A stretch of DNA of 64,000 nucleotides from Deltaproteobacteria bacterium (lineage in GTDB: Bacteria > Desulfobacterota > SM23-61). The notes beneath the pieces were generated by a model. That model was not told the DNA's origin, ran no database searches, and was given only the letters and a program-made list of their open reading frames with translations. Below, piece by piece: positions 1 through 64,000 of the stretch (position 1 is its first letter; each line of letters opens with the position of its first letter). Where the stretch lies: positions 1 through 64,000 of the forward strand of contig VGSF01000003.1 of the NCBI GenBank assembly GCA_016875165.1, in the 5' to 3' direction. The position numbers and the translations under genes are program-made.

Positions 1-114
1 AAATTCCCTCCCCCTTGATGGGGGAGGGACAGGGTGGGGGTGAAAATGGGATTTTTTCACACCTTCAAAATGGGGAAGGGGGGATTTATCGGCAGACATT
101 TCCTTCTTACAAAC

Positions 115-245
115 GAGCCTCTTGCAAAAGTATTTTTTTGTGGTTCGACAAGCTCACCACGAACGGAAAAACTAAATAATTTCAACCTAAGCCCGTTCAC
201 CCTGAGCCTGTCGAAGGGTGAATTACGGACTTTTGCAAGAAGCTC
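115..245. mobile_element. 131-bp MITE-like element with 4-bp duplication
   Basis: The ends are 17-bp inverted repeats with one mismatch (GAGCCTCTTGCAAAAGT at 115-131 and its complement at 229-245). AAAC flanks both sides (111-114 and 246-249). The sequence on either side, joined without the element, is identical over 46 bp to 48607-48652, which has a single AAAC. That second locus is therefore an empty site. There is no coding capacity; the interior holds two short inverted arms around 139-160 and 192-222. Confidence 0.8.
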
Positions 246-281
246 AAACATGTTTGTATTAATGAGGCGCTAAGCGCCTAA
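246..281. repeat. Dispersed palindromic repeat, copy 1
   Basis: Together with 101-114 this is the same 46-bp sequence as 48607-48652. It contains the palindrome ACAAACATGTTTGT (split here by the inserted element) and the inverted repeat AGGCGCTAAGCGCCT, about 35 bp upstream of the methyltransferase start. It could be a binding site or only a dispersed repeat; nothing in the window decides this. Confidence 0.6.
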
Positions 282-310
282 CCTTTAAACCAATCAGGAT
301 GGAGTAATAT

Positions 311-3300
311 ATGGATGCAATTCTTAAATTTCAGGGACTGCTTGAAAAGCTTTTTCAATTCGATGCGTCTGACCTGGATTTCGGTATTTATAGGATTCTG
401 AATTTCAAAAGGAATCAGATAGGGAAATTCATTCGTGAGGATCTGAAAGATACCGTCGAGAACGTCTTTGCAGTACACAAAGATGAGAGGCTGGACAACA
501 TTGGGCTTCAATTGGAGGATGCAAAACAGAAGGTAATACAGACCCTTGGGATGGCCGCCATTCTTGCCACAGGGGAATTGAAGGACGATTTTAAGGGAAC
601 ACCTGTCGGGAGGGACTATCTCGCTATTAAAGCTCAAAAGGAAGAAGCGGAAACCATTGACGAGATAAAGCTGCAGGTCTTCAACGATCTTTATAATTTC
701 TTTGCTCGCTATTATGAGGAAGGAGATTTCGTTCCCCAATACCGCTATTCCATCAAGAATCACAAGTATGCCATTCCCTACAATGGCGAGGAAGTAAAGC
801 TCTACTGGGCAAACTGCGACCAGTATTATACGAAGACAGGCATCCTCTTTCGCGACTATGCCTTTTTCACGGATGCCGGCAAGACCTTCAAGATCATCTT
901 CCGCACTGTCACGGCAAAAGAGGAGCTGGGCTCAAACAAGGCAACGAAGGCCCGGTTCTTTGTTCTGAATGACGATAGCCCGTGGGAAATAAAAGATGAA
1001 AAGACCTTTATTATCCGCTTTCAATACCGTGAACTGAGTAGTGGCGAAGTCAAAAAATACGGGGTTGAGGGCGGCAGCAATACATCCAGGCAGGAAAAGA
1101 TAAACGGCAAAATCCATGAATCCGTTATCGAAGGAATGAAGGATGCTAATCTCAAGGCTTTCCTGGGTGGACCATACAAGAATGATAAACCGCTTCTCCT
1201 TTATCAATTAGGGCGCTTTAGCGCAAAGAATACCAAGGATTATTTCATCCACAAGAACCTGACGAGATTCCTTTCTGAACAATTAGATTACTTCATCAAG
1301 GCCGAGGTAATTTCTCTTGAAACCCTGGAGAAGGAGCGGTTTTTCGATAAGCACATCACCAGGGCTAAAGTTGTCAGAGAAATCGGAGAGAAGATTATCG
1401 ATTTTCTTTCCCAGATTGAGGATTTTCAGAAAAAGCTCTGGGAGAAGAAAAAGTTTGTTCTAAAGACGGAGTATGTCATTACCACGGATCTCGTCCCCGA
1501 GGAATTATATCCCGAAATTCTAAAAAATAAGGCACAGGCAAAGGAATGGAAGGAACTGGGATTTGAAGGGATCAAGTCGATGGCAAACCTGAAGGATAAG
1601 AAGCTCCCCATTGATACGAAACATTTCCCTGAGGAATTCAAGGAAAGGCTGTTGGAACGTCTCACGGAAAGCGCAGACCTGGACGACCTTCTCGACGGCC
1701 TGCTGATTAAAAGCGAGAACTGGCAAGCGTTGAATCTATTACAGGGGAAGTATAGAGAAAAAGTGAAATGCATTTATATTGATCCGCCCTATAACACAGG
1801 GAATGATGAGTTTCTTTATCGAGATCGTTATAAAGATTCCTCATGGATAGGTATGATTGAAAATCGGGTTAGCCTCGCTAAGAACCTCCTAAATGACGGA
1901 GGTTTTATATTCACTAGCATTGATGAGAATGAGATTAATAATCTTGCAAAGGTATTCGACATCATTCTCCCACATAAGGTAGGAATAGCTGTTATTCAAA
2001 CAAATCCTAAAGGCAGAGGACAAGACAGATATTTGGCAACCTCTCACGACTATTTATTTATTGCCGCAAAAAGCGATAAAGCTGAATTCTTAGGGTTACC
2101 CAAAGGTGATGAACAACTTTCAGAATATAATCAGATAGACGAACATGGAAGTTATCGCTTACTCGAACTTCGCAACACTCATAGACAGTTTCACAGGGGG
2201 AACCGCCCCAATTTATGGTATCCTCTGTATGTTGATCCAGGAAGTGGCAGCGTGTCTTGTATAAATCAGAAATATTTCATAGAAGTTCTACCGATATGGA
2301 GCGATGGTTTTGAGGGCTGTTGGACCTGGGGAAGACCGCTTGCCGAAAAAAACGCAGATTTCCTTGTAGGTAGGATTGTTACCGGAAAGTGGAAAATCTA
2401 TCGGAAAGATTATGCAAATAGAAATGGTGATATTGCCACGTACATTCCAAAGAGTATTTGGACTGAGAAAGAAATGCGTACCGATTATGCGCAGCAAGTT
2501 CTAGATCAAACAATGGGAAATAGAATATTCCAATCCCCAAAACCGACTGCATTGATCCAGAGAGCAATGCAACTTACCACGAATCCTGATGAATACATGT
2601 TAGACTTTTTTGCCGGTTCTGGTACAAGCGCACACGCAGTCATTAGCTTAAATACCTTAGAAGCAACCAGGCGAAGATATGTTCTGATAGAAATGGCAAA
2701 TCATTTTGACTCAATTATCTTATCCCGCATTAAGAAAGTTGTATATACTTCGGACTGGGAAGATGGAAAACCACAAAATGCAAACGGAGTTAGCCATTTC
2801 CTCAAATACCAATACCTTGAACAATACGAAGATGCCCTTGACAACCTTGAACTCGTGCCTGATAAAACCGCCCAGAAACTCTTCGGTGATGATTATCTGC
2901 TCAAATACTTTCTGGATTTCGAGACCAAAGGCAACCCTAGTTTACTCAACATAGAGCATCTCAAGAAACCCTTCTCTTATAAGCTCAGGGTGAATCTGGA
3001 GGAGGTGGGTGAGCCACAGGAGGTGGTTGTGGATATACCCGAAACCTTCAATTATCTCCTTGGGCTGAAAGTGAATAAAGTGAAGGTTCGGAAGAATAGG
3101 GGAAAGAAATATCTTTTTACACTTGGCGAGAAAGAGAACCGGGCCGTTGCCGTTGTCTGGCGTGAATATGACGATGAGTGGACGCAGGCGGATTTCAAGA
3201 AAGATAAGGAATTCATCATGGAAGAGCTTGATCCCTGGTCGCCTCAGATTGTCTATGTGAACGGCCAGAGTGTTCTCACCCCGGCATTTGGCGATCATGT

Positions 3301-3361
3301 TGTCGAGATTCGTTCCATCGAACCAGAATTCAAGGCATTGATGGTAAATTCTTTATATTAA
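311..3361 (+). CDS. Type III-like site-specific adenine DNA methyltransferase (Mod)
   Basis: The 1016-residue protein carries the N6-adenine methyltransferase core in the beta-class order. The catalytic DPPY motif (IV, residues 491-494, followed by NTGNDEF) comes before the SAM-binding DFFAGSGTS motif (I, residues 765-773), and the stretch between them probably holds target recognition. About 480 N-terminal residues and the last 200 lie outside the core; I do not recognise their fold. The gene appears complete. A weak GGAG-like site sits at 299-303. The cognate restriction subunit lies downstream at 4388 but is truncated, and a nuclease gene in repeats has come between them. The methyltransferase may therefore now act as an orphan that methylates without restriction. 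Its recognition sequence cannot be read from the sequence. Confidence 0.9.
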   Translation: MDAILKFQGLLEKLFQFDASDLDFGIYRILNFKRNQIGKFIREDLKDTVENVFAVHKDERLDNIGLQLEDAKQKVIQTLGMAAILATGELKDDFKGTPVGRDYLAIKAQKEEAETIDEIKLQVFNDLYNFFARYYEEGDFVPQYRYSIKNHKYAIPYNGEEVKLYWANCDQYYTKTGILFRDYAFFTDAGKTFKIIFRTVTAKEELGSNKATKARFFVLNDDSPWEIKDEKTFIIRFQYRELSSGEVKKYGVEGGSNTSRQEKINGKIHESVIEGMKDANLKAFLGGPYKNDKPLLLYQLGRFSAKNTKDYFIHKNLTRFLSEQLDYFIKAEVISLETLEKERFFDKHITRAKVVREIGEKIIDFLSQIEDFQKKLWEKKKFVLKTEYVITTDLVPEELYPEILKNKAQAKEWKELGFEGIKSMANLKDKKLPIDTKHFPEEFKERLLERLTESADLDDLLDGLLIKSENWQALNLLQGKYREKVKCIYIDPPYNTGNDEFLYRDRYKDSSWIGMIENRVSLAKNLLNDGGFIFTSIDENEINNLAKVFDIILPHKVGIAVIQTNPKGRGQDRYLATSHDYLFIAAKSDKAEFLGLPKGDEQLSEYNQIDEHGSYRLLELRNTHRQFHRGNRPNLWYPLYVDPGSGSVSCINQKYFIEVLPIWSDGFEGCWTWGRPLAEKNADFLVGRIVTGKWKIYRKDYANRNGDIATYIPKSIWTEKEMRTDYAQQVLDQTMGNRIFQSPKPTALIQRAMQLTTNPDEYMLDFFAGSGTSAHAVISLNTLEATRRRYVLIEMANHFDSIILSRIKKVVYTSDWEDGKPQNANGVSHFLKYQYLEQYEDALDNLELVPDKTAQKLFGDDYLLKYFLDFETKGNPSLLNIEHLKKPFSYKLRVNLEEVGEPQEVVVDIPETFNYLLGLKVNKVKVRKNRGKKYLFTLGEKENRAVAVVWREYDDEWTQADFKKDKEFIMEELDPWSPQIVYVNGQSVLTPAFGDHVVEIRSIEPEFKALMVNSLY

Positions 3362-3394
3362 CAGTCTCATAATTGAATTGACATGAGCATTGGA

Positions 3395-3500
3395 AAACCT
3401 TTCGTAACCCCCCTTACCCCCCCTTAAGGTAAGGGGGGAATGGGGGGGTATAAAAGGGGTAATCCCTCCCTTTAGCAAAGGGAGGTCAGGAGGGATTTTA
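3395..3500. repeat. Cluster of G/C-rich palindromes
   Basis: Several short inverted repeats follow each other, for example CCCCCCTTAAGGTAAGGGGGG near 3418-3438 and CCTCCCTTTAGCAAAGGGAGG near 3466-3486. The arms are homopolymer-like C and G runs around an AT-rich centre. They resemble the units at 3574-3619, 3978-4022, 4101-4222 and 4299-4380. Units vary in sequence and have no equal spacers, so this is not a CRISPR array. Some could act as terminators for the methyltransferase transcript. Confidence 0.7.
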
Positions 3501-3573
3501 CAAATCGATGTCTTTTCTATTTTGAGACCGTTAATAAGTATCAAGTTCTTCCGGCTTTTGTGTGGGTGCTTTC

Positions 3574-3619
3574 TCCCTCTATTCCCCCCTTAAGTTAAGG
3601 GGGGATGAAGGGGGGTTAT
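3574..3619 (-). repeat. Inverted repeat, left boundary of DUF559 unit
   Basis: The reverse complement of this stretch matches 3977-4022 almost base for base: TAACCCCCCTTCATCCCCCC, a TTAA palindrome, a G run and AATAGAGGG, with one substitution and one 1-base indel. The two copies therefore enclose the DUF559 gene as long inverted repeats. Confidence 0.8.
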
Positions 3620-3628
3620 GGTGGAGTT

Positions 3629-4006
3629 ATGAAATTCCTTCGGAATGATCCAGCATTAAAGCAACGGCGACGGGAACTGAGGCGTAATCAGACTGAGGCG
3701 GAGAAGGTCCTTTGGGCGCACCTCCGAAGCAAGCAGTTCTATGGAATGAAATTTTTCCGCCAATACAGCATCGGGCCTTATATTTTGGACTTTTACTGTC
3801 CGACCATAAAACTCGCAGTAGAGGTGGACGGCGGGCAGCATAACCAGTGCGAGCGTAAGGAGTATGATGCGGTTCGTTCAGAATATCTGAAGGCAAAGGG
3901 GATCGAGGTCATACGGTTTTGGGACAATGAGGTATTGCTTGATATGGAAAGCGTCCTGTCTGCACTGGGCCTGAAAGTAACCCCCCTTCATCCCCCCTTA
4001 ATTTAA
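3629..4006 (+). CDS. DUF559-family endonuclease-like protein
   Basis: The 125-residue protein matches the DUF559 family, small proteins related to the Vsr/PD-(D/E)XK nuclease fold. It has the family start (RRRELRRNQTEAEKVLW), then GMKFFRQYSIGPYILDFYCP, then EVDGGQH carrying the acidic and His residues expected at the active site, then GIEVIRFWDNEV. I chose the ATG at 3629; an in-frame ATG at 3605 would add eight residues encoded by the boundary repeat. The last residues (TPLHPPLI) and the stop codon lie inside the right boundary repeat. The gene separates the methyltransferase from its restriction partner. No target or partner is known for the family; a DNA-cleaving role is inferred from the fold. 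Confidence 0.85.
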   Translation: MKFLRNDPALKQRRRELRRNQTEAEKVLWAHLRSKQFYGMKFFRQYSIGPYILDFYCPTIKLAVEVDGGQHNQCERKEYDAVRSEYLKAKGIEVIRFWDNEVLLDMESVLSALGLKVTPLHPPLI

Positions 4007-4022
4007 GGGGTGGAATAGAGGG
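3977..4022 (+). repeat. Inverted repeat, right boundary of DUF559 unit
   Basis: Partner of 3574-3619 in the opposite orientation. It encodes the C-terminal residues and stop codon of the DUF559 gene, so gene and repeat are physically merged. Confidence 0.8.
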
Positions 4023-4100
4023 GGTTTATACTTATGTTAAGGGGAGATTACGCATTAAATACCCGGAGGAACCAAGTATCAATTTTGCTGTTTGAAGTCA

Positions 4101-4222
4101 TTTTGAAAAATCCCTCCCCACCTCCCTTTGCCAAAGGGAGGAGAAACATTTCCCCCTTTTGACAAAGGGGGATAATACTAAGCTCTCCCCTTTAGCAAAG
4201 GGGAGTTAGAGGGAATTTTGTC
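4101..4222. repeat. Three consecutive G/C-rich palindromes
   Basis: Three hairpin units lie end to end (CCTCCCTTTGCCAAAGGGAGG near 4121-4141, CCCCCTTTTGACAAAGGGGG near 4152-4171, CTCCCCTTTAGCAAAGGGGAG near 4185-4205), enclosed by outer arms of the AATCCCTCCC/GGGAATTTT type. This fills most of the gap between the DUF559 gene and the restriction-gene remnant; no coding sequence is seen here. Confidence 0.7.
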
Positions 4223-4298
4223 AAAATGTTTTCACTCAATTAGAGTTTTATTAAGAATCTCAAAATAGTCCATACATGGCGGCCATCAATACAAAGAC

Positions 4299-4380
4299 TC
4301 ATAACCCCACCTAACCTCCCCTTATCTTAAGGGGAGGTACATACCCCCTCTTAAATTAAGAGGAGGAAAGGGGGAGTTAA
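4299..4380. repeat. G/C-rich palindrome pair before the restriction-gene remnant
   Basis: Two more units of the same kind (CCTCCCCTTATCTTAAGGGGAGG near 4315-4337 in outline, and CCCTCTTAAATTAAGAGG near 4345-4362). The 3' arm runs to within about 10 bp of the ATG at 4388, where a normal ribosome binding site would be expected and none is seen. Confidence 0.6.
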
Positions 4381-4387
4381 CACCTCT

Positions 4388-5470
4388 ATGAAGATTGAAA
4401 AATATCTTATCCTCAATAAATACCTTCTTTCCCTGTTTGGCGTTGTCGAAGTCAGGGATTTACAGAAAGAATTGGCCGAGAAGCCCGTGGGTGATGACTC
4501 AGATGGGCGGAGTTATTTTGTCAATGTGCTACGTTCTCTGCCCGATCTGCAAAGGGGCAAATTATCCGAAGAGATACTTCTCCACTACGATGGGAACATC
4601 CGTGGTTACGTGGCGAGAATCAATGCCAGACGGGAACCCAAGATTATCCTGAAATACTTCCAGTACCTGGCCGTCCTTTTCGCTGAGATTTATCTCGACG
4701 AACTAAAGAATAGAAAAAAGGGGTTATTGAGTGATCTGAATATATTCCTCGACAGTTATTGTCGTGAGAACGATCTTGGCGACCGAATAAGGAATTTCAC
4801 CGAAGATGACCTGAAAAAACTTGCTTTCTGGATGGCAACGGGGTCCGGAAAGACCTTGCTGCTTCATATCAATTATTACCAGTTCCTTCGGTATAAACTT
4901 TTTTCTCCCGATAACATCATCATGATCACACCTAACGAAGGTCTTTCCAGGCAGCATGCTGAAGAGCTTCAGAAAAGCGGCATCCCGTACAGACTCTACG
5001 GCGGTAATTTGAGCAATGTGGGCCTCCTGCCGGGAGAGAAAGGGATGCTGATCCTGGAGATGACAAAACTGGTGGAAGAGAAAAAAGGAGGGGGCGTGAC
5101 CCTTCCCGTAGAAGTTTTTGAGGGGCAGAACCTTCTTTTTGTGGATGAGGGGCATAAGGGGAAGAAATCAGAGGAGCAAAAGTGGGCAAAGCTGAGAAAC
5201 AGAATCGCAGAGAACGGTTTTGTTTTCGAATACAGCGCCACCTTCGGACAGATACTGAATGAAAGCAATCAAGAAACACTTGAGGAATATGCGAAGGCCA
5301 TCGTCTTTGATTATTCATACCGATACTTTTACCTCGACCGCTATGGGAAGGATTTTTCCGTGCTAAACGTCAAACCTGGCAATCTAAATCAGCAGCAGTT
5401 TCAGGAAACGATGTTCGTCGCCAATCCTGCGGTCTGCGGGGTCGGGCCAAGGTATGTTGTTGATTATTAA
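4388..5470 (+). pseudogene. Truncated type III restriction helicase subunit (Res)
   Basis: The 360-residue product is the N-terminal third of a type III restriction/DEAD-box subunit. It has Walker A in ATGSGKT (near 150-156), a DEGH variant of the DEAH box (253-256) and motif III as SAT in EYSATFG. It breaks off just after QQQFQETMFVAN. The second helicase domain and the endonuclease domain, expected in proteins of roughly 900 residues, are absent, and the last 15 residues look unrelated to the family. Restriction activity is therefore very unlikely. It follows the methyltransferase on the same strand, as in a mod-res operon, but about 1 kb of repeats and the DUF559 unit now separate them. 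Confidence 0.85.
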
Positions 5471-5864
5471 GTGTTAATGTCCCGGCGAGAGGTATTTTCA
5501 GGGCCTATATCGTCTTTTTAGGCCCCGAAAAACGCCTTATAGCCAGCAGGCCTCTTCTCTCCCAAAACAAATCCCTCAAAGCCTTCTATGACTTCTCTCC
5601 CTCTCGCCCGGAAGTCTAATAAGTTTTTCACTTTCTCAATTATGTTTGGACGTGACCAAATACTTCAGGATCGTCAAGCCATATCGCTTCCTGGCTTGAT
5701 TAAACCACTGCAGCCATCGATGCCTATCCTTTTAAAATTTGAAGAAGAATTCTCGTTAATGGCAACGATCGGTGATATACCAGATGTACCCCGGAAGGTA
5801 ATGTCGCTTTTCTCTCGCCCTAAAATCTTGGGGAATACAGCCTTTTTAGCCCCCCAAAAATTCG
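5471..5864. other. Gap between two truncated genes
   Basis: No convincing gene. Two similar stretches occur at 5516-5544 and 5843-5873 (TTTTAGGCCCCGAAAAAC and TTTTAGCCCCCCAAAAAT, each followed by a TTATAG-type end). They may be ends of an inserted or recombined segment that removed the 3' parts of both neighbouring genes. Confidence 0.4.
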
Positions 5865-6230
5865 TTATAGGCCCATTTTAACTGGCAGAAATAGCTGTAC
5901 CTGCTCATGATTCATAAGCCATTCAATTGGTTTATCAAAGTATTCCAGAGGAATCATATCGAGGTATTCTGGCGTGCCCGGGACTTTAAAGTAGGCTAAG
6001 GCGAGGACCGGAAAGCCTCTTGCGGCAATGGGCCTGGCTAAATACTCCGGTTTACCGCCTTCGGAGCCACCAATAACCAGCACTCCCAATTTCTTTGGTG
6101 CACCAACTGTATAGTAGAAATCAGCGATAAACCCGTATTCAGTAAGTTCTGTTTTCGCAGGACCTCCTGCATAGCTAGCACAGGTACATAAAATGCTAAA
6201 TAGGACGAATACATAGCGCAAGACATTCAT
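5865..6230 (-). pseudogene. Truncated acyl-CoA thioesterase/BAAT-type hydrolase
   Basis: The 121-residue product starts with a signal peptide (about 1-21, ending TCASYAG). The start of a BAAT/acyl-CoA thioester hydrolase C-terminal domain follows: GVLVIGGSEGG, then ARPIAARGFPVLALAYF, then PLEYFDKPIEWL. In the family the nucleophile elbow comes directly after this point, and here the reading frame ends within about 15 residues. The catalytic triad is missing, so this is a remnant. The 3' end points at the equally truncated restriction gene. Confidence 0.7.
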
Positions 6231-6299
6231 ATTTTAGCTTTCAGCCTCCGGTACGATCGCCTAAGTCCTTATTTATAACGCAAGGGATACATGATACAA

Positions 6300-6480
6300 A
6301 CTTGAACCTACCGGAACCCCGCCGTAATTCTTGAAAAGCGTATCAAAAAATGGAGGCTGAAACAAGAACTATTCAGAAGGATTTGGCCAAGATGATCGGG
6401 GTAACCATTACCTTGACTTACTCCCCTCAATTTCATACAATTTTACCGGAATAAGAGAAAAGTAGAATCCATTCGGGAAG
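6300..6480 (+). pseudogene. Frameshifted remnant of an XRE-type HTH gene
   Basis: Translation in one frame gives LEKRIKKWRLKQELF and, after a frame change near 6368-6376, QKDLAKMIGVT in a second frame. Joined, these match the start of a common small helix-turn-helix domain in which KRRLELGLFQKDVA is followed by IGV and a second helix. A further piece reading SPQF may be the end of the domain. No intact frame exists. The identification rests on pattern memory only. Confidence 0.4.
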
Positions 6481-6509
6481 CAGAAGAATTTTAATAGAAG
6501 AGGTCCCCC

Positions 6510-7409
6510 ATGAATCAGCGCCGGCCATACCGGTCATTCGTGAGCTATATTGACCGCAGCCGGGAGTACTATGCTGCGCAGGGCTACTCCCAGCCGTATA
6601 CCTGGGCCCACCACGACGACGCCCCCTTCACTCCTCTTAAGAAACCGCTCTCCGAGTGCCGGGTAGGGTTGGTGACGACCGCAGGCAAAATGGAGGCCGA
6701 AGCCGAAGGACAGGGCCGGCGGAAAATCAGGGAATTATACGCGCTGGCGGCAAATCCGGCCCCGAGGCGCATGTTCACTGCCGACCTGTTCTGGGACAAA
6801 GGCGCAACCCACACTGACGACGTCGATAGTTTCCTGCCACTGAACCGTCTATCCGAGTACGCTGCTGCCAGGCGAATCGGGTCGGTGTCGGCCCGCTTCT
6901 ATGGGGTCCCCACCGACTACAGCCAGGGCAGGACGTCGTTGCGGGACGCCCCGCAGATCCTTGAGTGGTGCCGTGAGGATGGTGTAGACGCCCTGCTCCT
7001 CTCGGCACTCTGACCGGTATGCCACCAGACCGTGAGTCTGGTCGCCCGACACCTCGAAGAAAACGGCATGCCTACGGTGGTATTGGGCTCGGCTCGCGAC
7101 ATCGTCGAGGAATGCGGCGTCGCCCGCTTCGTCTTCACCGACTTCCCGCTGGGAAACCCCTGCGGGAAGCCCTGGGACACAAAGATGCAGCACTCGATCG
7201 TAGGAACTGCTCTTGATCTGCTGGCAAGGGCCTGGATGCCCCGCACCACGGTTCAGACGCCGTTTCGCTGGGGCAACGAGGAGTGGCGAGTCGCTTTCAT
7301 GCGGGTCGACGACAGTAACCGCGAAGCGCTCGCCCGGGCGGGAGAAGAGCGCCGCCACCAGCAGGCCGAAGCAAAGAAAGGTGATGGCTACCGCCAGGGC
7401 AAGTCTTAA
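6510..7409 (+). CDS. Selenoprotein of the glycine/betaine reductase component B (GrdB-like) family
   Basis: The reading frame runs 167 codons to a TGA at 7011-7013 and then continues in the same frame for 131 codons to a TAA. Read through, the junction is LLLSAL-U-PVCHQTVSLVARHLEE, a UxxC redox motif where related proteins have CxxC (CPVCHQ). Downstream are the family-like stretches GSARDIVEECGV and FTDFPLGNPCGKP. A hairpin that fits a bacterial SECIS lies directly after the TGA (7024-7042), and selA is present at 29748. The product is therefore predicted as one 299-residue selenoprotein with Sec at residue 168. GrdB itself activates glycine, sarcosine or betaine in reductive deamination; the substrate of this relative is unknown, and no other reductase subunit is nearby. 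The gene looks GC-richer than its flanks, which may indicate transfer. Start: ATG at 6510 after AGAAGAGG. Confidence 0.8.
7024..7042 (+). promoter_or_regulatory. Candidate bacterial SECIS hairpin
   Basis: ACCAGAC (7024-7030) and GTCTGGT (7036-7042) form a perfect 7-bp stem with loop CGTGA. Ten bases separate the TGA from the stem and 17 separate it from the loop, and the second loop base is G. This agrees with the known bacterial SECIS rules (loop about 16-37 nt after UGA, G in the first two loop positions). It would recruit SelB to decode the UGA at 7011. Confidence 0.75.
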
Positions 7410-7484
7410 AATCCTTCAGAAATCATTGCTGGGTATTTGCCTAAGGGGGTGGATAGGAAAGTTGATCGGGGAAGGAGGTCTTTC

Positions 7485-7604
7485 ATGAATAAAATCACTA
7501 TTCTTGATAACACCTTTCATTTCATTTTGCGGCGTATGATTGCAAGGGGGTACCGGACACCTTTTATTTTCCAACCTTTCGAATGTGTTCAGGTAGAAGA
7601 ATGA
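7485..7604 (+). CDS. Possible small protein, 39 residues, unrecognised
   Basis: An ATG follows a strong Shine-Dalgarno sequence (GAAGGAGG at 7471-7478, about 6 bases away) and opens a 39-codon frame (MNKITILDNTFHF...) ending in TGA. I recognise no family. The second half lies inside the candidate inverted-repeat element that begins at 7549, so the frame may be a real short gene or a gene start interrupted by an insertion. The ribosome binding site is its only support. Confidence 0.25.
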   Translation: MNKITILDNTFHFILRRMIARGYRTPFIFQPFECVQVEE

Positions 7605-7836
7605 TTCCTTGTCTCCTGCCTCATGGATGATGGGGTTTTAAGAACTCGGGGCTGCCTACGGCACGCTGGCTCGTCCACCGATTTCAAACTCCCCTCGTGC
7701 GGCGAAGTAGAACTCGCGATTGTTGCACCGAGCCACCACATGCCTCGTCCCCCAACCCCCTGCCCTTACATCTAATAAGATTTGCTAACCGCATTCAATA
7801 AAAACAAAGCCTTCCACCTTCTAAGGCGTCCGGTAC
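7549..7836. repeat. Candidate 288-bp element with short terminal inverted repeats
   Basis: GGTACCGGACACCTT at 7549 and the complement-related AAGGCGTCCGGTACC ending at 7836 are inverted with one mismatch. No transposase is present and no target duplication is evident. The rest of the 7410-8012 gap holds nothing I recognise. Confidence 0.35.
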
Positions 7837-8012
7837 CTCGGCCCTGCCTCGGCCCTGACCAAAGATATCTTCCCAAGAGGCAGCCCCAGGGAAGTTAAGG
7901 TTGGTTGGGGGCGCCGGGGAAGGGAAGAAGCAAGTTTCCGGATAACGCGCCGGGGGGAACTTCTTCTGTTCCCTCCTTCTATCCGACTCCCTTTTTCCCG
8001 TCGCATCTCCAG

Positions 8013-8939
8013 TTAATAGGCGACTTTGTCCAGGCCCTTCAATCCGAGAATCTTCCGCGCCTCCGCTGGCGTAGCGGGCTCAAGCCCGAACTCCCGGGCG
8101 ATGCGCACGATTTTTTCCACTAATTCGGCATTATTCTTGGCCAGTACGCCCTTGCTCACCCGCAGAGCATCCTCCATCCCCACGCGGGCGTTGCCCCCCA
8201 TGAGCAGGGCCGTTGTGCACATGGGCATTTGGTTTATTCCGGCAGCGCAGACCGACCAGACGAAATTCTTTTCTCCAATCTGCCTGCATGCGGATTCATG
8301 CAGGAAGACTAAATTTTGAATATTGGCGGCCATGCCTCCCAGGATGCCCAGAACGAATTGAAGGTAAACCGGGGTTTTCAAAAGGCCGCTTTGGATCATA
8401 AAAGCAACGTTGTCGACCATCCCAGCGTCGTAAACCTCCAACTCCGGTTTGGTCCCATTTTCATTGAAGACCTTGAGAAAAATTCTCATTGATTTAAAGG
8501 TATTCGGAAAAATCAGATCCTCGGTAAATTCCAAATACTGTTTCTCCCAGGGGAACTTGAAATCCTTCATCCGCTCCAGGATGGGGAAAAGGCCGAAATT
8601 CATCGATCCCATGTTAAAGGAGGCCAACTCCGGCTTGAAAGTGGAGACCACTGTCAGCCTTTGTTCCGGAGTCATGCCCAACCCTCCGCCGGTAGTAGTG
8701 CAGATGATCATGTCGCATTTGCTTTTCACTTGGCTGAGAACTTCTTTGAAGAGCTCCGGGTCAGGTGAGGGCTGCCCCGTTTGCGGGTTGCGCACATGAA
8801 TATGCGCCACTGCTGCTCCTGCCTCGTAAGCTTGAATGGCATTATCGGCTATCTGGTCCGGCGTGATGGGAAGGTAAGGACTCATTGTGGGGGTGTGGAT
8901 GGACCCGGTAATGGCCGCTGTGATGACTGCCTTGCTCAT
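8013..8939 (-). CDS. Beta-keto acid cleavage enzyme, BKACE/DUF849 family (copy 1)
   Basis: BKACE enzymes are Zn-dependent and condense a beta-keto acid with acetyl-CoA to release acetoacetate and a new CoA ester. The 308-residue protein is full length. It has the metal-binding HIHVR motif (His46, His48), the N-terminal TAAITGSIHTPTMS stretch and the family end EARKILGLKGLDKV. It is closely similar throughout to copy 2 at 24960, and the two begin with the same 20-residue pattern apart from a few positions. A GAGGAG site precedes the ATG. Unlike copy 2 it stands alone, downstream of the selenoprotein on the opposite strand. The side-chain pocket differs between copies (for example AGMVDNVAF versus VGMINHVAW), so different substrates are likely; neither substrate can be named. 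Confidence 0.92.
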   Translation of the reverse strand: MSKAVITAAITGSIHTPTMSPYLPITPDQIADNAIQAYEAGAAVAHIHVRNPQTGQPSPDPELFKEVLSQVKSKCDMIICTTTGGGLGMTPEQRLTVVSTFKPELASFNMGSMNFGLFPILERMKDFKFPWEKQYLEFTEDLIFPNTFKSMRIFLKVFNENGTKPELEVYDAGMVDNVAFMIQSGLLKTPVYLQFVLGILGGMAANIQNLVFLHESACRQIGEKNFVWSVCAAGINQMPMCTTALLMGGNARVGMEDALRVSKGVLAKNNAELVEKIVRIAREFGLEPATPAEARKILGLKGLDKVAY

Positions 8940-9325
8940 GAAACACTCCTCTTGTTAAGAAATGGTTTTGGGGCAACTTGATTATAGTTGATTATAATGA
9001 AAGAGCCGGCAAGGGGGCAATTTGACCCCTTGCCGGCCAAAGGAAGGTAGCTTCCGGATGGTCCTCTCCATATATCCCCACTGTAAAGCTTAAGGTTACA
9101 GTTGATTCGAGTTATGGGGCAAGCAAAGTTGCATCACGTTCGCTGGTTTGAAAAAGCTATCAACAAAAACGGGTATGAACCCGCTTTAGGAGTATCAAGA
9201 ACGGATCTGTATGTCAAGGAAAAAATTACCACCAATCACCTGCCCTGTCCGCCTGTAATTATGGTGGGTAATAGGGCATGGCAATGGCGGCACTTCATCA
9301 AATGTCAATTTACCAAGGGTGTTTT
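8940..9325. other. Gap upstream of BKACE 1
   Basis: Contains the hairpin at 9006-9038 and, near 8977-8998 read on the minus strand, two TATAATC-like boxes that could serve as the -10 region of BKACE copy 1. No well-spaced -35 box is evident. A plus-strand frame at 9102-9329 has no recognisable features and is not annotated as a gene. Confidence 0.4.
9006..9038 (-). terminator. Strong hairpin, possible terminator
   Basis: GCCGGCAAGGGG and CCCCTTGCCGGC form a perfect 12-bp stem with a 9-base loop. On the minus strand it is followed by TCTTTCATT, a weak T-rich tail, so it may end transcription coming from the nucleotidase-like gene about 290 bp upstream. Confidence 0.5.
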
Positions 9326-11269
9326 TTAGCGCCTTTTTCTTACCTTCTTCACGGTAAATCTCACGATTAGAGTGAGGAGGAGCAATACGGCGACAATGGC
9401 GGAAAAGGCCGCCCAGGTTACTATTGTTCCCCTTGACAAGAGAGAGACCGGATTCAAACTGGCTTCCTTTACGATCCTTCCCAGTTGGCCCTTGTATTTT
9501 TCCGGAACATCGGGAAGGCCATCACCGTTTGTATCGGGGAAGCTCTTGATATATTCCATAACGCCGATCCACTCTTTGAGTTCTTGAATCCCGTCCTTGT
9601 TTTTATCTCCATCAACCCGGAAGGCGGCCAGATCAGCCACCGGCGTCCCATTCCGGTCCTTGGGAACGATATTCAAAATCTGGTAGGTATACTTGCCCAC
9701 GATCTTGAGGAACGTGGTGTTGTAGATATTGGCAGCGATCCGGTAGAGGTTTTGGTTGGATGCGGAATAATCCAAAGTTACGTATCCTTCCTCCTCGCTT
9801 CCCAGCCAGATATTGGTCACCCGGTCAAAAATAACCCGCCGGGGGTTGTAGGTGAATTTCAGCCCCGACACCTGCAGAAAATAAGAGCTTCCCTTGCTCG
9901 GATATACGCTGGTCAGGACCTCTAAAGCCTTCTTGATCTCTGAGGCGTAAAGATAGCAGCTAATCAGTGGATAGCCCATGGTATCGTCCATGCCGATACC
10001 CAGAGGGATGGAGCGGAAAACATCGCTTACGGCTAAGGCCCCTGTTTTGCCCTTAAGGAGATCATCACGGATGACGCCATTGGACTCAATGGCTACGACC
10101 ACCTTGGTCTTCGGATCTTTGGGGTCGAAGTCATACTTGTTCACATACCAGCGAATGGAGTCAGCGATTAAGTTGCCGAGAGGAGACTCCTCCTCGATGA
10201 TCTTGAGGTCAAAAGCGGTCTTGCCGATTATCTTGTTCGAGCTGAGATGAACCTCTTTCAGGACACGCTGATCAATGGCGTCTATAAAAGAATCAATCTT
10301 TTTCTGAAGGGCCATATCGCCGGGGATTGCGCTGTCGATGTCGATGAGTCGGTAATCTTTCAGTTTGGCCTTTCCCTGATCCCGGAGAAGATCCAGTACG
10401 CCTACGCACTTCCCATAAGCTGACGCCTGAAGGATAAGCGTAGAATTTACGGTGAGGGGTTTGTCCAGCCGGGTATGGCTGTGTCCTCCTACGATGACAT
10501 CGATGCCCTGCACTTCCCTCGCCAGGATCTCGTCTTCCGAGCGGGCTTTGTTCTTACTCAAACCGCTGTGGGAGAGGCAAATCACCATGTCCGCCTTTTC
10601 TTTCTCCCGCAAAACTTTCACCATCTCTTTGGCTGTCTCCACTGGGTTCTTAAACTTTACGGGCGAGGCGAATGGGGCCTTTTCAGCAGCGTCTTTTCCC
10701 ATCAGACCAAAAATTCCTATCTTCATCCCGCCCTTCTCCACGACCATATAAGGCTTTACCAGGCCCTTTTTAAACGCTCCCTCAAGGGTATCATCCCGGT
10801 CGCTCTCCTTGCTGAAGATGGCGTTGGAGAAAACAATGCTCGGCATTCCTCCTTTGGCCTCTGCCGATTGAAGGATCTGGGCCAGGCCTCTTGGTTTGAG
10901 ATCAAACTCATGGTTGCCTAAGGTAACGGCGTCATATCCCATCTCCTTCATCAAGCGGAGTTCCACGGCTTCCTCACGGGAAATCATATGGAAGAGGGAC
11001 CCCATAAGAAAATCCCCCCCATCGAGAACGAGTACGGGGTTCTTTCTCTTCTCCCTCTCCTGTTTTAAAATCGTGGCGATCCTGGCCCATCCTCCCCGGG
11101 TGTCATCACCCCCGGTAACATCAGGGCGGTAATCAATGTTGGGGGAAAATCCCAGGAGGTGGGAATGCAGGTCATTGGTATGAATGATGGTGAGAACCTT
11201 CTCCCCGGCAAAAAGATTGGCAGACCAAAAAAGAATAACCAACAAAACCGAAAATCGCAGAATTTTCAT
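9326..11269 (-). CDS. Membrane-anchored 5'-nucleotidase/UshA-type metallophosphoesterase with EF-hands
   Basis: A signal peptide (1-21, ending NLFAG) is followed by the calcineurin-like phosphoesterase domain with HTNDLHSH (30-37), GGD (84-86), GNHEFD (118-123) and GGHSHT further on, the metal ligands of the UshA/5'-nucleotidase family. A 5'-nucleotidase C-terminal domain follows (SPLGNLIADS, ESNGVIRDD). Near residues 560-600 there are two calcium-binding EF-hand loops (DKNKDGIQELKE and DTNGDGLPDVPE). The protein ends with one transmembrane helix and a basic tail (VRFTVKKVRKRR). It should therefore sit on the outer face of the inner membrane and dephosphorylate nucleotides or related phosphoesters in the periplasm. 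The anchor and EF-hands are additions to the classic soluble UshA layout. Length is 647 residues. Confidence 0.88.
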   Translation of the reverse strand: MKILRFSVLLVILFWSANLFAGEKVLTIIHTNDLHSHLLGFSPNIDYRPDVTGGDDTRGGWARIATILKQEREKRKNPVLVLDGGDFLMGSLFHMISREEAVELRLMKEMGYDAVTLGNHEFDLKPRGLAQILQSAEAKGGMPSIVFSNAIFSKESDRDDTLEGAFKKGLVKPYMVVEKGGMKIGIFGLMGKDAAEKAPFASPVKFKNPVETAKEMVKVLREKEKADMVICLSHSGLSKNKARSEDEILAREVQGIDVIVGGHSHTRLDKPLTVNSTLILQASAYGKCVGVLDLLRDQGKAKLKDYRLIDIDSAIPGDMALQKKIDSFIDAIDQRVLKEVHLSSNKIIGKTAFDLKIIEEESPLGNLIADSIRWYVNKYDFDPKDPKTKVVVAIESNGVIRDDLLKGKTGALAVSDVFRSIPLGIGMDDTMGYPLISCYLYASEIKKALEVLTSVYPSKGSSYFLQVSGLKFTYNPRRVIFDRVTNIWLGSEEEGYVTLDYSASNQNLYRIAANIYNTTFLKIVGKYTYQILNIVPKDRNGTPVADLAAFRVDGDKNKDGIQELKEWIGVMEYIKSFPDTNGDGLPDVPEKYKGQLGRIVKEASLNPVSLLSRGTIVTWAAFSAIVAVLLLLTLIVRFTVKKVRKRR

Positions 11270-11297
11270 GATCGTCCTCCCGACTCAAAGATAAGGT

Positions 11298-11431
11298 TGA
11301 TGATCTCTTAAAAAGTATTTAAATGCTGTTTTCCGTCATTCCGGCGAAAGCTGGAATCCAGTCTTTTCAAATAGTTATCAATTCTCTGGACTCCGGTTTT
11401 CACCGAGTGACGACTTTTTACGAAACCATCA
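11298..11431. repeat. TGATGA/TCATCA-type palindromic element (copy 1)
   Basis: Begins TGATGATCTCTTAAAAAGT and ends ACTTTTTACGAAACCATCA; AGGT occurs on both sides (11294-11297, 11432-11435). The interior has ATTCCGGCGAAAGCTGGAAT and a CTCCGGTTTTCACCGAG arm. Same family as 19502, 42048, 45856, 47458, 56364 and 63042. Confidence 0.7.
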
Positions 11432-11527
11432 AGGTTGACTTTTTTATGAAACCGCCATCGGTAATCTTCTCTCAACAGGTTCCCTTTGATTTCATCGAGT
11501 TTATGGTCAATGGTCAATTATCAATAT

Positions 11528-12380
11528 TCAATGATCATTGCTAATTGCTAATTGATCTTTCTTGTCCAACCACCCCAGGAGGTTGGAAAGGACCTGGTCT
11601 TTTTCGGGTTCATTATGGAGCTCATGATATAAGCCAGGCCAGATTTTTAAAGTGCAACAGTTTCCCGCCCTTAAAGCAAATTCGGCGCTCGCCCCTGCAG
11701 ATACAATGGAATCAGCATCGCCATGCATTAATAAAAGGGGGGGTAAACTCGTTGGCGCGCTCCAGGGCCCACAATCCTCCCCGGAGAATGTCTATCTCCA
11801 AACGGGGGGTAGGGCGGTCATGCACCAGGGGGTCATTTTTATAGGCATGGACAACTTCAGGATCCCGCGAGATACCCTGGCAATCCAGCTCATTGGCCAG
11901 GGAAAGGGTGGGCCACAGGTAATACATGATCCTGCCCATAACTACTTTCCAGAGCGGAGGCGCAAAGGCCGTCCGCAAGAGGGGACTGGTGACTATCACC
12001 CCGGCCAGCTTTGGGTGATGGCGCAGGAAATAATTAAGGACCAGCATCCCGCCCATGCTGTGGCCGTAAAGAAAAAGAGGGCGTTCCGGGTAGAGCTTTT
12101 GGCCTTCCTTAAGGGAGAGGGAGATATCTTGCAGCAGAGCCCGGAATTTTGGGGCATAGCCCCGTTGCCCCTGAGAGCGGCCGTGGCCGCGGAGATCGAA
12201 GGCCAGGAGGGCATAGCCGGCCCTTTTTAGAAAACCCCCCAGATGATGATAGCGTCCGCCGTGCTCGCCCAGGCCGTGAACCAAACAGATGACCGCTTTG
12301 GGATCTCTTTCCGGCTGCCATCTTCTCACGGCCAACGTCAGCCCGTCTTCTGTCTGCCATTGCAGAGTGAAATCTTCCAT
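11528..12380 (-). pseudogene. Frameshifted alpha/beta hydrolase (monoacylglycerol lipase type)
   Basis: Residues 1-222 show the family layout: oxyanion HGLGEHGGRY (35-44), RGHGRS, and nucleophile elbow GHSMGG (106-111, Ser108). The frame then runs into a stop after FTPPFINAWRC. The rest of the domain continues in the next frame as LLLMHGDADSIV (catalytic Asp) and GLYHELHNE (catalytic His) to 11528. The change occurs at a run of seven C on the coding strand (G run at 11737-11743); six would restore one frame reading FTPLLLMHGDAD. It may be a real mutation, slippage-based switching or an assembly error. If intact, the enzyme would hydrolyse a lipid ester or lysophospholipid in the cytoplasm. 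Confidence 0.8.
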
Positions 12381-12432
12381 GTCCGCCCTCTCTAAGAAAA
12401 TCTAATTTTTTTTGGACCATCCAATTTCGTTT

Positions 12433-14301
12433 TTACTGGCCTTCTTGACGCTGCCCATTAAAGGTATTCCCTAAATGCAAGAATTCAAAAATAGCCTGAG
12501 CATCCTTTGGAGTCAAGGGGTGGACCTGGCTCAATTCTTCCACGGAAGCTTCCTGGATTTTTTGCGGGCTGGCAAAACTCTTGAGCAGGGTCTTCTTCTT
12601 GACAGCCCCGATTCCCGGGACTTCGTCGAGGATCGTTTGCAGGCCCTGCTTCCCTCGCAGCTTCTTGTGATAGGCGATGGCAAACCGGTGGGCCTCATCG
12701 CGGATCTTTTGCAGGTAACGCAGGGATGCTGAATAAGAAGGGATGAGGATGGGGTCTTTTACATTGGGCAGGTAAATCCTATCCGAAACTTTCCCTGCAT
12801 TTTTCTTAAGGCCCCGATCCTTTTCTTTGGCCAGGCCAATGGCCGGGATGCCCTGCAGCTTAAGCTCGGATAGAACCGTCAAGGCCACGTTTAGCTGCCC
12901 TTTGCCCCCGTCCACGATGAGGAGATCCGGTTTTTCTTTCTCGGCATCCAGTTTACTGTACCGGCGTTTTAAGACTTCATACATCATGGCATAATCATCC
13001 GGAAAAGAAGGGGCATGAACCCTAAAATGCCTGTACCCGGATCGATCAGGACTCCCTTCCAGGAAGGTCACCATCGATCCCACGGCCAGCGTGCCCAGGA
13101 GATTGGAAATGTCGAAACACTCCACCCGCCGCGGTAAATTTTTTAATCTGAGTTTTTCCTGCAGTTCCTTAAGTGTCAAGGCAAGAGTTTCTTCTTCGCT
13201 AACCTTCTTATTAAAGGCGTTCTCGGCATTCTTCCGGGCCATCTCCAGCAGATGTTTCTTCTCACCCCTCTGCGGGGTGAAAATTTTCACCTTTTCTCCT
13301 TTTTTTTCAGAGAGCCATTCGGAAAGCAGCCGGTCATTTTCTATAGGCAGGGGAAGGAGGACTTCCTGGGGCATGGATGCGTCCTGGGCGTAATACTGCT
13401 GGATAAAGGCGGAGAGGGCTTCTTCAGCAGGCAGGTTCAGACGGGAAAAATGAAATGATTTGTTCCCGATCAGCAAGCCCCGGCGGAAGAAGAGAACCTG
13501 AAATTCCCAGGCGTTGCCCTGGCGGTGGAAGGCGAACACATCCTGATCGGTCCAGGTCTGGGAGACGGCTTTCTGTTTCTCCAGGGTTTGTTCGACGGAA
13601 AGGATCTGGTCGCGAATACGGGCAGCTTCCTCGAAATGCAAGGCTTCTGCAGCCGCCATCATTCTGACGCGTAAAAGTTTGACCAACTGGGAGTTCTTGC
13701 CTTCGAGGAAGAGAAGGACTTCCTGGACCAGGTCCGCGTATTTCTCCTGGGAGATAAACCCGCAGCAAGGTCCCAGGCATTTTTTTATCTGGAAATTAAG
13801 ACAGGGACGGGAACGGTTGCGGAAGCTGGTCTCACGGCAGGTGCGCAAAGGGAACATTACCTGCATGAGTCTAAGGGTTTCCTTGACCGCGGCGCTGGAG
13901 GAGAAGGGGCCGAAATAACGGGCTCCATCCCGCTTCACTTTCCGCACTAAAGAGAGCCTGGGAAATTCTTCGGTGGGGCTGAACTTGAGGCTGAAAAAAG
14001 TCTTGTCATCTTTAAAATTGATATTGTAGCGGGGCCGGTGTTTCTTGATCAGAGTGTTTTCCAGGACCAGGGCTTCTTTCTCTGTATCGGTGAGCAGCGT
14101 TTCCACTTGATGAACTTTGGGCATAAGGAAGCGCAAAGAGTAACGGGCATCTCCGGACTTGCCGAAGTACGTCCTCACCCGGTGGCGCAGGTTTTTGGCC
14201 TTGCCCACATAAATGACATTTCCTTCTTTGTCTTTCATCAGGTAAACGCCGGGACTTGGGGGCAGGCCCTGGATATGTTCTTCTAAAGACGTAAGTTCCA
14301 T
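12433..14301 (-). CDS. uvrC: Excinuclease ABC subunit C
   Basis: UvrC makes both incisions around a DNA lesion held by UvrB. The protein has an N-terminal GIY-YIG nuclease (GVYLMKDKEGNVIYVGKAKN), a UvrB-interacting UVR motif (HFEEAARIRDQI), the RNase H-like domain with VDGGKGQLN, and a C-terminal helix-hairpin-helix (VPGIGAVKKKTLLKSF). I place the start at MELTSLEEHIQ (14301). The frame extends 28 codons upstream, but that part (SEDLKSEISNLKSKII) comes from an AAATCTGA-type low-complexity repeat and is not family sequence. No clear ribosome binding site is seen. uvrB lies 305 bp upstream on the same strand. Confidence 0.95.
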   Translation of the reverse strand: MELTSLEEHIQGLPPSPGVYLMKDKEGNVIYVGKAKNLRHRVRTYFGKSGDARYSLRFLMPKVHQVETLLTDTEKEALVLENTLIKKHRPRYNINFKDDKTFFSLKFSPTEEFPRLSLVRKVKRDGARYFGPFSSSAAVKETLRLMQVMFPLRTCRETSFRNRSRPCLNFQIKKCLGPCCGFISQEKYADLVQEVLLFLEGKNSQLVKLLRVRMMAAAEALHFEEAARIRDQILSVEQTLEKQKAVSQTWTDQDVFAFHRQGNAWEFQVLFFRRGLLIGNKSFHFSRLNLPAEEALSAFIQQYYAQDASMPQEVLLPLPIENDRLLSEWLSEKKGEKVKIFTPQRGEKKHLLEMARKNAENAFNKKVSEEETLALTLKELQEKLRLKNLPRRVECFDISNLLGTLAVGSMVTFLEGSPDRSGYRHFRVHAPSFPDDYAMMYEVLKRRYSKLDAEKEKPDLLIVDGGKGQLNVALTVLSELKLQGIPAIGLAKEKDRGLKKNAGKVSDRIYLPNVKDPILIPSYSASLRYLQKIRDEAHRFAIAYHKKLRGKQGLQTILDEVPGIGAVKKKTLLKSFASPQKIQEASVEELSQVHPLTPKDAQAIFEFLHLGNTFNGQRQEGQ

Positions 14302-14606
14302 AACGATAATTTTAGATTTCAGGTTTGAGATTTCAGATTTCAAATCTTCACTCATCAGTTGCATAAATTGATACGGATGAACCATGAGAATCGTTTGTAG
14401 TATTGCATTGGCGGTTCATGAGCATGCGTTCACTGGATATCACTACCAGAGAAGTTTAGCTTCTGTCATTCCGGGCTTGACCCGGAATCCAGTCTTTCGT
14501 TCTGGATTCCCGCTTTCGCGGGAATGACGAACCTGCGATATGCGAATATTTAGGCAACGTTTGGGTTCACTCTGATATCTGATCTCTTATATCTTCAATC
14601 TGCAAT
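14302..14606. repeat. Repeat-filled gap between uvrB and uvrC
   Basis: Holds an AAATCTGA-type low-complexity stretch near uvrC and two hairpins (CATTCCGGGCTTGACCCGGAAT near 14467-14488 and GGATTCCCGCTTTCGCGGGAAT near 14505-14526). These resemble the hairpin cores of the TGATGA/TCATCA elements but lack their ends. They could weaken transcription from uvrB into uvrC. Confidence 0.55.
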
Positions 14607-16601
14607 CTATCTATATTCCATCTCCCTTTCTTCCAGGGATTTTATCCGGTCCCGCAGGCCCGCTGCTTTTTCAAAATCAAGCTGGGCTGCGGCTTCGCGC
14701 ATCTCTTTTTTCAGGCGGGACACCAGTTTGGGAATCTCAAAGAGGGAGACATAATCGCCGGGCTGCTCGGCAGTTAGGGGAACAGTAACATAGTCGGCCT
14801 CGTAGATGGATTGCAAGATATCCGGGATGGCCTTCTTGACGGTCTCGGGCGTGATCCGCTGCTTGCGGTTATAGGCCTCCTGGATTTTCCGCCGCCGGAA
14901 AGTTTCCTCGATGGCCCTCCTCATTGAATTCGTGACCTGGTCGGCATAGAGAATCACCTGCCCGGAGACATTCCGGGCAGTCCTCCCGAAGGTCTGGATA
15001 AGGGAAGTTTCCGAACGTAAAAAGCCTTCTTTATCCGCGTCCAGAATAGCTACCAGGGAGACTTCCGGCAGGTCCAGCCCTTCGCGCAGCAGATTGATGC
15101 CGATGAGAACGTCGAATTTTCCCAGGCGCAGGTCGCGGATAATCTCCATCCGTTCCAGGGTGTGCACGTCGGAATGCAAATACTTGACCTTTAAGCCGAG
15201 TTCGGCATAGTACGCAGTGAGGTCTTCGGCCATCCGCTTGGTCAGGGTGGTAACCAAAACGCGCTCTCCTCTGGCCGCGCGGGCGCGGATCTCGCCCAGG
15301 AGATCATCCACCTGATAGCGGGCCGGTTTAACTTCCACCTTAGGGTCTATAAGTCCGGTGGGGCGGATGATCTGTTCAACGATGCGGCCCTGCGCCTTCT
15401 CAAGTTCGTAACCTGCCGGCGTAGCCGAAACATAGATCACCCGGGGCACGCGAGGCTGGAATTCTGCAAATGAAAGGGGGCGGTTGTCCAGGGCCGAAGG
15501 CAGGCGGAACCCGTAATCTACCAGGGTCTCCTTGCGCGTGCGGTCACCCCAGTACATGCCATTGAGCTGCGGGACAGTGATGTGACTCTCATCGATGAAA
15601 ACCAGGATGTCTTTGGGAAAATAGTCCAGAAGCGTGTATGGGGGATCTCCGGGTTTCCGCCCATCCAGGTGCCGGGAATAATTCTCAATCCCCGTGCAGT
15701 AACCCATCTCCTTAAGCATCTCGATGTCAAAGTTGGTGCGCTGTTCCAGCCTCTGGGCTTCCAGGAGCTTCCGCTGGGAATGTAGCTGTTCCAGGCGCTC
15801 GGCCAGCTCCTGCCGGATGGACTGGATGGACTGGCGCAACCGGTCCTGCGGGGTGACGTAGTGGCTTCCGGGAAAGATGTACACATGCCGCAGTTTGCGC
15901 AAAACTTTTCCTCGCAGCGGGTCGATCTCCGAGATGGACTCCACCAGGTCCCCGAAAAATTCTACCCGGATGGCCTTGTCCTCTTCGTAGGCCGGAAATA
16001 TTTCCAGCACGTCGCCGCGCACGCGGAAGGCGCCGCGGTGAAAGTCATAATCGTTACGCTGGTACTGGATTTGCACCAGACGGGCCAGGACGTCATCCCG
16101 GGAGACTTCCTTTTGATCTTCGACCAGGACGATCATCCCCTGGTAGGCTTCTGGCGAGCCTAATCCGTAGATGCAGGATACCGAAGCCACCACAATGACA
16201 TCCCGCCGGGTAAGGACGGAGTGTGTGGCTGAATGGCGCATCTTGTCGATCAGGTCATTAATGGATGCGTCCTTCTCGATGTAGGTGTCGGTTGTGGGGA
16301 GGTAGGCTTCCGGCTGGTAGTAATCGTAGTAGCTGACGAAGTATTCCACGGCGCTTTCGGGGAAAAGAGCGCGAAACTCCTGGAAGAGTTGGGCCGCCAG
16401 TGTTTTGTTAGGGGCGATGACCAGCGTGGGTTTCTGGACTTGCTCGATGACATTGGCCATGGTGAAAGTTTTGCCGGAGCCGGTAACGCCGAGAAGGACT
16501 TGATGGGGCTGACCCTGATTCACGCCCTGGGTGAGCTTCTTGATGGCCTGGGGCTGGTCGCCTTTGGGGGTGAATTCACAGATGATCTTGAAATCGGGCA
16601 T
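14607..16601 (-). CDS. uvrB: Excinuclease ABC subunit B
   Basis: UvrB is the damage-verifying helicase-like subunit of nucleotide excision repair. The 664-residue protein has Walker A GVTGSGKT (38-45), the damage-probing beta-hairpin region [11 protein letters not shown] (near 92-102), the DESH motif ([10 protein letters not shown]), helicase motif VI (QTFGRTARN) and the C-terminal UVR motif ([13 protein letters not shown]) that binds UvrC. Length and all motifs are normal. Confidence 0.97.
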
Positions 16602-16765
16602 AGATTATTTTTTACAGCAGCGTGCCCTCGACGGGGCCGGAAATTTTAAGAAGGCCGGGGAATGCTCTGTGTTAAGCGATACCCCAACCACAGCAATCCT
16701 GTCGGGATAAAAGAGCTTATGGAGGCTCGCATTCTGCGAATTGGGCGAAAGGGGGGCGGGAATCC

Positions 16766-17716
16766 TCATTTTTCCTTTGGAGCAGCAGCCAATTCCTGGG
16801 CTCGTTTGCGGAATTTTTCAGCCTCTTCAGGTTTTCCTAAAGTTTCGTAGATGGCCGCAATTTTAGAAAGGTCCTGGAGGATCCGTTCTTTCCAGCCGAG
16901 ATACTCATTCACCCGCCAGGCCCGCAGGTAATGATCCAGCGCCTTCTCCCGCTCTCCCAGGGCCTCATACAATCTTCCCAGGTTGGCCAGGTCTGTGGAG
17001 ATGCCCCTGGAGTTTTCCACTTTTTTATCCATTTCCAGAGCGCCTTGAAAGGCCTCGAGGGCTTTTGGCCAGTCTTTCCGGGATTCATAGAGGGCTCCGA
17101 GATTGGCCAGGTTGTCAGCGATTCCCGGGAAATGTCTTATTCCTTCGTTGATTTTTTTAGCCCGGAGATAGCAATCCAGAGCCTGATTATCCTGCCCCAG
17201 CCCCCGGTAGGCCAGCCCCATGTTATTCCAGCGTATGGCCTGACCCTGGACTTTTCCTTTTTTCTCCTCGATAGCCAGTGATTTCTGAAAAAATTCCAGA
17301 GCTGCCTGGGGCTTCCCCAGAGATAGGGTGACAATGCCGATATGATTCAGGTTCAATGATTGGCCTTCTTCATTCCCGATCCCGGAGTTGATGGCAAAAG
17401 CCCGCTGGAAGAAATCGAGGGCGCGAAGGTGCTCTCCGGTTGACTGGTAGACTGTGCCCAGATTATTAAGGCTGAGGGCGACGTCTTCGCGGTGGTCTAT
17501 GGACTCGTACGCTTGCAGGGCTTTCTGGAAGAAACTTATGGCCCTTTCGTATTGTCCTTGATGAAAATGCTCTGCCCCCTTGCGATCAAGCTCGATGGCC
17601 CGCGCCCTCTGTTGGGGAATCGGCTGCCGGCTGGCGCAACCGCTCACAAACAACAATAGAATCACGTTGAGCAAAATTATTATGCGGAAAGCAGAAGCGA
17701 TTCTTTTTCGATCCAT
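16766..17716 (-). CDS. TPR-repeat lipoprotein
   Basis: A lipoprotein signal with lipobox LFVSGC (Cys27) is followed by about seven tetratricopeptide repeats from residue 42 to 310, several of the NLGxxY...ALxxFxxAL form. Such proteins are scaffolds for protein-protein contact. Outer- or inner-membrane placement cannot be settled, although Ala after the Cys argues against inner-membrane retention by the E. coli rule. It follows uvrB on the minus strand but is separated by 164 bp. No partner is evident. Confidence 0.8.
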   Translation of the reverse strand: MDRKRIASAFRIIILLNVILLLFVSGCASRQPIPQQRARAIELDRKGAEHFHQGQYERAISFFQKALQAYESIDHREDVALSLNNLGTVYQSTGEHLRALDFFQRAFAINSGIGNEEGQSLNLNHIGIVTLSLGKPQAALEFFQKSLAIEEKKGKVQGQAIRWNNMGLAYRGLGQDNQALDCYLRAKKINEGIRHFPGIADNLANLGALYESRKDWPKALEAFQGALEMDKKVENSRGISTDLANLGRLYEALGEREKALDHYLRAWRVNEYLGWKERILQDLSKIAAIYETLGKPEEAEKFRKRAQELAAAPKEK

Positions 17717-17815
17717 AATCCTGGGGCCGGGAATTCATCAAGAACTTGATTAGACTACGCTTGCCAGTGTAGCAAGGAGGGAAAAAATAATCAAGCTGCC
17801 CCGTTGCCTTGCTCA

Positions 17816-18097
17816 CCTTCACTTTTCAATAAATTGATGAATTCATGGTAATAGACGAAGCCCGGACGGGAGGGGGATGAAAGAGGGAGCACCGGCGGGA
17901 AAAAGATTGGACAATAGCCGTACTTTTCTTCCGCAAAGAAAAGGCGGGATCGAAGGAGGGCAGGGCATCTTCGGCGGAAGCCCCGCCCTTACCCATGAAA
18001 GGAATACTGCTTTGTGCTCCTGAGAGATTCCCCCTCCCGTCCGGGCCGGGTTCTGACCATCATCCTGAAATCATGAACCAAAATGGAAAGTGAAGGT
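17816..18097. repeat. 282-bp element with CCTTCAC ends
   Basis: Ends CCTTCACTTTTCA and TGGAAAGTGAAGG are inverted. The first 26 bp match, with one mismatch, the reverse complement of 19304-19329, and 17857-17890 matches the reverse complement of 18943-18976 with one mismatch in 34. It is thus a dispersed element with a second copy at 18943-19329. No coding frame is seen. Confidence 0.65.
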
Positions 18098-18116
18098 GGG
18101 CGCCCATTAAAGATTG

Positions 18117-18227
18117 GTAACACTTTAGTTCTTTGAAGAAAGGTGTGTCATTAGGGCCAAGGGAATCCAGGGCCCGGGGGCCAAACAGAGACCTTGCCGC
18201 CATTTTTTCAAAACTCTAAACTGATAC
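18117..18227. mobile_element. GTAAC-family MITE, copy 1 (111 bp)
   Basis: Begins GTAACACTTTAG and ends CTAAACTGATAC, imperfect inverted repeats of about 25 bp. AAAGATTG occurs directly on both sides (18109-18116 and 18228-18235), a perfect 8-bp target duplication. This is the shortest copy; it keeps AGGGCCCGGGGGCC but lacks most of the shared core. Confidence 0.85.
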
Positions 18228-18324
18228 AAAGATTGGCAACCGGGGATCTGCCAAAAACCTCCGGGATGACCCAAACAACAACGGAAATTTTAGAAACAAA
18301 ACAAATGGATGCTTTACAGGATGG

Positions 18325-18783
18325 TCAATCTTTGGGGGGGAAGGTGGCTCTGCCTACGGGAAAAGCAGGGGAGGCTCCCATGAGCGTGGCCAGGAAATCA
18401 AAGAGAGATTTAAAAAAACGTGTTGGAAAAGAGGCGGAAGGGAGATTTTCGAATTTTTCATTCAGCGCCTGGTTTCTTTTAGCCTCCATCTGGTTTTGGT
18501 AGGCGGCGATGACATCGGTTGGATCCAGGTGGATGAACCTGGCATAGTTGCGCAGAAAGCCGCGGATAAAAGCCTCCGCCGGCAGAAGATGGAATTGGTC
18601 TTTTTCTAAGGCTTGCAGGGTTGAAAGCCGAATCCGGGTGATGCTGGCCACAGATTCAAGGGAAATGTTCTTTGCTTCCCTCTGACTCTTAAGGTATTGA
18701 CCGACTGTCAACCTTCCATCTTTCATACCTTCCTCCGCTTGCGGATTCAAGCTTAACAGTTGATGGTTCATCTTTTTTTGCAT
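18325..18783 (-). CDS. RodZ-like helix-turn-helix protein
   Basis: Residues 25-95 carry the HTH_25 domain typical of RodZ-type proteins (TVGQYLKSQREAKNISLESVA, then RLSTLQALEKDQF, then FIRGFLRNYARFIHLDP). RodZ normally continues with a transmembrane helix and a periplasmic domain. Here the 152-residue protein ends with a moderately hydrophobic stretch (FFKSLFDFLATLMG) and 20 more residues, so it is short for the family and may be truncated by the neighbouring repeats. A role in cell shape or as a DNA-binding protein is possible but unproven. Confidence 0.7.
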   Translation of the reverse strand: MQKKMNHQLLSLNPQAEEGMKDGRLTVGQYLKSQREAKNISLESVASITRIRLSTLQALEKDQFHLLPAEAFIRGFLRNYARFIHLDPTDVIAAYQNQMEAKRNQALNEKFENLPSASFPTRFFKSLFDFLATLMGASPAFPVGRATFPPKD

Positions 18784-18942
18784 AAAACGGGCCAGCGTTG
18801 TTATTAAGATTCGATGAAAACGTGTTTTTAAAATTTAATTTTGATTACAGGGAGTTATATGCAATTAGGCGATGACCAATTTTAATTTAAAGACCACTCC
18901 TTTTCCTGCAGTGTTCAAAAATGTGAAAGTCCCCTTCCCTCC

Positions 18943-19329
18943 GCTCCCTCTTTCCTCCCCCTCCCGTCCGGGCTTCGCCTATCACTGTGAATTCATCAAT
19001 CTGCTTTTCCATTTGAATCATGATGTTGTTAAACACAGCTAATATCGGGGCTCGGGGGCCAGGGGGCTGAGCGCCGGCAGCATCGGCTGGGGGAAACCCT
19101 TGAAGGAAGGGAGTGGCTGGGTTTCCGCATATTGAAGCGGGGGCTCCTTCCCGCCTAATCCATGGAAAGCCGAGCGCCTCATGATGCCAAGCCCGCCGAG
19201 GCGGGACATGGCCCCCGAGTCTGAGAAAGACACCGGTAACGATAACTCTCAAACAAACTGATTCCTAAACAACAGGTTAACATGAGTCAAATGGGAAAGC
19301 CTATTCATCAATTTATTGCAAAGTGAAGG
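18943..19329. repeat. Second copy of the CCTTCAC element, interrupted
   Basis: Parts of the 17816 element appear in opposite orientation at 18943-18976 and 19304-19329. In the first copy the corresponding segments are about 15 bp apart; here they are over 300 bp apart because another element (19001-19302) sits between them. The rest of the 18784-19574 gap shows no gene. Confidence 0.6.
19001..19302. mobile_element. 302-bp nested element with 10-bp duplication
   Basis: ATTCATCAAT flanks both sides (18991-19000 and 19303-19312). The ends are inverted and imperfect: CTGCTTTTCCATTTGAATCA at the left, and AGGCTTTCCCATTTGACTCA when read inward on the complementary strand from the right. The interior contains GCGCCGGCAGCATCGG and GCGCCTCATGATGCCAAGC, related to the core of the GTAAC-family elements although the ends differ. 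Confidence 0.7.
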
Positions 19330-19501
19330 GGGCGAAGTCAACTAACAAGGCAAAAATTTAGCTTGACAACCCCCAGGTTATATGATAGTCCATTATCGGT
19401 TCTCAAATTCTTGAGAATAAGAAGAAACGATTTTAACCACACCTGCTTTTCTCATTGGGCATTCATATAAGCCAGGATTCCGAATTTACAAAACCCAAAT
19501 T

Positions 19502-19574
19502 TGATGATCTCGTAAAAAGTCGTCACTCCGGTGAAAACCGGAGTCCAGGGTATTTATAAGTATTTGAAAATACT
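19502..19574. repeat. TGATGA/TCATCA-type element (copy 2), first part
   Basis: Begins TGATGATCTCGTAAAAAGTC and continues with CGTCACTCCGGTGAAAACCG. The element resumes at 21460 after the group II intron. Confidence 0.75.
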
Positions 19575-21459
19575 ATAGGGGTAGGAACGATGCATTGAAT
19601 TGCATCGCCCCTCCCTCCGAACCGGACTGGCGGATTTCCCGCATCCGGCTCTCCAGTCGGTGGTTTTACCTCGTTGAGGGCTGGAGCAATTTGTGATGGG
19701 CTTCCACAAGGCTGAAAAGCCCATTTTCCCGAAAGAATTTGTTTGGCCAGCGAATATGATCCATATTGCCACTGATACCTTTCAACCCTTTGCTGCGCTT
19801 CCGCAAGATGCTGCGCAGTCGACGCCTGATCCATCCGTCGAGCGCCGGAAACGTCCACTTATGGCTGTGTTTGAAATACTCAAACCACCCCTTAAGCGTT
19901 TGATTCACGTTCGCCGTGATGACAGACAGACTGTGTCCATTGCTGCGCCCGGTCTTGGAACGGATGGCGTCTTTGAGCTTCTTCAGGCTCTTCTTACGCG
20001 GCCGACGTGTACCGCCCTCGAAGTGATACCCGAGAAAATCAAATCCTTGCCCAGGCTCAGCAGTGTCCACCACGCGGGTCTTTTCAGGGTGCAATGCCAG
20101 ACCCCTTTCTGTAATCAGTTGCTGCACCAGATGCAGGGCGTTGTGCGCCTCCGACTCGTCACGACACATGATGACAAAATCATCGGCATAGCGGATCATT
20201 TGAAAACCCGCCGCCTCCATCGCCTCATCAACAGGATGGAGGTAAAGGTTTGCCAACAGAGGGCTGATGACCGCTCCCTGGGGAGTTCCTTGCTCGGGAC
20301 TCCATCGAGACAACCCTTCCAGGATGTCCTGCCCGAGAAATCTCTCCGTCAAGTCCAGCAGGCGTCCGTCGGCGATATACCGGCCGACTTCCCCCATCAG
20401 TCCCTCATGGGGAATGCTGTCAAAATATGCCTTCAGATCGGCATCCACCACTTGGGTGTACCCGGCCTTCAACAGCCGGTCCACCTCCCGCAAGGCATCC
20501 TTGCATCCCCTTTTTGGCCTGAAACCATAGCTGTTTGGTCGAAACCGTATCTCGAAAATGGGCTCGATAACGAGTCGCATCGCCGCCTGCACCACCCGAT
20601 CCCGCACGGCGGGTATACCCAGAGGCCGCTTCTCCGTACTGCCAAGCTTGTCGATGTAAACGCGCTTGATCGGTCGCGGTCGGTAGTTCCCGGTGCGAAG
20701 CTCCTCTTCCAGTCTGGCCATGTTCTCCTTAAGGTTCTTCCCAAACTGCTCCACGCTTTCATGATCCGTCCCTGCACTGCCTCCGTTCCTTCTCACTGCC
20801 TGCCAGGCGGCTTGAAGGGTCGTTGGCCGGTACACCTTATCGATCAGACTGAGCCAAACTCCTCCTTTCACCCCCTTGTCGAGGGCCTCCAGCATGCGAT
20901 CCGTCCATATGGAGTGTTCCACCCAGCCCCAAGACCGAGCTTCTCCCGTTTGTTTAGCCGTCTCCGGCACTGCCACGGGTTTCGTTTCCCTTTCTATGGT
21001 CGGCACGCATCCACCTTCCTGCGCCCCTTCGCTCCACGGCCGTTACACCGCTTCTTCACTACTACGGACGCTCTGACTCCTGCCCGGCCGGCTCTTCGTA
21101 CCCTTATCAGGGGCAGTGAACACCCTTCTTGTTCCGGACAGGTCTCCCTGGTTCACATCGCACGACCTTCCATACATCCCGTCATCAAACACCTGACGCG
21201 CCCTGCCATCGCTTCTCCGCTGCCCACCCAGCGTGACAGGCTTCCCGGGGTCTTTTCCCCGGGTCTGGACTTCGCCCTGAATCCGCAGGCTCGTCGCTAC
21301 GCACGGCCGAATCATGTTCGTTATCCTACGGGCTGCATGTTCGCCTCTGGTTGCTCTCCACCCCGCCTCACGGCGACGCAGTTGCCGTCGGCTACCGGGG
21401 GTGGGCATCCCCCGAGAGAGGACTTGCACCTCTCAAATCGCGCCTGCTCCCAGGCGCAC
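19575..21459 (-). mobile_element. Group II intron, probably class IIC
   Basis: Read on the minus strand, the intron begins GTGCGCC at 21459. It encodes a reverse transcriptase/maturase and ends about 85 bp after a recognisable domain V: GAGCCGGATGCGG, GAAA-type region, then CAGTCCGGTTC (19625-19657). Domain VI and a terminal AT lie near 19575. The 5' exon directly upstream is ATTCCGGC-GGAA-GCCGGAAT followed by CC, a terminator-like hairpin of the kind class IIC introns use as insertion site. The intron splits a TGATGA/TCATCA element. The boundaries are exact to within a few bases at the 3' end. Confidence 0.88.
19666..21006 (-). CDS. Group II intron reverse transcriptase/maturase
   Basis: The 446-residue protein has the reverse transcriptase blocks PLGIPAVRDRVVQAA, DADLKAYFD (188-196), QGTPQG (239-244) and catalytic YADD (273-276). 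The maturase domain (LKGWFEYFKHS) follows. It ends with SLVEAH and no HNH endonuclease domain, as in class IIC. It should promote splicing of its host RNA and, by reverse transcription, insertion at new hairpins. All catalytic residues are present, so the intron may be active. A long plus-strand frame over the same region is a shadow. Confidence 0.95.
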   Translation of the reverse strand: MPTIERETKPVAVPETAKQTGEARSWGWVEHSIWTDRMLEALDKGVKGGVWLSLIDKVYRPTTLQAAWQAVRRNGGSAGTDHESVEQFGKNLKENMARLEEELRTGNYRPRPIKRVYIDKLGSTEKRPLGIPAVRDRVVQAAMRLVIEPIFEIRFRPNSYGFRPKRGCKDALREVDRLLKAGYTQVVDADLKAYFDSIPHEGLMGEVGRYIADGRLLDLTERFLGQDILEGLSRWSPEQGTPQGAVISPLLANLYLHPVDEAMEAAGFQMIRYADDFVIMCRDESEAHNALHLVQQLITERGLALHPEKTRVVDTAEPGQGFDFLGYHFEGGTRRPRKKSLKKLKDAIRSKTGRSNGHSLSVITANVNQTLKGWFEYFKHSHKWTFPALDGWIRRRLRSILRKRSKGLKGISGNMDHIRWPNKFFRENGLFSLVEAHHKLLQPSTR

Positions 21460-21521
21460 GGATTCCGGCTTCCGCCGGAATGACGGAAAAGGGCATTTTC
21501 AGACTTTTTACGAGTTCATCA
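21460..21521. repeat. TGATGA/TCATCA-type element (copy 2), second part
   Basis: Contains the exon hairpin ATTCCGGCTTCCGCCGGAAT (21462-21481) and ends ACTTTTTACGAGTTCATCA. Joined to 19502-19574 it would restore a typical member of the family. Confidence 0.75.
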
Positions 21522-21605
21522 AATTTAGAGGCAATTTAAAAATCCCCAAGATTGCAAATCATGAAATGCCTTTAAAATCAACTACTTATTCATTTTGGAC
21601 TTCGT

Positions 21606-21632
21606 GATCAACCCAAAATCATTGGGTTGATC
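21606..21632. promoter_or_regulatory. Perfect inverted repeat upstream of TRAP operon 1
   Basis: GATCAACCCAA and TTGGGTTGATC are perfect 11-bp arms around AATCA. A possible -10 box TATAAT lies at 21669-21674 with a poor -35 region, and the first gene starts at 21882. The site could be an operator or a weak terminator; no T run follows. No gene is seen elsewhere in 21522-21881. Confidence 0.4.
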
Positions 21633-21881
21633 GAACTGAAAAGGATTTTTCGAAAGGCTGTATTTATGTATAATTACAAGGAGTTAGGGGGCATTCCATA
21701 ATTCTTAAATTGCCTCAATTTAATTTACGTAACAAAAAACAGAAAGAATCCGATGCTTCCCATCCTGCTAAAAATACATCATAAGAAGGAGGTGATAAAA
21801 AAATTTACCAAGGGAAGTACTATGGGAATAGTACAATTCGGATAAAAACCCAAAAAATTAATAGCGAGGAGGTATTGCCCA

Positions 21882-22982
21882 ATGAGACCAGTAAGAGCGA
21901 TTACATGTGCGGTTCATGTTTTTTTAATTTTGTGTCTTATCTTCGCAATTACCACAGCTTTTCCACCACCTACTTTAGCACAACCTGCCGTAAAACCAAT
22001 CGTTTGGAAGGTGCAGGGCTTTGTCCCCGCCGGCCTCTTTTTTCATGATCTGCTGGTTCGTTTGGCCGCCGACATCGAAAAACTAAGCGGGGGCCGTTTG
22101 GTTTGGAGAGTCCATCCGGCGGGGGCATTGGCTCCGCCTTTCGAAGCCTTGGATGCAGTTAGCAAAGGGGTTTTCGAAGCCAATTACGGCTACGCCGCCC
22201 AATGGGTAGGGAAAATCCCTGTTGGACCCCTTTTTACTTCGGTGCCTGGCGGGTTTTCCACCTTCGACCATGTCATGTGGGTCAACTATGGCGGAGGGAA
22301 AGAATTGTGGCAGGAAATGTATGACCGCTATAAATTCAATGTAAAAATTATCCAGGCCGGGACCATCAGCATGGAAATATTGATGTGGGCGAAAAAGCCT
22401 CTGCGCACAGTCGATGACTTTCGAGGAATAAAGTTGCGCATGATGCCGCTGATGGGGCATGTATTGCAGGCCAAAGGTATGTCCGTGGTGTTTTTACCGG
22501 CGGCAGAAATATTACCGGCCCTGGAAAGGGGTGTTATCGATGCCGCGGAATACAGTGTTCCGATCTTCGACCTGAAAGCCGGGTACGGTGATGTCTGCAA
22601 ATATTACCATTACCCCGGATTCCACCAGCCCACAGGACAAGTGGAATTGGTGGTAAATAACGAAGCCTGGAAAAAGCTGCCGGATGATCTGAAATTGATA
22701 GTGGAAAAAGTCTGCCAGCTGCATGTGCTTGATAGCTGGATTTATGGGGATGACCAGAATATTAAAGCCCTGGCCGAGTTCGAAAAGAAAGGCAATATCA
22801 GAGTGGTTTTGGATCCTAAGACGGTGGATACCTTCACAACCTGGGCCTGGGAATATCTCGACGCCCAGGCGGCCAAAGACGCCTTTTTCAAAAAGGTATG
22901 GGACTCCCAGAAGGCCTGGATGAATCGGTGGTATCCCTACGTGCATGCTATCCGGATGCCTTACGATAAGATGCCCAAATAA
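21882..22982 (+). CDS. TRAP transporter solute-binding protein (DctP type), operon 1
   Basis: Periplasmic receptor that binds an organic acid and delivers it to the DctQM membrane pair. A signal peptide (about 1-34, ending TLAQP) precedes a DctP fold with GRLVWRVHPAGAL, LRTVDDFRGIKLRM (the conserved Arg that holds a carboxylate lies in this region) and LERGVIDAAEY. Length 366 is normal. GCGAGGAGG provides the ribosome binding site. It is first in a plus-strand run with DctQ, DctM, BKACE, a dehydrogenase and an epimerase, so the ligand is probably a carboxylate broken down by those enzymes. Which acid is unknown. Confidence 0.9.
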   Translation: MRPVRAITCAVHVFLILCLIFAITTAFPPPTLAQPAVKPIVWKVQGFVPAGLFFHDLLVRLAADIEKLSGGRLVWRVHPAGALAPPFEALDAVSKGVFEANYGYAAQWVGKIPVGPLFTSVPGGFSTFDHVMWVNYGGGKELWQEMYDRYKFNVKIIQAGTISMEILMWAKKPLRTVDDFRGIKLRMMPLMGHVLQAKGMSVVFLPAAEILPALERGVIDAAEYSVPIFDLKAGYGDVCKYYHYPGFHQPTGQVELVVNNEAWKKLPDDLKLIVEKVCQLHVLDSWIYGDDQNIKALAEFEKKGNIRVVLDPKTVDTFTTWAWEYLDAQAAKDAFFKKVWDSQKAWMNRWYPYVHAIRMPYDKMPK

Positions 22983-23067
22983 AAAAGCACGCCCAAATCA
23001 GCCCAAAATATTGGGGGAGAGCGACAGGCGATTTTTAAAAATACGCTCTCTCCCATCCGGGGGTTCT

Positions 23068-23571
23068 ATGAAAAGTTTTTTACGGGCCATTGATTCCATC
23101 TGTGAGTGGATCGGGAAGAGTTTTAGCTGGTTGGTTCTGGCCTTGACTGGCGTTCTGGTTTTTGAAGTAATCGCCAGATATGTCTTTAAGGATCCCACCA
23201 GCTTTGCCTTTGACCTGACCTGGATGTTCTTCGGAGTTTATATCATATTAGGCGCCGCTTATACCCATTTAGGCGGAGGACATGTCAGAATCGATTTCCT
23301 ATACAATCGTCTGCCCTTAAGGAAAAGAGCGGTTCTGGAGATGGTTCTTTATCTGATTTTCTTCTTTCCGCTTATCCTGGTATTGGCGATTTCCTGCACC
23401 GAATTTGCCTTCCTTTCTTGGGCCGGTGATGAAAGGTCTTCAGCCAGTCTCTGGAAACCCCCGGTCTATCCCTTCAAGACCGCCATGATGATAGGCTTTT
23501 ATTTATTAGCCTTTCAGGGTTTGGCCCAGTTTATCAAAAACCTGCAAATAGCGATCAGAGGTAAAGAATGA
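23068..23571 (+). CDS. TRAP transporter small permease (DctQ type), operon 1
   Basis: A 167-residue protein with four transmembrane helices, the DctQ layout (FEVIARYVF in helix 1, GGGHVRIDFLYNRLP after helix 2, and AFQGLAQFIKNLQIAI at the end). The start is the ATG at 23068, because the upstream extension of the frame is not family sequence. It overlaps the DctM gene by 4 bp (ATGA), which suggests coupled translation. Confidence 0.9.
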   Translation: MKSFLRAIDSICEWIGKSFSWLVLALTGVLVFEVIARYVFKDPTSFAFDLTWMFFGVYIILGAAYTHLGGGHVRIDFLYNRLPLRKRAVLEMVLYLIFFFPLILVLAISCTEFAFLSWAGDERSSASLWKPPVYPFKTAMMIGFYLLAFQGLAQFIKNLQIAIRGKE

Positions 23572-24896
23572 TATCTCCCGAGTTGGCCGTTATATTGATG
23601 TTTGGCGGTGTCATGGTTGGAGTTTTAAGCGGGTTCCCCGTTGCTTTTGTCTTTGGGAGCCTCGGTTTGATATTCGGCCTTTTAAACTGGGGGGTGCTTC
23701 AGGTTTGGCACCTATTTCCTATTCGCGCTTATGGAATTTTATCCGAATATATTTTCGCCTGCGTTCCCCTCTTCGTTTTTATGGGGTGTATGATAGAAAA
23801 GGCCGGAATCGCCGAGTCGGCTTATGGCATTATGCATAAATGGTTCGGACCGGTAAGGGGTGGTCTGGCCATAGCCACAGTGGTTATCTGTACCCTCTTT
23901 GCGGCGACAACAGGGATTATCGGCGCTTCCGTAGTTACCATGGGAATGCTGGCCCTGCCGGCCATGGTCAGCAGAGGCTACAACAAACCATTGGCCACGG
24001 GATGCGTATGCGCCGGGGGCACTCTGGGGATTCTCATTCCGCCGAGTATCATGCTGATTATTTACGCCCCGATGGCCGGAGTATCCGTAGCCAAGATGCT
24101 GTTTGGCGCGTTTATGCCGGGCTTAACTCTCTCCGCTTTGTATGTTATTTATATTCTCATCGCCTGCGCCATCAAGCCAGAATGGGGGCCGGCGCTTGCC
24201 AAAGAAGAGCGGCCGAAAATGCAATTTTGGCCAACCCTGCGCGAGGGAATTGTAGGTCTCTTTCCTTTTATTTTTCTTATCCTGGCGGTTCTGGGCACTA
24301 TCTTTTTTGGCCTGGCCGCCCCTACGGAAGCAGCGGCCATGGGCTCTGCCGGTTCCTTAATCATCACCGCTATATACCGAAAACTAACCCTGAAAAATCT
24401 CCAGGAGGCAGTCTTCGCCACCCTAAAAATCAGCGCTATGGTTATTTTCGTGGCCCTCGGTGCCAATCTGTTCACCGGAACCTTCCTCGGTTTGGGAGGA
24501 GGAGATGTGGTAGCCAATTTCATGGAGGGAATAGGATTAGGGCCCTGGGGTATTTTCACCCTGATATTAGCTATAATTTTTATCCTGGGCATGTTGATGG
24601 ACTGGATTGGCATACTTTTTATAATGGTGCCCATATTTAGTCCTATTCTTACCAAGCTTGGCTTTGATCCTTTGTGGGCAGGTATTGCCATTTGCGTGCT
24701 CCTGCAAACCTCCTTTTTAACTCCCCCCTTTGCCTTCTCCATATTCTACCTAAAGGGAGTCGCCCCCCCTGGGGTAACCCTCAGCGATATATACAAGGGG
24801 GTAATCCCCTTTGTCGGCCTGCAAATCGTCGGAGTAACTCTGGTATTGGCCTATAAGCCCCTGGTTCTGTGGCTTCCCGGATTGATATTCAAGTAA
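23568..24896 (+). CDS. TRAP transporter large permease (DctM type), operon 1
   Basis: The 442-residue channel subunit uses the sodium gradient to import the bound acid. It has about twelve hydrophobic segments and family stretches such as GFPVAFVFG, GCVCAGGTLGILIPPS, GLAAPTEAAAMG and LTPPFAFSIFYLKGVAP. It is complete, overlaps DctQ by 4 bp and is followed 63 bp later by BKACE copy 2. Confidence 0.93.
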   Translation: MISPELAVILMFGGVMVGVLSGFPVAFVFGSLGLIFGLLNWGVLQVWHLFPIRAYGILSEYIFACVPLFVFMGCMIEKAGIAESAYGIMHKWFGPVRGGLAIATVVICTLFAATTGIIGASVVTMGMLALPAMVSRGYNKPLATGCVCAGGTLGILIPPSIMLIIYAPMAGVSVAKMLFGAFMPGLTLSALYVIYILIACAIKPEWGPALAKEERPKMQFWPTLREGIVGLFPFIFLILAVLGTIFFGLAAPTEAAAMGSAGSLIITAIYRKLTLKNLQEAVFATLKISAMVIFVALGANLFTGTFLGLGGGDVVANFMEGIGLGPWGIFTLILAIIFILGMLMDWIGILFIMVPIFSPILTKLGFDPLWAGIAICVLLQTSFLTPPFAFSIFYLKGVAPPGVTLSDIYKGVIPFVGLQIVGVTLVLAYKPLVLWLPGLIFK

Positions 24897-24959
24897 ATTG
24901 TTTTTAAAAGGGTGGCTTGAAGCCATATGCCGGGGAATGAACCACAAGGAGGAAAATAT

Positions 24960-25880
24960 ATGAACAAGATGATTATTACCGCAGCCATCACCGGCAGTAT
25001 TCATACACCCACCATGAGCGATTACCTTCCTATTACCCCGGACCAGATTGTGGAAGATGCCGTGGGGGCCTGGAAAGCTGGCGCGGCAATTGCCCATATT
25101 CATGTCCGTAACCCTGAAACAGGTCAACCCATTACCGATCTGAACCTGTTCCGGGAAGTGGGTGCCAAGATCAAGAAACAGTGTAACCTCATTCTTTGCC
25201 CCACGACCGGGGGTGGGCTGGGCATGACCACCGAGGAAAGGGTTGCTCAGGTGCCTTTTTTAAAGCCGGAATTGGCCTCTTTGAACATGGGTTCGCTTTC
25301 CATCGGCATCTTTAAGCTGGCCGAAAAGTACGACAAGTTCAAATTCTCCTGGGAACCAGAATACATCAAGTTTACCTATGACTATTCCTTCCCCAACACC
25401 TTTAAGACCCTGGAAGTATTCAGCAAGGCCATGCTGGATGCAGGAACGAAACCGGAGTGTGAAATTTACGAAGTGGGCATGATCAACCATGTCGCTTGGC
25501 TGGTAGAGCGAGGGCTTATCAAGAGACCGCCCCATATGCAGTTTGTTCTCGGGCTTTTCGGCGGCATGCCAGCCACAGCGCAAAACCTCGTCTTCCTTTA
25601 TGATACAGCCAAGCGGCAGTTCGATGATTTCACCTGGTCGGTTGCGGCGGCCGGAAAGGATCAAATACGCATAGGGGCGATGGCCATGGCCATGGGGGGC
25701 CATGTCCGGGTAGGATTGGAGGACTCCCTCTATGCCGGCAAAGGAATAATGGCAAAGAGCAGTGCTGAACAAGTGGAAATGGTGGTTCGTATGGCTAATG
25801 TCTTGAGCATCGATGTGGCCACTCCGGACGAGGCCAGAGAAATGCTTGGATTAAAGGGATTGGACAAGGTCAATTATTAA
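24960..25880 (+). CDS. Beta-keto acid cleavage enzyme, BKACE/DUF849 family (copy 2)
   Basis: This 306-residue paralogue of the protein at 8013 has HIHVR with the metal ligands at 46 and 48, CPTTGGGLGMT, and the family end EAREMLGLKGLDKVNY. The start is the ATG at 24960 with GGAGG about 8 bases upstream. It sits directly behind the TRAP genes and before a 3-hydroxyacyl-CoA dehydrogenase-like gene. A plausible scheme is import of a 3-hydroxy acid, oxidation to a beta-keto acid, then transfer cleavage with acetyl-CoA. BKACE and L-carnitine dehydrogenase occur together in known carnitine degradation; that substrate is a possibility here, not a conclusion. Confidence 0.93.
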   Translation: MNKMIITAAITGSIHTPTMSDYLPITPDQIVEDAVGAWKAGAAIAHIHVRNPETGQPITDLNLFREVGAKIKKQCNLILCPTTGGGLGMTTEERVAQVPFLKPELASLNMGSLSIGIFKLAEKYDKFKFSWEPEYIKFTYDYSFPNTFKTLEVFSKAMLDAGTKPECEIYEVGMINHVAWLVERGLIKRPPHMQFVLGLFGGMPATAQNLVFLYDTAKRQFDDFTWSVAAAGKDQIRIGAMAMAMGGHVRVGLEDSLYAGKGIMAKSSAEQVEMVVRMANVLSIDVATPDEAREMLGLKGLDKVNY

Positions 25881-25929
25881 AAATGCGGCGAGGAATTTTA
25901 ACCCCGTATTTAATAAAGGGAGTTTAATC

Positions 25930-26904
25930 ATGAAGATAGAAGAAATAAAAACTATTTCGGTCCTCGGGGCGGGAATCATGGGGCACGGGATCGCCCAGAG
26001 TTTTTTAATGGGTGGTTTTTTCGTAAAACTTTTTGACATACAAGAAGCAATCGTAGAAACGGCGAAAGCCCATATCAGGCGCAATCTCGAGCTTTTCCAC
26101 CAAAGCAATTTTATCAAACGCCCTGAAATCGAATCGGCCATGTCGAGGCTGGTCACCACCGTTGAATTAAGGCAAGCAGTAGAGGAGAGCGATTTCATCG
26201 TGGAGGCGGCCCCAGAAAACTTAGAGCTCAAGCAGACGCTTTTCCAGCAGGTGGAATCGTTTTGCCGGACAGATGCGATCATAACCAGCAACACCTCTTC
26301 TCTGACCTTGAAAGAAATCGGCGTAAGGGTAAAGAATAAAGAGAGGTTAGTGATCACCCATTGGTTCAATCCCCCCCATATCGTTCCCACGGTGGAAGTG
26401 GTTAAGGGGGATACGACCAGCGACGAGACCGTGGAGATTGCCTATCAGCTTCTAACCAAGATCAAGAAGGCTCCGGTCAAGATCAATTGGGAGCTACCCG
26501 GTTTTCTGATCAACCGCATTCAGATCGCCATGGCCAGGGAGGTTTTTGATCTCTATGAAAAGGGTGTGGCCAGCGCCGCCGACATTGATAGGGCTGTGAA
26601 AGGAAGCTTTGGTTTTCGCCTGGCGAGCATTGGCCCCTTACTCACGGCCGACCTGGGAGGGTTGGATCTATGGCTGAAGGTCTGCGAGAACCTGCTCCCG
26701 CATATTCAGAGTTCCATAGAGCCTTCCAAGACCCTAAAGCGTTTGGTTTCTCAAGGCCACACAGGGATTAAAAGTGGTAAGGGATTTTATGATTATAATT
26801 TAGATTTTTCCCAAAAAGAGCTTGATGAGGCCGTCCAAAGAAGAGATCGAGAATTTTTGGATCGACTTAAAACCCTTTATTGGTATGAAGATACCAAAGA
26901 ATAG
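25930..26904 (+). CDS. 3-hydroxyacyl-CoA dehydrogenase-like enzyme
   Basis: NAD-dependent oxidation of a 3-hydroxy group. The Rossmann motif GAGIMGHGIAQ (13-23) is followed by EAAPENLELKQ, NTSSL (121-125) and the catalytic His of THWFNPPH (His144) with its Glu partner region. The C-terminal domain has GFLINRI and GPLLTADLGGLD and ends with GIKSGKGFYDY. Length is 324. The same fold includes 3-hydroxybutyryl-CoA dehydrogenase, L-carnitine dehydrogenase and L-gulonate dehydrogenase. The TRAP and BKACE neighbours favour a free hydroxy acid over a CoA ester, but sequence alone does not decide. An AAAGGGAG site precedes the ATG. Confidence 0.88.
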   Translation: MKIEEIKTISVLGAGIMGHGIAQSFLMGGFFVKLFDIQEAIVETAKAHIRRNLELFHQSNFIKRPEIESAMSRLVTTVELRQAVEESDFIVEAAPENLELKQTLFQQVESFCRTDAIITSNTSSLTLKEIGVRVKNKERLVITHWFNPPHIVPTVEVVKGDTTSDETVEIAYQLLTKIKKAPVKINWELPGFLINRIQIAMAREVFDLYEKGVASAADIDRAVKGSFGFRLASIGPLLTADLGGLDLWLKVCENLLPHIQSSIEPSKTLKRLVSQGHTGIKSGKGFYDYNLDFSQKELDEAVQRRDREFLDRLKTLYWYEDTKE

Positions 26905-27003
26905 GACATTCCCTGTATCCAAATAAAAAAACGTCAGGCCAGGCAAGATTATGGAGGTCCAAAAACTTAGATAGGCCTCACGGACAATTCCAAGGGGGGG
27001 GGT

Positions 27004-27957
27004 ATGAACATATTAATAACTGGCGGCACCGGTTTTATTGGGGCTCAGGTGGCCAGGGTTTTAGCCGAACGTGGAGAACGCCCCATTATTTTTGATATCA
27101 ACGACAGAAAAACCCCCTTGAAAGGTCTGGAAAGTAAAGTAACCATCGTGAGGGGAGATGTATCCAACTATTCTCATGTTTTCAATGTAGTGAAGCAACA
27201 TGAAATAGATATAATCTATCACCTCGGTTCTATGCTTTCTGTCGCTTCCGATGCTGACCCATGGAGTGCTTTTCGGGTCAATGCCCAGGGCAGCTTTCAT
27301 ATATTGGAGGCAGCCAGGATCCTGGGAGTAAAACAGGTAATTTTTAGCAGTACTTTGGCGACCTATGGTCTGGATATTCGAGAAGAATTGATCGATGATT
27401 ATACCTTGCAGCGTCCAACACTCTTCTATGGTTGCACTAAGGTTTTCGTAGAATTGATGGGCCGGTTTTACAAAAGAAAGTTTGGTCTGGATTTCAGAGG
27501 AATCCGTTATCCGGCCATCATCGGGCCGGGGGTCAAAACACCGGGAATCGTCCAATATTACTCGTGGGCCATTGAACAAGCCTTTAAAGAGAATCCCTTT
27601 AAAATCTGGGTGACTCCCGAAACCAGATGCGCGGCCATGTATTATAAAGATGCTGCCTTGAGTATTATCCAGTGCGGGGAAACACCCCGGAGTAGCATCA
27701 AAATGGGCGTCTATGTGTTGGGAGGAATGTTTCTTTCCGCTCAGGAGCTTGTAGACAACATCAAGAAATTTTTACCGGGTGCGCGGTTGGAATTTGTCCC
27801 GGATATGGAAAAGGTAGAAATCATCAAAGGGCTTTCGAAACCGGTTGATGAGCGGTGTGCCCGGGAGGAATTTGGTTGGGTGAATCAATATCCTATCGAA
27901 AGAACCATTGAAGATTTCGTAAAAGAGCTTAAGGAGAATCCGGAGATGTACGAATAA
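27004..27957 (+). CDS. NAD-dependent epimerase/dehydratase (extended SDR)
   Basis: The 317-residue protein has TGGTGFIG (6-13) for NAD binding, SSTLATYG carrying the catalytic Ser/Thr, and YGCTK as the Tyr-x3-Lys pair. Its overall pattern is close to the SDR-type L-threonine dehydrogenase/UDP-sugar epimerase group. It closes the TRAP-BKACE cassette, 99 bp after the dehydrogenase, so a role in converting the imported compound is inferred. Substrate unknown. Confidence 0.85.
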   Translation: MNILITGGTGFIGAQVARVLAERGERPIIFDINDRKTPLKGLESKVTIVRGDVSNYSHVFNVVKQHEIDIIYHLGSMLSVASDADPWSAFRVNAQGSFHILEAARILGVKQVIFSSTLATYGLDIREELIDDYTLQRPTLFYGCTKVFVELMGRFYKRKFGLDFRGIRYPAIIGPGVKTPGIVQYYSWAIEQAFKENPFKIWVTPETRCAAMYYKDAALSIIQCGETPRSSIKMGVYVLGGMFLSAQELVDNIKKFLPGARLEFVPDMEKVEIIKGLSKPVDERCAREEFGWVNQYPIERTIEDFVKELKENPEMYE

Positions 27958-28304
27958 AAAGATGCTTCGATCCTCCACAGTTTCCCCCTTTGGAAGATCA
28001 GGGTTATAATTTCATTGATTCCTAAAACAATAATACCCCCCCTTTATTGGCCCCTACACCCATTCACCTAAGCCTTTGCGTGGATGAAATTGCCCGCATG
28101 ATCTTAAGAATAAAGTGATCGACGGCCAGCAACCTCAATCTTGCCACCCCTCAGTTTTTAGTTAGGTCCCAGGCTCTGGCCCAGGGGCGCATAATAAACT
28201 GGGGGGGGTGGCGAGCAACCTTAATCTCTTGACAGCTCCCCCTCATTTATTTATCATAAAATGGCTTGGGTGGCCGGGCAGCTCTTTCCAAGGAGGGGGG
28301 AAAA
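27958..28304. other. Gap between two plus-strand gene runs
   Basis: No gene is seen. An imperfect inverted repeat pairs TTGCCACCCCTCAGTTT (28140-28156) with the region 28195-28213 (AAACTGGGGGGGGTGGCGAG), and a second CCCAGGCTCTGGCCCAGGGG arm lies in its loop. This could end transcription of the first run. Confidence 0.4.
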
Positions 28305-28565
28305 ATGCAGAACAAAAAAAAGAAGGTGAAGCAGGAATTCCGCAAAGTGAAGGTCTGGGTGAAGACAGGGGTTTCGACTTACACCGGCACCATCTATCTT
28401 CCAGCGAAGCGTACCCGGGTCTCGGACGTTATAAACGACGACCGGAAATTCTTAAGTATGACTAATGTAGAATCGAAGGATTTTGCCCAGCCCAAATCTT
28501 TTTTGGCCATCAACAAAAATCTCATTGAACTGCTGGAGATACTGGAACCCAATAAGGGAGAATGA
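28305..28565 (+). CDS. Small conserved-looking protein, unrecognised
   Basis: The 86-residue protein is very basic at the start (MQNKKKKVKQEF), then reads KVWVKTGVSTYTGTIYLPAKRTRVSDVINDDRKFLSMTNV and ends in LLEILEPNKGE. The middle looks like a small beta-rich domain. I know no function. The start is the ATG at 28305, with AAGGAGGGGGG just upstream. It overlaps the iron alcohol dehydrogenase start by 4 bp (ATGA), so the two are probably translated together. Confidence 0.7.
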   Translation: MQNKKKKVKQEFRKVKVWVKTGVSTYTGTIYLPAKRTRVSDVINDDRKFLSMTNVESKDFAQPKSFLAINKNLIELLEILEPNKGE

Positions 28566-29734
28566 ACATGAGCTACAAGGACCGCCTTAATTTCAATTTT
28601 CACATCCCCACCCGGATTGTCTTTGGTGAAGGAGCGCTCAAGGAAACAGTTAAGGAGATGGATAGTCTGGGGATGCGCCAAGCCCTGGTGGTCACGGATG
28701 TAACGCTCAAAGATACGCCGATGGTTAAGTCTCTATTGGATCACTTGGGCAATAAGGCCGCTTCGCTCTACGCCGAAGCCATCCCGGATTCTTCCGTCGA
28801 GGTGGTCAACCGGGGAGCCCAGGTTTTTTGCGAGGCCCGCGCCGACGGGCTGATCTCCATCGGTGGGGGTTCCACCATGGACACAACCAAGGCCATCGGC
28901 GTATTAGCCAAAAAAGGGAAGAATGACTTAAAAGAATTCCTGGGGTTTTCTAAAGTCGGCGAACCGATCGTTCCCCATATCGCCATCCCCACAACTTCGG
29001 GTACAGCCAGTGAAGTTACCATGTTCGCCACTATCAAAGACCACGAGACCAAAATAAAAAACCTGATGTCCGATCCTTTTCTCATTCCTCGCGTAGCTAT
29101 CCTCGACCCTTTGCTCACGGTCGGCCTTCCCCCCGTGATGACCGCTGCCACGGGAATGGATGCCATGTCCCATGCGGTCGAGAGTTTTCATGCCCGGGGC
29201 TATGAACCCATCGCTGATGGTCTTGCCCTGCAAGCCATCCGCTTGATAGTTCAGTACCTTCCCCGCTGCCTGGAAAAAGGGGATGATGTCGAGGCTCGGG
29301 GCATGCAAGCCATTGCTTCCACTATGGCCGGAATGGCTTTCCAGAATGCTCTGGTAGGTTGCGTGCACGGCATGGCCCACGCTCTGGGAGGCATGTATGG
29401 GCTTCATCACGGGCTGGCCAACGCCATCCTGCTTTCTCATGGAATACGGTTCAATATGCCGGTCAGCGCTCACCGTTACCGGCAGGTAGGCGAAGCCTTA
29501 GGCCTGGACCCCGGAGGAAAGAACGATGCCGAAATCGGGGAGATGGCAGCCAGGGCTATCGAAAACTTCACCAGGCAGCTTGGGCTTCCGCAAAGACTTT
29601 CCCAGGTGAATATTCCCAAGGACAACCTGGGAGAAGTGGCTAAGCTGGCTGTGGTTGACCCGGGTATGCGTTCCAACATCCGCAAAGTCACTGACCCCCA
29701 GGAAATCACTGCCGTCCTGCTGGCTGCCTGGTAA
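28562..29734 (+). CDS. Iron-containing alcohol dehydrogenase
   Basis: Group III NAD(P)-dependent alcohol dehydrogenase. The nucleotide-binding GGGSTMDTTK is at 101-110. The metal ligands fit D200 and H204 (MDAMSHAVES), H269 (CVHGMAHALGG) and H283 (GLHHGLANA). All four are present and length (390) is normal, so it should be active on an alcohol or aldehyde. It lies in a tight run with selA 13 bp downstream, which is an unusual partner. Confidence 0.93.
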   Translation: MNMSYKDRLNFNFHIPTRIVFGEGALKETVKEMDSLGMRQALVVTDVTLKDTPMVKSLLDHLGNKAASLYAEAIPDSSVEVVNRGAQVFCEARADGLISIGGGSTMDTTKAIGVLAKKGKNDLKEFLGFSKVGEPIVPHIAIPTTSGTASEVTMFATIKDHETKIKNLMSDPFLIPRVAILDPLLTVGLPPVMTAATGMDAMSHAVESFHARGYEPIADGLALQAIRLIVQYLPRCLEKGDDVEARGMQAIASTMAGMAFQNALVGCVHGMAHALGGMYGLHHGLANAILLSHGIRFNMPVSAHRYRQVGEALGLDPGGKNDAEIGEMAARAIENFTRQLGLPQRLSQVNIPKDNLGEVAKLAVVDPGMRSNIRKVTDPQEITAVLLAAW

Positions 29735-29747
29735 GCGCCAAAGAATT

Positions 29748-31166
29748 ATGGAACCTGAGGATAGACAACGCTACTTAAAAAACCTTCCCGCGGTTGACGA
29801 ACTTCTGCGCCATCCCCAAATTCAATCTCACTTAAAAATTTTTTCCAGGGAGTGGATCATTGGATCCATCCGCAGAACACTTAACAAGAAGCGTCAGGCC
29901 ATCATGATAAGTAATGATCCACACGAGGCTGCCTCAGTCAGTCTGCTCCCGGAGGAATTGCTCGCTGCCGTGGAGGAAGAAATCAGTAAGGCCTCCCGTC
30001 CTTCCCTCCGCCGGGTGATCAATGCCACGGGCGTGGTCTTGCATACCAACCTGGGCAGGGCTCCCCTGGCAGCGGAAGTTTGTAAGCGCCTCTCCGAGAT
30101 TGCCGGCGGGTATTCCAACCTGGAATTCGATCTGGTCTCGGGCGAGCGCGGCTCACGGTATGAGCATGTGGAAGAGATCCTCCGCCAGCTTTCCGGCGCG
30201 GAATCGGCCATGGTCGTTAATAACAACGCCGGAGCCGTCCTGTTAGCTCTGAACAGCCTGGCCGAAGGAAAAGAAGTAATTGTTTCGCGGGGTCAATTGG
30301 TGGAGATTGGCGGCTCTTTCCGCATTCCGGACGTGATGAAAAAAAGCGGGGTTAGATTAGCTGAAGTAGGAACCACCAACCGCACCCGCCTTGAGGATTA
30401 TGAACGAGCCATCAACCAGGAGACGGCCCTGTTACTCAAAGTGCATACCAGCAACTTTCGCATCCTGGGTTTTACGGCCGAGGTTTCTTTGAAGGACTTG
30501 GTCGCCCTGGGGCGGGCCAAAGGCTTGCCGGTGATGGAAGACCTGGGAAGCGGATGCTTCGTAGACCTCTCCCAGTACGGGATAGAAAAGGAGCCAACGG
30601 TCCAAGACGCTATAGAGGCCGGGGCGGGCATAATCACCTTCAGTGGAGATAAACTATTGGGCGGGCCTCAAGCGGGGATCATTCTGGGGCAAAAAAAACA
30701 TCTTGACATAATAAAAAAGAATCCATTAACTCGAGCCTTGAGGATCGACAAACTCACTCTGGCCGGGTTGGAATATACTCTCCGCTTATATTTCAACAGA
30801 GCCTCGGCCATCGAAAAAATTCCGGTTATGCGCATGCTTTCCTGTCCGGCAGAAAAACTAAAAAGCCGGGTCAAGCGTCTCCAGCGCAAGTTGACCGGGG
30901 ACCTGTCCCATGCCTTCCAGGTGAGCCTGAGGGAAGAAATCTCCCAGGTGGGGGGGGGAGCCTTGCCTTTGCAGGGTCTGCCCACGCAGGTTATTGCCCT
31001 TCGCCCCCTGAAAATATCCGCAGCCAGCATGGAGGAACGATTGAGAAAGCTCAACCCGGCGGTGATTGCCCGCGTGCAAGAAGGAGAGATTCTCCTGGAC
31101 TTGAGGACAGTGGCCGAAAGCGAGGAAAGGGAACTGATCGAAGGAGTGCGCCAGGTTTTGGAATAA
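29748..31166 (+). CDS. selA: L-seryl-tRNA(Sec) selenium transferase
   Basis: SelA is a PLP enzyme that converts seryl-tRNA(Sec) to selenocysteinyl-tRNA(Sec) using selenophosphate. The 472-residue protein has the family start (LPAVDELLRHP), NATGVVLHTNLGRAPL (92-107) and the PLP-binding lysine in FSGDKLLGGPQAG (Lys302). I chose the ATG at 29748; upstream in-frame residues are not family sequence. selB, selD and selC are not in the window. Its presence supports reading the UGA at 7011 as selenocysteine. It is followed 10 bp later by an HNH gene. Confidence 0.95.
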   Translation: MEPEDRQRYLKNLPAVDELLRHPQIQSHLKIFSREWIIGSIRRTLNKKRQAIMISNDPHEAASVSLLPEELLAAVEEEISKASRPSLRRVINATGVVLHTNLGRAPLAAEVCKRLSEIAGGYSNLEFDLVSGERGSRYEHVEEILRQLSGAESAMVVNNNAGAVLLALNSLAEGKEVIVSRGQLVEIGGSFRIPDVMKKSGVRLAEVGTTNRTRLEDYERAINQETALLLKVHTSNFRILGFTAEVSLKDLVALGRAKGLPVMEDLGSGCFVDLSQYGIEKEPTVQDAIEAGAGIITFSGDKLLGGPQAGIILGQKKHLDIIKKNPLTRALRIDKLTLAGLEYTLRLYFNRASAIEKIPVMRMLSCPAEKLKSRVKRLQRKLTGDLSHAFQVSLREEISQVGGGALPLQGLPTQVIALRPLKISAASMEERLRKLNPAVIARVQEGEILLDLRTVAESEERELIEGVRQVLE

Positions 31167-31176
31167 GAGGTTGCCC

Positions 31177-31779
31177 ATGATCCATTCCAACGTTTTAGTC
31201 CTGAATAAATCATTTTTACCCGTGCAGATCACCACTGTTCGCCGGGCTTTTTGCCTGCTTTACGGCGGAATTGCCAAAGCTGTGAATGCCCAGTATGAAA
31301 CCTTCGACTATGAGAGCTGGCGCCAGATAAGTATTGAGCTAAACGATGAAACGATCGGCCTGGTCGATCGCGTCATCAAAGTGCCCCGGGTGATTCTGCT
31401 CATCGCTTACGATCGGGTCCCCAAACGCCGTGTCCGTTTCAGTCGCCACAATATTTTTTCCCGGGACAAGAACACCTGCCAGTATTGCGGAAAAAAATTC
31501 TCCCCCAGCGAACTCAACCTTGACCATATCATCCCCCGCTCCCAGGGCGGGACTTCCACATGGGGAAACGTAGTCTGTAGTTGCCATCAATGCAACCGGA
31601 AAAAAGGCGGGAAGACCCCGGAACAAGCCAGAATGAAGCTGATCATTGAGCCCAAGAGACCTGCTTGGACCCCACCCCTCAACGTATCCCTTCAGGAAGT
31701 CATGCGCAAAGAATGGGTTCCTTTCCTGGACTTCATGGTGGACGTTTCTTACTGGAATGTAGAATTGTTGGAAGAATAA
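31177..31779 (+). CDS. HNH endonuclease-family protein
   Basis: The 200-residue protein has an N-terminal region (VLVLNKSFLPVQITTVRRAF) common in one HNH subfamily. The zinc-binding HNH core follows: CQYCGKKF, then LNLDHIIPRSQGG, then NVVCSCHQCNRKKGGKTPEQA. Metal and catalytic residues are present. The cellular role of this subfamily is unclear; it is usually chromosomal and not a homing endonuclease. AAGAGG supports the ATG at 31177. Confidence 0.88.
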   Translation: MIHSNVLVLNKSFLPVQITTVRRAFCLLYGGIAKAVNAQYETFDYESWRQISIELNDETIGLVDRVIKVPRVILLIAYDRVPKRRVRFSRHNIFSRDKNTCQYCGKKFSPSELNLDHIIPRSQGGTSTWGNVVCSCHQCNRKKGGKTPEQARMKLIIEPKRPAWTPPLNVSLQEVMRKEWVPFLDFMVDVSYWNVELLEE

Positions 31780-31860
31780 ACTCCTTGCTAAATGCGGAAT
31801 GCCGAATTCCCATTGCCAATTTCATTCCGCATTCACCATTCCGAACTCCGCATTAGGAAG

Positions 31861-32676
31861 ATGATCACTTCCAAAGGAAACCTCAGAATAAAAGAAATTC
31901 GTCTGCTCAAGCAGGCCAAACACAGGCATGCCCGCGGAGAATACTTCATCGAAGGGATGCGGTTGGTGGAAGATGCCTTACAACACCCGGAACAGTTCCG
32001 CAAGATAATCTACAGCTCCCGGCTGGAAGAAAAAGCACGGGGAGCCGCCTTACTATCTGCCGCCCGGAAAAAAATCCAAGAGGCCGAATGGCTATACGTT
32101 AATGATGAAGTGATGGGCAGTGTCTGCGACACCCAAAACCATCAAGGAATTTTAGCCGTTTTAAAGATGAAGGAAGGAAGCTTCGCAGAAATCTGCCAAA
32201 GGGAAGGAATCATCGTCCTCCTTGCGGGACTCCAGGACCCGGGGAACCTGGGGACGATCCTCAGGGTGGCCGAGGCTGGAGCAGCCGCTGGAGTAATTTT
32301 AAGCAAAGAGACTATCGACCCTTACAACCCAAAGGTAGTGCGTGCTTCCATGGGCAGTTTCTTCCGGCTGCCTTTTCTGCCTGATCAGGATATGGGGAAT
32401 AGCCTGAAAAATCTGCGTTCCCGGGGCTGGCGCATTTTGGCCACTGCCGTTCATGGCGGGCCTTCATTCTGGGAGGTTGATTTTTCCAAACCCACGGCCG
32501 TGCTTTTCGGCCAGGAAGGAACAGGACTACCCTCCCGTTTGCTCGAGGGAGCCGATGGATTGTTGACCATTCCGATGACCCCGGGCGTCGACTCCCTGAA
32601 TGTGGGCATGGCTGCGGGATTGATAATTTATGAGGCCTGGCGACAGAAAAAAATTGACAAACAATTTGATTTATGA
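31861..32676 (+). CDS. TrmH/SpoU-family RNA 2'-O-methyltransferase
   Basis: SPOUT-fold methyltransferase acting on rRNA or tRNA ribose. An N-terminal substrate-binding domain (FIEGMRLVEDAL) precedes motif 1 QDPGNLGTILRVAEA, motif 2 GQEGTGLPSRL and motif 3 IPMTPGVDSLNVGMAAGLIIYEA, all intact in 271 residues. It is likely cytoplasmic and constitutive. The upstream 60 bp are a CATTCCGCATTC-type repeat, so the longer frame is rejected and the ATG at 31861 chosen. Confidence 0.92.
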   Translation: MITSKGNLRIKEIRLLKQAKHRHARGEYFIEGMRLVEDALQHPEQFRKIIYSSRLEEKARGAALLSAARKKIQEAEWLYVNDEVMGSVCDTQNHQGILAVLKMKEGSFAEICQREGIIVLLAGLQDPGNLGTILRVAEAGAAAGVILSKETIDPYNPKVVRASMGSFFRLPFLPDQDMGNSLKNLRSRGWRILATAVHGGPSFWEVDFSKPTAVLFGQEGTGLPSRLLEGADGLLTIPMTPGVDSLNVGMAAGLIIYEAWRQKKIDKQFDL

Positions 32677-32749
32677 CTAAATACATCCATTATTCAGATA
32701 ATGGTCCTAAAAAAGGCTGCTTTATGGCCAAGGAAAATGGAGGTGCAAG

Positions 32750-33787
32750 ATGAAAAAAAGATTGGTCAGCTTAATTCTAATCGGTTTTTTTATGGTCAGC
32801 CTTGCGGGGGTCGCTCTGGCCCAGACCCCTGCTGCCGGCAAAGTGATCAAATGGAAATTCCAATCGCACTGGCCGGCGGGTAGCGCATCCTTCAAGCCGC
32901 TTAAGGACTTTTTTGACACCAAAATTACCCAGCTAACCGGCGGCCAACTGCAGATTACCCTCTATCCGGCCGCGGCTTTGGTGCCCACCAAGGAGATATT
33001 TGATTCCACCCGCCGGGGAACCGTTGACGGGGCAACAGCCAGCCCGGCCTACTGGATGACTATCATTCCCATTGCGGCGGTGGCCGGCAATTGCCCGATG
33101 ACCTTCCGGGACGCCAAGGAAGGGCTGCACTTTCATCTCAATTTAGGTTTTGAAGAGATGCTCAGGGCAGCGCACCTCAAGCATAACTTTTACTATTATA
33201 CGGAGAAGGTTTATCCCACGGCCATGATTGGGAAGAAACCCATAACCAGGATTGAGGATTTCAAGGGCTACAAGATTCGTTCTTCCGGGGCCATCGCCGA
33301 TATGTTGAGGGATCTGGGAGCTGCTCCCAGCCTGATTCCCGGGGAAGAGCTCTATTTGGCCCTGCAAACCGGCGTTGTGGAAGGAGCGCACTGGGGAGCA
33401 GCGCTGGGAGCGCTGACCATGAAACTCTGCGAGGTGGCCAAATACTACATCCAGCCCGACCTGGCCATGGCCGGCACCGACGTGATCATCATCAATAAAG
33501 ACTCCTATGATGCTCTGCCCAAAGACCTGCAAACTAAGCTGGACGCGGCTTTAAAAGAGAGGATCACTCACCGATCATTAGAATACGCCAACGACGAGAT
33601 TAAAGCCCTGGATACCATGAGGAAGGATTATAAAGTGCTGGTTTCCACCCTGCCGCCCGACGACCAGAAAAAAATGAGGGCGGTGGCCATGAGGCAGTGG
33701 GACAAGGTGGCGGCCAAGGATGCCGACGCCGCCAAAGCTGTGGGCATGCTAAAGGATTATCTGAGGAAGCTGGGGCAAATCGATTGA
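32750..33787 (+). CDS. TRAP transporter solute-binding protein (DctP type), operon 2
   Basis: A signal peptide (1-24, cleavage after VALA-Q) precedes a 320-residue DctP fold with GGQLQITLYPAAALVP, the ITRIEDFKGYKIRSSG segment and LQTGVVEGAHWGAALG. It resembles operon 1 in layout but differs in ligand-pocket sequence, so the bound acid is probably different. AATGGAGG lies before the ATG. DctQ follows after 59 bp. Confidence 0.92.
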   Translation: MKKRLVSLILIGFFMVSLAGVALAQTPAAGKVIKWKFQSHWPAGSASFKPLKDFFDTKITQLTGGQLQITLYPAAALVPTKEIFDSTRRGTVDGATASPAYWMTIIPIAAVAGNCPMTFRDAKEGLHFHLNLGFEEMLRAAHLKHNFYYYTEKVYPTAMIGKKPITRIEDFKGYKIRSSGAIADMLRDLGAAPSLIPGEELYLALQTGVVEGAHWGAALGALTMKLCEVAKYYIQPDLAMAGTDVIIINKDSYDALPKDLQTKLDAALKERITHRSLEYANDEIKALDTMRKDYKVLVSTLPPDDQKKMRAVAMRQWDKVAAKDADAAKAVGMLKDYLRKLGQID

Positions 33788-33846
33788 TCTTATCCTGAAG
33801 AAAGAAGGGGACTGTTTCATTTCGTCGCCGGGGGGTTAAAACGCAG

Positions 33847-34353
33847 ATGGAGAAATTTTTAAAAACCATCGACCGCCTCAACGAGAACATAGGCAAAGCA
33901 GTCAGCTATTTGATTCTCTTGCTGGTGGGCGTGATCCTTTACGAGATCTTTGTCCGCTACCTGTTAAATAACCCGACTATCTGGGCCCACGAGACCTCCC
34001 AGATGATCTATGGGGCCTACGTCATTCTCCTGGGAGGTTATGTCCTGCAACGCGGAGGACATGTGAACGTGGATATTCTTTTCAACCGCTTCAAACCCCG
34101 CACCCGGGCGATCATAAATCTCTTCACCTGGCTCCTCTTCTTCTACTTCTGCGGGATGCTTTTTTTGAAGGGAGGGGAGATGGCCTGGGATTCCTTCAAG
34201 CTGCGGGAGACCGAGCCTACTACCTTTGGCCCACCGGTTTACCCCATTAAAATGATGATCCCCCTGGGCGCCCTCCTCATCCTGCTGCAGGGCCTGGCCA
34301 AATTCATCCGGGATTTTAACCTGGCCATTACCGGCAAGGAGGGGGCGCCATGA
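33847..34353 (+). CDS. TRAP transporter small permease (DctQ type), operon 2
   Basis: The 168-residue, four-helix protein has YEIFVRYLLNNPTIWAHE, GGHVNVDILFNRFKP and LLILLQGLAKFIRDF, all typical of DctQ. It overlaps the next gene by 4 bp, and an AGGGGGCG-like site lies there. Confidence 0.92.
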   Translation: MEKFLKTIDRLNENIGKAVSYLILLLVGVILYEIFVRYLLNNPTIWAHETSQMIYGAYVILLGGYVLQRGGHVNVDILFNRFKPRTRAIINLFTWLLFFYFCGMLFLKGGEMAWDSFKLRETEPTTFGPPVYPIKMMIPLGALLILLQGLAKFIRDFNLAITGKEGAP

Positions 34354-35663
34354 GCATTGAAGTCATCACCCTCCTTCTCTTCGGCGCCCTCATCCTCTTC
34401 CTCGTTCTGGGGCTTCCGCTCGCTTTTGTCCTGGGAGGGGTCGGACTGGTGGGCTGTTATTTTCTCTGGGGAAGCAAAGGTCTTTTTATAGTTGCCGCCC
34501 AGACCTATGGGGCCATGGGCAAGTTCACTCTTTTGGCCATCCCCCTCTTTATTTTTATGGCTATGATTCTGGAACGAGCCGGCGTGGCTGACGATCTCTA
34601 TACCATGATGCACCGCTGGATGGGCCCCTTGCGCGGAGGATTAGCCATCGGCACGGTGTTAATCTGCACCATCTTCGCGGCCATGGCCGGAATCAGCGGG
34701 GCGGCCACCGTATCCATGGGAGTCATTGCCCTTCCGGCCATGCTCAAGCGGGGGTACGATAAAACTATTGCCATGGGCTGCATCTCCGGCGGAGGCGCCC
34801 TGGGGATCCTCATCCCTCCCAGCGTGCCCATGATTCTGTATGCCACCCTAACAGGGGAATCCATCGGCGGATTGTTTGCCGGGGGTATATTCCCGGGTCT
34901 TCTCCTGGCTTTTTTGTTCATCCTCTATATCGGCATCCGCTGTTTCTTCCAGCCCTACCTGGGGCCGGCGCTTCCCAGGGAAGAAAGGGCCACCTGGCAG
35001 GAGAAATTGATCTCCCTCAAGGCCGTGGCCCTGCCGGTCATGATCATCATCATGGTTTTGGGGTCCATTTATGCGGGGGTCTGTACGGCCACTGAAGCAG
35101 CCGCTTTAGGGTGCCTGGGAGCCTTAATTTCGGCAATCGTTTACCGCAAGCTGAAATGGGATTTGGTCAAGGAGGCTTGTTACAGAACGGCCAGCCTCAC
35201 GGCCATGATCATCTGGATTCTAATCGGGGCTTATTGTTTCACATCGGTCTACACCGGCACGGGAGCCCATGAATTGATGGAAAAAATTCTCCTGTCCATT
35301 CCTGGCGGGCGCTATGCCATTCTGATTACCATGCAGCTCGTCTTTTTCATCTTAGGGTGCATCCTGGACCCGGTGGGGATCATCATGATTTGCACGCCTG
35401 TTTTTGTTCCAGTGATCAAGTCCCTGGGATTCGATCCCCTGTGGTTCGGTGTGCTCTTTATCATGAACATGGAGATGGGGTATTTAACTCCCCCCTTTGG
35501 TTTTAACCTGTTTTATATGAAAGCCATTGTCCCGCCCGGCATAACCATGAGCGATATCTACCGATCCATTGTTCCCTTTGTTATTCTGCAAGGGATTGGG
35601 CTGATCATCGTTGTCATTTTTCCGGAGATCGCCCTCTGGCTCCCCAAAAGCATGATCCGGTAA
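34350..35663 (+). CDS. TRAP transporter large permease (DctM type), operon 2
   Basis: The 437-residue permease has GLPLAFVLGG, AAMAGISGAATVSMG, GCISGGGALGILIPPSVPM, CTATEAAALG and YLTPPFGFNLFYMKAIVPPG. It is complete. No catabolic gene follows on this strand, only a hairpin and a MITE, so the substrate cannot be inferred from neighbours. Confidence 0.94.
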   Translation: MSIEVITLLLFGALILFLVLGLPLAFVLGGVGLVGCYFLWGSKGLFIVAAQTYGAMGKFTLLAIPLFIFMAMILERAGVADDLYTMMHRWMGPLRGGLAIGTVLICTIFAAMAGISGAATVSMGVIALPAMLKRGYDKTIAMGCISGGGALGILIPPSVPMILYATLTGESIGGLFAGGIFPGLLLAFLFILYIGIRCFFQPYLGPALPREERATWQEKLISLKAVALPVMIIIMVLGSIYAGVCTATEAAALGCLGALISAIVYRKLKWDLVKEACYRTASLTAMIIWILIGAYCFTSVYTGTGAHELMEKILLSIPGGRYAILITMQLVFFILGCILDPVGIIMICTPVFVPVIKSLGFDPLWFGVLFIMNMEMGYLTPPFGFNLFYMKAIVPPGITMSDIYRSIVPFVILQGIGLIIVVIFPEIALWLPKSMIR

Positions 35664-35674
35664 AAAGCCTTATG

Positions 35675-35695
35675 CGCGCCGCGATGAGCGGCGCG
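35675..35695 (+). terminator. Hairpin after TRAP operon 2
   Basis: CGCGCCGC and GCGGCGCG form a perfect 8-bp stem with loop GATGA, 12 bp after the stop codon. It is followed by TATAAATAAGG instead of a T run, so it may be a weak terminator or an mRNA-stabilising end. Confidence 0.45.
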
Positions 35696-35712
35696 TATAA
35701 ATAAGGAAAAGT

Positions 35713-35981
35713 GTATCAATTTCGCGGTTTGAAAAAGTGGGTTGACCACCTTTGTTAAGGCCCGGGGGCCTGGGCGGAACGCGCCGGAAGCATCGGCCGG
35801 GGTGCCCCTTGCCCACGAAGAACCCCGCGCGTTTCCGCCGGAGGAGGCGGGGGGACTTTTTCCCCGCCCCACTCGCGAAGAAATCAGCGCCTTATGATTC
35901 CAAGCGGGCCGTCCAGGCCTCCGGGCCACGGATTCCCCCGGCCCTTACGCCCCACCTCTTTTCAAAGGGCTAAAGTGTTAC
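35713..35981. mobile_element. GTAAC-family MITE, copy 2 (269 bp)
   Basis: Begins GTATCAATTTCGCGGTTTGA and ends TTTTCAAAGGGCTAAAGTGT-TAC. GGAAAAGT flanks both sides exactly (35705-35712 and 35982-35989), an 8-bp target duplication; the right copy overlaps the dxs stop codon region. The interior has the shared core GCGCCGGAAGCATCGG and GCGCCTTATGATTCCAAGC, and almost the whole element can fold on itself. Confidence 0.88.
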
Positions 35982-35988
35982 GGAAAAG

Positions 35989-37860
35989 TTAAAAGAAGGT
36001 TTTTACCGCCCGATAAATTCCTTGGGCATCGATGCCGTATTTTTGCCTCAAAAAATCCTGAGGCCCATGTTCCACGAAAGTGTCCGGAATTCCCAGTCGT
36101 TTAACTTGCACAGAATGAATCCCCGTTCTTTCCAGAAGCTCTAATACCGCGCTGCCGAATCCTCCTTGCAGGGCATTCTCTTCTACCGTAATAACCTTCT
36201 GAATCCCGGAGGTGAGGGAGCAGATGAGCTCTTCATCCAGAGGTTTGACAAATCTGGCATTAACCACCGTAGCCTTCACGCCAAGTTTTTCCAACCGGAG
36301 GGCAGCCTCCAATGCCGGCCGAACTGTGGAGCCGATGGCCAGGATAACAACATCTCCCCCGCGCTCCAGAACCTCAGCCTTACCGATAGGCAATTCTTTT
36401 AATTCCGCATCCAGATGTCCGCTCCAGCCATTTCCCCGGGGATAACGTAAAGACACGGGCTGGCCGCAATTTACCGCGGCCTTGAGCATGTGCTGCAGCT
36501 CATTTTCATCTTTGGGGGCCATAACAATGAGATGGGGAATATGGCGCAGATAGGAAAAATCGAAAAGGCCATGATGGGTCGGCCCATCCGACCCGACGAT
36601 TCCACCGCGGTCCATGGCCAGGACCACAGGAAGTTTCTGCAGGCAGACATCGTGCAGGATTTGATCGTAGGCCCGCTGCATGAAAGTCGAGTAAACCGCA
36701 ACCACCGGAATGAATCCTTCAGCCGCCAAACCTGCGGCAAAGGTAATGCCGTGCTGCTCGGCGATCCCCACGTCGAAGAACCGATCGGGAAATTCCGTGG
36801 CAAAAATTTCCAGGCCTGTACCCTGGGGCATGGCGGCCGTGATGCCGACCAACCGGGGATTCTCCCTGGCCAGCTTTACCATGGTTTGCCCGAAGACCTG
36901 CGTGTAGGAAAGGGATTCACCCTCGGGCTGGAGGATTTCCCCTGATTCAGGATGGAAAGGTCCGACCCCGTGAAAAGTTACGGGATCCTTTTCCGCAGGT
37001 GGGTACCCTTTGCCCTTGGTCGTAATGACATGGACCAGAATCGGGCCGTGGAGTTTCTTGATGTTGCGAAAGTTTTCGACGAGCGCCTCGATCTTGTGGC
37101 CGGGCAAAGGGCCAACGTACTTGAACCCCAGCTCTTCAAAAAGCAATCCCGGAAGAAAGAATCCCTTGAGGGACTCCTCGGCGTATTTTGCCCATTTCAA
37201 GGCTGCGTCCCCTATGCCGGGCAGGTTTTTGAGAAAGCCCTTGATCTCGTCCCGGAAGCGGGTGGCGAATTGTCCGGTCAACAAGCGGTTCAGGTAGGAA
37301 GAGAGCGCGCCGACATTGGGAGAAATGGAATGTTCATTATCGTTTAGGATAACGGTCAAGTCCTTATCCATTGCTCCGGCCTGGTTTAATCCTTCAAAGG
37401 CTAAGCCGGCGGTCATGGACCCATCGCCGATGACGGCGATGACTTTACGGCTCTCGCCCTTAAGACAGCGGGCCTGAACCATTCCCAGGGCCGCTGAGAT
37501 GGATGTGCTGGAATGCCCTGTCCCGAAAGCATCGTAAGGGCTCTCCTCCCGGCGCGGAAACCCGCAGATTCCCCCGCACTGCCGCAAGGTATGAAAATTT
37601 TTCCTCCGGCCGGTGATGAGCTTGTGGGCGTAGGTTTGGTGGCCGACGTCCCAGATCAGGCGGTCGTCCGGAGTGTCGAAAACATAATGAAGGACCAGGG
37701 TCAGCTCCACCACCCCCAGGCTGGAAGCCAAGTGTCCGCCTGTTTGGGAAACCGTGCTGAGGATTTCCTCGCGGATCTCCTGGGCCAACATTGGCAGGTC
37801 CGCAAGGCGCATCTTACGCAGGTCCGCCGGGCTATCGATCAGGTTGAGCAAGCGTCCCAT
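35989..37860 (-). CDS. dxs: 1-deoxy-D-xylulose-5-phosphate synthase
   Basis: First enzyme of the MEP isoprenoid pathway: thiamine-diphosphate condensation of pyruvate with glyceraldehyde 3-phosphate. The 623-residue protein has [16 protein letters not shown], the ThDP motif [18 protein letters not shown]...NDN, the transketolase pyrimidine domain ([17 protein letters not shown]) and the C-terminal domain ([17 protein letters not shown]). It directly abuts ispA (TGA then ATG), at the end of xseA-xseB-ispA-dxs. The MITE at 35713 touches its 3' end. Confidence 0.97.
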
Positions 37861-38769
37861 TCAGTTCGTTCTCTTCAAGATGAATTGGGCGATCTCTCGC
37901 AAGGGGTTAGCCCGCTGGTTGAAGGATTCTATGCAGGCCAGGGCTTCTTCCACCAGGCTCTCAGCCAGGCGGTGGGAGCTGGAGATGCCCAGGAGAGCCG
38001 GGTAAGTGGCCTTTTTTTGAATATTATCTTTGCGGACGGCCTTACCGAGCTTACTTACGTCTCCCTGGACATCGAGGAGGTCATCGATGATTTGAAAAGC
38101 CAATCCCAGTTTTTCCCCGTACCCGTTTAAAGCCTTGTATTGCCGCGCCGCAGCCCCGCCGGCAATGGCTCCGGCGCACACGGAAGCAGTAATTAAAGCG
38201 CCGGTCTTGTGGCTGTGGATATATTCAAGGAGATGCCTTTCCATCTCTTTTCCCTCTGAGAGAATGTCCATAACCTGCCCGCCAACCATTCCCAGGGAAC
38301 CCGCGGCCCGGGCGATCTGGCAGGTGGCCTGTAACCGGCGACGGGGAGAAACATTTTTCATCAGGTCAGCCCGGGTCAGGAGATGGAAGGCCTCGGTCAG
38401 GAGGGCATCTCCGGCCAAAATGGCCAAAGCCTCCCCAAAGATTTTATGGCTGGTGGGTTTTCCCCGGCGCAGGTCATCATTATCCATGGCCGGGAGGTCA
38501 TCATGGATCAACGAGTAGGTGTGGATAAGCTCCAGGGAGCAAGCCGCGGGAAGAACATCAGCCGCCCGCCCGCCAACTGCCTCGGCGGCAGCCAACGTCA
38601 GAATGGGCCGGATCCTTTTTCCTCCGGCGAACAGGCTGTAACGCATGGCCTTATGCACCTCACGGGGGAACTCATTTTCGCCGGGAATCCATCGCTTAAG
38701 CGCCCGATCTACCATGGAGCGGCGGCGCTCGAGGTATTTTAGCAGGTTCAAATCAATCCTCTTCTGCAT
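37861..38769 (-). CDS. ispA: Polyprenyl (farnesyl-type) diphosphate synthase
   Basis: Chain-elongating prenyltransferase that joins isopentenyl units from the MEP pathway. It has the first Asp-rich motif DDLPAMDNDD and the second DDLLD (FQIIDDLLDVQGD), in 302 residues. IspA-type farnesyl/geranyl synthases have this length; exact product length is not provable here. The start overlaps the xseB end by 17 bp and the stop abuts dxs, so all are probably co-transcribed. Confidence 0.94.
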   Translation of the reverse strand: MQKRIDLNLLKYLERRRSMVDRALKRWIPGENEFPREVHKAMRYSLFAGGKRIRPILTLAAAEAVGGRAADVLPAACSLELIHTYSLIHDDLPAMDNDDLRRGKPTSHKIFGEALAILAGDALLTEAFHLLTRADLMKNVSPRRRLQATCQIARAAGSLGMVGGQVMDILSEGKEMERHLLEYIHSHKTGALITASVCAGAIAGGAAARQYKALNGYGEKLGLAFQIIDDLLDVQGDVSKLGKAVRKDNIQKKATYPALLGISSSHRLAESLVEEALACIESFNQRANPLREIAQFILKRTN

Positions 38770-39004
38770 CCAGGGAGAAGGGTTGGGAAACGAGGCGTCC
38801 GCTTTGGTCTTTCAGCAGAATTTCCACTTTCTTCTCGGCCTCATCCAGTTTTTTGGAACAAAAGCGGGATAGGCGCACGCCCTCTTCAAAAGCCTTGAGG
38901 GACTCTTCCAGGCTGAGGTTGCCATCCTCCATTTTTTTGACAATTCCTTCCAGTTTCTGGAAGGCGTCTTCGAATTTCTGTTCGGCCACTTCTCCCCCCT
39001 TCAT
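38753..39004 (-). CDS. xseB: Exodeoxyribonuclease VII small subunit
   Basis: The 83-residue helical subunit has FEDAFQKLEGIVKKMEDGNLSLEESLKAFEEGVRLSRFCSKKLDEAEKKVE, the whole XseB domain. It assembles on the XseA helix to form the single-strand exonuclease. I use the ATG at 39004; the upstream extension runs through a GAATGCGGAATG-type inverted repeat between xseA and xseB. Confidence 0.95.
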   Translation of the reverse strand: MKGGEVAEQKFEDAFQKLEGIVKKMEDGNLSLEESLKAFEEGVRLSRFCSKKLDEAEKKVEILLKDQSGRLVSQPFSLDAEED

Positions 39005-39100
39005 AGAATGCGGAATGTGGCATAAGAACTCCAAATCGAAATTCCACATTCCGAATTCCGCAATCCCCAATAATTTATTATACACCTCTCGACCTAAGCG

Positions 39101-40462
39101 TCAAGAATGGTCTTGGCCGCCTTCCTTCACCTCTTCCACTCTGGCCTTGAATTCGCCCCGATGCACCCTCACCTGCACCCGGTCTCCTGTCTTTACATTC
39201 GCAGCCTGACGGATGATCTCACGGGATGGAAGGATCCGGGCGATACTGTACCCTCTGGCCAAAATAGCCAGGGGATTTAAGGTCTGGAGTTTTTCTGTGC
39301 ACCCCCGGGCCTTTTGGCGAAACAGGCGAAGGTAGGCCATCTGGGCCGCGTTCATCTGCCGGGACATTTGGCTGAGGGAGCGGAAATATTCGGCCACCCG
39401 CCGTCCGGGATTAAGGGAAATGAGGGTATCTGCTCTCAGTCTGAGCCATTCGCTTTTGCGGGAGAGTCCTGACTGGATGGCCTGGGAGAGCCGGAAGTAA
39501 TTGTCATCCAGACGCAGACGTTGGTCTGAAAGTTTTTTCCGCGGGTCGGCCAGACGGTGCAGCAGGAATTGGAGTCGCTCCCGTTTTGCCGCCCAAACGG
39601 ATCGGCTGGCATGAACCAGGCGATATTCCAGATTTTCCAGGGAATGGACCAGTTCCACTTTATTCCGAACCACGAGCTCGGCTGCTGCCGAAGGGGTGGG
39701 AGCGCGCAGGTCGGCGACGAAGTCCGCAATGGTAAAGTCAATTTCATGGCCGACGGCCGAGATGATGGGAATCCGGGAATGGAAGATGGCCCGGGCCACG
39801 ACCTCTTCATTGAAGGCCCACAGGTCTTCAATGGAACCGCCTCCCCGCCCCACGATGATGACGTCGATCTTCGGCCGCTGGTTGAGCTCCCTTATGGCCT
39901 TAGCAATCTCCTCCGCGGCGCCTGGCCCCTGCACGCGAACGGGATGAATAAGGATGGGCACGTTGGCAAAACGGCGGTCGATGATCTTAAGAATATCCCT
40001 GATGGCCGCGCCAGTTGGTGAGGTTACAATTCCAATCTTGCGGGGAAGGTGGGGTAAAGGTTTTTTATGCGCCGGGTCGAAGAGGCCTTCCTTGGAAAGT
40101 TTCGCTTTCAGTTGTTCGAAGGCCAACTGCAACGCCCCCAGTCCTTTAGGTTCCATGTAATCCACGATGATTTGATATTCTCCCCGCGGTTCATAAACCG
40201 AAAGCCGCCCGTAGCATACTACCTGCAGGCCATCCACGGGATCGAATTTCAGCATCCGGTTTTGTAACTTAAACATCACCCCTCTTACTTGAGCGGACGC
40301 GTCTTTCAAGGTGAAGTAAAGATGACCCGAGCCGGGCAGGCGAAGATTGGAAATTTCCCCTTCCACCCAGAGGTGTCCAAAGTTTCGCTCTAAGAGCGTT
40401 TTGACTTCGCTCGTAAGCTGGGAGACGGTGTAGATGGAACGGAAGGAGTTTAAAGTGGACAT
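39101..40462 (-). CDS. xseA: Exodeoxyribonuclease VII large subunit
   Basis: Catalytic subunit for degradation of single-stranded DNA in both directions. It has an N-terminal OB-fold (VEGEISNLRLPGSGHLYFTLKD), the core with GIVTSPTGAAIRDI and the active-site stretch GRGGGSIEDLWAFNEE, then a long coiled helix and C-terminal segment (ILARGYSIARI). Length 453 is normal. It heads the xseA-xseB-ispA-dxs run. Confidence 0.95.
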   Translation of the reverse strand: MSTLNSFRSIYTVSQLTSEVKTLLERNFGHLWVEGEISNLRLPGSGHLYFTLKDASAQVRGVMFKLQNRMLKFDPVDGLQVVCYGRLSVYEPRGEYQIIVDYMEPKGLGALQLAFEQLKAKLSKEGLFDPAHKKPLPHLPRKIGIVTSPTGAAIRDILKIIDRRFANVPILIHPVRVQGPGAAEEIAKAIRELNQRPKIDVIIVGRGGGSIEDLWAFNEEVVARAIFHSRIPIISAVGHEIDFTIADFVADLRAPTPSAAAELVVRNKVELVHSLENLEYRLVHASRSVWAAKRERLQFLLHRLADPRKKLSDQRLRLDDNYFRLSQAIQSGLSRKSEWLRLRADTLISLNPGRRVAEYFRSLSQMSRQMNAAQMAYLRLFRQKARGCTEKLQTLNPLAILARGYSIARILPSREIIRQAANVKTGDRVQVRVHRGEFKARVEEVKEGGQDHS

Positions 40463-40528
40463 AAAAAAATTAGGAATACAGAATTAAAAAATAGACGTCC
40501 TTTCTTCTGAATTCTGTATTCTTTCTTT

Positions 40529-40760
40529 GTAACACTTTAGCTCTTTGAAAAAAGGTGTGTCACCAGGACCAAGGGATTCCAGGGCCCGGGGGCCAGACCG
40601 GCCCGCTTGGAATCATAAGGCGCGAAATAATTCGCTCTGCGCAAAGCGCTTGGCGCTAAGCGTCTTTATTGTTCAACCGATGCTTCCGGCGCGTTCCGGC
40701 CTGGCCCCCGGGCCCAAACAGAGGTGTTGCCGCCATTTTTTCAAAACTCTAAACTGATAC
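40529..40760. mobile_element. GTAAC-family MITE, copy 3 (232 bp)
   Basis: Begins GTAACACTTTAGCTCTTTGA and ends TCAAAACTCTAAACTGATAC. CTTTCTTT flanks both sides (40521-40528 and 40761-40768), an exact 8-bp target duplication. The core is in the opposite orientation to copy 2 (GCTTGGAATCATAAGGCGC, then CCGATGCTTCCGGCGCG), with a different inner loop (GCGCTTGGCGCTAAGCG region). It fills most of the gap between xseA and the lipid-kinase-like gene. Confidence 0.88.
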
Positions 40761-40773
40761 CTTTCTTTTTGTT

Positions 40774-41667
40774 TCATGGGACAAGCACTCGCAAAGCCTG
40801 AGGGATGACCCGCAGGGTGAAAGGGGTCGGGCAGAGAAATTCCCCATCTCCATACAGGTCCATCGGGACCGAAGATTCCACCCGGGCCCTGGTGGTGCGG
40901 TAGTAATGGACTTCAGGCATTTCTATGTGTTTCCCGGCGAATACAGTAGGGAAAACGCGGTAGAGGCGAAATGTGCTGACCGGATCAATCCAGCAGATAT
41001 CCAGGAGACCATCGTCTGATTCGGCGAGGGGTGTAATCTGCATGCCTTTCCCGTAACTTTTGATATTCCCAAAGGCCACCATTAACACCGGTCCCCGTAG
41101 ATTTTCGTTGTCCAGGCGCAAGGCTATCTCTTTCGCCCGATAGGTAATGGTCTTTAAGAGCACCGGGAAGACGTAAGCAGCTTTTCCTTTTAGAAAACAT
41201 TTGAGTTTGTTGGCTATGGCATTCACTTCGGAATCAAAACCCACACCGCCGACTCCGGCCATGTACGCCGCGGAATTTATCTGGATCACATCCATCTGGC
41301 GAACCTGGCCTTTCAGGAGGAGGTCGCAGGCAGAATCCAGGTTTTCCGGAATACCCAAATTCACTGGAATATCATTTCCCGTACCCATGGGAATAATCCC
41401 CAGGGCGCAACGGCTTCCCACCATTGACTGCAGAGCATAGTGAACCGTGCCATCGCCCCCGCAGGCCACGATCAGGTTGCAGCCTTCACCCTCAGCCTGG
41501 CGGGCCAGGTGGGTTACATGCTCGGCGCTCTCGGAGAATTGCAGATGAAAGGGGATATGCCGATCCAGGAGTTTCTGGCGGAGCAGGGGGAACAGTCTCC
41601 GGCCTTTTCCTCCGCCGGCAGTTGGATTGACGATAATTTTAATCTTTCTAAAACTTTCTTCCACCAA
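40774..41667 (-). CDS. Diacylglycerol kinase-family (YegS/BmrU-type) lipid kinase
   Basis: ATP-dependent phosphorylation of diacylglycerol or a related lipid. It has IIVNPTAGGGKG, the ATP-site GGDGTVHYALQ, PMGTGND and, near the end, the DGEF stretch. At 297 residues it is complete. Substrate is uncertain within this family. It is transcribed toward the MITE at 40529 and apparently alone. Confidence 0.9.
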   Translation of the reverse strand: MVEESFRKIKIIVNPTAGGGKGRRLFPLLRQKLLDRHIPFHLQFSESAEHVTHLARQAEGEGCNLIVACGGDGTVHYALQSMVGSRCALGIIPMGTGNDIPVNLGIPENLDSACDLLLKGQVRQMDVIQINSAAYMAGVGGVGFDSEVNAIANKLKCFLKGKAAYVFPVLLKTITYRAKEIALRLDNENLRGPVLMVAFGNIKSYGKGMQITPLAESDDGLLDICWIDPVSTFRLYRVFPTVFAGKHIEMPEVHYYRTTRARVESSVPMDLYGDGEFLCPTPFTLRVIPQALRVLVP

Positions 41668-41786
41668 GGGAAACTCCTTTTTAGGCTGAACAATTCGTTC
41701 TCTCTTCCTATCAAATAATCCCTTTTTTTACAAGGTTTTTTACTTGAAAAAGAAGCGCGGTTGCGTTACCGTTTTTAAAAGAATAG

Positions 41787-42236
41787 GTAAAACTTTAACC
41801 CTTTGAAAAGAGATGGGACGTAAGGGCCGAGGGAATCCGTGGCCCGGAGGCCTGGACGGCCCGCTTGGAATCATAAGGCGCTGATTTCTTCGCGAGTGGG
41901 GCGGAGAAAATGCCCCCCGCCTCCTCCGGCGGAAGCACGCGGGGTTCTTCGTGGCAAACAGAAACCCGGCCGATGCTTCCGGCGCGTTCTGCCCAGGCCC
42001 CCGGGCCTTAAGAAAGGTGGTCAAACCACTTTTTCAAACCGCTAAATTTGATGGCTTCTTAAAAAGTCGTCACTCTGGCCTGCCTGTGCCTGGCAGACAG
42101 GTGAAAACCAGAGTCCAGAGGTTTGATAACTCCTTGAAATAACTGGATTCCGGCTGGAGTTTATCCCGATGAAAATCGGGGCCGGAATGACGGGGAAAGG
42201 GGCTTTCAGACTTTTTACGAGTTCATCAAATTTTAC
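41787..42236. mobile_element. GTAAC-family MITE, copy 4, split by a nested repeat
   Basis: Begins GTAAAACTTTAACCCTTTGA. The sequence runs to GCTAAAT at 42041-42047, is interrupted by a TGATGA/TCATCA element, and finishes with TTTTAC at 42231-42236. AAGAATAG on the left (41779-41786) and AAGAATTG on the right (42237-42244) match in 7 of 8 positions, as expected for the target duplication of the whole element. The core (CTTGGAATCATAAGGCGC, CCGATGCTTCCGGCGCG) is present. Confidence 0.8.
42048..42230. repeat. TGATGA/TCATCA-type element (copy 3), nested in a MITE
   Basis: Begins TTGATGGCTTCTTAAAAAGT and ends ACTTTTTACGAGTTCATCAA. It contains two hairpin arms, CTGCCTGTGCCTGGCAGACA and ATCCCGATGAAAATCGGGG. 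It lies in reverse orientation to the copies at 47458 and 63042, to which it is very similar. It entered the GTAAC-family element near that element's right end, so it is the younger insertion. Confidence 0.75.
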
Positions 42237-42259
42237 AAGAATTGAAAGCAGGAGATAAA

Positions 42260-43951
42260 ATGGAGAAATGGGGAGGAAAGAAAATCAGCCATGCAAAATT
42301 GGCCCTGCTCATTGGTATATCCCTTTTCATTTTATCCACGGTGTTTTCCCCGGGATGCGACAAGGCAGGAGAAAAGCCTTTTCACGCTGAGGTTAAACTG
42401 GACACTTCAGATCAGGGACAACCGGCCTACGGGGACCTTTTGATCCAGGGCTCCATCGGGGATGCCAGCAACCTCATCCCCATGCTGGCTTCGGACAGCG
42501 CCTCCCACGAAATATCCTCCAAGATATTCAATGGCCTTTTAAAATACGACAAAGATTTGAACCTGGTTGGCGACCTGGCCGAATCCTGGGAGGTTTCTCC
42601 GGATGGCCTAACAATCACCTTTAAGCTGCGCAAAGGGGTAAAATGGCAGGATGGAGTGGAGTTTACGGCAGAAGATGTAATGTTCGGCTTTAAGACCATC
42701 ATTAACCCTAATACGCGCACTGCCTATGGCGGAGACTTCAAGGAAGTTGAGGAGGCCGTCGTCGTCGATCGGCATACCTTCCGGGTAACCTACAAGCGCC
42801 CTTTTGCCCCAGGATTATCAAGTTGGGGTTCCCTGGTCGTGCTGCCCAAGCACCTGCTGGAGGGGAAGGACATCAATACCACGCCCTTCAGCCGGAAGCC
42901 GATCGGATTGGGCCCATACCTTTTTAAGGAATGGAGGACAGGCGAAAAGATCGTTCTTCAGGCCAATCCGAATTATTTTGATGGCCGTCCTTACATCGAC
43001 GGATTCATCTACCGAATCATCCCGGACCTGGCTACCATGTTTTTGGAGCTGATGGCCGGCGGCCTTGACTACATGGGCCTTACGCCCTTGCAGTATAATC
43101 GCCAGACCGATACCTATAAGATGCGCCGGGATTTTCGCAAGTATAAGTTTCTGGCTTTCGCCTATACCTATTTGGGTTACAACCTGAAGGACTGGAAGTT
43201 CCAGGACCAGCGCGTCCGCCAGGCCATAACGTACGCCATCGATAAGGAAGAAATAATCGAGGGAGTGCTCCTCGGCCTGGGTTTGATCGCCACTGGCCCG
43301 TATAAGCCGGACACGCCGTGGTATAATCCAAACGTGCGCAAATATCCCTACAATGTGGAAAAAGCCAAGAGGCTGTTAACCGAGGCCGGGTGGAAAGATA
43401 CAGGGAAAGACGGCATCTTGCGGAAAGAGGGGAAACCTTTTGAGTTTACCATCCTGACCAATCAGGGCAATGAAACCCGGGCCAAATGCGCTGAAATAAT
43501 CCAGAGGCGCTTGGGAATGATCGGGATCAAAGTGAAGATCCGCACGGTTGAGTGGGCGGCCTTCATCAACGACTTCATCGACAAGAAAAATTTTGAGGCT
43601 GTTATCCTGGGATGGACTCTGGGACAGGACCCGGACATCTATGACATCTGGCATTCCAGCAAGGTGGGCGTTAAGGAATTGAACTTCATCTCCTACCAGA
43701 AGAAAGAGGTCGATGCCCTGCTGGAAAAAGGCCGGTATACCTTCGACCTGAAAGTGCGTAAGGCCTGTTACGATCGAATCCAGGAGATCCTGGCCGAAGA
43801 CCAGCCCTACACATTTCTTTTCGTCCCTTACGCTCTGCCCGTTATTAGTTCGCGCTTTAAGGGCATTTCGCCTGCGCCGGCCGGGATTGCCCACAATATA
43901 CCGAAGTGGTATGTACCCGGGCCACAGCAACGGTACATGCTGAAACCATGA
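42260..43951 (+). CDS. Extracellular solute-binding lipoprotein, family 5 (peptide/nickel type)
   Basis: ABC-importer receptor of the oligopeptide/dipeptide/nickel class. The signal peptide ends in VFSPGC, a weak lipobox. The family-5 fold follows with NLIPMLASDSASHEI, LAESWEVSPDGLTITFKLRKGVKWQDG and ANPNYFDGRPYIDGF, about 563 residues from the ATG at 42260 (AGGAGAT before it). No permease or ATPase genes are adjacent, so it must work with a transporter encoded elsewhere or has another use. Ligand unknown. Confidence 0.88.
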   Translation: MEKWGGKKISHAKLALLIGISLFILSTVFSPGCDKAGEKPFHAEVKLDTSDQGQPAYGDLLIQGSIGDASNLIPMLASDSASHEISSKIFNGLLKYDKDLNLVGDLAESWEVSPDGLTITFKLRKGVKWQDGVEFTAEDVMFGFKTIINPNTRTAYGGDFKEVEEAVVVDRHTFRVTYKRPFAPGLSSWGSLVVLPKHLLEGKDINTTPFSRKPIGLGPYLFKEWRTGEKIVLQANPNYFDGRPYIDGFIYRIIPDLATMFLELMAGGLDYMGLTPLQYNRQTDTYKMRRDFRKYKFLAFAYTYLGYNLKDWKFQDQRVRQAITYAIDKEEIIEGVLLGLGLIATGPYKPDTPWYNPNVRKYPYNVEKAKRLLTEAGWKDTGKDGILRKEGKPFEFTILTNQGNETRAKCAEIIQRRLGMIGIKVKIRTVEWAAFINDFIDKKNFEAVILGWTLGQDPDIYDIWHSSKVGVKELNFISYQKKEVDALLEKGRYTFDLKVRKACYDRIQEILAEDQPYTFLFVPYALPVISSRFKGISPAPAGIAHNIPKWYVPGPQQRYMLKP

Positions 43952-43956
43952 GTTCA

Positions 43957-44038
43957 AGGATGGGGAGATGGGGAGAAAGAAGTTCTCGGGTAACCTGACG
44001 TTTTAATTCTCCATCCCCCTATCTCCCCATCTCCCCAA
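43957..44038. repeat. Inverted repeat between solute-binding protein and Fe-S protein genes
   Basis: GGATGGGGAGATGGGGAGA near 43957-43976 pairs with the stretch ending TCTCCCCATCTCC near 44018-44036. A T-poor loop separates the arms. It may end the upstream transcript or be a dispersed repeat. Confidence 0.45.
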
Positions 44039-44080
44039 CATTGTCATCCTTTTCAAGATACCGCTCTCAGGAGAAGGCAA

Positions 44081-45214
44081 ATGTCCCTGACTCAAACTAT
44101 AAAAGAAAAGGCTATGGAACTGGGGTTCGCGGCTGTGGGGGTGGCCACGGCGGAACCTTTCGCCCTTTATGCGGAAGAGCTGAATCGTCGTCCAGAGATG
44201 TATGAGTGGGGTAAAACGCTCAGCCAGAAGGCTTCGGTCAAAGACCTTAACCTTCTCCGTTTTATCGATCCTGCCGGGTTCCTTCCCGATGTCAAATCTC
44301 TCATAGTGGTCACAGATAGCTATTTTGAGGAGGATTTCCCCCTTTCCTTGGCGGGCAAGATCGGCCGCTGTTACTTGAAAGGGCTTTTTTGTCCGGAAGA
44401 ATCCGCGCATAGCCTGCGCAGAAAGGAGTTTAAAAAATTTCTCCAGGGATTAAGCATGAAAGTTTTATACGGCCCTGCCCCGGCAAGGATGGCCGGAGCC
44501 AGGGCCGGGGTGACGAATTATGGGAAAAACTGCTTTGCCTTTGCCAACGAAGCCGCCGGGAAAAGTTCCTGGGTGGTGAACGAACCTTTTTTGGTGGACC
44601 GTGAACTTGACCCGGACCCGCCCACCCTTAAGGTCGGTTGCCCGGAAAATTGCCAGAAGTGCCTGGAAGCCTGCCCGACTGGCGCATTATATTCTCCCCT
44701 GAAGATGGACCCGCGAAAATGTATCGCCTTTCATACGTACTTCAACGACGGAGAAATACCCCGCGAAGTAAGGGACAAGATGGGAACCTGGGTTTATGGG
44801 TGCGACCTTTGCCAGGAAGCTTGCCCGCGCAATAAGAGATGGTTGGAGAAGGAAAAACCCATGAACCAGGCGCTCGCGGTCAGAACCGAGCATTTAAAGA
44901 TTACCACTCTCCTGACCATGTCCCAGGAGCATTACGAACAGAATGTCTGGCCGTTACTCTATTACATCCGCAAGGATAATCGCCGCCTTTGGCAGAGGAA
45001 TGCGGCCATCGCCCTGGGCAATCAAGGAGACCCGGATACGGTCCCTTTTTTAATAAAGGCCTTGAGCGATCCTGAACCCTTAGTCAGAAGCCATGTTGCC
45101 TGGGCCCTGGGAAAAATCGGGGGAAGCAAGGGGCGGGATGCTTTGGAAAAATGGCGGAGGCAGGAACAAGAAGATAAAGTCCGCCAAGAGATTGAAGCCG
45201 TGCTCGGGCATTGA
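44081..45214 (+). CDS. QueG-like 4Fe-4S protein with HEAT repeats
   Basis: The 377-residue protein has the double-cluster ferredoxin domain found in epoxyqueuosine reductase and reductive dehalogenases: CPENCQKCLEACP and then CDLCQEACP. Both cysteine sets carry the CxxCxxxCP end. A C-terminal HEAT/PBS-type repeat (NAAIALGNQGDPDTVPFLIKALSDPEPLVRSHVAWALGKIGG) follows. QueG also has this combination, but the N-terminal cobalamin region here (TNYGKNCFAFANEAAGKSSW) departs from the usual QueG pattern. It may be QueG or a related reductase. No signal peptide, so it is cytoplasmic. Confidence 0.8.
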   Translation: MSLTQTIKEKAMELGFAAVGVATAEPFALYAEELNRRPEMYEWGKTLSQKASVKDLNLLRFIDPAGFLPDVKSLIVVTDSYFEEDFPLSLAGKIGRCYLKGLFCPEESAHSLRRKEFKKFLQGLSMKVLYGPAPARMAGARAGVTNYGKNCFAFANEAAGKSSWVVNEPFLVDRELDPDPPTLKVGCPENCQKCLEACPTGALYSPLKMDPRKCIAFHTYFNDGEIPREVRDKMGTWVYGCDLCQEACPRNKRWLEKEKPMNQALAVRTEHLKITTLLTMSQEHYEQNVWPLLYYIRKDNRRLWQRNAAIALGNQGDPDTVPFLIKALSDPEPLVRSHVAWALGKIGGSKGRDALEKWRRQEQEDKVRQEIEAVLGH

Positions 45215-45246
45215 AAAAAAACTTTTCTATTTAAGTTTTTTTCCGG
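45214..45246 (+). terminator. A/T-rich hairpin after the Fe-S gene
   Basis: AAAAAACTT and AAGTTTTTT arms around a short loop end in a T run directly after the stop codon, as in a weak intrinsic terminator. Confidence 0.4.
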
Positions 45247-45309
45247 TTTTGACGATAGAAAAATTGAGGAAACAAAAAAAACCTTAAATAACCATTAAAT
45301 TATATCAAA

Positions 45310-45498
45310 ATGATTGCCAGTGATATTTTAAACATCAAAGAAGTTTCTGATTATTTAAAAATCCCGGTCTCAACAATATACAAGTTGGCCCAGGATGGGA
45401 AGGTCCCGGCTGTCAAAGTTGGTAAGCACTGGAGATTCATGAAAAAGGATCTTGACCACCTTTTCGAGCAAAAAAAAGGAACTTTGCCCAAATCATAA
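45310..45498 (+). CDS. Excisionase-type (HTH_17) DNA-binding protein
   Basis: The 62-residue protein is one MerR/excisionase-like winged helix: LNIKEVSDYLKIPVSTIYKLAQDGKVPAVKVGKHWRF, the standard pattern. Such proteins can be recombination directionality factors, but the same small domain also serves in ordinary regulation, and no integrase is nearby. No clear Shine-Dalgarno site precedes the ATG. It lies in a small-gene gap before an orphan sigma-54 regulator. Confidence 0.85.
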   Translation: MIASDILNIKEVSDYLKIPVSTIYKLAQDGKVPAVKVGKHWRFMKKDLDHLFEQKKGTLPKS

Positions 45499-45597
45499 TT
45501 AAATTGTATAGGAAACTCCTTTTTTCAGCTTTAGTCCGCCTCAGGCGGATCGCTTTAGACACTTGACACTTATCCTTTATTTTTACAGTTTTAAGAA

Positions 45598-45632
45598 CTC
45601 TGTGGTCTCTGTGCCCTCTGTGGCTAATTTAA
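45598..45632. repeat. CTCTGTGG-type tandem-like repeat
   Basis: AACTCTGTGGTCTCTGTGCC followed by CTCTGTGGCTAATTT: three near-copies of CTCTGTG. I have the impression that this motif recurs in intergenic regions of unrelated bacteria. No function is known to me. Confidence 0.5.
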
Positions 45633-45810
45633 GTCTCCATCCCCTTTTATTCAGAACTCCTATTTACATCCCTAAAAGCTTCCAACCTGCTTTAGCACAA
45701 CCTTATAAGAAAATCCCCCTGTCATGGCAACATGGCCTGTTTCCCCTGCAAGAACCCCCTGACGGATTTTAACCCATTAAAAATATTAATGTTCTTTGAG
45801 AAAGAAAGTA

Positions 45811-45839
45811 TTGACAGTGGGAAATACTTATTTTAAAAT
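45811..45839 (+). promoter_or_regulatory. Sigma-70-type promoter
   Basis: TTGACA (45811-45816), 17 bases, TAAAAT (45834-45839): a consensus -35 and near-consensus -10 at optimal spacing, about 170 bp upstream of the regulator gene at 46019. The element at 45856-46000 lies in the resulting 5' leader. Confidence 0.65.
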
Positions 45840-45855
45840 ACTTCTCGGTTAAAGC

Positions 45856-46000
45856 TGATGGAGTCGTAAAAAGTCAAAATTCCTTTCTGTTTGTCATTCC
45901 CGCGAAGGCGGGAATCCAGTAAATTCAAGCCGTTCTGTCCGCCTGAGGCGGACTGCTTTCGCAGGAGTGACGGCTTTTCAGACTTTTTACGAGATCATCA
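45856..46000. repeat. TGATGA/TCATCA-type element (copy 4)
   Basis: Begins TGATGGAGTCGTAAAAAGTC and ends ACTTTTTACGAGATCATCA. The interior has CATTCCCGCGAAGGCGGGAAT and GTCCGCCTGAGGCGGAC. It lies between the promoter at 45811 and the regulator gene, so it would be transcribed as a leader hairpin. Confidence 0.7.
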
Positions 46001-46018
46001 TAGCTAAAGGGATGAAAA

Positions 46019-47407
46019 ATGGGTAACGAAAAAATTCTGATCATAGATGATTCGCCGGAAATCTTAACTCTCTTTTCCGGATTTCTAAAAGAGGAAGGGT
46101 TTGAGGTAGACATATCACCCGATGGGGCCAGTGGAATCTCCAAAATAGAGAAAAAATTCTATGATATTATTCTAACCGATCTCCGGATGCCTGGCACAGA
46201 TGGAATGGAGGTTTTGAAATACGTTCTGGAAAATTCCCCGGATTCTATCTGCATAATCCTGACGGGTTACGGGACTGTTAAAAATGCCGTCGAAGCCATA
46301 AAATTAGGCGCTTTTGATTACTTAACCAAACCCGTCAAGACGGATGAAATCTTGCTTACGTTTAAGCGGGCTTTAGAATACCGGAATCTTAAGCGAGAAA
46401 ATATTAATCTGCGGAAGCAACTGAAGAAAAAATACCGCTTTGAAAATATTATCGGTGATAACGAAAAAATGCAGAAAATATTCGAAATCATCGAGAAGGT
46501 CGCTGATTCCGACAGTACCATCTTGATCCTGGGAGAAAGCGGGACCGGCAAAGAGTTGATCGCCAAAGCGATCCATTACAACAGTTATCGCCGGGAGGGG
46601 CCGTTTGTCCCCGTGAACTGCGCAGCTATCCCGAGCGAACTTTTGGAAAGCGAGTTGTTCGGGCATGAAAAAGGAGCGTTCACCAACGCCATCCGCACCC
46701 GTATCGGACGGTTTGAACTGGCCAATGGCGGGACGATGTTTTTGGATGAGATCGGGGACATGAGCCCTGGTTTACAGAGTAAATTGCTGAGAGTCCTTCA
46801 GGAAAGACAGTTTGAAAGAATTGGGGGAATCAAAACGATTAGGACGGACATCCGCATCATTGCCGCAACCCACCAGGATTTAAAATTGGCGGTGCAGCAA
46901 AAAAGGTTCCGGGAAGACCTGTACTATCGCCTAAATGTCATTCCCGTTCATGTTCCTCCCCTAAGGGAAAGGAAATCAGATATACCCCTTCTCTTTCATC
47001 ATTTTTTGGACCATTTTAATAAAAGTAAAAAGAAAAAAATTAAGGGGATGAATGATGAGGCCATGAATCTTTTGTGGCAATATGACTGGCCTGGGAATGT
47101 CCGGGAACTCGAAAATACGATCGAACGGCTGGTCATTCTCGTAGATAATGACATTATTACTCCGCCAGATCTCCCCGAAAAATTCCAGACTCTTTTTGAA
47201 GTGGATCATCCCAAGGAAGCGGAATTCCCCGCAGAAGGAATGTCTTTGGATACAGCCGTGAATGAATTCGAGAAAAAATTGATCCTGCAAGCGCTGGCCA
47301 AAAGTGGCTGGGTAAAGAATAAGGCTGCGCGATTGTTAAACCTTAATCGGACGACCCTGATCGAAAAAATCAAGCGGCAAAACCTGCAACGCACGGAATC
47401 ATCATAG
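46019..47407 (+). CDS. Orphan sigma-54 response regulator (NtrC family) with GAFTNA loop
   Basis: A receiver domain (Asp54 in ILTDLRMPG), an AAA+ domain with Walker A GESGTGKE (172-179) and a C-terminal Fis-type HTH (NKAARLLNLNRTTLIEKIKR). When phosphorylated it would bind upstream sites and open sigma-54 promoters. The loop that touches sigma-54 is normally GAFTGA; here it reads GAFTNA. The two other regulators in the window keep GAFTGA. No kinase gene is adjacent. Length is 462. Confidence 0.92.
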   Translation: MGNEKILIIDDSPEILTLFSGFLKEEGFEVDISPDGASGISKIEKKFYDIILTDLRMPGTDGMEVLKYVLENSPDSICIILTGYGTVKNAVEAIKLGAFDYLTKPVKTDEILLTFKRALEYRNLKRENINLRKQLKKKYRFENIIGDNEKMQKIFEIIEKVADSDSTILILGESGTGKELIAKAIHYNSYRREGPFVPVNCAAIPSELLESELFGHEKGAFTNAIRTRIGRFELANGGTMFLDEIGDMSPGLQSKLLRVLQERQFERIGGIKTIRTDIRIIAATHQDLKLAVQQKRFREDLYYRLNVIPVHVPPLRERKSDIPLLFHHFLDHFNKSKKKKIKGMNDEAMNLLWQYDWPGNVRELENTIERLVILVDNDIITPPDLPEKFQTLFEVDHPKEAEFPAEGMSLDTAVNEFEKKLILQALAKSGWVKNKAARLLNLNRTTLIEKIKRQNLQRTESS

Positions 47408-47457
47408 ATCTTTCGCTGAAGAAAAAACAAAAACCATCTTTCAACTGCTTTCTTTTT

Positions 47458-47637
47458 TGATGAACTCGTAAAAAGTCCGAAAGCCCCTTTTCCCGTCATT
47501 CCGGCCCCGATTTTCATCGGGATAAACTCCAGCCGTAATCCAGTTATTTCAATTAGTTATAAATTTCCTGGACTCCGGTTTCCACCTGTCTGCCAGGCAC
47601 AGGCAGGTCGGAGTGACGACCTTTTTCTAGATCATCA
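47458..47637. repeat. TGATGA/TCATCA-type element (copy 5)
   Basis: Begins TGATGAACTCGTAAAAAGTC, ends with CTTTTTCTAGATCATCA, with the same two inner hairpins as 42048 and 63042 (ATTTTCATCGGGAT region and CCTGTCTGCCAGGCACAGGC). It lies between the ends of two converging genes. Confidence 0.75.
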
Positions 47638-47671
47638 TAAAGGCCTCAGGTTGTTTTTTTGAAGGTCTACT

Positions 47672-48622
47672 CTATAATTTATTATGATGGGAAGTTGGAA
47701 ATCCTTTCGCGGAGACTGCTGCCCAACTCAGGAAGGAGCCGGCCACGATTAATAGGCAGCCCAGCCACAGAGCAACTCCACCTGCAATTCCAAGATAGAT
47801 ACAGCTCAACAAGGTCGAAAAAAACGGGGTAAAGTAGGAAAAGGCAGCGACGAAAACCAGATTGCCTTTTCTCATGGCGATGTCCCAGAGAACATAACCC
47901 AGGGCAGTGGCCAGACCCATAAAGATTACTTCTCCCACCACGCGCCAATTCCATAGGCTTTCTTCAATACTCCCTAAGCGGAGAAGGAGGAGAATAATAC
48001 CTGCGGCCGGTAAAAAAAGAACCACCCCGCCGCTGCTCTCCGGGCCGGCCCAGCGCCGGGTTAGATTTGAGTAGAGGGCCCAGGAGACGGCGGCAATCAT
48101 AGCCAGGCTATAAGATAAGGGGTTGCTGGCAATGTTTGTAAAGATGGAAGTTAAGGAAGTCGGATTATCGGGCCGGAGGACAAGAAAAATCCCTAAAAGA
48201 GCAAGTAAAGTTCCCGGGGCCAGGAGCAGATTAGCCTTCAGCTTTAATAAAAACAAGGAGAATATTATGGTGAGCGCCGGCCAGAGGTAATTGATGAGAC
48301 CGATCTCCAATACCTGGCGACGATCCGCAGCGGAGCCGATGGCCAAAAATAGAGCGAGCATGTAAAGAACGAAAAGCGTTCCGCACCCGAACAAGTATTT
48401 CGAGGAGAGCCGGCGGACCTGATGCAAGGAGTTTTGGCCGAAAAAGAAGTGGTGGCCCAAGCAAAATGTTCCCCCGACCAGATGGACGGCCGCTGCAGCG
48501 GTAAGAGCTCCGATTTGTTCGGTTATGCTTCGGGCCAGGGCAATCGAAGTGCTCCAAATCAAAATGGCCCCCAGGCCGCAGAGAGTATGGCGATCAAGTA
48601 AAAAAATCCTTCTTACAAACAT
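47672..48622 (-). CDS. EamA/DMT-family exporter
   Basis: A ten-helix drug/metabolite transporter of 316 residues made of two EamA halves (GAILIWSTSIALARSI at the start of the first, YSLAMIAAVSWALYSNLTRRW at the start of the second, GYVLWDIAMRKGNLVFVAAFSYFTPFFS late). It likely exports a small metabolite such as an amino acid; the substrate is not inferable. The proposed ATG lies inside the palindrome ACAAACATGTTTGT of a dispersed repeat and lacks a Shine-Dalgarno site, so the true start may be a few codons away. Confidence 0.85.
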   Translation of the reverse strand: MFVRRIFLLDRHTLCGLGAILIWSTSIALARSITEQIGALTAAAAVHLVGGTFCLGHHFFFGQNSLHQVRRLSSKYLFGCGTLFVLYMLALFLAIGSAADRRQVLEIGLINYLWPALTIIFSLFLLKLKANLLLAPGTLLALLGIFLVLRPDNPTSLTSIFTNIASNPLSYSLAMIAAVSWALYSNLTRRWAGPESSGGVVLFLPAAGIILLLLRLGSIEESLWNWRVVGEVIFMGLATALGYVLWDIAMRKGNLVFVAAFSYFTPFFSTLLSCIYLGIAGGVALWLGCLLIVAGSFLSWAAVSAKGFPTSHHNKL

Positions 48623-48652
48623 GTTTGTATTAATGAGGCGCTAAGCGCCTAA
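48607..48652. repeat. Dispersed palindromic repeat, copy 2 (empty site)
   Basis: Identical over 46 bp to the sequence around 101-114 plus 246-281. Contains intact ACAAACATGTTTGT and AGGCGCTAAGCGCCT and has no insertion, so it shows what the first copy looked like before the 131-bp element arrived. It overlaps the start of the EamA gene. Confidence 0.75.
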
Positions 48653-48790
48653 GAGGTTGGGGCTGCGATTCAGGCATTATTTGGCTTAATAATATTGCAT
48701 TATACTTCCGGTTTCACATTTTTTAATCATTTTTTTAATAAATGTGATAAATTGAAAACCATTTTCGAAAAAAGAACGAGGAGAAGCAAT

Positions 48791-50326
48791 ATGCGCAAAG
48801 AAGTTATCAAGGCGGTGCTCGTGGTTTTCATCGCCAGTTTTTGTACAATGGTCATAGAGCTGGTGGCCGGCAGAATCATGGCCCCTTACGTGGGGGTCTC
48901 GCTATACACCTGGACTTCCATCATCGGGGTGGTCCTGGCCGGGATCAGCATTGGGGCTTTTGTGGGAGGGATTATTGCGGATCGTTTTCCCACGCCGCGC
49001 ACCCTGGGCTGGCTGCTTTTCCTGTCCGGATTAGGAGCTCTTTCCATATCGCCTTTGACCGATTTAGTGGCCCGCTGGCCACTGCAGACCTCCCTGATGC
49101 TGCGCATCCTGGTCATCACCACGGTGATCTTTTTCGTCCCGGCCTGCATCCTGGGGATGATCTCCCCGGTGGTGGTGCGCCTTTCTTTGGACCGCCTGGA
49201 ACGGTCTGGAAACGTGGTGGGAAAAATCTACGCCTTCTCCACTCTGGGTTCGATCCTGGGGACGTTCGCCACGGGATTTTTCTTCATATCCTGGATGGGG
49301 ACCCGGAACATCCTCTTACTCATGGCCTTGATTCTGATCGTTTCTTCCCCCTTCTTTGGAGGAGCTTTTCTGAAGCGGCGCGTCCTTCTGATCATCTTCC
49401 CCCTGCTTTCTGTCTTCCTCTGGGCCATACATGATAAGGCCTTCACCAAGCAGCGGGATGAAAATTCCTATTATTTCAAGGAGACCGATTATTTTACGAT
49501 CGAGCTAAAGAAGCAGGAGAAAGACGGGAGAACTCTGGAAACCGTGGTTCTGGACAACTTGATTCATTCCTACGTAGATCTGAATGACCCTCTCCACCTG
49601 CAATACGGATACGAAAGGACCTATTCGGATCTGGTGGCCTGGAAAGCCAAGGGCAATCCAAAATTTCGGGCCCTGATCATCGGCGGCGGAGGTTATACTT
49701 TCCCCCGCTATCTGGAGGCAAAATATCCCGAAGCCCAGATAGACGTCATCGAGATCGAACCCCACCTGACCAAATTAGCCCACGAGTACCTGGGTCTCTC
49801 CCGCAACACCCGCATCCGCTCCTTCAATGACGATGCCCGCTGGGTTCTGATGAACTTTCCGGAGCGGAGCGTCTATGACTTCATCTTCGGAGACGCCTTT
49901 AATGACCTGAGCATTCCCTACCACCTGACCACCAAAGAATTCTCCTCCATGATCCGTTCCCTGCTTAAACCGGAGGGGATGTTCATTGCCAATGTGATCG
50001 ACCATTTTCATACCGGCCTTTTCATGCCCTCTTACGTGCGCACGCTAAAAGAGGTCTTCGGCCAGGGGAAGGTGGCTCTGGCAGGGGATACGCCTTTCGA
50101 AGAGATGGGCATCAGCACCATGATCGTGGTCGCCAGCTTAAGTGATCACCCCTGGAAGGAAGCGGAAAAGGAGAATGAAGGGAACTGTTATGTCCTTGAT
50201 CCGCAGGAACTGGAGGAGAAGTTGAAAAACCGATTTGCGGTTGTTCTGACAGATTCCTACGCCCCGGTCGACAACCTGACTGCGCCCATCTTCGAAGAAA
50301 GGTTCGGCAGGGGAAGAAGAGGATAA
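48791..50326 (+). CDS. Fused MFS-type membrane domain/spermidine synthase-like protein
   Basis: Roughly the first 210 residues form six or more transmembrane helices (starting VIKAVLVVFIASFCTMVIELVAGRIMAPYVG). The rest is a spermidine-synthase-like Rossmann domain with IIGGGGYTFPRYL, IDVIEIEP, FNDDARWVL and FGDAFNDLSIPYHLTTKEF. This fused type is widespread; aminopropyl transfer has not been shown for many members, so polyamine synthesis is only probable. The start is the ATG at 48791 with GAGGAGAAG upstream; an upstream in-frame extension is not family-like. Confidence 0.88.
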   Translation: MRKEVIKAVLVVFIASFCTMVIELVAGRIMAPYVGVSLYTWTSIIGVVLAGISIGAFVGGIIADRFPTPRTLGWLLFLSGLGALSISPLTDLVARWPLQTSLMLRILVITTVIFFVPACILGMISPVVVRLSLDRLERSGNVVGKIYAFSTLGSILGTFATGFFFISWMGTRNILLLMALILIVSSPFFGGAFLKRRVLLIIFPLLSVFLWAIHDKAFTKQRDENSYYFKETDYFTIELKKQEKDGRTLETVVLDNLIHSYVDLNDPLHLQYGYERTYSDLVAWKAKGNPKFRALIIGGGGYTFPRYLEAKYPEAQIDVIEIEPHLTKLAHEYLGLSRNTRIRSFNDDARWVLMNFPERSVYDFIFGDAFNDLSIPYHLTTKEFSSMIRSLLKPEGMFIANVIDHFHTGLFMPSYVRTLKEVFGQGKVALAGDTPFEEMGISTMIVVASLSDHPWKEAEKENEGNCYVLDPQELEEKLKNRFAVVLTDSYAPVDNLTAPIFEERFGRGRRG

Positions 50327-50491
50327 ATCTAATAAATCTCAAATTCCAAATTCCAAATAAATCTCAATTACCAAAATTTCAAATTCAAAACAAAAGATAT
50401 GGGGTTTGGAAAGTTGGATATTGGATTTTGATATTTGTTTGGGATTTGGTGCTTGTGATTTGGAATTTGATGTTTGAAGAAGTTTTCTCGG
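50327..50491. repeat. AAATTCCAAATTCC low-complexity gap
   Basis: A/T-rich AAATTCCAAATTCC and TTTGGAATTTG-type repeats on both sides of a centre near 50400 form a loose inverted repeat between two converging genes. Similar to the stretch near 14315-14345. No gene. Confidence 0.5.
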
Positions 50492-51892
50492 TTAAGAATC
50501 TTCTTTTTTCCCTTCCCTTTCCTCTTCCACCTTAATCCCGTATTTGCGGATTTTCTGCTGCAGGTTCTGGCGAAACATCTGGGCTTTGCGCGAGGCTTCA
50601 GAGATGTTCCAGTTGCTCTCTTTGAGGACATGGGTGATGTAGAACTTCTCGAACTCATCCTTGGCCTGGCTAAAAGGAGAGCTCACCCAGCTCTCCCGGG
50701 CCGTGGCCCGGTCGGCCACCCGCGTTAAAAATTCGGGGGGAAGGTCGGTTATTTTAATCGTTTCTTCCTCGGCCATGGAAAGGGCGTATTCGATGACATT
50801 CTCCAGCTCGCGGATGTTTCCCGGCCATTTGTAGGCCTGGAGGGCCTTGAGGGCCTGCGGATCAAGGCGCTCCACTTTTCGTTGACTCCGGTATTTTTCC
50901 AGGAAATGTAAGGCTAAGAGAGGGATGTCGTTGGGGCGTTCCCTAAGCGGCGGCAGGTGAATGGCAATTCCCTTCAGGCGATAATAAAGGTCCTGGCGGA
51001 ACTCCTTGCGCTCCACGGCTTTTTCCAGATCCCGGTTGGTGGCGGCGATGACCCGGATGTCCACGTGAATGGGGCTGGTGTCCCCCACGCGCATAAACTC
51101 CCTCTCTTGGATGACCCGGAGCAACTTTACCTGAAAGGCCGGGCTGGTCTCGGTGATCTCATCTAAGAAAATCGTGCCCCCATCAGCCACTTCGATTAAA
51201 CCCTTGCGGGTGGATACGGCCCCGGTAAAAGCTCCCTTCATGTGTCCAAACAGTTCGCTCTCTAAAACTCCTTCGGCCAGGGAGCCGCAGTTGATGGGCT
51301 GAAAGAGCTTCTCGCGCCGGCGGCTGAGATCGTGGATGGCTTTGGCCATCAGCTCTTTGCCCGTGCCGGTTTGCCCGGTGAGCAGGATGTTGCTGTCTCC
51401 TCCGGCTACCTTCTGGACCATTTCGAAGACGCGCTGCAGGGGAGCGCTGTTTCCGATGATGTTTTCGAAGGATCTTTGAGATTGCAGTTGCCGGCGCAGC
51501 AAGATGTTTTCAGACTCCAAACGGCTGTGTTCGGAAGCTCGCTCGATGATCACGCGGACTTCATCGGGGGTGAAGGGTTTGGGCAGATAATCATAGGCGC
51601 CTTTTTGAATCGATTCGACGGCGCTCTTGATGGTGGCATAGCCGGTGATCATAATGACCACCAGGTGGGGCTGGGTTTTTTTCAGTTCTTCCAGGAGTTG
51701 AATCCCGTCCATTCCCGGCATTCTTATATCGGTGATAACGATGTCGAAATGCTCGGCCTGCACCTGTTTCAGGGCGTCCTCGGCCCGCAGGGTGTAGTCA
51801 GATAGGTATCCGCTTTTCTTCAGGATGGCCTGGAGGGATTTGCAGGTGTTCACCTGGTCATCGACGATCAAAATTTTACTGGGATTTTCCAT
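50492..51892 (-). CDS. Sigma-54 response regulator, partner of the kinase at 51894
   Basis: A receiver (Asp55 in IVITDIRMPG), AAA+ domain with TGQTGTGKE, the canonical GAFTGA loop and a C-terminal helix-turn-helix (WNISEASRKAQMFRQNLQQKIRKYG). At 466 residues it is complete. The start at 51892 lies one base after the stop codon of the kinase gene (TGA-A-ATG), so the pair is translationally linked. It controls sigma-54 promoters not identified here. Confidence 0.93.
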   Translation of the reverse strand: MENPSKILIVDDQVNTCKSLQAILKKSGYLSDYTLRAEDALKQVQAEHFDIVITDIRMPGMDGIQLLEELKKTQPHLVVIMITGYATIKSAVESIQKGAYDYLPKPFTPDEVRVIIERASEHSRLESENILLRRQLQSQRSFENIIGNSAPLQRVFEMVQKVAGGDSNILLTGQTGTGKELMAKAIHDLSRRREKLFQPINCGSLAEGVLESELFGHMKGAFTGAVSTRKGLIEVADGGTIFLDEITETSPAFQVKLLRVIQEREFMRVGDTSPIHVDIRVIAATNRDLEKAVERKEFRQDLYYRLKGIAIHLPPLRERPNDIPLLALHFLEKYRSQRKVERLDPQALKALQAYKWPGNIRELENVIEYALSMAEEETIKITDLPPEFLTRVADRATARESWVSSPFSQAKDEFEKFYITHVLKESNWNISEASRKAQMFRQNLQQKIRKYGIKVEEEREGKKEDS

Positions 51893-51893
51893 T

Positions 51894-53798
51894 TCAATTT
51901 TTTCCGCTTTCGAAGAGGGGGAAATCGACGGTGAAAGTAGTCCCTTTACCTTCCTGGCTATCCAGGCTGTATGGAGCTCCATAGTTTTTCAGAAGGCCCG
52001 AGACGATGTACAGGCCCAATCCGGTGCCATCTCCGGTGCGCTTGGTCGTGAAAAAGGGATCGAAGACCTTAGTCAGATTTTCCGGGGCAATGCCGCTTCC
52101 GTTGTCTTCGATGACCACGCGGATAAAGGGCCCGGCAAGGGGATTAGGGACAGAAAGGATTTCTTCCCGGCCTTCAAAGAATTGGGAGATTATGACAAGT
52201 TTTTTCTCGCGGGAAGGCGCTCCGTAATTTTTAGCCGGCTCATGCAAAGTTTCCAGACTCTGTACGGCATTCAGGAGGATGTTCGTAAAAACCTGTTGCA
52301 ACTGACCTGCATCCGCCCGAACCAGGGGGAGCTCCTTGGCCAGGTTGATTTGGACGGCAATCTTCTCCAGGGTTCCTTGTTTTTCCAGCAGAAGGAGGCT
52401 CATGTTGAGCGCATCATTAAGATCAATCCATTCCAGAGCCGGCTTGGCTTCCCTGGAGAAGGAAAGAAGATCCGCGATGATCCTCCGGGCTCGTGTGGCC
52501 TCTTTAATAATGATGTCCAGGCTCTCCCGGCTGGCATCCCCTTCCTTTGTTTCTTCCCGGAGGAGGTTAGAAAAAGTCAGGACCGAAGTTAACGGATCGT
52601 TCATTTCGTGGGCAACACCCGAAGCCAGCCTTCCTATGGCTGCCAGCTTTTCCTTGTGTACCAGTTCGGCCTGGGCCTGTTTCAGGTCTTCCTCGAGTTT
52701 CTTCTTTTCGGTAAGGTCCTTTATCACACCAAGGGTGCCGAGCACCGCTCCCCTTTCGTCTTTGAGCAGCGAAGCCGAGGTGAGAATGGGAATCAACCGT
52801 CCATTGCTGACGAGGGTCGTTTCATAATTCAGCAGCCTCCCCCGTTCCTTTAAGATGGCCATGATCTTTTTCGCCTCGGGCAGCCCTCCGGAATACAGCC
52901 GGGCCATCGGGACTCCTAAAAGTTTTTCCTCCTGACCGGCCTGGCCGAAAAGCATCTCCTGCATGCTGCGGTTGGCAAAGGTGATTCGACCTTTCGGGTC
53001 AGTGGCCAAGATGGCGTCCACCGTACTCTGCACTATATTCTCCAGAGTCTCTTTAGTATTGCGGAGTTCCTGACTGGATTGCTGCAACCGGGCCTGCCCC
53101 TGCTCCAGGGAGATAACCATCCGGTTGAAAGATTCAGCCAGCTCCCCGATTTCGTCACGGGAGCGCGCTCGAACACGCTCCGTGAAGTCTCCGTCAGCTA
53201 CTTTCTTGGTGCCGCGGACAAGCTGCTGGATGGGTTTGACTAAAAGCTGCGAGAGGTAGAACGCTAAAACAGCTCCGATCAGGGCTGCCTGAATGGCGAA
53301 GATCAGGGAATAGGTCCGGGCTTTCTGGGAGCCCACCTGAATGGGGATCCAGGCCACGTTGGCCATCTGCTCAGCCAGACGTTCCAGTTGACGGCCAAGG
53401 TTGGTCATCTCGGTAAGGCTTTGTTCGGCCTTCGGCCCTTCGCCGGAAGTTAGGAACTGGTCGATTAAACCCTGATAACGGGAGAGGACCTCCCGGGCGT
53501 TATCGAAGCCCCGAATCATTTCCGTTTCCCCGCTCATCTGTCTCTGTTTGGAGAAAAATTCGCTTATTCGCCCGGAGAGATCCTTGAGGCGGTAGAGGTA
53601 GAATTTTTCCCGGTAAAAAAAGTAATTCTTCTCATGCTGGCGCATCTCCAGGATATGGCCATAGTTCTGGTAAACCTCCCTGACCATCTGTGAACTTTCA
53701 CTGATCCATCTGGAGTTGATGTACAAAACTTGGGCGACCATAGCCGTAAGGATGGCCAATGGGATGAAACCCATGATGAGTTTGGTGCCGATGCGCAT
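51894..53798 (-). CDS. Sensor histidine kinase with HAMP and PAS domains
   Basis: Helix 1 (about 8-26), a helical periplasmic sensor domain rich in coiled segments (LEMRQHEKNYFFYREKFYLYRL), helix 2 near 165-185, HAMP, a PAS domain (DAILATDPKGRITFANRSM), then the phosphoacceptor region with VAHEMNDPLTSVLTF and an ATPase domain (DNGSGIAPENL, GDGTGLGLYIVSGLL). About 634 residues from the ATG at 53798. The periplasmic bundle resembles chemoreceptor-type four-helix sensors. It pairs with the regulator at 50492. Confidence 0.9.
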   Translation of the reverse strand: MRIGTKLIMGFIPLAILTAMVAQVLYINSRWISESSQMVREVYQNYGHILEMRQHEKNYFFYREKFYLYRLKDLSGRISEFFSKQRQMSGETEMIRGFDNAREVLSRYQGLIDQFLTSGEGPKAEQSLTEMTNLGRQLERLAEQMANVAWIPIQVGSQKARTYSLIFAIQAALIGAVLAFYLSQLLVKPIQQLVRGTKKVADGDFTERVRARSRDEIGELAESFNRMVISLEQGQARLQQSSQELRNTKETLENIVQSTVDAILATDPKGRITFANRSMQEMLFGQAGQEEKLLGVPMARLYSGGLPEAKKIMAILKERGRLLNYETTLVSNGRLIPILTSASLLKDERGAVLGTLGVIKDLTEKKKLEEDLKQAQAELVHKEKLAAIGRLASGVAHEMNDPLTSVLTFSNLLREETKEGDASRESLDIIIKEATRARRIIADLLSFSREAKPALEWIDLNDALNMSLLLLEKQGTLEKIAVQINLAKELPLVRADAGQLQQVFTNILLNAVQSLETLHEPAKNYGAPSREKKLVIISQFFEGREEILSVPNPLAGPFIRVVIEDNGSGIAPENLTKVFDPFFTTKRTGDGTGLGLYIVSGLLKNYGAPYSLDSQEGKGTTFTVDFPLFESGKN

Positions 53799-53900
53799 GG
53801 TTTTTACCGGGCATTCAAGAATCACATAATATGGTGAAACCTTTAAAAAATTATAGGGGAAAACCGCGATGGGAGGCAAGTAAAAAGAATATCGCCTTCT

Positions 53901-53929
53901 TTGACATAGGGAAGCATCTTCGGTATAAT
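53901..53929 (+). promoter_or_regulatory. Perfect-consensus sigma-70 promoter
   Basis: TTGACA (53901-53906), 17 bases, TATAAT (53924-53929), an exact consensus at best spacing. It points to the kinase gene at 54112, leaving a leader of about 175 nt that contains the inverted repeat AAATTAGCAAT/ATTGCTAATTT. It lies in the 313-bp space between divergent kinase genes; nothing else is seen there. Confidence 0.75.
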
Positions 53930-54111
53930 AAAAAATCATTGAAAAATGTTCAATGAGAAATTAGCAATAAACCGTTCCCGTAACAAAGCCTTTTTTCATT
54001 GCTAATTTTCCATTGACCATTGATAATTTTGCAATGATAGCCGGATGTTAAAATGGATTATCGGCCCAAAGTAACAAAGAAAGATTTTTATAATTTCCTA
54101 ACAGTTAAAAA

Positions 54112-56316
54112 ATGGCCAAAGGTTCCCTGATTCATTTTTTAGAAGAGCGGATGAAGCGCTACCATCTTCCCCTTATGCCCGTAATCTGGGGGGTTACCTG
54201 CCTGATCATCGGCGGCCTGGTGGCCATTGGCGTCTATAGCTATCATTCTGCGGAGAAGGCCATTGCCGCTCAGTTTAACAAACAGCAGTTGATGCTGGCC
54301 AGACAGGCAGCCCGGGGAATAGAAAATTTCCTGGCAGACATCCGGGAGATAACCACTCTTCTGGCCCACCTTCCTGAGGTCAAAAACCTTAAAGAAGGAA
54401 AGCCGGGGGCAGTCCGAGAGGAAACCCTGAAGTCGCTTTATGAAAGCTTTGGGGATAAAGTCAATTTCCTTTTTCTCGGGAGCCGCCTGGGAACGGTGAT
54501 TTCCGCCTATCCCCCGCAAATTTTAAGTAAATTGTCGGCGAAAGATTTTAGGGCAAGTTCCTACGTTCAAGAAGCCCGGCGTACGGGCAAACCGGTAATG
54601 ACTGACTTGGCGCTGAAGGGGGGGGAAAGGAGCGCCCCTGATCAATTGTATTCAGGGTCCATTTTGATCGCGGCCCCGGTCTTCCGAGATGCAGAATTCG
54701 TGGGGATTTTGGGCTGCGGCCTGGATTTGGACAAAATCACTGAACAATATCTGAGTCCCATCCGCTCGGGGACCTCGGGCGGATCATGGATGATCAATCA
54801 GGAAGGAAGATTCATCGCCCACTATGATCCAGAACTTCAGGGCAAGAATGCTTTTACCGCCCGGAAGGAGCGGGATCCCAACATAAACTATAATCGTATC
54901 AACCAGATCATGAAAGAAGAGATGCTCCGGGGCAAATCGGGGATGGATGAGTATGTTTCCGGCTGGCACCGGGAAGAACGGGGAAAGATCAGAAAACTAA
55001 TTGCCTACGCCCCTGTTCAAATAGATGCCAAGATATGGTCTGTGGCCATCGTAGCTCCTTATTCGGACGTAACCCAGGTGGTCTGGGCCAGCTTTAAAAA
55101 TTCGGCTCTGCTGCTGGTCATTATGGCTTGCACCCTGCTGGCCGGAACCTACGTGGGTCACAAGATCAATCAGGGGCGCATCCGGGCAGAGGAAAAAGTT
55201 AAGTGGGGAGAGGAGATTGTCAAAAGCCAGAACCGCCTGCAAACCCTATTCGACGGAGCCCCAGATGCCATCATTATCGTGGATCGGAATTTCCGCATCT
55301 CCATGGTTAACAAAACCAGCTTGAACTGGTACAAAAGAACCGCGGAGGACTTTATCGGGAAAACCTGTTACCAGGAGTTCCAGGGGCGCTCTGACCTCTG
55401 CCCAAACTGCCCGGCGGAGGAATCTTTCCGGACAGGCCAGGCGGCTTTTCGGGAAAAGGCCAGCCTAATCGCTGATGGAACCAAGCGCAACTTGCAGCTC
55501 TACACCTTTCCCCTGGTTGACCGGAATGGAGGAGTGGTTGAGGTTGTAGAATACGTCAAGGATGTCACCGCGGAAAAAAGGCTGCAACAGCAGATCATCC
55601 AGGCGGAGCGATTGGCAGTTGTGGGCAGGATGTCGGCGAACGTGGCCCATGAGATCAGGAATCCCCTGGGAACGATCGTCTTGAACGCCGAGCTTCTGGA
55701 TGAAGAATTAGGGCGGTTTGCCGGAGAGAATACAGCGGAAGCCCGGAATCTCCTGGGAGTGATTAAAAAGGAGATCGACCGCTTGCTCGAAGTGGTCGAA
55801 GAATACCTGCAATTCGCCCGTCTGCCCAAGGTGAAGGTGGAGAAGGGAAATATAAATGAAGTGATTGCCGATCTGTTTTTTTTCCTCAGGGAAGAAGCCT
55901 CTGGCCGCAACGTGGAGATTGTCGAGGATTTAAAAACCGTTCTTCCCCCATTGCAGATTGACGCCAAACAGCTCCGCCAGGCCTTATTGAACATCGTCAA
56001 AAATGCCTTCGAGGCCATGCCGGATGGCGGCAAGCTGACCGTCTCTACAGCATGCCGAGATGGACAGGTTGAAGTTTCCATTGCCGACACGGGGAAGGGC
56101 ATTGCCGAAGAAAATCTGGACCAGGTTTTCACCCCATTTTTCAGCACAAAGCATGGGGGCACAGGATTGGGTCTGGCCATCACGTCCCACATAATTCAGG
56201 AGCATCGAGGGACCATTAGCCTTAAAAGCTATTTAGATTTAGGGACGATCTTTACCATCCGCCTGCCGGCTCTGTCTGGCGGTTCATCCGAATCCAAGGG
56301 GAAGGGGCTGGTGTGA
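54112..56316 (+). CDS. Sensor histidine kinase with double-Cache sensor and Cys-rich PAS
   Basis: Helix 1 (about 22-44), a periplasmic dCache-type domain (VNFLFLGSRLGTVISAYPP ... GSWMINQEGRFIAHYDPELQGKNAF), helix 2 near 330-350, then a PAS domain with Cys in CYQEFQGRSDLCPNCPAEES, then VAHEIRNPLGTIVLNAELL and an ATPase domain (DTGKGIAEENL, GGTGLGLAIT). dCache domains usually bind small organic acids or amino acids. The clustered PAS cysteines could hold metal or sense redox. It is 734 residues. Its likely partner regulator lies 331 bp downstream, past a repeat element. Confidence 0.9.
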   Translation: MAKGSLIHFLEERMKRYHLPLMPVIWGVTCLIIGGLVAIGVYSYHSAEKAIAAQFNKQQLMLARQAARGIENFLADIREITTLLAHLPEVKNLKEGKPGAVREETLKSLYESFGDKVNFLFLGSRLGTVISAYPPQILSKLSAKDFRASSYVQEARRTGKPVMTDLALKGGERSAPDQLYSGSILIAAPVFRDAEFVGILGCGLDLDKITEQYLSPIRSGTSGGSWMINQEGRFIAHYDPELQGKNAFTARKERDPNINYNRINQIMKEEMLRGKSGMDEYVSGWHREERGKIRKLIAYAPVQIDAKIWSVAIVAPYSDVTQVVWASFKNSALLLVIMACTLLAGTYVGHKINQGRIRAEEKVKWGEEIVKSQNRLQTLFDGAPDAIIIVDRNFRISMVNKTSLNWYKRTAEDFIGKTCYQEFQGRSDLCPNCPAEESFRTGQAAFREKASLIADGTKRNLQLYTFPLVDRNGGVVEVVEYVKDVTAEKRLQQQIIQAERLAVVGRMSANVAHEIRNPLGTIVLNAELLDEELGRFAGENTAEARNLLGVIKKEIDRLLEVVEEYLQFARLPKVKVEKGNINEVIADLFFFLREEASGRNVEIVEDLKTVLPPLQIDAKQLRQALLNIVKNAFEAMPDGGKLTVSTACRDGQVEVSIADTGKGIAEENLDQVFTPFFSTKHGGTGLGLAITSHIIQEHRGTISLKSYLDLGTIFTIRLPALSGGSSESKGKGLV

Positions 56317-56363
56317 TTAAATGCGCCGCAGACAGCCGCGGGAATAAAAAACCAATGCAACTA

Positions 56364-56630
56364 TGATGATCTCGTAAAAAGTCAAAATTGGGATGGCCAA
56401 GTAAAAAGCTCTCCGCCTCAGGCGGACAAGGCGCGCAAAACCTGAGGAGTGAGGCGTACTACAAGATACGCCGCAACGATTCACCCTGTTAGATAAACCC
56501 CAAGATGAATCTTCCTCTTGGAATTTAGATCCCCGCCCTATACCTTCAATGCGGAGTTTCTGATCTAACAGGGCGGGGATGCAGCGCAATCCGCCTTAGG
56601 CGGACAGATGGACTTTTTACGAAGCCATCA
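56364..56630. repeat. TGATGA/TCATCA-type element (copy 6, long form)
   Basis: Begins TGATGATCTCGTAAAAAGTC and ends ACTTTTTACGAAGCCATCA, 267 bp long. The interior differs from the others: GTCCGCCTCAGGCGGAC-type arms and the long pair CCCTGTTAGATAAACC... / ...GATCTAACAGGG. It separates the kinase from its regulator gene and could reduce read-through. Confidence 0.7.
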
Positions 56631-56647
56631 ACTCTGAGGTAAGGAAA

Positions 56648-58054
56648 GTGGAAACAGCAGACAGAAAGAATATTCTATTAGTTGACGACCATAAGCCTTT
56701 CCGCGATTCCTTGGCCAAGATTTTGGAAGGTGAGGGATTCCTGGTTTTTCCGGCCAACGATGGGGAGGAGGCCTTAGACATCCTGCGGGGAAAGTTTATT
56801 CACCTGGTTCTTACGGATCTGAAAATGCCCAGGATGGACGGAGTGGAATTGCTAAAGGTGGCCAAGACCATCCGTCCGGAGGTGGAAGTAATCCTGATTA
56901 CGGGTTACGGAACCGTGGACACGGCTGTGACGGCCATGAAAGACGGAGCCTTTGATTACATTCAGAAACCATTCAAGCCCCGGGAGATCCTCAAGCTGGT
57001 GCGCAAGGCTATCGAGAAACAATCACTGGTCCTGGAAAATCGCCTGCTCCAGGAGCGGATTAAGGATTTCCAGAAGTTCGAAAAAATCGTCGGCCGGAGT
57101 CCGGCCATGAAGGAAACCCTGGAGATAGTCGCTCAGGTTGCCCCCAGCTCGGCTACGGTGCTCATCCAGGGGGAAAGCGGAACGGGGAAAGAAGTCATTG
57201 CCCAGGCCATCCATGATTTAAGCCCCAGGGCAAATCACCCTTTCGTCAAGGTGAGCTGCGCGGCTCTGCCTGAGACCCTGCTGGAGGCGGAACTGTTTGG
57301 GTACGAGCGAGGGGCTTTTACCGGCGCCATTGCCCGTAAGGAAGGAAGGTTCGAACTGGCCAACGAAGGCACGCTTTTTCTGGACGAAATCGGGGAAGTC
57401 AGCCCGACCGTCCAGGTCAAACTCTTACGGGTCCTGCAGGTAGGTGAATTCGAACGTCTGGGGGGCACGAAAACCATCCGGGCCGATGTTCGCCTGGTTG
57501 CCGCCACAAACATTAACCTGCTGGAGGCCGTAGAGAGGAAAATTTTTCGGGAAGACCTCTATTCGCGTCTGAATGTTATCACCCTTACTCTCCCGCCCCT
57601 CAGGGAAAGGGACGGAGATATTCCCCTGCTTGCCCACCACTTTCTGGACATATTCAAAAAGAAAAACAATAAGGAGGTGAAAGGTTTTACCCAGGAAACT
57701 TTAGAGGTTATGCTCCGGTATCCCTGGCCCAGGAACGTGCGTCAGTTGGAGAACGCCATAGAGCGTGCGGTGGTTTTGACCAAAGGAGAAATGATTGTTC
57801 CCGGAGATCTACCCCCCGAGATCCTCAAAGCCGTCGAATCGCCTGCGGGTGAAAAGGGCGGCTTGATGGATGACAAAACAATTTCCATTTCTCTGGGTAC
57901 ACCTCTCGAGGACATCGAGAAGCGGGTTATCGAAGAAACCCTGCGCCATGCGCGGGGAGATAAAAACGTGGCCTCTAAAATTCTGGGGATCTCGTCCCGG
58001 ACGATTTACCGGAAAATCGAAGAGGAAAAGAAAGGAGAAGGGCAGAATAAGTAA
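56648..58054 (+). CDS. Sigma-54 response regulator, probable partner of the kinase at 54112
   Basis: A receiver (Asp57 in LVLTDLKMPRMDG), AAA+ with GESGTGKE, canonical GAFTGA loop and a Fis-type HTH (NVASKILGISSRTIYRKIEE). The start is GTG at 56648 after AAGGAAA. It is 468 residues and complete. Two palindromes and a sigma-54 promoter lie directly downstream, so it may itself activate the next gene. Confidence 0.93.
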   Translation: METADRKNILLVDDHKPFRDSLAKILEGEGFLVFPANDGEEALDILRGKFIHLVLTDLKMPRMDGVELLKVAKTIRPEVEVILITGYGTVDTAVTAMKDGAFDYIQKPFKPREILKLVRKAIEKQSLVLENRLLQERIKDFQKFEKIVGRSPAMKETLEIVAQVAPSSATVLIQGESGTGKEVIAQAIHDLSPRANHPFVKVSCAALPETLLEAELFGYERGAFTGAIARKEGRFELANEGTLFLDEIGEVSPTVQVKLLRVLQVGEFERLGGTKTIRADVRLVAATNINLLEAVERKIFREDLYSRLNVITLTLPPLRERDGDIPLLAHHFLDIFKKKNNKEVKGFTQETLEVMLRYPWPRNVRQLENAIERAVVLTKGEMIVPGDLPPEILKAVESPAGEKGGLMDDKTISISLGTPLEDIEKRVIEETLRHARGDKNVASKILGISSRTIYRKIEEEKKGEGQNK

Positions 58055-58059
58055 AAATT

Positions 58060-58070
58060 GACAATTTGTC
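58060..58070. promoter_or_regulatory. Candidate enhancer site 1 (GACAATTTGTC)
   Basis: An 11-bp interrupted palindrome, embedded in ATTGACAATTTGTCG. An identical copy lies 70 bp downstream and a third at 63853. Spacing upstream of a sigma-54 promoter suits an NtrC-type regulator site. Confidence 0.55.
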
Positions 58071-58129
58071 GATAAGATGTCTAAAAAAATATTTATAATG
58101 CCATTTTATCAGCAAATCATTTATTTATT

Positions 58130-58140
58130 GACAATTTGTC
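58130..58140. promoter_or_regulatory. Candidate enhancer site 2 (GACAATTTGTC)
   Basis: Same 15-bp context as site 1 (ATTGACAATTTGTCG). Its centre is about 144 bp upstream of the predicted transcription start of the sigma-54 promoter at 58253. Confidence 0.55.
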
Positions 58141-58252
58141 GTTATTTTTGAAATAAAGGCGGGCTGATAGCAAACGGGCATCCTTTCTGTTTAAAAAATC
58201 ATTTAATATTAATGTGTTATGGATTTAAAAGGAGCCCCCTTGAACGAGGTTC

Positions 58253-58268
58253 TGGCATATATATTGCT
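58253..58268 (+). promoter_or_regulatory. Sigma-54 promoter
   Basis: TGGCATA, four bases, TTGCT: GG and GC exactly 10 bases apart, matching the TGGCACG-N4-TTGCW consensus. Start of transcription would be near 58279, giving a leader of about 190 nt before the receiver gene at 58468. No other gene is seen in 58055-58467. Confidence 0.8.
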
Positions 58269-58467
58269 TTTTATGCTATTGAACTTTGGAATACTCCGAA
58301 GGGGCTCGGTTTTCACAGGCTACGAACGAGCGAAATCCTCTGCTCATCTGTGACTGGCAACCGAAACAACAACCCTCCTCATTAAATCGGGCCCCTTCGA
58401 GTTTTTTGAATCACCTTAATGGGTGTTATTTTTTTGCTTCTCGGGTCCAAGGGAGTTGGGAGGAAGC

Positions 58468-58968
58468 GTGGAAAAGAAAACAATTTTAGTAGTGGACAAT
58501 GAGGAGACCATTCGTGAAACAATTCTTAAGATATTAGAAAGGGAAGGATATAAGGTATTAACCGCGGCCGACGGGCAGGTGGCCTTGCAAATTATTAGAG
58601 AACGAAAGGTCAACCTGATCATATCTGATATTTGCATGCCCCGGATGGACGGGAATCGGTTGTTAAAAATGGCCAAATCAATCCTCCCGGCTGTAGAAAT
58701 CATTTTAATGACTGGACATGGCCAGGTGGATATGGGGCTGGAGGCTCTGAAAGAAGGCGCCTACGATTTTATCCACAAACCTTTTACTAAGCTGACCCTG
58801 AACAAGACCGTTAAACAGGCCCTGGAAAAGCAGGCCTTAGCCCAGGAGATGCTCATCCTCAAGGAGAAGGTGCGGGAGTTGATTGCCGAGATAATGGATT
58901 TAGTCAGAGATCCCGCGATGCCTCAATTGGAATATTCCCGAACGCTGGGAGCTAACTCCTCGCATTAA
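58468..58968 (+). CDS. Single-domain response regulator with short C-terminal helix
   Basis: A receiver (Asp54 in LIISDICMPRMDG, conserved Lys in FIHKPF) of about 120 residues is followed by about 45 residues of charged helix and a short tail (PQLEYSRTLGANSSH). There is no output domain, so it probably works by protein contact or in a phosphorelay. The start is GTG at 58468 after GGGAGGAAG. Its promoter is sigma-54 dependent, which puts it under one of the neighbouring regulators. Confidence 0.9.
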   Translation: MEKKTILVVDNEETIRETILKILEREGYKVLTAADGQVALQIIRERKVNLIISDICMPRMDGNRLLKMAKSILPAVEIILMTGHGQVDMGLEALKEGAYDFIHKPFTKLTLNKTVKQALEKQALAQEMLILKEKVRELIAEIMDLVRDPAMPQLEYSRTLGANSSH

Positions 58969-59351
58969 AATTCCCGGACACTGATCAACTGTTAGGCGCT
59001 TAACCTGCCCCAAATTTAATGATCTAAAGGTCGAAAGGTTTCCCTAAATCAGAAGCCGGGCAAGGAGCTTATGTTGGTGGATGATCGATGGAGGTACCCG
59101 AAAAATGGTCACCGGGATGCAGGGGTTATACCTTGTCGATTCCGGGAAACCGGTTTATCTCCAAAAGTTCTTCCGTTTTATTCCTTCCCCGCGGACTTCC
59201 TTTATAATCTGATATAATCTGAAGTTTCAAGAATTTTTTTTATACAGTTAGATTTAAGCGCTTCTTGCCGCCTTTTGCTTTTTAATTGGCTGTGAAGAAA
59301 AAAGCGATATAATCAAACATGGCAAGAAAATATTTTAGCGGAGGTAAATTG
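58969..59351. other. Gap upstream of acs
   Basis: A pair of TATAATCTGA repeats (59203-59208 and 59213-59218 as TATAAT boxes) may carry the acs promoter, though no good -35 is visible. A frame of about 48 codons begins at an ATG at 59071 after AAGGAG and ends near 59217; it matches nothing I know and is left as a remark only. Confidence 0.35.
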
Positions 59352-61325
59352 ATGGCCGAGGACAAAAAAACGATCACCAGCATGATGGAGGAAAACAGAA
59401 AATTTCCTCCCCCGCAGGAGTTTAGCGCAAAGGCCCATATTAAGAGCCTGGAAGACTACAGAAAATTATATAAGAGGTCCATCGAGGAACCGGAAGGATT
59501 CTGGAATGAACAGGCCCAAAATCTGGAATGGTTTCAGAAATGGGATAAAGTGCTGGATTACAGCTTCAAAGATAATATTTATGTCAAGTGGTTCCAGGGA
59601 GGAAAACTGAATGTCACGGTCAATTGCCTGGACCGCCACCTGAAAACAGCGCGGAAGAACAAAGCCGCCATCATATGGGAAGGGGAACCGGGAGAGACGC
59701 GGACTTTCACGTATCAGCAGCTTTACACCGAGGTCTGCAAATTCGCCAACGTCCTAAAAAAGAAGGGCGTCAAAAAAGGCGACAGGGTAACCATCTACAT
59801 GCCCATGATTCCAGAACTGGCCATAACCATGCTGGCCTGCGCCCGCATCGGGGCCATCCACAGCATTGTTTTTGGCGGGTTTAGCGCCGATGCCCTCAAG
59901 GACCGCATCCAGGATTCCAGCGCCTCAGCGCTGATCACAACCGATGCCAGCTTCCGCAGCGGCAAAGTCATCGGCCTCAAGAACAACGCTGATGCCGCCC
60001 TGGTAAATTGCCCTTCGATTAAAACCGTCATCGTTTGCAACCGCACGAATACCAAGGTGGACATGAAGTCTGGAAGGGATTTCTGGTGGCATGAAGAGAT
60101 GGCCGCGTACGACATTAAGCCGGTTTGCCAACCGGAGGTGATGGACGCCGAAGATCCCCTGTTCCTTCTTTATACCAGCGGCTCTACCGGAAAACCCAAG
60201 GGCGTTCTGCACAGCACAGCCGGATACCTGCTTTACGTCATGACCACGTTCAAGTGGGTTTTTGATTACAAAGACGAAGACGTTTTCTGGTGCACGGCTG
60301 ATATCGGCTGGGTAACCGGACACAGCTACATCGTCTATGGTCCGCTGGCAGCGGGGGCCACCACCATGATGTTTGAAGGCGTTCCCAATTATCCCAAACC
60401 AGACCGTTTCTGGGAGGTTGTGGAAAAATATAGAGTCAACATTTTCTACACAGCCCCGACCGCCCTGCGGGCCATGATGCGCGACGGAGACAAGTGGCCC
60501 TTAGGACGGGATCTGTCCTCTCTCCGGCTTTTGGGCAGCGTGGGGGAGCCCATAAATCCCGAGGCCTGGATGTGGTATTACAGGGTTATCGGCAAAGAGA
60601 AATGCCCCATCGTGGACACCTGGTGGCAGACGGAAACCGGCGGGATGCTGATTACTCCTATTCCGGGAGCCATTGCCATCAAACCTGGTTCAGCTACCAA
60701 GCCTTTCCCCGGAATTGCCGCGGCAGTCATTCGCGAAGACGGCTCACCGGCTGAGGTAAACGAGGGCGGGTACCTGGTGATCCAGAAACCTTGGCCGGGA
60801 ATAATGCGCACTGTGTACGGCCAACACGAGCGTTTCAAAGAGACCTACTTTGTGCAATTTCCGGGGATGTATTTCACCGGCGACGGCGCCCGGGTGGATG
60901 AGGATGGCGATTTTTGGCTGATGGGCCGGGTGGATGACGTTATCAACGTCTCGGGCCATCGTATCGGGACGGCCGAAGTGGAAAGCGCCCTGGTCAGCCA
61001 TTCCTTGGTGGCCGAAGCAGCGGTTGTGGGCATGCCCCATGAGATTAAAGGGCAGGGAATTTATGCTTTCGTCACCCTGAAAGCTGGGGAAGTCAAATCG
61101 GACGATTTGAAAAAGGTTTTGGTGGCTCATGTGCGTAAAGAAATTGGGCCGATCGCCACTCCCGACAAAATCCAGTTCACTGACTCCCTCCCCAAGACCC
61201 GCAGCGGCAAGATCATGCGCCGCATCCTGAAGAAGATCGCTTCCGGCGATGTCCGCGACCTGGGCGATACTACCACCCTGGCCGACCCCTCCGTGGTCCA
61301 ATCGTTGGTATCCGAAAGGCAGTAA
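59352..61325 (+). CDS. acs: Acetyl-CoA synthetase (AMP-forming)
   Basis: Activates acetate to acetyl-CoA through acetyl-AMP. The 657-residue protein has [15 protein letters not shown] (ATP P-loop), the acetate-site region WWQTETGG, the hinge and CoA region [11 protein letters not shown], and the C-terminal catalytic lysine in [10 protein letters not shown] (Lys620), the residue acetylated by Pat-type enzymes. The start is the ATG at 59352 with GGAGGT before it. In this setting it supplies acetyl-CoA, which BKACE enzymes need as co-substrate; that link is inferred. Confidence 0.96.
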
Positions 61326-61350
61326 AATTCAAACATAAAAGTGCCTTAAT

Positions 61351-61376
61351 AGAGACGTCCCAGAGGGGACGTCTCT
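61351..61376 (+). terminator. Terminator-like hairpin after acs
   Basis: AGAGACGTCCC and GGGACGTCTCT form a perfect 11-bp stem around AGAG, 26 bp after the stop codon, followed by ACCAGAACTTTT. Confidence 0.55.
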
Positions 61377-61388
61377 ACCAGAACTTTT

Positions 61389-61653
61389 GTAACAGTTTAG
61401 CGATTTGAAAAAATGGTATTAAAGCCTTTGTTGAGGGCCGGGGGTTAGAGCGGAACGCGCCGGAAGCATCGGTTGGGGTTCCGCTTGGCCACGAGGACAG
61501 AAGATCTTTTCCTCCGGAGGAGGCGGGGTTCTTGTCCGCCCCTTATGCGGAGATATAAGCGCCTTATGATTCCAAGCGTTCCGCTCTGGCCCCAGGCCCC
61601 TGGAATCCCTTGGCCTTTACAACACACCTTTTTTCAAAGAGAAAAAGTGTTAC
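61389..61653. mobile_element. GTAAC-family MITE, copy 5 (265 bp)
   Basis: Begins GTAACAGTTTAGCGATTTGA and ends TTCAAAGAGAAAAAGTGTTAC. GAACTTTT flanks both sides (61381-61388 and 61654-61661), an exact 8-bp target duplication. The core GCGCCGGAAGCATCGG and GCGCCTTATGATTCCAAGC is present in the same orientation as at 35713. The element lies between acs and the OFA transporter. Confidence 0.9.
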
Positions 61654-61687
61654 GAACTTTTTAATTTTTTTTAGGAGGCTAAATTTC

Positions 61688-62986
61688 ATGTCCAATCGTA
61701 ATGCCAGTTCCCCTCACCCGGTTAGTCACCAGAGTTACGGGTGGACCGTAACTTTTGCCGGCACCGGAATCAACTTGGCTTTGGGAGTTCTCTACGCCTG
61801 GTCCATTATCTCGAAGCAGATCAACAAGGAGTGGGGGTGGAATGAGACTCAAACCGCTCTTCCTTATTCCGTGGCCATCGCTGTTTTTGCCTTAATGATG
61901 GTCCCGGCCGGAAGGCTGCAGGATAAGTTCGGCCCTCGCCTGGTAGCAACCCTGGGAGGGATTTTTTGCGGCGCAGGTTTTATCGTGGCTGGTTTAGGCC
62001 AATCCCTCATGGGGATGATTATCGGCTTTGGTATTCTGGCCGGAACCGGAATCGGGTGCGGTTATGCTTCGGCGACACCTGCGGCCGTAAAATGGTTTCC
62101 CCCTGCCCGGACAGGCTTGATTGCCGGGCTGGTCGTGGCCGGGTTTGGCCTGGCCTCGGTTTATATTGCTCCCCTGGCCAACTACCTCCTGGGCAGTTTT
62201 GGAATTCAGAAAAGCTTCATGATCCTGGGAGGCTCTTTCCTGGTCGTGGTCGTGCTTCTGTCCCAGTTGCTAAAAAATCCCCCGGCCGGTTATAAGGCCC
62301 GGGGTAACCCCGGCAACCCTCACTCGGGAGTGAAGAAGAAGGGGGCCACACCCGCGCCAGTGGCAGCGGATTACGATTGGCACGAAATGATTCGCACCCC
62401 CCAGTTCTACCTCCTATGGGTTATGTTTGTTTTTGCCTCGGGCGCCGGGTTGATGATCATCGGAAAACTGGCCAAGATCGTTGATCTTCAGGCAGGCATT
62501 AAAGCAGGATTCATATTCGTGGCCCTTCTGGCAGTGGGCAATGCGGGCGGGCGAATTGTGGCCGGGGTTCTTTCAGACAAGATAGGCCGCACCTGGACGA
62601 TGTTCATCGTCTTTGTTTTTCAGGCAGTCCTTATGTTCATGCTCCGGGGGCTGGACACGTATGGCGCTCTCTTTCTGGCTTCGGTACTCATCGGATTTAA
62701 TTACGGGGCCAACTTATCGGTTTTCCCTTCTGCCGTAAAAGATTATTTTGGCATGAAAAATTTCGGGCTCAATTATGGGTTGGTTTTTACGGCCTGGGGG
62801 GTTGGGGGAATTCTCGGCCCGGTTCTCAGCGGCTGGATTTTCGACACTTCTAAAAACTTCAACAACGCCTATTTGATTGCTTCGTTATGCCTGCTTATTG
62901 CTGCCGGGCTTACCTTTATGACCGGCGCTCCCAAAGAGAAGGCCGAAGGAAAAATTCTGCACAAGGCGGCAAACAAGGCGACATAA
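61688..62986 (+). CDS. OFA-family MFS transporter (oxalate/formate antiporter type)
   Basis: A twelve-helix MFS protein of 432 residues with the OFA start (YGWTVTFAGTGINLALGVLYAWSIISKQI), GRLQDKFGPR after helix 2, a cytoplasmic middle loop (NPGNPHSGVKKKGATPAP) and ARTPQFYLLW-like DWHEMIRTPQFYLLWVMF. OFA members exchange or import small carboxylates such as oxalate, formate, lactate or acetate; position next to acs makes acetate or another short acid plausible. The start is the ATG at 61688 with AGGAGG. Confidence 0.9.
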   Translation: MSNRNASSPHPVSHQSYGWTVTFAGTGINLALGVLYAWSIISKQINKEWGWNETQTALPYSVAIAVFALMMVPAGRLQDKFGPRLVATLGGIFCGAGFIVAGLGQSLMGMIIGFGILAGTGIGCGYASATPAAVKWFPPARTGLIAGLVVAGFGLASVYIAPLANYLLGSFGIQKSFMILGGSFLVVVVLLSQLLKNPPAGYKARGNPGNPHSGVKKKGATPAPVAADYDWHEMIRTPQFYLLWVMFVFASGAGLMIIGKLAKIVDLQAGIKAGFIFVALLAVGNAGGRIVAGVLSDKIGRTWTMFIVFVFQAVLMFMLRGLDTYGALFLASVLIGFNYGANLSVFPSAVKDYFGMKNFGLNYGLVFTAWGVGGILGPVLSGWIFDTSKNFNNAYLIASLCLLIAAGLTFMTGAPKEKAEGKILHKAANKAT

Positions 62987-63041
62987 CAAATGTTGCTGAT
63001 AATCTCTGCGGCTATTTGAGAGGTCTGCCCCTAACCCTCTT

Positions 63042-63221
63042 TGATGATCTCGTAAAAAGTTAGAAGGCCCCTTTCCCCGTCATTCCGGCCCCGATTTTCA
63101 TCGGGATAAACTCCAGTCTGAATCCAGTTATTTCAAGGAGTTATCAAACCACTGGACTCCGGTTTTCACCTGTCTGCCAGGCACAGGCAGGCCGGAGTGA
63201 CGACTTTTTACGAGATCATCA
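63042..63221. repeat. TGATGA/TCATCA-type element (copy 7)
   Basis: Begins TGATGATCTCGTAAAAAGTT and ends ACTTTTTACGAGATCATCA. Very similar to 47458, and to 42048 in reverse. It lies between the OFA gene and a bidirectional terminator. Confidence 0.75.
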
Positions 63222-63240
63222 AAATTTCTGAACAATAAAA

Positions 63241-63271
63241 AACCCCTTCTCTACATTTGCGGGAAGGGGTT
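63241..63271. terminator. Bidirectional intrinsic terminator
   Basis: AACCCCTTC and GAAGGGGTT form a 9-bp stem, with an A run on the left and TTTTAATTTTTT on the right. It sits between converging genes and would serve both strands. Confidence 0.8.
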
Positions 63272-63288
63272 TTAATTTTTTATTTAAA

Positions 63289-63582
63289 TCACTTGGCCGA
63301 CTGTGCAGATGCAGCCAGGTGACCCCCGAAGGTTCTTAATCCACTATTTAAAGCAGGTTTGGCAGCAACTACCCGCTGCTTCTTTTTTAGGTCAACCAAC
63401 CAAAGGGAAACATATGTGGCGGCGACCATGGCCATGGAAACCCCGATCACGCTTAAAATAATGATGTAAAACCTGGCCTGCTTGGGGACGATCGGATAAC
63501 CCAAAATTTCAGCGGCATATGTGCTGGAAACCCAGCAAAGCAGGATAGCGGAGGTCAGTATCAAAACTTTTATTTTTTTCAT
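63289..63582 (-). CDS. Small membrane protein with signal peptide, unrecognised
   Basis: The 97-residue protein starts with a signal peptide (MKKIKVLILTSAILLCWVSSTYAA). After a short linker (EILGYPIVPKQARF) comes one transmembrane helix (YIIILSVIGVSMAMVAATYVSLWLV), then a basic cytoplasmic or periplasmic tail (DLKKKQRVVAAKPALNSGLR). GGAG-type sequence lies upstream of the ATG at 63582. I know no family. It faces the OFA transporter across a shared terminator. Confidence 0.65.
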   Translation of the reverse strand: MKKIKVLILTSAILLCWVSSTYAAEILGYPIVPKQARFYIIILSVIGVSMAMVAATYVSLWLVDLKKKQRVVAAKPALNSGLRTFGGHLAASAQSAK

Positions 63583-63600
63583 TTTCCCCGCTCCTTTCAT

Positions 63601-64000
63601 TTGCGATTATTTATTCCCTGCCTTTTAAAAGAGCAAACGGCATACCACCCCAAAAAAGCTCTGACCATTTTTTCCCAACACCTTTTTAATATTTTGATAT
63701 TATTCAACTTTTTACGTAAAGACTTTCTTTTGAACAATGAATCACTATTCATTTATTAAAAGGTATACCTTGGCAAATTGGCAAAGAAATATTAATCTCT
63801 CAGGTCAATGAGGAAATTATGACAAAATATGTCTCGCAAAGAAAAACTATGTGACAATTTGTCAGGATAGTTTTTCGAAAGATCCTAAAACAACCGCAAA
63901 AGGCTCACCAGAGCAAAAAGTTTGAGATTTTTCCATAGGTCTGATATATTGCCAATCTAAGGAAAAGGCCATTCCTGTGAAACCATTTAGAGACTGGAAA
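63601..64000. other. AT-rich upstream region with a third GACAATTTGTC site and a possible gene start
   Basis: GACAATTTGTC occurs at 63853-63863, identical to the two sites before the sigma-54 promoter at 58253, and a looser GACAAAATATGTC lies near 63830-63842. A sequence AGGTCTGATATATTGCC (63937-63953) resembles a sigma-54 promoter but its GG and GC are 11, not 10, bases apart. A frame opening with GTG at 63977 (MKPFRDWK...) runs off the window end. Confidence 0.4.

Follow-up and report, generated by a model that had tools for sequence, protein, structure and literature searches.

Among the established families of selenoproteins are GrdB and PrdB (PMC13188914). In the scheme proposed for PrdB, selenocysteine (Sec) attacks the alpha-carbon of pyruvoyl-bound proline, and a cysteine then cleaves the selenoether (PMC3091704). 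An attack of Sec on the C-F bond of fluoroacetate, with FarE as the partner, has been proposed for the GrdB-like protein FarB (PMC10838667), and a selenoprotein listed as "proline reductase" was recorded for Anaeromyxobacter and Geobacter by Zhang et al. 2006 (PMC1794560). Here we compare with these systems a deltaproteobacterial locus in the window, i.e., the whole stretch of 64,000 nucleotides that was analysed, for which a GrdB-like selenoprotein had been proposed from the DNA letters (hereafter, the original prediction).

Results

The reading frame around the UGA codon

Ordinary gene calling splits the locus into two genes, 6510-7013 (167 aa) and 7032-7409 (125 aa), just as the original prediction had held. 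Translation of the full frame confirmed that it is open on either side of the TGA, which is the only one in frame (Table 1). The orthologues, at 59-95% identity, could be aligned over both flanks of the UGA, and the relatives retain the protein through to its C-terminal end. Downstream of the UGA, substitutions were mostly synonymous in most of the pairs compared, indicating that this part is under protein-level selection. Cys171 was conserved in at least 90% of the sequences in the orthologue alignment A1.

Table 1. Coordinates of the predicted selenoprotein gene, its elements and selA in the window.
Feature	Position	Strand	Basis or remark
Predicted PrdB/GrdB-superfamily selenoprotein CDS	6510..7409	+	299 aa via UGA readthrough; stop TAA 7407-7409
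Sec codon UGA (near certain)	7011..7013	+	residue 168, motif LUPVCHQ
Cys171 of UxxC motif	7020..7022	+	presumed resolving residue; conservation in alignment
Predicted bacterial SECIS stem-loop	7024..7042	+	synonymous freeze, covariation, single-sequence fold
selA	29655..31166	+	TIGR00474 623.6 bits (cut-off 267.9); PF03841 536 bits

A stem-loop downstream of the UGA

The hairpin begins 10 nt past the TGA and consists of 7 bp, formed by 7024-7030 (ACCAGAC) with 7036-7042 (GTCTGGT), and of a loop at 7031-7035 (CGTGA). The number of pairs, the UGA-to-loop distance of 17 nt and the G in the second loop position (7032) all agree with what had been claimed. Folded alone, the hairpin was not significant (z -0.88; 37 of 200 shuffles were as stable or more), so that the caution in the original prediction, that each point is weak by itself, was correct.

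We found that codons 172-177 (CAC CAG ACC GTG AGT CTG) show zero synonymous variation across 18 orthologues, whereas elsewhere a single one among 140 conserved sites was invariant in its codon. Among 26 diverse homologues, compensatory double-sided changes occurred at 7/7 pairs, the proportion of paired cells was 92.9%, as compared to 65.6% in shuffles and 24-41% when the structure was slid, and the covariation score was 0.71 versus 0.19. The synonymous-freeze and covariation tests cover different sequence ranges and use different signals. Judged from these comparisons, the predicted RNA element is real, being far beyond chance once homologues are considered.

Homologues and the Sec machinery

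Homologues were taken from whole genomes, in a 395-genome sample of the phylum, and from GTDB contigs. A match was present in 96 of the 395 phylum genomes, and 124 of 130 matches carried an in-frame TGA; the six others comprised four fragments, one Gly form (L108) and one Thr form (L112). The TGA stood at the same U-P/G-x-C/D position wherever the motif was displayed, except that a small number of classic GrdB copies have UGTA. TGA orthologues were also found in Ilumatobacter nonamiensis (Actinomycetota), Reyranella and a Burkholderiales MAG, and the codon is thus shared by orthologues of at least three phyla (Desulfobacterota/Myxococcota, Pseudomonadota and Actinomycetota). A tRNA-Sec scoring 63-75 bits was detected in six orthologue genomes, including these three. 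No homologue was found in the phage records searched.

The comparison of Cys and Sec homologues near residue 168, which the original prediction had suggested as a check, yielded plasmid-borne Cys orthologues in Roseomonas haemaphysalidis (CPVC, 45% identity, WP_207415257.1) and Haematobacter massiliensis (CPIC, 41% identity, WP_035710215.1). The original prediction had also stated that the UxxC motif falls where related proteins have CxxC. This holds only for rare alphaproteobacterial orthologues, and nearly all of the relatives recovered have Sec. Among the TGA-less matches, L108:5265-6068 (+) is PrdB-like and has Gly in place of Sec (PGGGLCNRS versus PGUGLCNRS in its relatives) in an otherwise intact frame, which would reflect either loss of the active site or a fault in the assembly. 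L112 (G041:C168:10857-11471) is GrdB-like with Thr at the Sec position, and its genome also has several Sec-bearing GrdB copies.

The selA gene expected in the window was recovered there (Table 1), on the same 130-kb contig as the selenoprotein gene, and a search of the genome for selB, selC and selD, likewise suggested at the outset, detected all three, at 356.5, 72.6 and 374.7 bits, respectively. The selD of this genome (G000:C109:3689-4609) has one in-frame TGA, as expected for a Sec-containing SelD.

A genome-wide reassignment of UGA, for example to Trp or Gly, is vanishingly improbable and was rejected: we found no point in its favour, of the 33 frames in the window that stay open for 300 codons or more, 10 end in TGA, which argues against reassignment, and both tRNA-Sec and SelB are present. 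The reading of the UGA as an ordinary stop, arising from a nonsense mutation, a pseudogene or a sequencing error, is compatible with a lone sequence and with the insignificance of the lone hairpin. It was nevertheless rejected as highly improbable, given the TGA shared across phyla, the frozen and covarying hairpin and the retained C-terminal end. The view that Sec is much likelier than a nonsense mutation is therefore sustained by three independent lines of evidence, namely the conserved TGA, the constrained SECIS and the full Sec machinery. From these sequence data, it is near certain that the UGA is a Sec codon, in which case the two called fragments are one enzyme. Its decoding as Sec by SelB and tRNA-Sec, as directed by the stem-loop, is strongly supported by the same comparisons.

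Family placement

The best curated model was that of PrdB (TIGR04483), which aligned with residues 38-252 at 93.9 bits (E 1e-26), whereas its equivalog cut-off is 300 bits and a true PrdB scores 422.6. The GrdB-type NCBIfam models gave 25.8-47.8 bits (TIGR01918, 36.3 versus a cut-off of 65.45), and the Pfam model GRDB (PF07355) gave 14.2 bits versus a gathering score of 22. The protein showed 30% identity to Terrisporobacter PrdB, with Sec168 aligned to Sec151 of PrdB. Its motif, U168-P-V-C171-H-Q-T174, contains UxxC but lacks the UxxCxxC of GrdB. Phylogenetic analysis grouped the window protein with its orthologues and with the two Cys forms in one clade (support 100/99), separate from PrdB and classic GrdB.

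The distant likeness to GrdB that had been proposed is thus only partly upheld: the scores do fall below the GrdB cut-offs, but PrdB is closer (93.9 bits versus at most 47.8), and its cut-off is likewise not reached. By these results, the protein is a member of the GrdB/PrdB superfamily with a clade of its own, while an identity as PrdB or as GrdB is left unsupported. The AlphaFold model of the protein was good (pLDDT 87, pTM 0.87). A search of PDB sequences gave one chance match (E 0.17), and a PDB fold search with the model gave no match at E <= 0.001.

The genome has one paralogue, also with a TGA, on contig C51. This gene (G000:C51:29743-30504; L109, minus strand, about 5,740-6,565) encodes a second PrdB-like selenoprotein, with 32% identity, and adjoins genes for an enoyl-CoA hydratase, a URO-D type protein and an acetamidase/formamidase. 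Its motif is UPLD, with Asp in place of the resolving Cys, and UxxD also occurs in L015, L016, L084, L085 and L087.

Partner subunits and gene neighbourhood

The original prediction had noted no other reductase subunit nearby, and this absence extends genome-wide for the pyruvoyl subunit and GrdA. The model of the pyruvoyl subunit (GrdE/PrdA, PF09338) had no match in this genome or in nine other orthologue-bearing genomes, and GrdA was not found in this genome or, with one exception, in the other orthologue genomes searched; these absences refer to draft genomes, the present one being 99.2% complete and 7.1% contaminated. Since PF09338 had given no match in the initial control genomes either, genomes with classic GrdB served as the positive control, and three of these from the phylum gave strong matches; the model also recognises PrdA. 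At the level of gene content, this genome-wide absence supports a stand-alone subfamily that does not depend on the pyruvoyl subunit known from the glycine and D-proline reductases.

In the Myxococcota MAG behind L047, a GrdA with an in-frame TGA was observed (G060:C42:702-1106), with no PF09338 match. GrdB-like selenoproteins with the motif UPxCTRAVGx were also observed in L023, L030 and G012:C524, in genomes with no PF09338 match; the frames are 414-420 aa in L023 and L030, and that of G012:C524 is cut by the contig end. They are perhaps another partner-less branch.

Once spurious overlapping frames and the widespread response-regulator domains are set aside, no neighbour was common to three or more orthologue loci, and consequently no substrate can be inferred from operon context. 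Neither a thioredoxin gene nor a stress regulon was linked to the selenoprotein gene in an operon. Inspection by eye showed a flavin reductase-like gene upstream in L040 and L043 and, in L045, a GST-like gene, both as isolated occurrences. Elsewhere in the window, a group II intron end (19575-21006; Rfam RF00029, 54.4 bits) lies beside a minus-strand reverse transcriptase frame, and a mod-like DNA methylase, a DUF559 protein and a short restriction/helicase frame (360 aa) follow one another at 311-5470, an arrangement suggestive of a disrupted type III restriction system. Genes for BKACE (beta-keto acid cleavage enzyme) lie at 8013-8939 (-) and 24927-25880 (+), the second directly downstream of TRAP transporter genes.

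These data bear on two other possible functions. One is an amine-type reductase like PrdB, in which a carbonyl subunit from another locus, either diverged or of unrelated origin, would activate an amino acid or betaine for attack by Sec. PrdB is indeed the nearest curated family, the scaffold around Sec is conserved, and partners can diverge, since the processing cysteines are missing from FarE and from the betaine-type GrdI (PMC10838667). We consider this reading unlikely, however, as PF09338 is silent in ten orthologue genomes and yet matches where classic GrdB occurs, and as no gene is kept beside the selenoprotein gene. The other is a non-turnover role in the handling of selenium or metals, such as soft metals or organometals bound via UxxC. 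UxxC/CxxC pairs bind metal in other selenoproteins, and the genomic context is uninformative. This function appears improbable, as inspection of the neighbours by eye revealed no metal-resistance genes, and the Asp for Cys in the UPLD clade of the paralogue is odd for a two-ligand site.

Discussion

We favour, with a probability of about 0.7, the reading that the gene encodes a stand-alone, thiol-dependent selenoenzyme of the GrdB/PrdB superfamily, in which Sec168, inserted under the direction of the SECIS, would be the nucleophile and Cys171 the resolving residue, and which would act on a small electrophile in a protective role. With no pyruvoyl subunit to activate it, the substrate must itself be electrophilic. 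The Sec168 selenolate may thus attack a small electrophile that is reactive without forming a Schiff base, candidates being a peroxide or a compound in which halide, sulfonium or quaternary ammonium serves as a good leaving group on carbon. Cys171 would then displace the product, leaving an Se-S bond that might be re-reduced by a thioredoxin-type donor.

The proposed C-F attack by FarB, although made with FarE as the partner, is one precedent for such chemistry. Another is the peroxidase activity reported for GrdB (Grobe et al. 2007); as both FarB and betaine reductase retain a GrdE-type subunit, the precedent for a wholly lone B protein rests on that report. The role of the enzyme would most likely be detoxification or redox maintenance rather than amino-acid fermentation. 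Reyranella, Ilumatobacter, Roseomonas and Haematobacter are lineages that we take to be aerobic, and a protective role fits such hosts better than fermentation does.

Extending this to the whole clade, we tentatively propose a pyruvoyl-independent branch of the superfamily, composed of single-subunit selenoenzymes and alphaproteobacterial Cys forms that might cleave C-X bonds (halide, onium) or peroxides alone, in at least three phyla beyond the Stickland fermenters; we hold this broader proposal to be possible, though somewhat doubtful. If the branch is indeed pyruvoyl-independent, the Sec-bearing domain could be catalytic alone, the chemistry of the superfamily would be wider than known, and its range would extend to lineages other than amino-acid fermenters. 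The analysis joins two fragments of faulty gene calling into a single selenoenzyme and delimits a subfamily which the NCBIfam and Pfam models reach only below cut-off, and the natural Cys orthologues offer a ready Sec/Cys comparison.

In the literature searched, we found no account of the present clade, and a separate clade without the pyruvoyl partner seems to be undescribed, although PrdB-type deltaproteobacterial selenoproteins have been known since 2006. The entries of Zhang et al. 2006 are also of this PrdB type; they were lumped as proline reductase, and membership of the present clade was not established there (PMC1794560). The window protein shares its size class and the UxxC motif with PrdB (TIGR04483), but is about 60 residues longer, falls into a separate clade and is encoded in a genome without PrdA. 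To GrdB/GrdF/GrdH, protein B of glycine/sarcosine/betaine reductase (PF07355, TIGR01917/01918), it is homologous in the Sec-bearing C-terminal part, but it has 299 aa as compared to about 435, Thr174 replaces the second Cys of UxxCxxC, and its genome, unlike those systems, has neither GrdE nor GrdA. Also close are the Roseomonas and Haematobacter proteins, which bear the generic NCBI name "Glycine/sarcosine/betaine reductase selenoprotein B family protein"; they belong to the same clade and have the same length, but form a sister branch in which Cys replaces Sec.

Follow-up and report, generated by a model that had tools for sequence, protein, structure and literature searches.

The 64-kb window (the whole stretch of DNA analysed, 64,000 nucleotides) carries five copies of a short dispersed element, and it raises the question of what moved these copies and whether their ends and their interior have the same origin. 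The earlier note had described a MITE family with copies at 18117, 35713, 40529, 41787 and 61389, and re-reading of the sequence confirmed the coordinates and borders of all five, which have ends of the form GTAAC/GTATC..TTTAG..TTTGAAAA. The 8-bp target duplications claimed for them were also found, being perfect at four of the five copies and matching at 7 of 8 positions at the 41787 copy, which holds a nested element. The features are listed by window position, where R1 denotes the core model described further below.

17864..18042, minus strand: divergent core in a different frame, from the frame scan, 53.5 bits
18109..18116 (left) and 18228..18235 (right), plus strand: perfect 8-bp target duplication AAAGATTG of MITE copy 1
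18117..18227, plus strand: MITE copy 1, 111 bp, ends GTAACACTTTAG / GTATCAGTTTAG
19049..19221, minus strand: core in a further frame, at about 18999-19304, 103.3 bits, adjoining the remnants of a second element
35705..35712 (left) and 35982..35989 (right), plus strand: perfect 8-bp target duplication GGAAAAGT of MITE copy 2
35713..35981, minus strand: MITE copy 2, 269 bp, A end at right
35759..35927, minus strand: structured core in MITE copy 2, R1, 157.9 bits
40521..40528 (left) and 40761..40768 (right), plus strand: perfect 8-bp target duplication CTTTCTTT of MITE copy 3
40529..40760, plus strand: MITE copy 3, 232 bp
40583..40714, plus strand: shortened core in MITE copy 3, R1, 87.1 bits
41779..41786 (left, AAGAATAG) and 42237..42244 (right, AAGAATTG), plus strand: target duplication of MITE copy 4, 7 of 8 positions
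41787..42236, plus strand: MITE copy 4, split by the nested element, ends GTAAAACTTTAA / GTAAAATTTAG
41841..42007, plus strand: structured core in MITE copy 4, R1, 166.3 bits
42050..42227, no strand given: nested element in MITE copy 4, about 178 bp, of another family with GATGG..TAAAAAGTC ends (families D3 and I1)
61381..61388 (left) and 61654..61661 (right), plus strand: perfect 8-bp target duplication GAACTTTT of MITE copy 5
61389..61653, minus strand: MITE copy 5, 265 bp, near the genome-wide majority form (266 bp)
61435..61599, minus strand: structured core in MITE copy 5, R1, 134.8 bits

The core of MITE copy 1 is mostly deleted and gave no match to R1. The nested element at 42050-42227 has its own direct repeat, AAATTT, on either side. 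For the core at 17864-18042, candidate ends ACCTTCACTTT.CA.TT lie near 17815 and 18097, and no duplication was found around this frame. In the region spanning 17815-19304, around the 18117 MITE, at least three different small elements are nested together, and two of them have divergent cores. Another dispersed family in the window has TTTGATGATCTCGTAAAAAGTC ends (families D1, D3, D4, D8 and D10-D12); it is present at 11293, 19497, 42044, 45851, 47453, 56359, 63037 and other positions, and one of its copies sits within the 41787 MITE. At 19575-19653 on the minus strand, Rfam RF00029 (group II intron domain V) matches at 54.4 bits, and a 446-aa ORF at 19666-21006, on the same strand and directly upstream of it, may encode the reverse transcriptase of this intron.

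The size of the family was examined in the draft assembly of the uncultured host, which has 234 contigs and a length of 5.33 Mb, with a completeness of 99.18% and a contamination of 7.13%. As the earlier note had expected, the ends recur through the genome; the pattern GTAACACTTTAGNNNTTTGAAAAA with up to 2 mismatches gave 493 matches in the 5.33-Mb assembly and the same pattern written backwards gave 1. The number of five copies therefore holds for the window but is a large undercount of a family with hundreds of copies genome-wide. A BLAST search of the host with the copy at 61389 found 374 initial candidates, and the 40 that were scored were mostly 94-96% identical. When the 8-bp flanks were listed for 30 loci chosen on BLAST similarity alone, 16 had perfect repeats, 10 had one mismatch and 1 had two, so that 26 of the 30 agreed with at most one mismatch, while the other three (L002, L009 and L010) were unpaired under the pairing rule. 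A sample of seven contigs (805,954 bases with C7 in part, 15% of the genome) was then analysed. Strict pairing in this sample gave 35 elements with at most one duplication mismatch and 46 unpaired ends; no autonomous element was seen in it, the longest strictly paired element being 438 bp. A looser calling rule gave 51 elements of 97-461 bp in 806 kb, and 36 of these had duplications with at most one mismatch (22 perfect, 14 with one mismatch), as compared with 1 of 51 when the right flank was shifted 30 bp outward. Because the looser rule partly used the duplication, this contrast is biased upward and 26 of 30 is the fairer figure. Extrapolation from 51 elements per 806 kb puts the family at about 340 copies genome-wide. 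These elements are short, multi-copy and free of a transposase gene, and have terminal inverted repeats at their two ends, which are the features of a MITE. In an alignment of 64 copies (38 sample copies of 255-295 bp and 26 further BLAST loci), roughly half had an identity of 95% or more to the majority consensus, and the remainder went down to 40-55% and aligned poorly. The target duplications are 72% AT, against 49% in the sample, and show a palindromic preference near RAAWWTTY. ORFs of at least 100 aa make up 84% of the sample, and 12 of the 51 insertion points lie inside them, 11 of the 12 being no more than 60 bp away from an ORF boundary. The 266-bp MITE had no match in plasmids and phages at E 1e-3.

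The insertion sites were compared with those of sister genomes, where the earlier note had taken empty sites retaining both repeats as evidence against transposition; the empty sites were found to hold a single target copy. At the 41787 site the element is absent from the congeners G001 and G002, and the target AAGAATAG is single. In the sister genome G003, the sites corresponding to C5:15861 and C1:48448 of the host (G000) are empty with one target copy, and an insertion found only in G003 (L283:15666-15941, duplication AAAAATCC) has an empty site in G000. The insertion at C7:4464 is common to G000 and G003, and alignments continuing into the elements at C1:144551 and C5:13724 suggest two further shared insertions. 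The flanks of G000 and G003 are mostly 94-97% identical. As insertions differ between these sister species, transposition has been recent, and the polymorphic insertions of G000 and G003 provide a direct means to date and follow the process. At the 35713 site, G003 (L282, about 14983-15174) holds a different MITE with the same duplication GGAAAAGT; by our own count, the MITE ends are about 73% identical and the flanks about 97%. Independent insertion into a hot site or replacement of a whole element may account for this, and either one would be unusual.

These observations bear on the possibility that the copies are dispersed palindromic repeats (REP/BIME-like, or terminators) that spread by recombination or gene conversion, without transposition. 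The interior is strongly palindromic (-118.7 kcal/mol for one 266-nt copy) and 39 of the 51 copies lie outside ORFs of at least 100 aa, as such repeats would; the duplications, however, differ in sequence (21 distinct among the 22 perfect ones), the empty sites carry one target copy, and hairpin propensity is lower at the insertion sites than at intergenic controls. The duplications and the empty sites refute this reading, which we regard as scarcely credible. Targeting of hairpins by the MITE itself, first suggested by inverted repeats beside all five window insertions, was also dropped, since the flanks of 42 insertion sites showed less structure than 420 control points in intergenic DNA.

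The ends were then used to look for the transposase. The earlier note had linked the MITE to the IS66 family and supposed a full-length IS66-like element elsewhere; the link is supported by 24-bp ends common to IS66 (PF03050) elements elsewhere in the phylum, but a full-length partner was not found in the host assembly. There, PF03050 gave 0 hits (control genomes were positive), DruA gave 0 hits, and the TnpC of the L248 element described below had no match at E 1. With the host assembly devoid of IS66, the mover would therefore be lost, unassembled or transient. A search for the MITE covered 198 genomes, the host and its relatives. Long matches were confined to the same genus and partial interior matches to the same family, whereas the last 24-26 bp of the MITE were found with 93-100% identity in other families. 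Across the phylum, the terminal inverted repeats (TIR) occurred with 0-1 mismatch in 17 of 395 genomes, and the reversed control occurred in none. In G143 (MAG Deltaproteobacteria bacterium CROMO_BS_46_3, JAGXTA01, from another family of the phylum), most of the ends examined are close to the edge of a contig (about 300 bp at most). An IS66 TnpC C-terminus adjoins the right ends, and the start of a DruA-like ORF adjoins the left ends; the TIR is common to both, and the left ends read GTAAC and the right ends GTAAC or GTATC. When the 8 bp flanking each of 13 left ends (12 in G143, 1 in G032) were paired with those flanking 13 right ends, 7 pairs matched as direct repeats against 0.0026 expected, and none in the inverted sense.

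A complete element of 2,364 bp was found in MAG Meg19_1012_Bin_230 (L248:2913-5276). It is bounded by GTAACAGTTTAGCTCTTTGAAAAA and GTAACACTTTAGCTCTTTGAAAAA, the right end being exact over 24 bp and the left agreeing at 23 of 24, and both ends begin with GTAA (GTAACAGTTTAG / GTAACACTTTAG). It encodes a DruA of 292 aa (PF14236, 6.8e-36) and a TnpC (PF03050 at 1.9e-37, zf-IS66, and NCBIfam IS66 NF033517 at 244.7 bits with a cut-off of 180); these were the only ORFs recognised, and neither tnpA nor tnpB was found within L248:2913-5276. The accessory genes tnpA and tnpB are usual, though not universal, in IS66. The flanks of this single complete copy (CAAAGATC/GAGTTTAT) did not match as a duplication. 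A DDE_Tnp_IS66 TnpC, GTAA ends and the 8-bp duplication of the seven G143 flank pairs together place the partner in IS66. At the A end, 24 of the first 26 bases agree between the MITE and this IS, and the two then diverge. As they have no visible common sequence beyond the TIR of about 24 bp, the MITE cannot be explained as this IS with its interior simply deleted. In other genomes the same two end types surround seemingly unrelated interiors, often with local palindromic repeats (for example L175, L176, L178, L179, L180, L185 and L198), which indicates that the ends are the unit recognised by the transposase and that the interior is free. Within the window, palindromic repeats CCCCCTTA..TAAGGGGG clustered at 3409-4375 resemble the interior of some IS66-ended MITEs of other genomes.

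Several other candidates for the partner were rejected. L149/L170 of G001 have a confirmed DruA and TnpC, with tnpB, as read, in the upstream DNA, but no matching TIR; the IS66 elements L150/L252 and L157/L257 (G001/G002) also had no matching TIR, and the DruA gene of G006 (L259) had no TIR. DruA-like genes (PF14236, Druantia family) were thus observed within or beside transposons at L248:3017-3895, L149:74-955 and L259:742-1620; their hosts are IS66 elements, except in L259, where the gene adjoins a large ORF of another kind, which is putatively transposase-like. In L157:58-2454, a 798-aa ORF combines a weak Cas4-like match, an RNase_H_2 domain and an IS66 transposase domain. Searches of the open-licence PMC literature found nothing that links IS66 with DruA or Druantia and no description of an IS66 MITE of the kind seen here. 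A transposase of another family (ISL3, IS1595 etc.) that uses GTAAC ends and 8-bp duplications by coincidence would agree with a host assembly devoid of IS66. The exact 24-bp end, however, is found at the borders of IS66 TnpC elements, in G143 and L248 at the least, and IS256, the sole other family searched as mover, is absent from the host (PF00872, 0 hits), which makes a mover from another family quite unlikely.

The partial interior matches led to elements having the same GC-rich core between other ends. The interior is a conserved structured core of about 166 nt, RNA or DNA, that is present in most copies and had not been remarked in the earlier note. An alignment of 11 cores (A1) had 37 pairs, 7 of which changed on both sides, and gave the 166-position model R1. 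In 395 phylum genomes, R1 matched 8 of 8 genomes of the host family and 0 of 387 others, under strict filters that may lose weak matches. In the sample, R1 gave 77 rows, consisting of 55 distinct cores and 22 weak echoes on the opposite strand (28-46 bits). Of these 55 cores, 40 lie between two IS66-type ends, 2 have one such end recognised and 13 occur in other frames. A larger alignment (A3) of 84 cores at E ≤1e-7 over the full 166 positions had 93.2% of its cells paired, against 36-57% with partners slid; 23 of the 37 pairs changed on both sides, and covariation was 0.209 against at most 0.059 with partners slid, in an alignment which, being fitted to the model, leans towards structure. Covariation within a palindrome can also arise by conversion between its arms. 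The motifs A.CAT.AGGC, GGGCGGG/CCCGCC, GCGGAA and CC.GCCGATGCT are kept in 28 representatives less than 80% identical to each other. When the strand of a possible RNA was examined, two pairs were found to be conserved wobbles, and elsewhere A-C exceeded G-U (23 vs 12 in the 28 representatives, 130 vs 29 in all 84 cores). A core acting as RNA on the strand shown would have an excess of G-U over A-C mismatches; the counts go the opposite way and do not favour that strand, and the core may be RNA or DNA. Rfam gave no gathering-level match on the window MITEs, and none over the elements of three loci at lax thresholds.

GC-rich palindromic DNA is known to yield spurious folding scores, and R1 also matches the opposite strand weakly, so the interiors might have been captured independently and resemble each other across end sets by chance. 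That is very improbable when 84 cores align over the full model with the motifs conserved in the representatives, covariation falls once partners are slid, and no genome outside the family matches. The ends that surround the core were checked individually at the following elements.

C6:73439-73749: GTAACCCTTCAGTCAC ends with AAGCCATC duplication
L303:1441-1741, in G001: GTAACCATTCAGTGA ends with AGCAAGGG duplication
C5:14514-14782: CTTGCCCCC.TTCACTT ends with 10-bp repeat GCGAAAAAGG
C7:51928-52225: the same ends with 10-bp repeat AAAAAGTCAG
C1:137722-138035: CTGACCGTCGATCACTTT ends with 9-bp duplication GTTTTTCGA
C1:112313-112619: GGATCATCTCCAAATTAGTT ends with 8-bp duplication TTTCATTT

Elsewhere the GGATCATCTCCAAATTAGTT ends have a duplication of 7 of 8 at C2:102499-102806 and of only 5 of 8 at C3:110579-110886, and a further end set in G004 (TAGTGTCGTGTYTCAGAAATAA, L125) showed no duplication. 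The core therefore occurs between five or more sets of ends whose duplications, of 8, 9 or 10 bp, were checked; the IS66-type ends are included in this count, and GTAACCCTTCAG and GTAACCATTCAG are treated as a single set. Core and ends are separate modules. Some elements contain two cores in opposite orientation (L319:1249-1702, L326:1501-1874 and L320:1465-1919), and the double cores of L319 and L320 are enclosed by ends like TTGCCCCCCTTCACTT. A single ancestral core-bearing MITE whose ends drifted gradually into the present sets would fit the partial likeness of the GTAACACTTTAG and GTAACCCTTCAG end sets and of the flanks adjoining the core. Against such drift, CTTGCCCCCCTTCACTT (10 bp), CTGACCGTCGATCACT (9 bp) and GGATCATCTCCAAATT (8 bp) seem to have no common origin and point to different transposases, and we consider it unlikely, while granting it some weight.

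These results together make it highly probable that the elements are non-autonomous IS66-type MITEs with TnpC as mover in trans and with a modular core and ends, which is the best explanation as a whole. In the proposed mechanism, the DDE transposase TnpC, of an IS66 subgroup in which a DruA-like gene would replace tnpA/tnpB, recognises the ends of about 24 bp (GTAACACTTTAGCTCTTTGAAAAA) and would insert the short element at AT-rich intergenic sites of RAAWWTTY preference, leaving the 8-bp duplication. TnpC would act in trans on the MITEs, whose ends are identical to those of an IS66 element, and the source IS would once have resided in the host and now be lost, unassembled or only transient. 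The ends would decide the mover, and the family-specific core would be a reusable passenger joined to several end sets. Only tentatively, and with some doubt, do we propose that the core of about 166 nt is a functional structured RNA or single-stranded-DNA module, selected in one family and packaged by several unrelated transposons. If selection does act on it, there exists in bacteria a class of structured passenger able to outlive the loss of any single transposase. The usual picture of a MITE is a shrunken copy of a single parental IS; here, the ends are patchy over the phylum and match an IS66 transposon, and the interior belongs to one family, covaries and is found with at least five end sets, so that the two have separate histories. 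What would surprise a specialist is this modular relation of a family-specific structured core to several transposon end sets. No record of it was found in the open-licence PMC literature and, as far as these searches show, conservation of a bacterial MITE interior apart from its ends would have no described precedent.

Geobacter uraniireducens was formerly classed as a deltaproteobacterium. Its MITE Chunjie (178-235 bp, 38 copies) resembles the present family in conserved ends, direct repeats and a mostly intergenic location, by description and not by sequence, and differs in having 38 copies with conserved ends, as described in a review (PMC10969869). TIMEs are likewise mosaic-building non-autonomous elements but, going by the title of the source, are of Tn3 type and not a conserved structured core reused among unrelated ends (PMC4133298). 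IS66 elements are reported to have 8-bp repeats and ends of 20-30 bp starting with GTAAGCG (PMC11946415); the elements described here agree with the family in GTAA ends, the 8-bp duplication and the partner's TnpC (PF03050 with zf-IS66). They differ in that the ends after GTAA read CACTTTAG and not GCG, the partner has a DruA-like gene without tnpA/tnpB, and the MITE itself is geneless. MITECca01 of Cardinium, with 169 copies making up 3.5% of the chromosome, is another high-copy and mostly intergenic bacterial MITE, but it is IS982-derived with an intact parental IS in the genome (PMC9769881), whereas the family here is IS66-type, its parent was not found, and by extrapolation it has about twice as many copies. 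The MITE family of the window is thus of a known kind, and it is unusual in its copy number and in a parent absent from the assembly.
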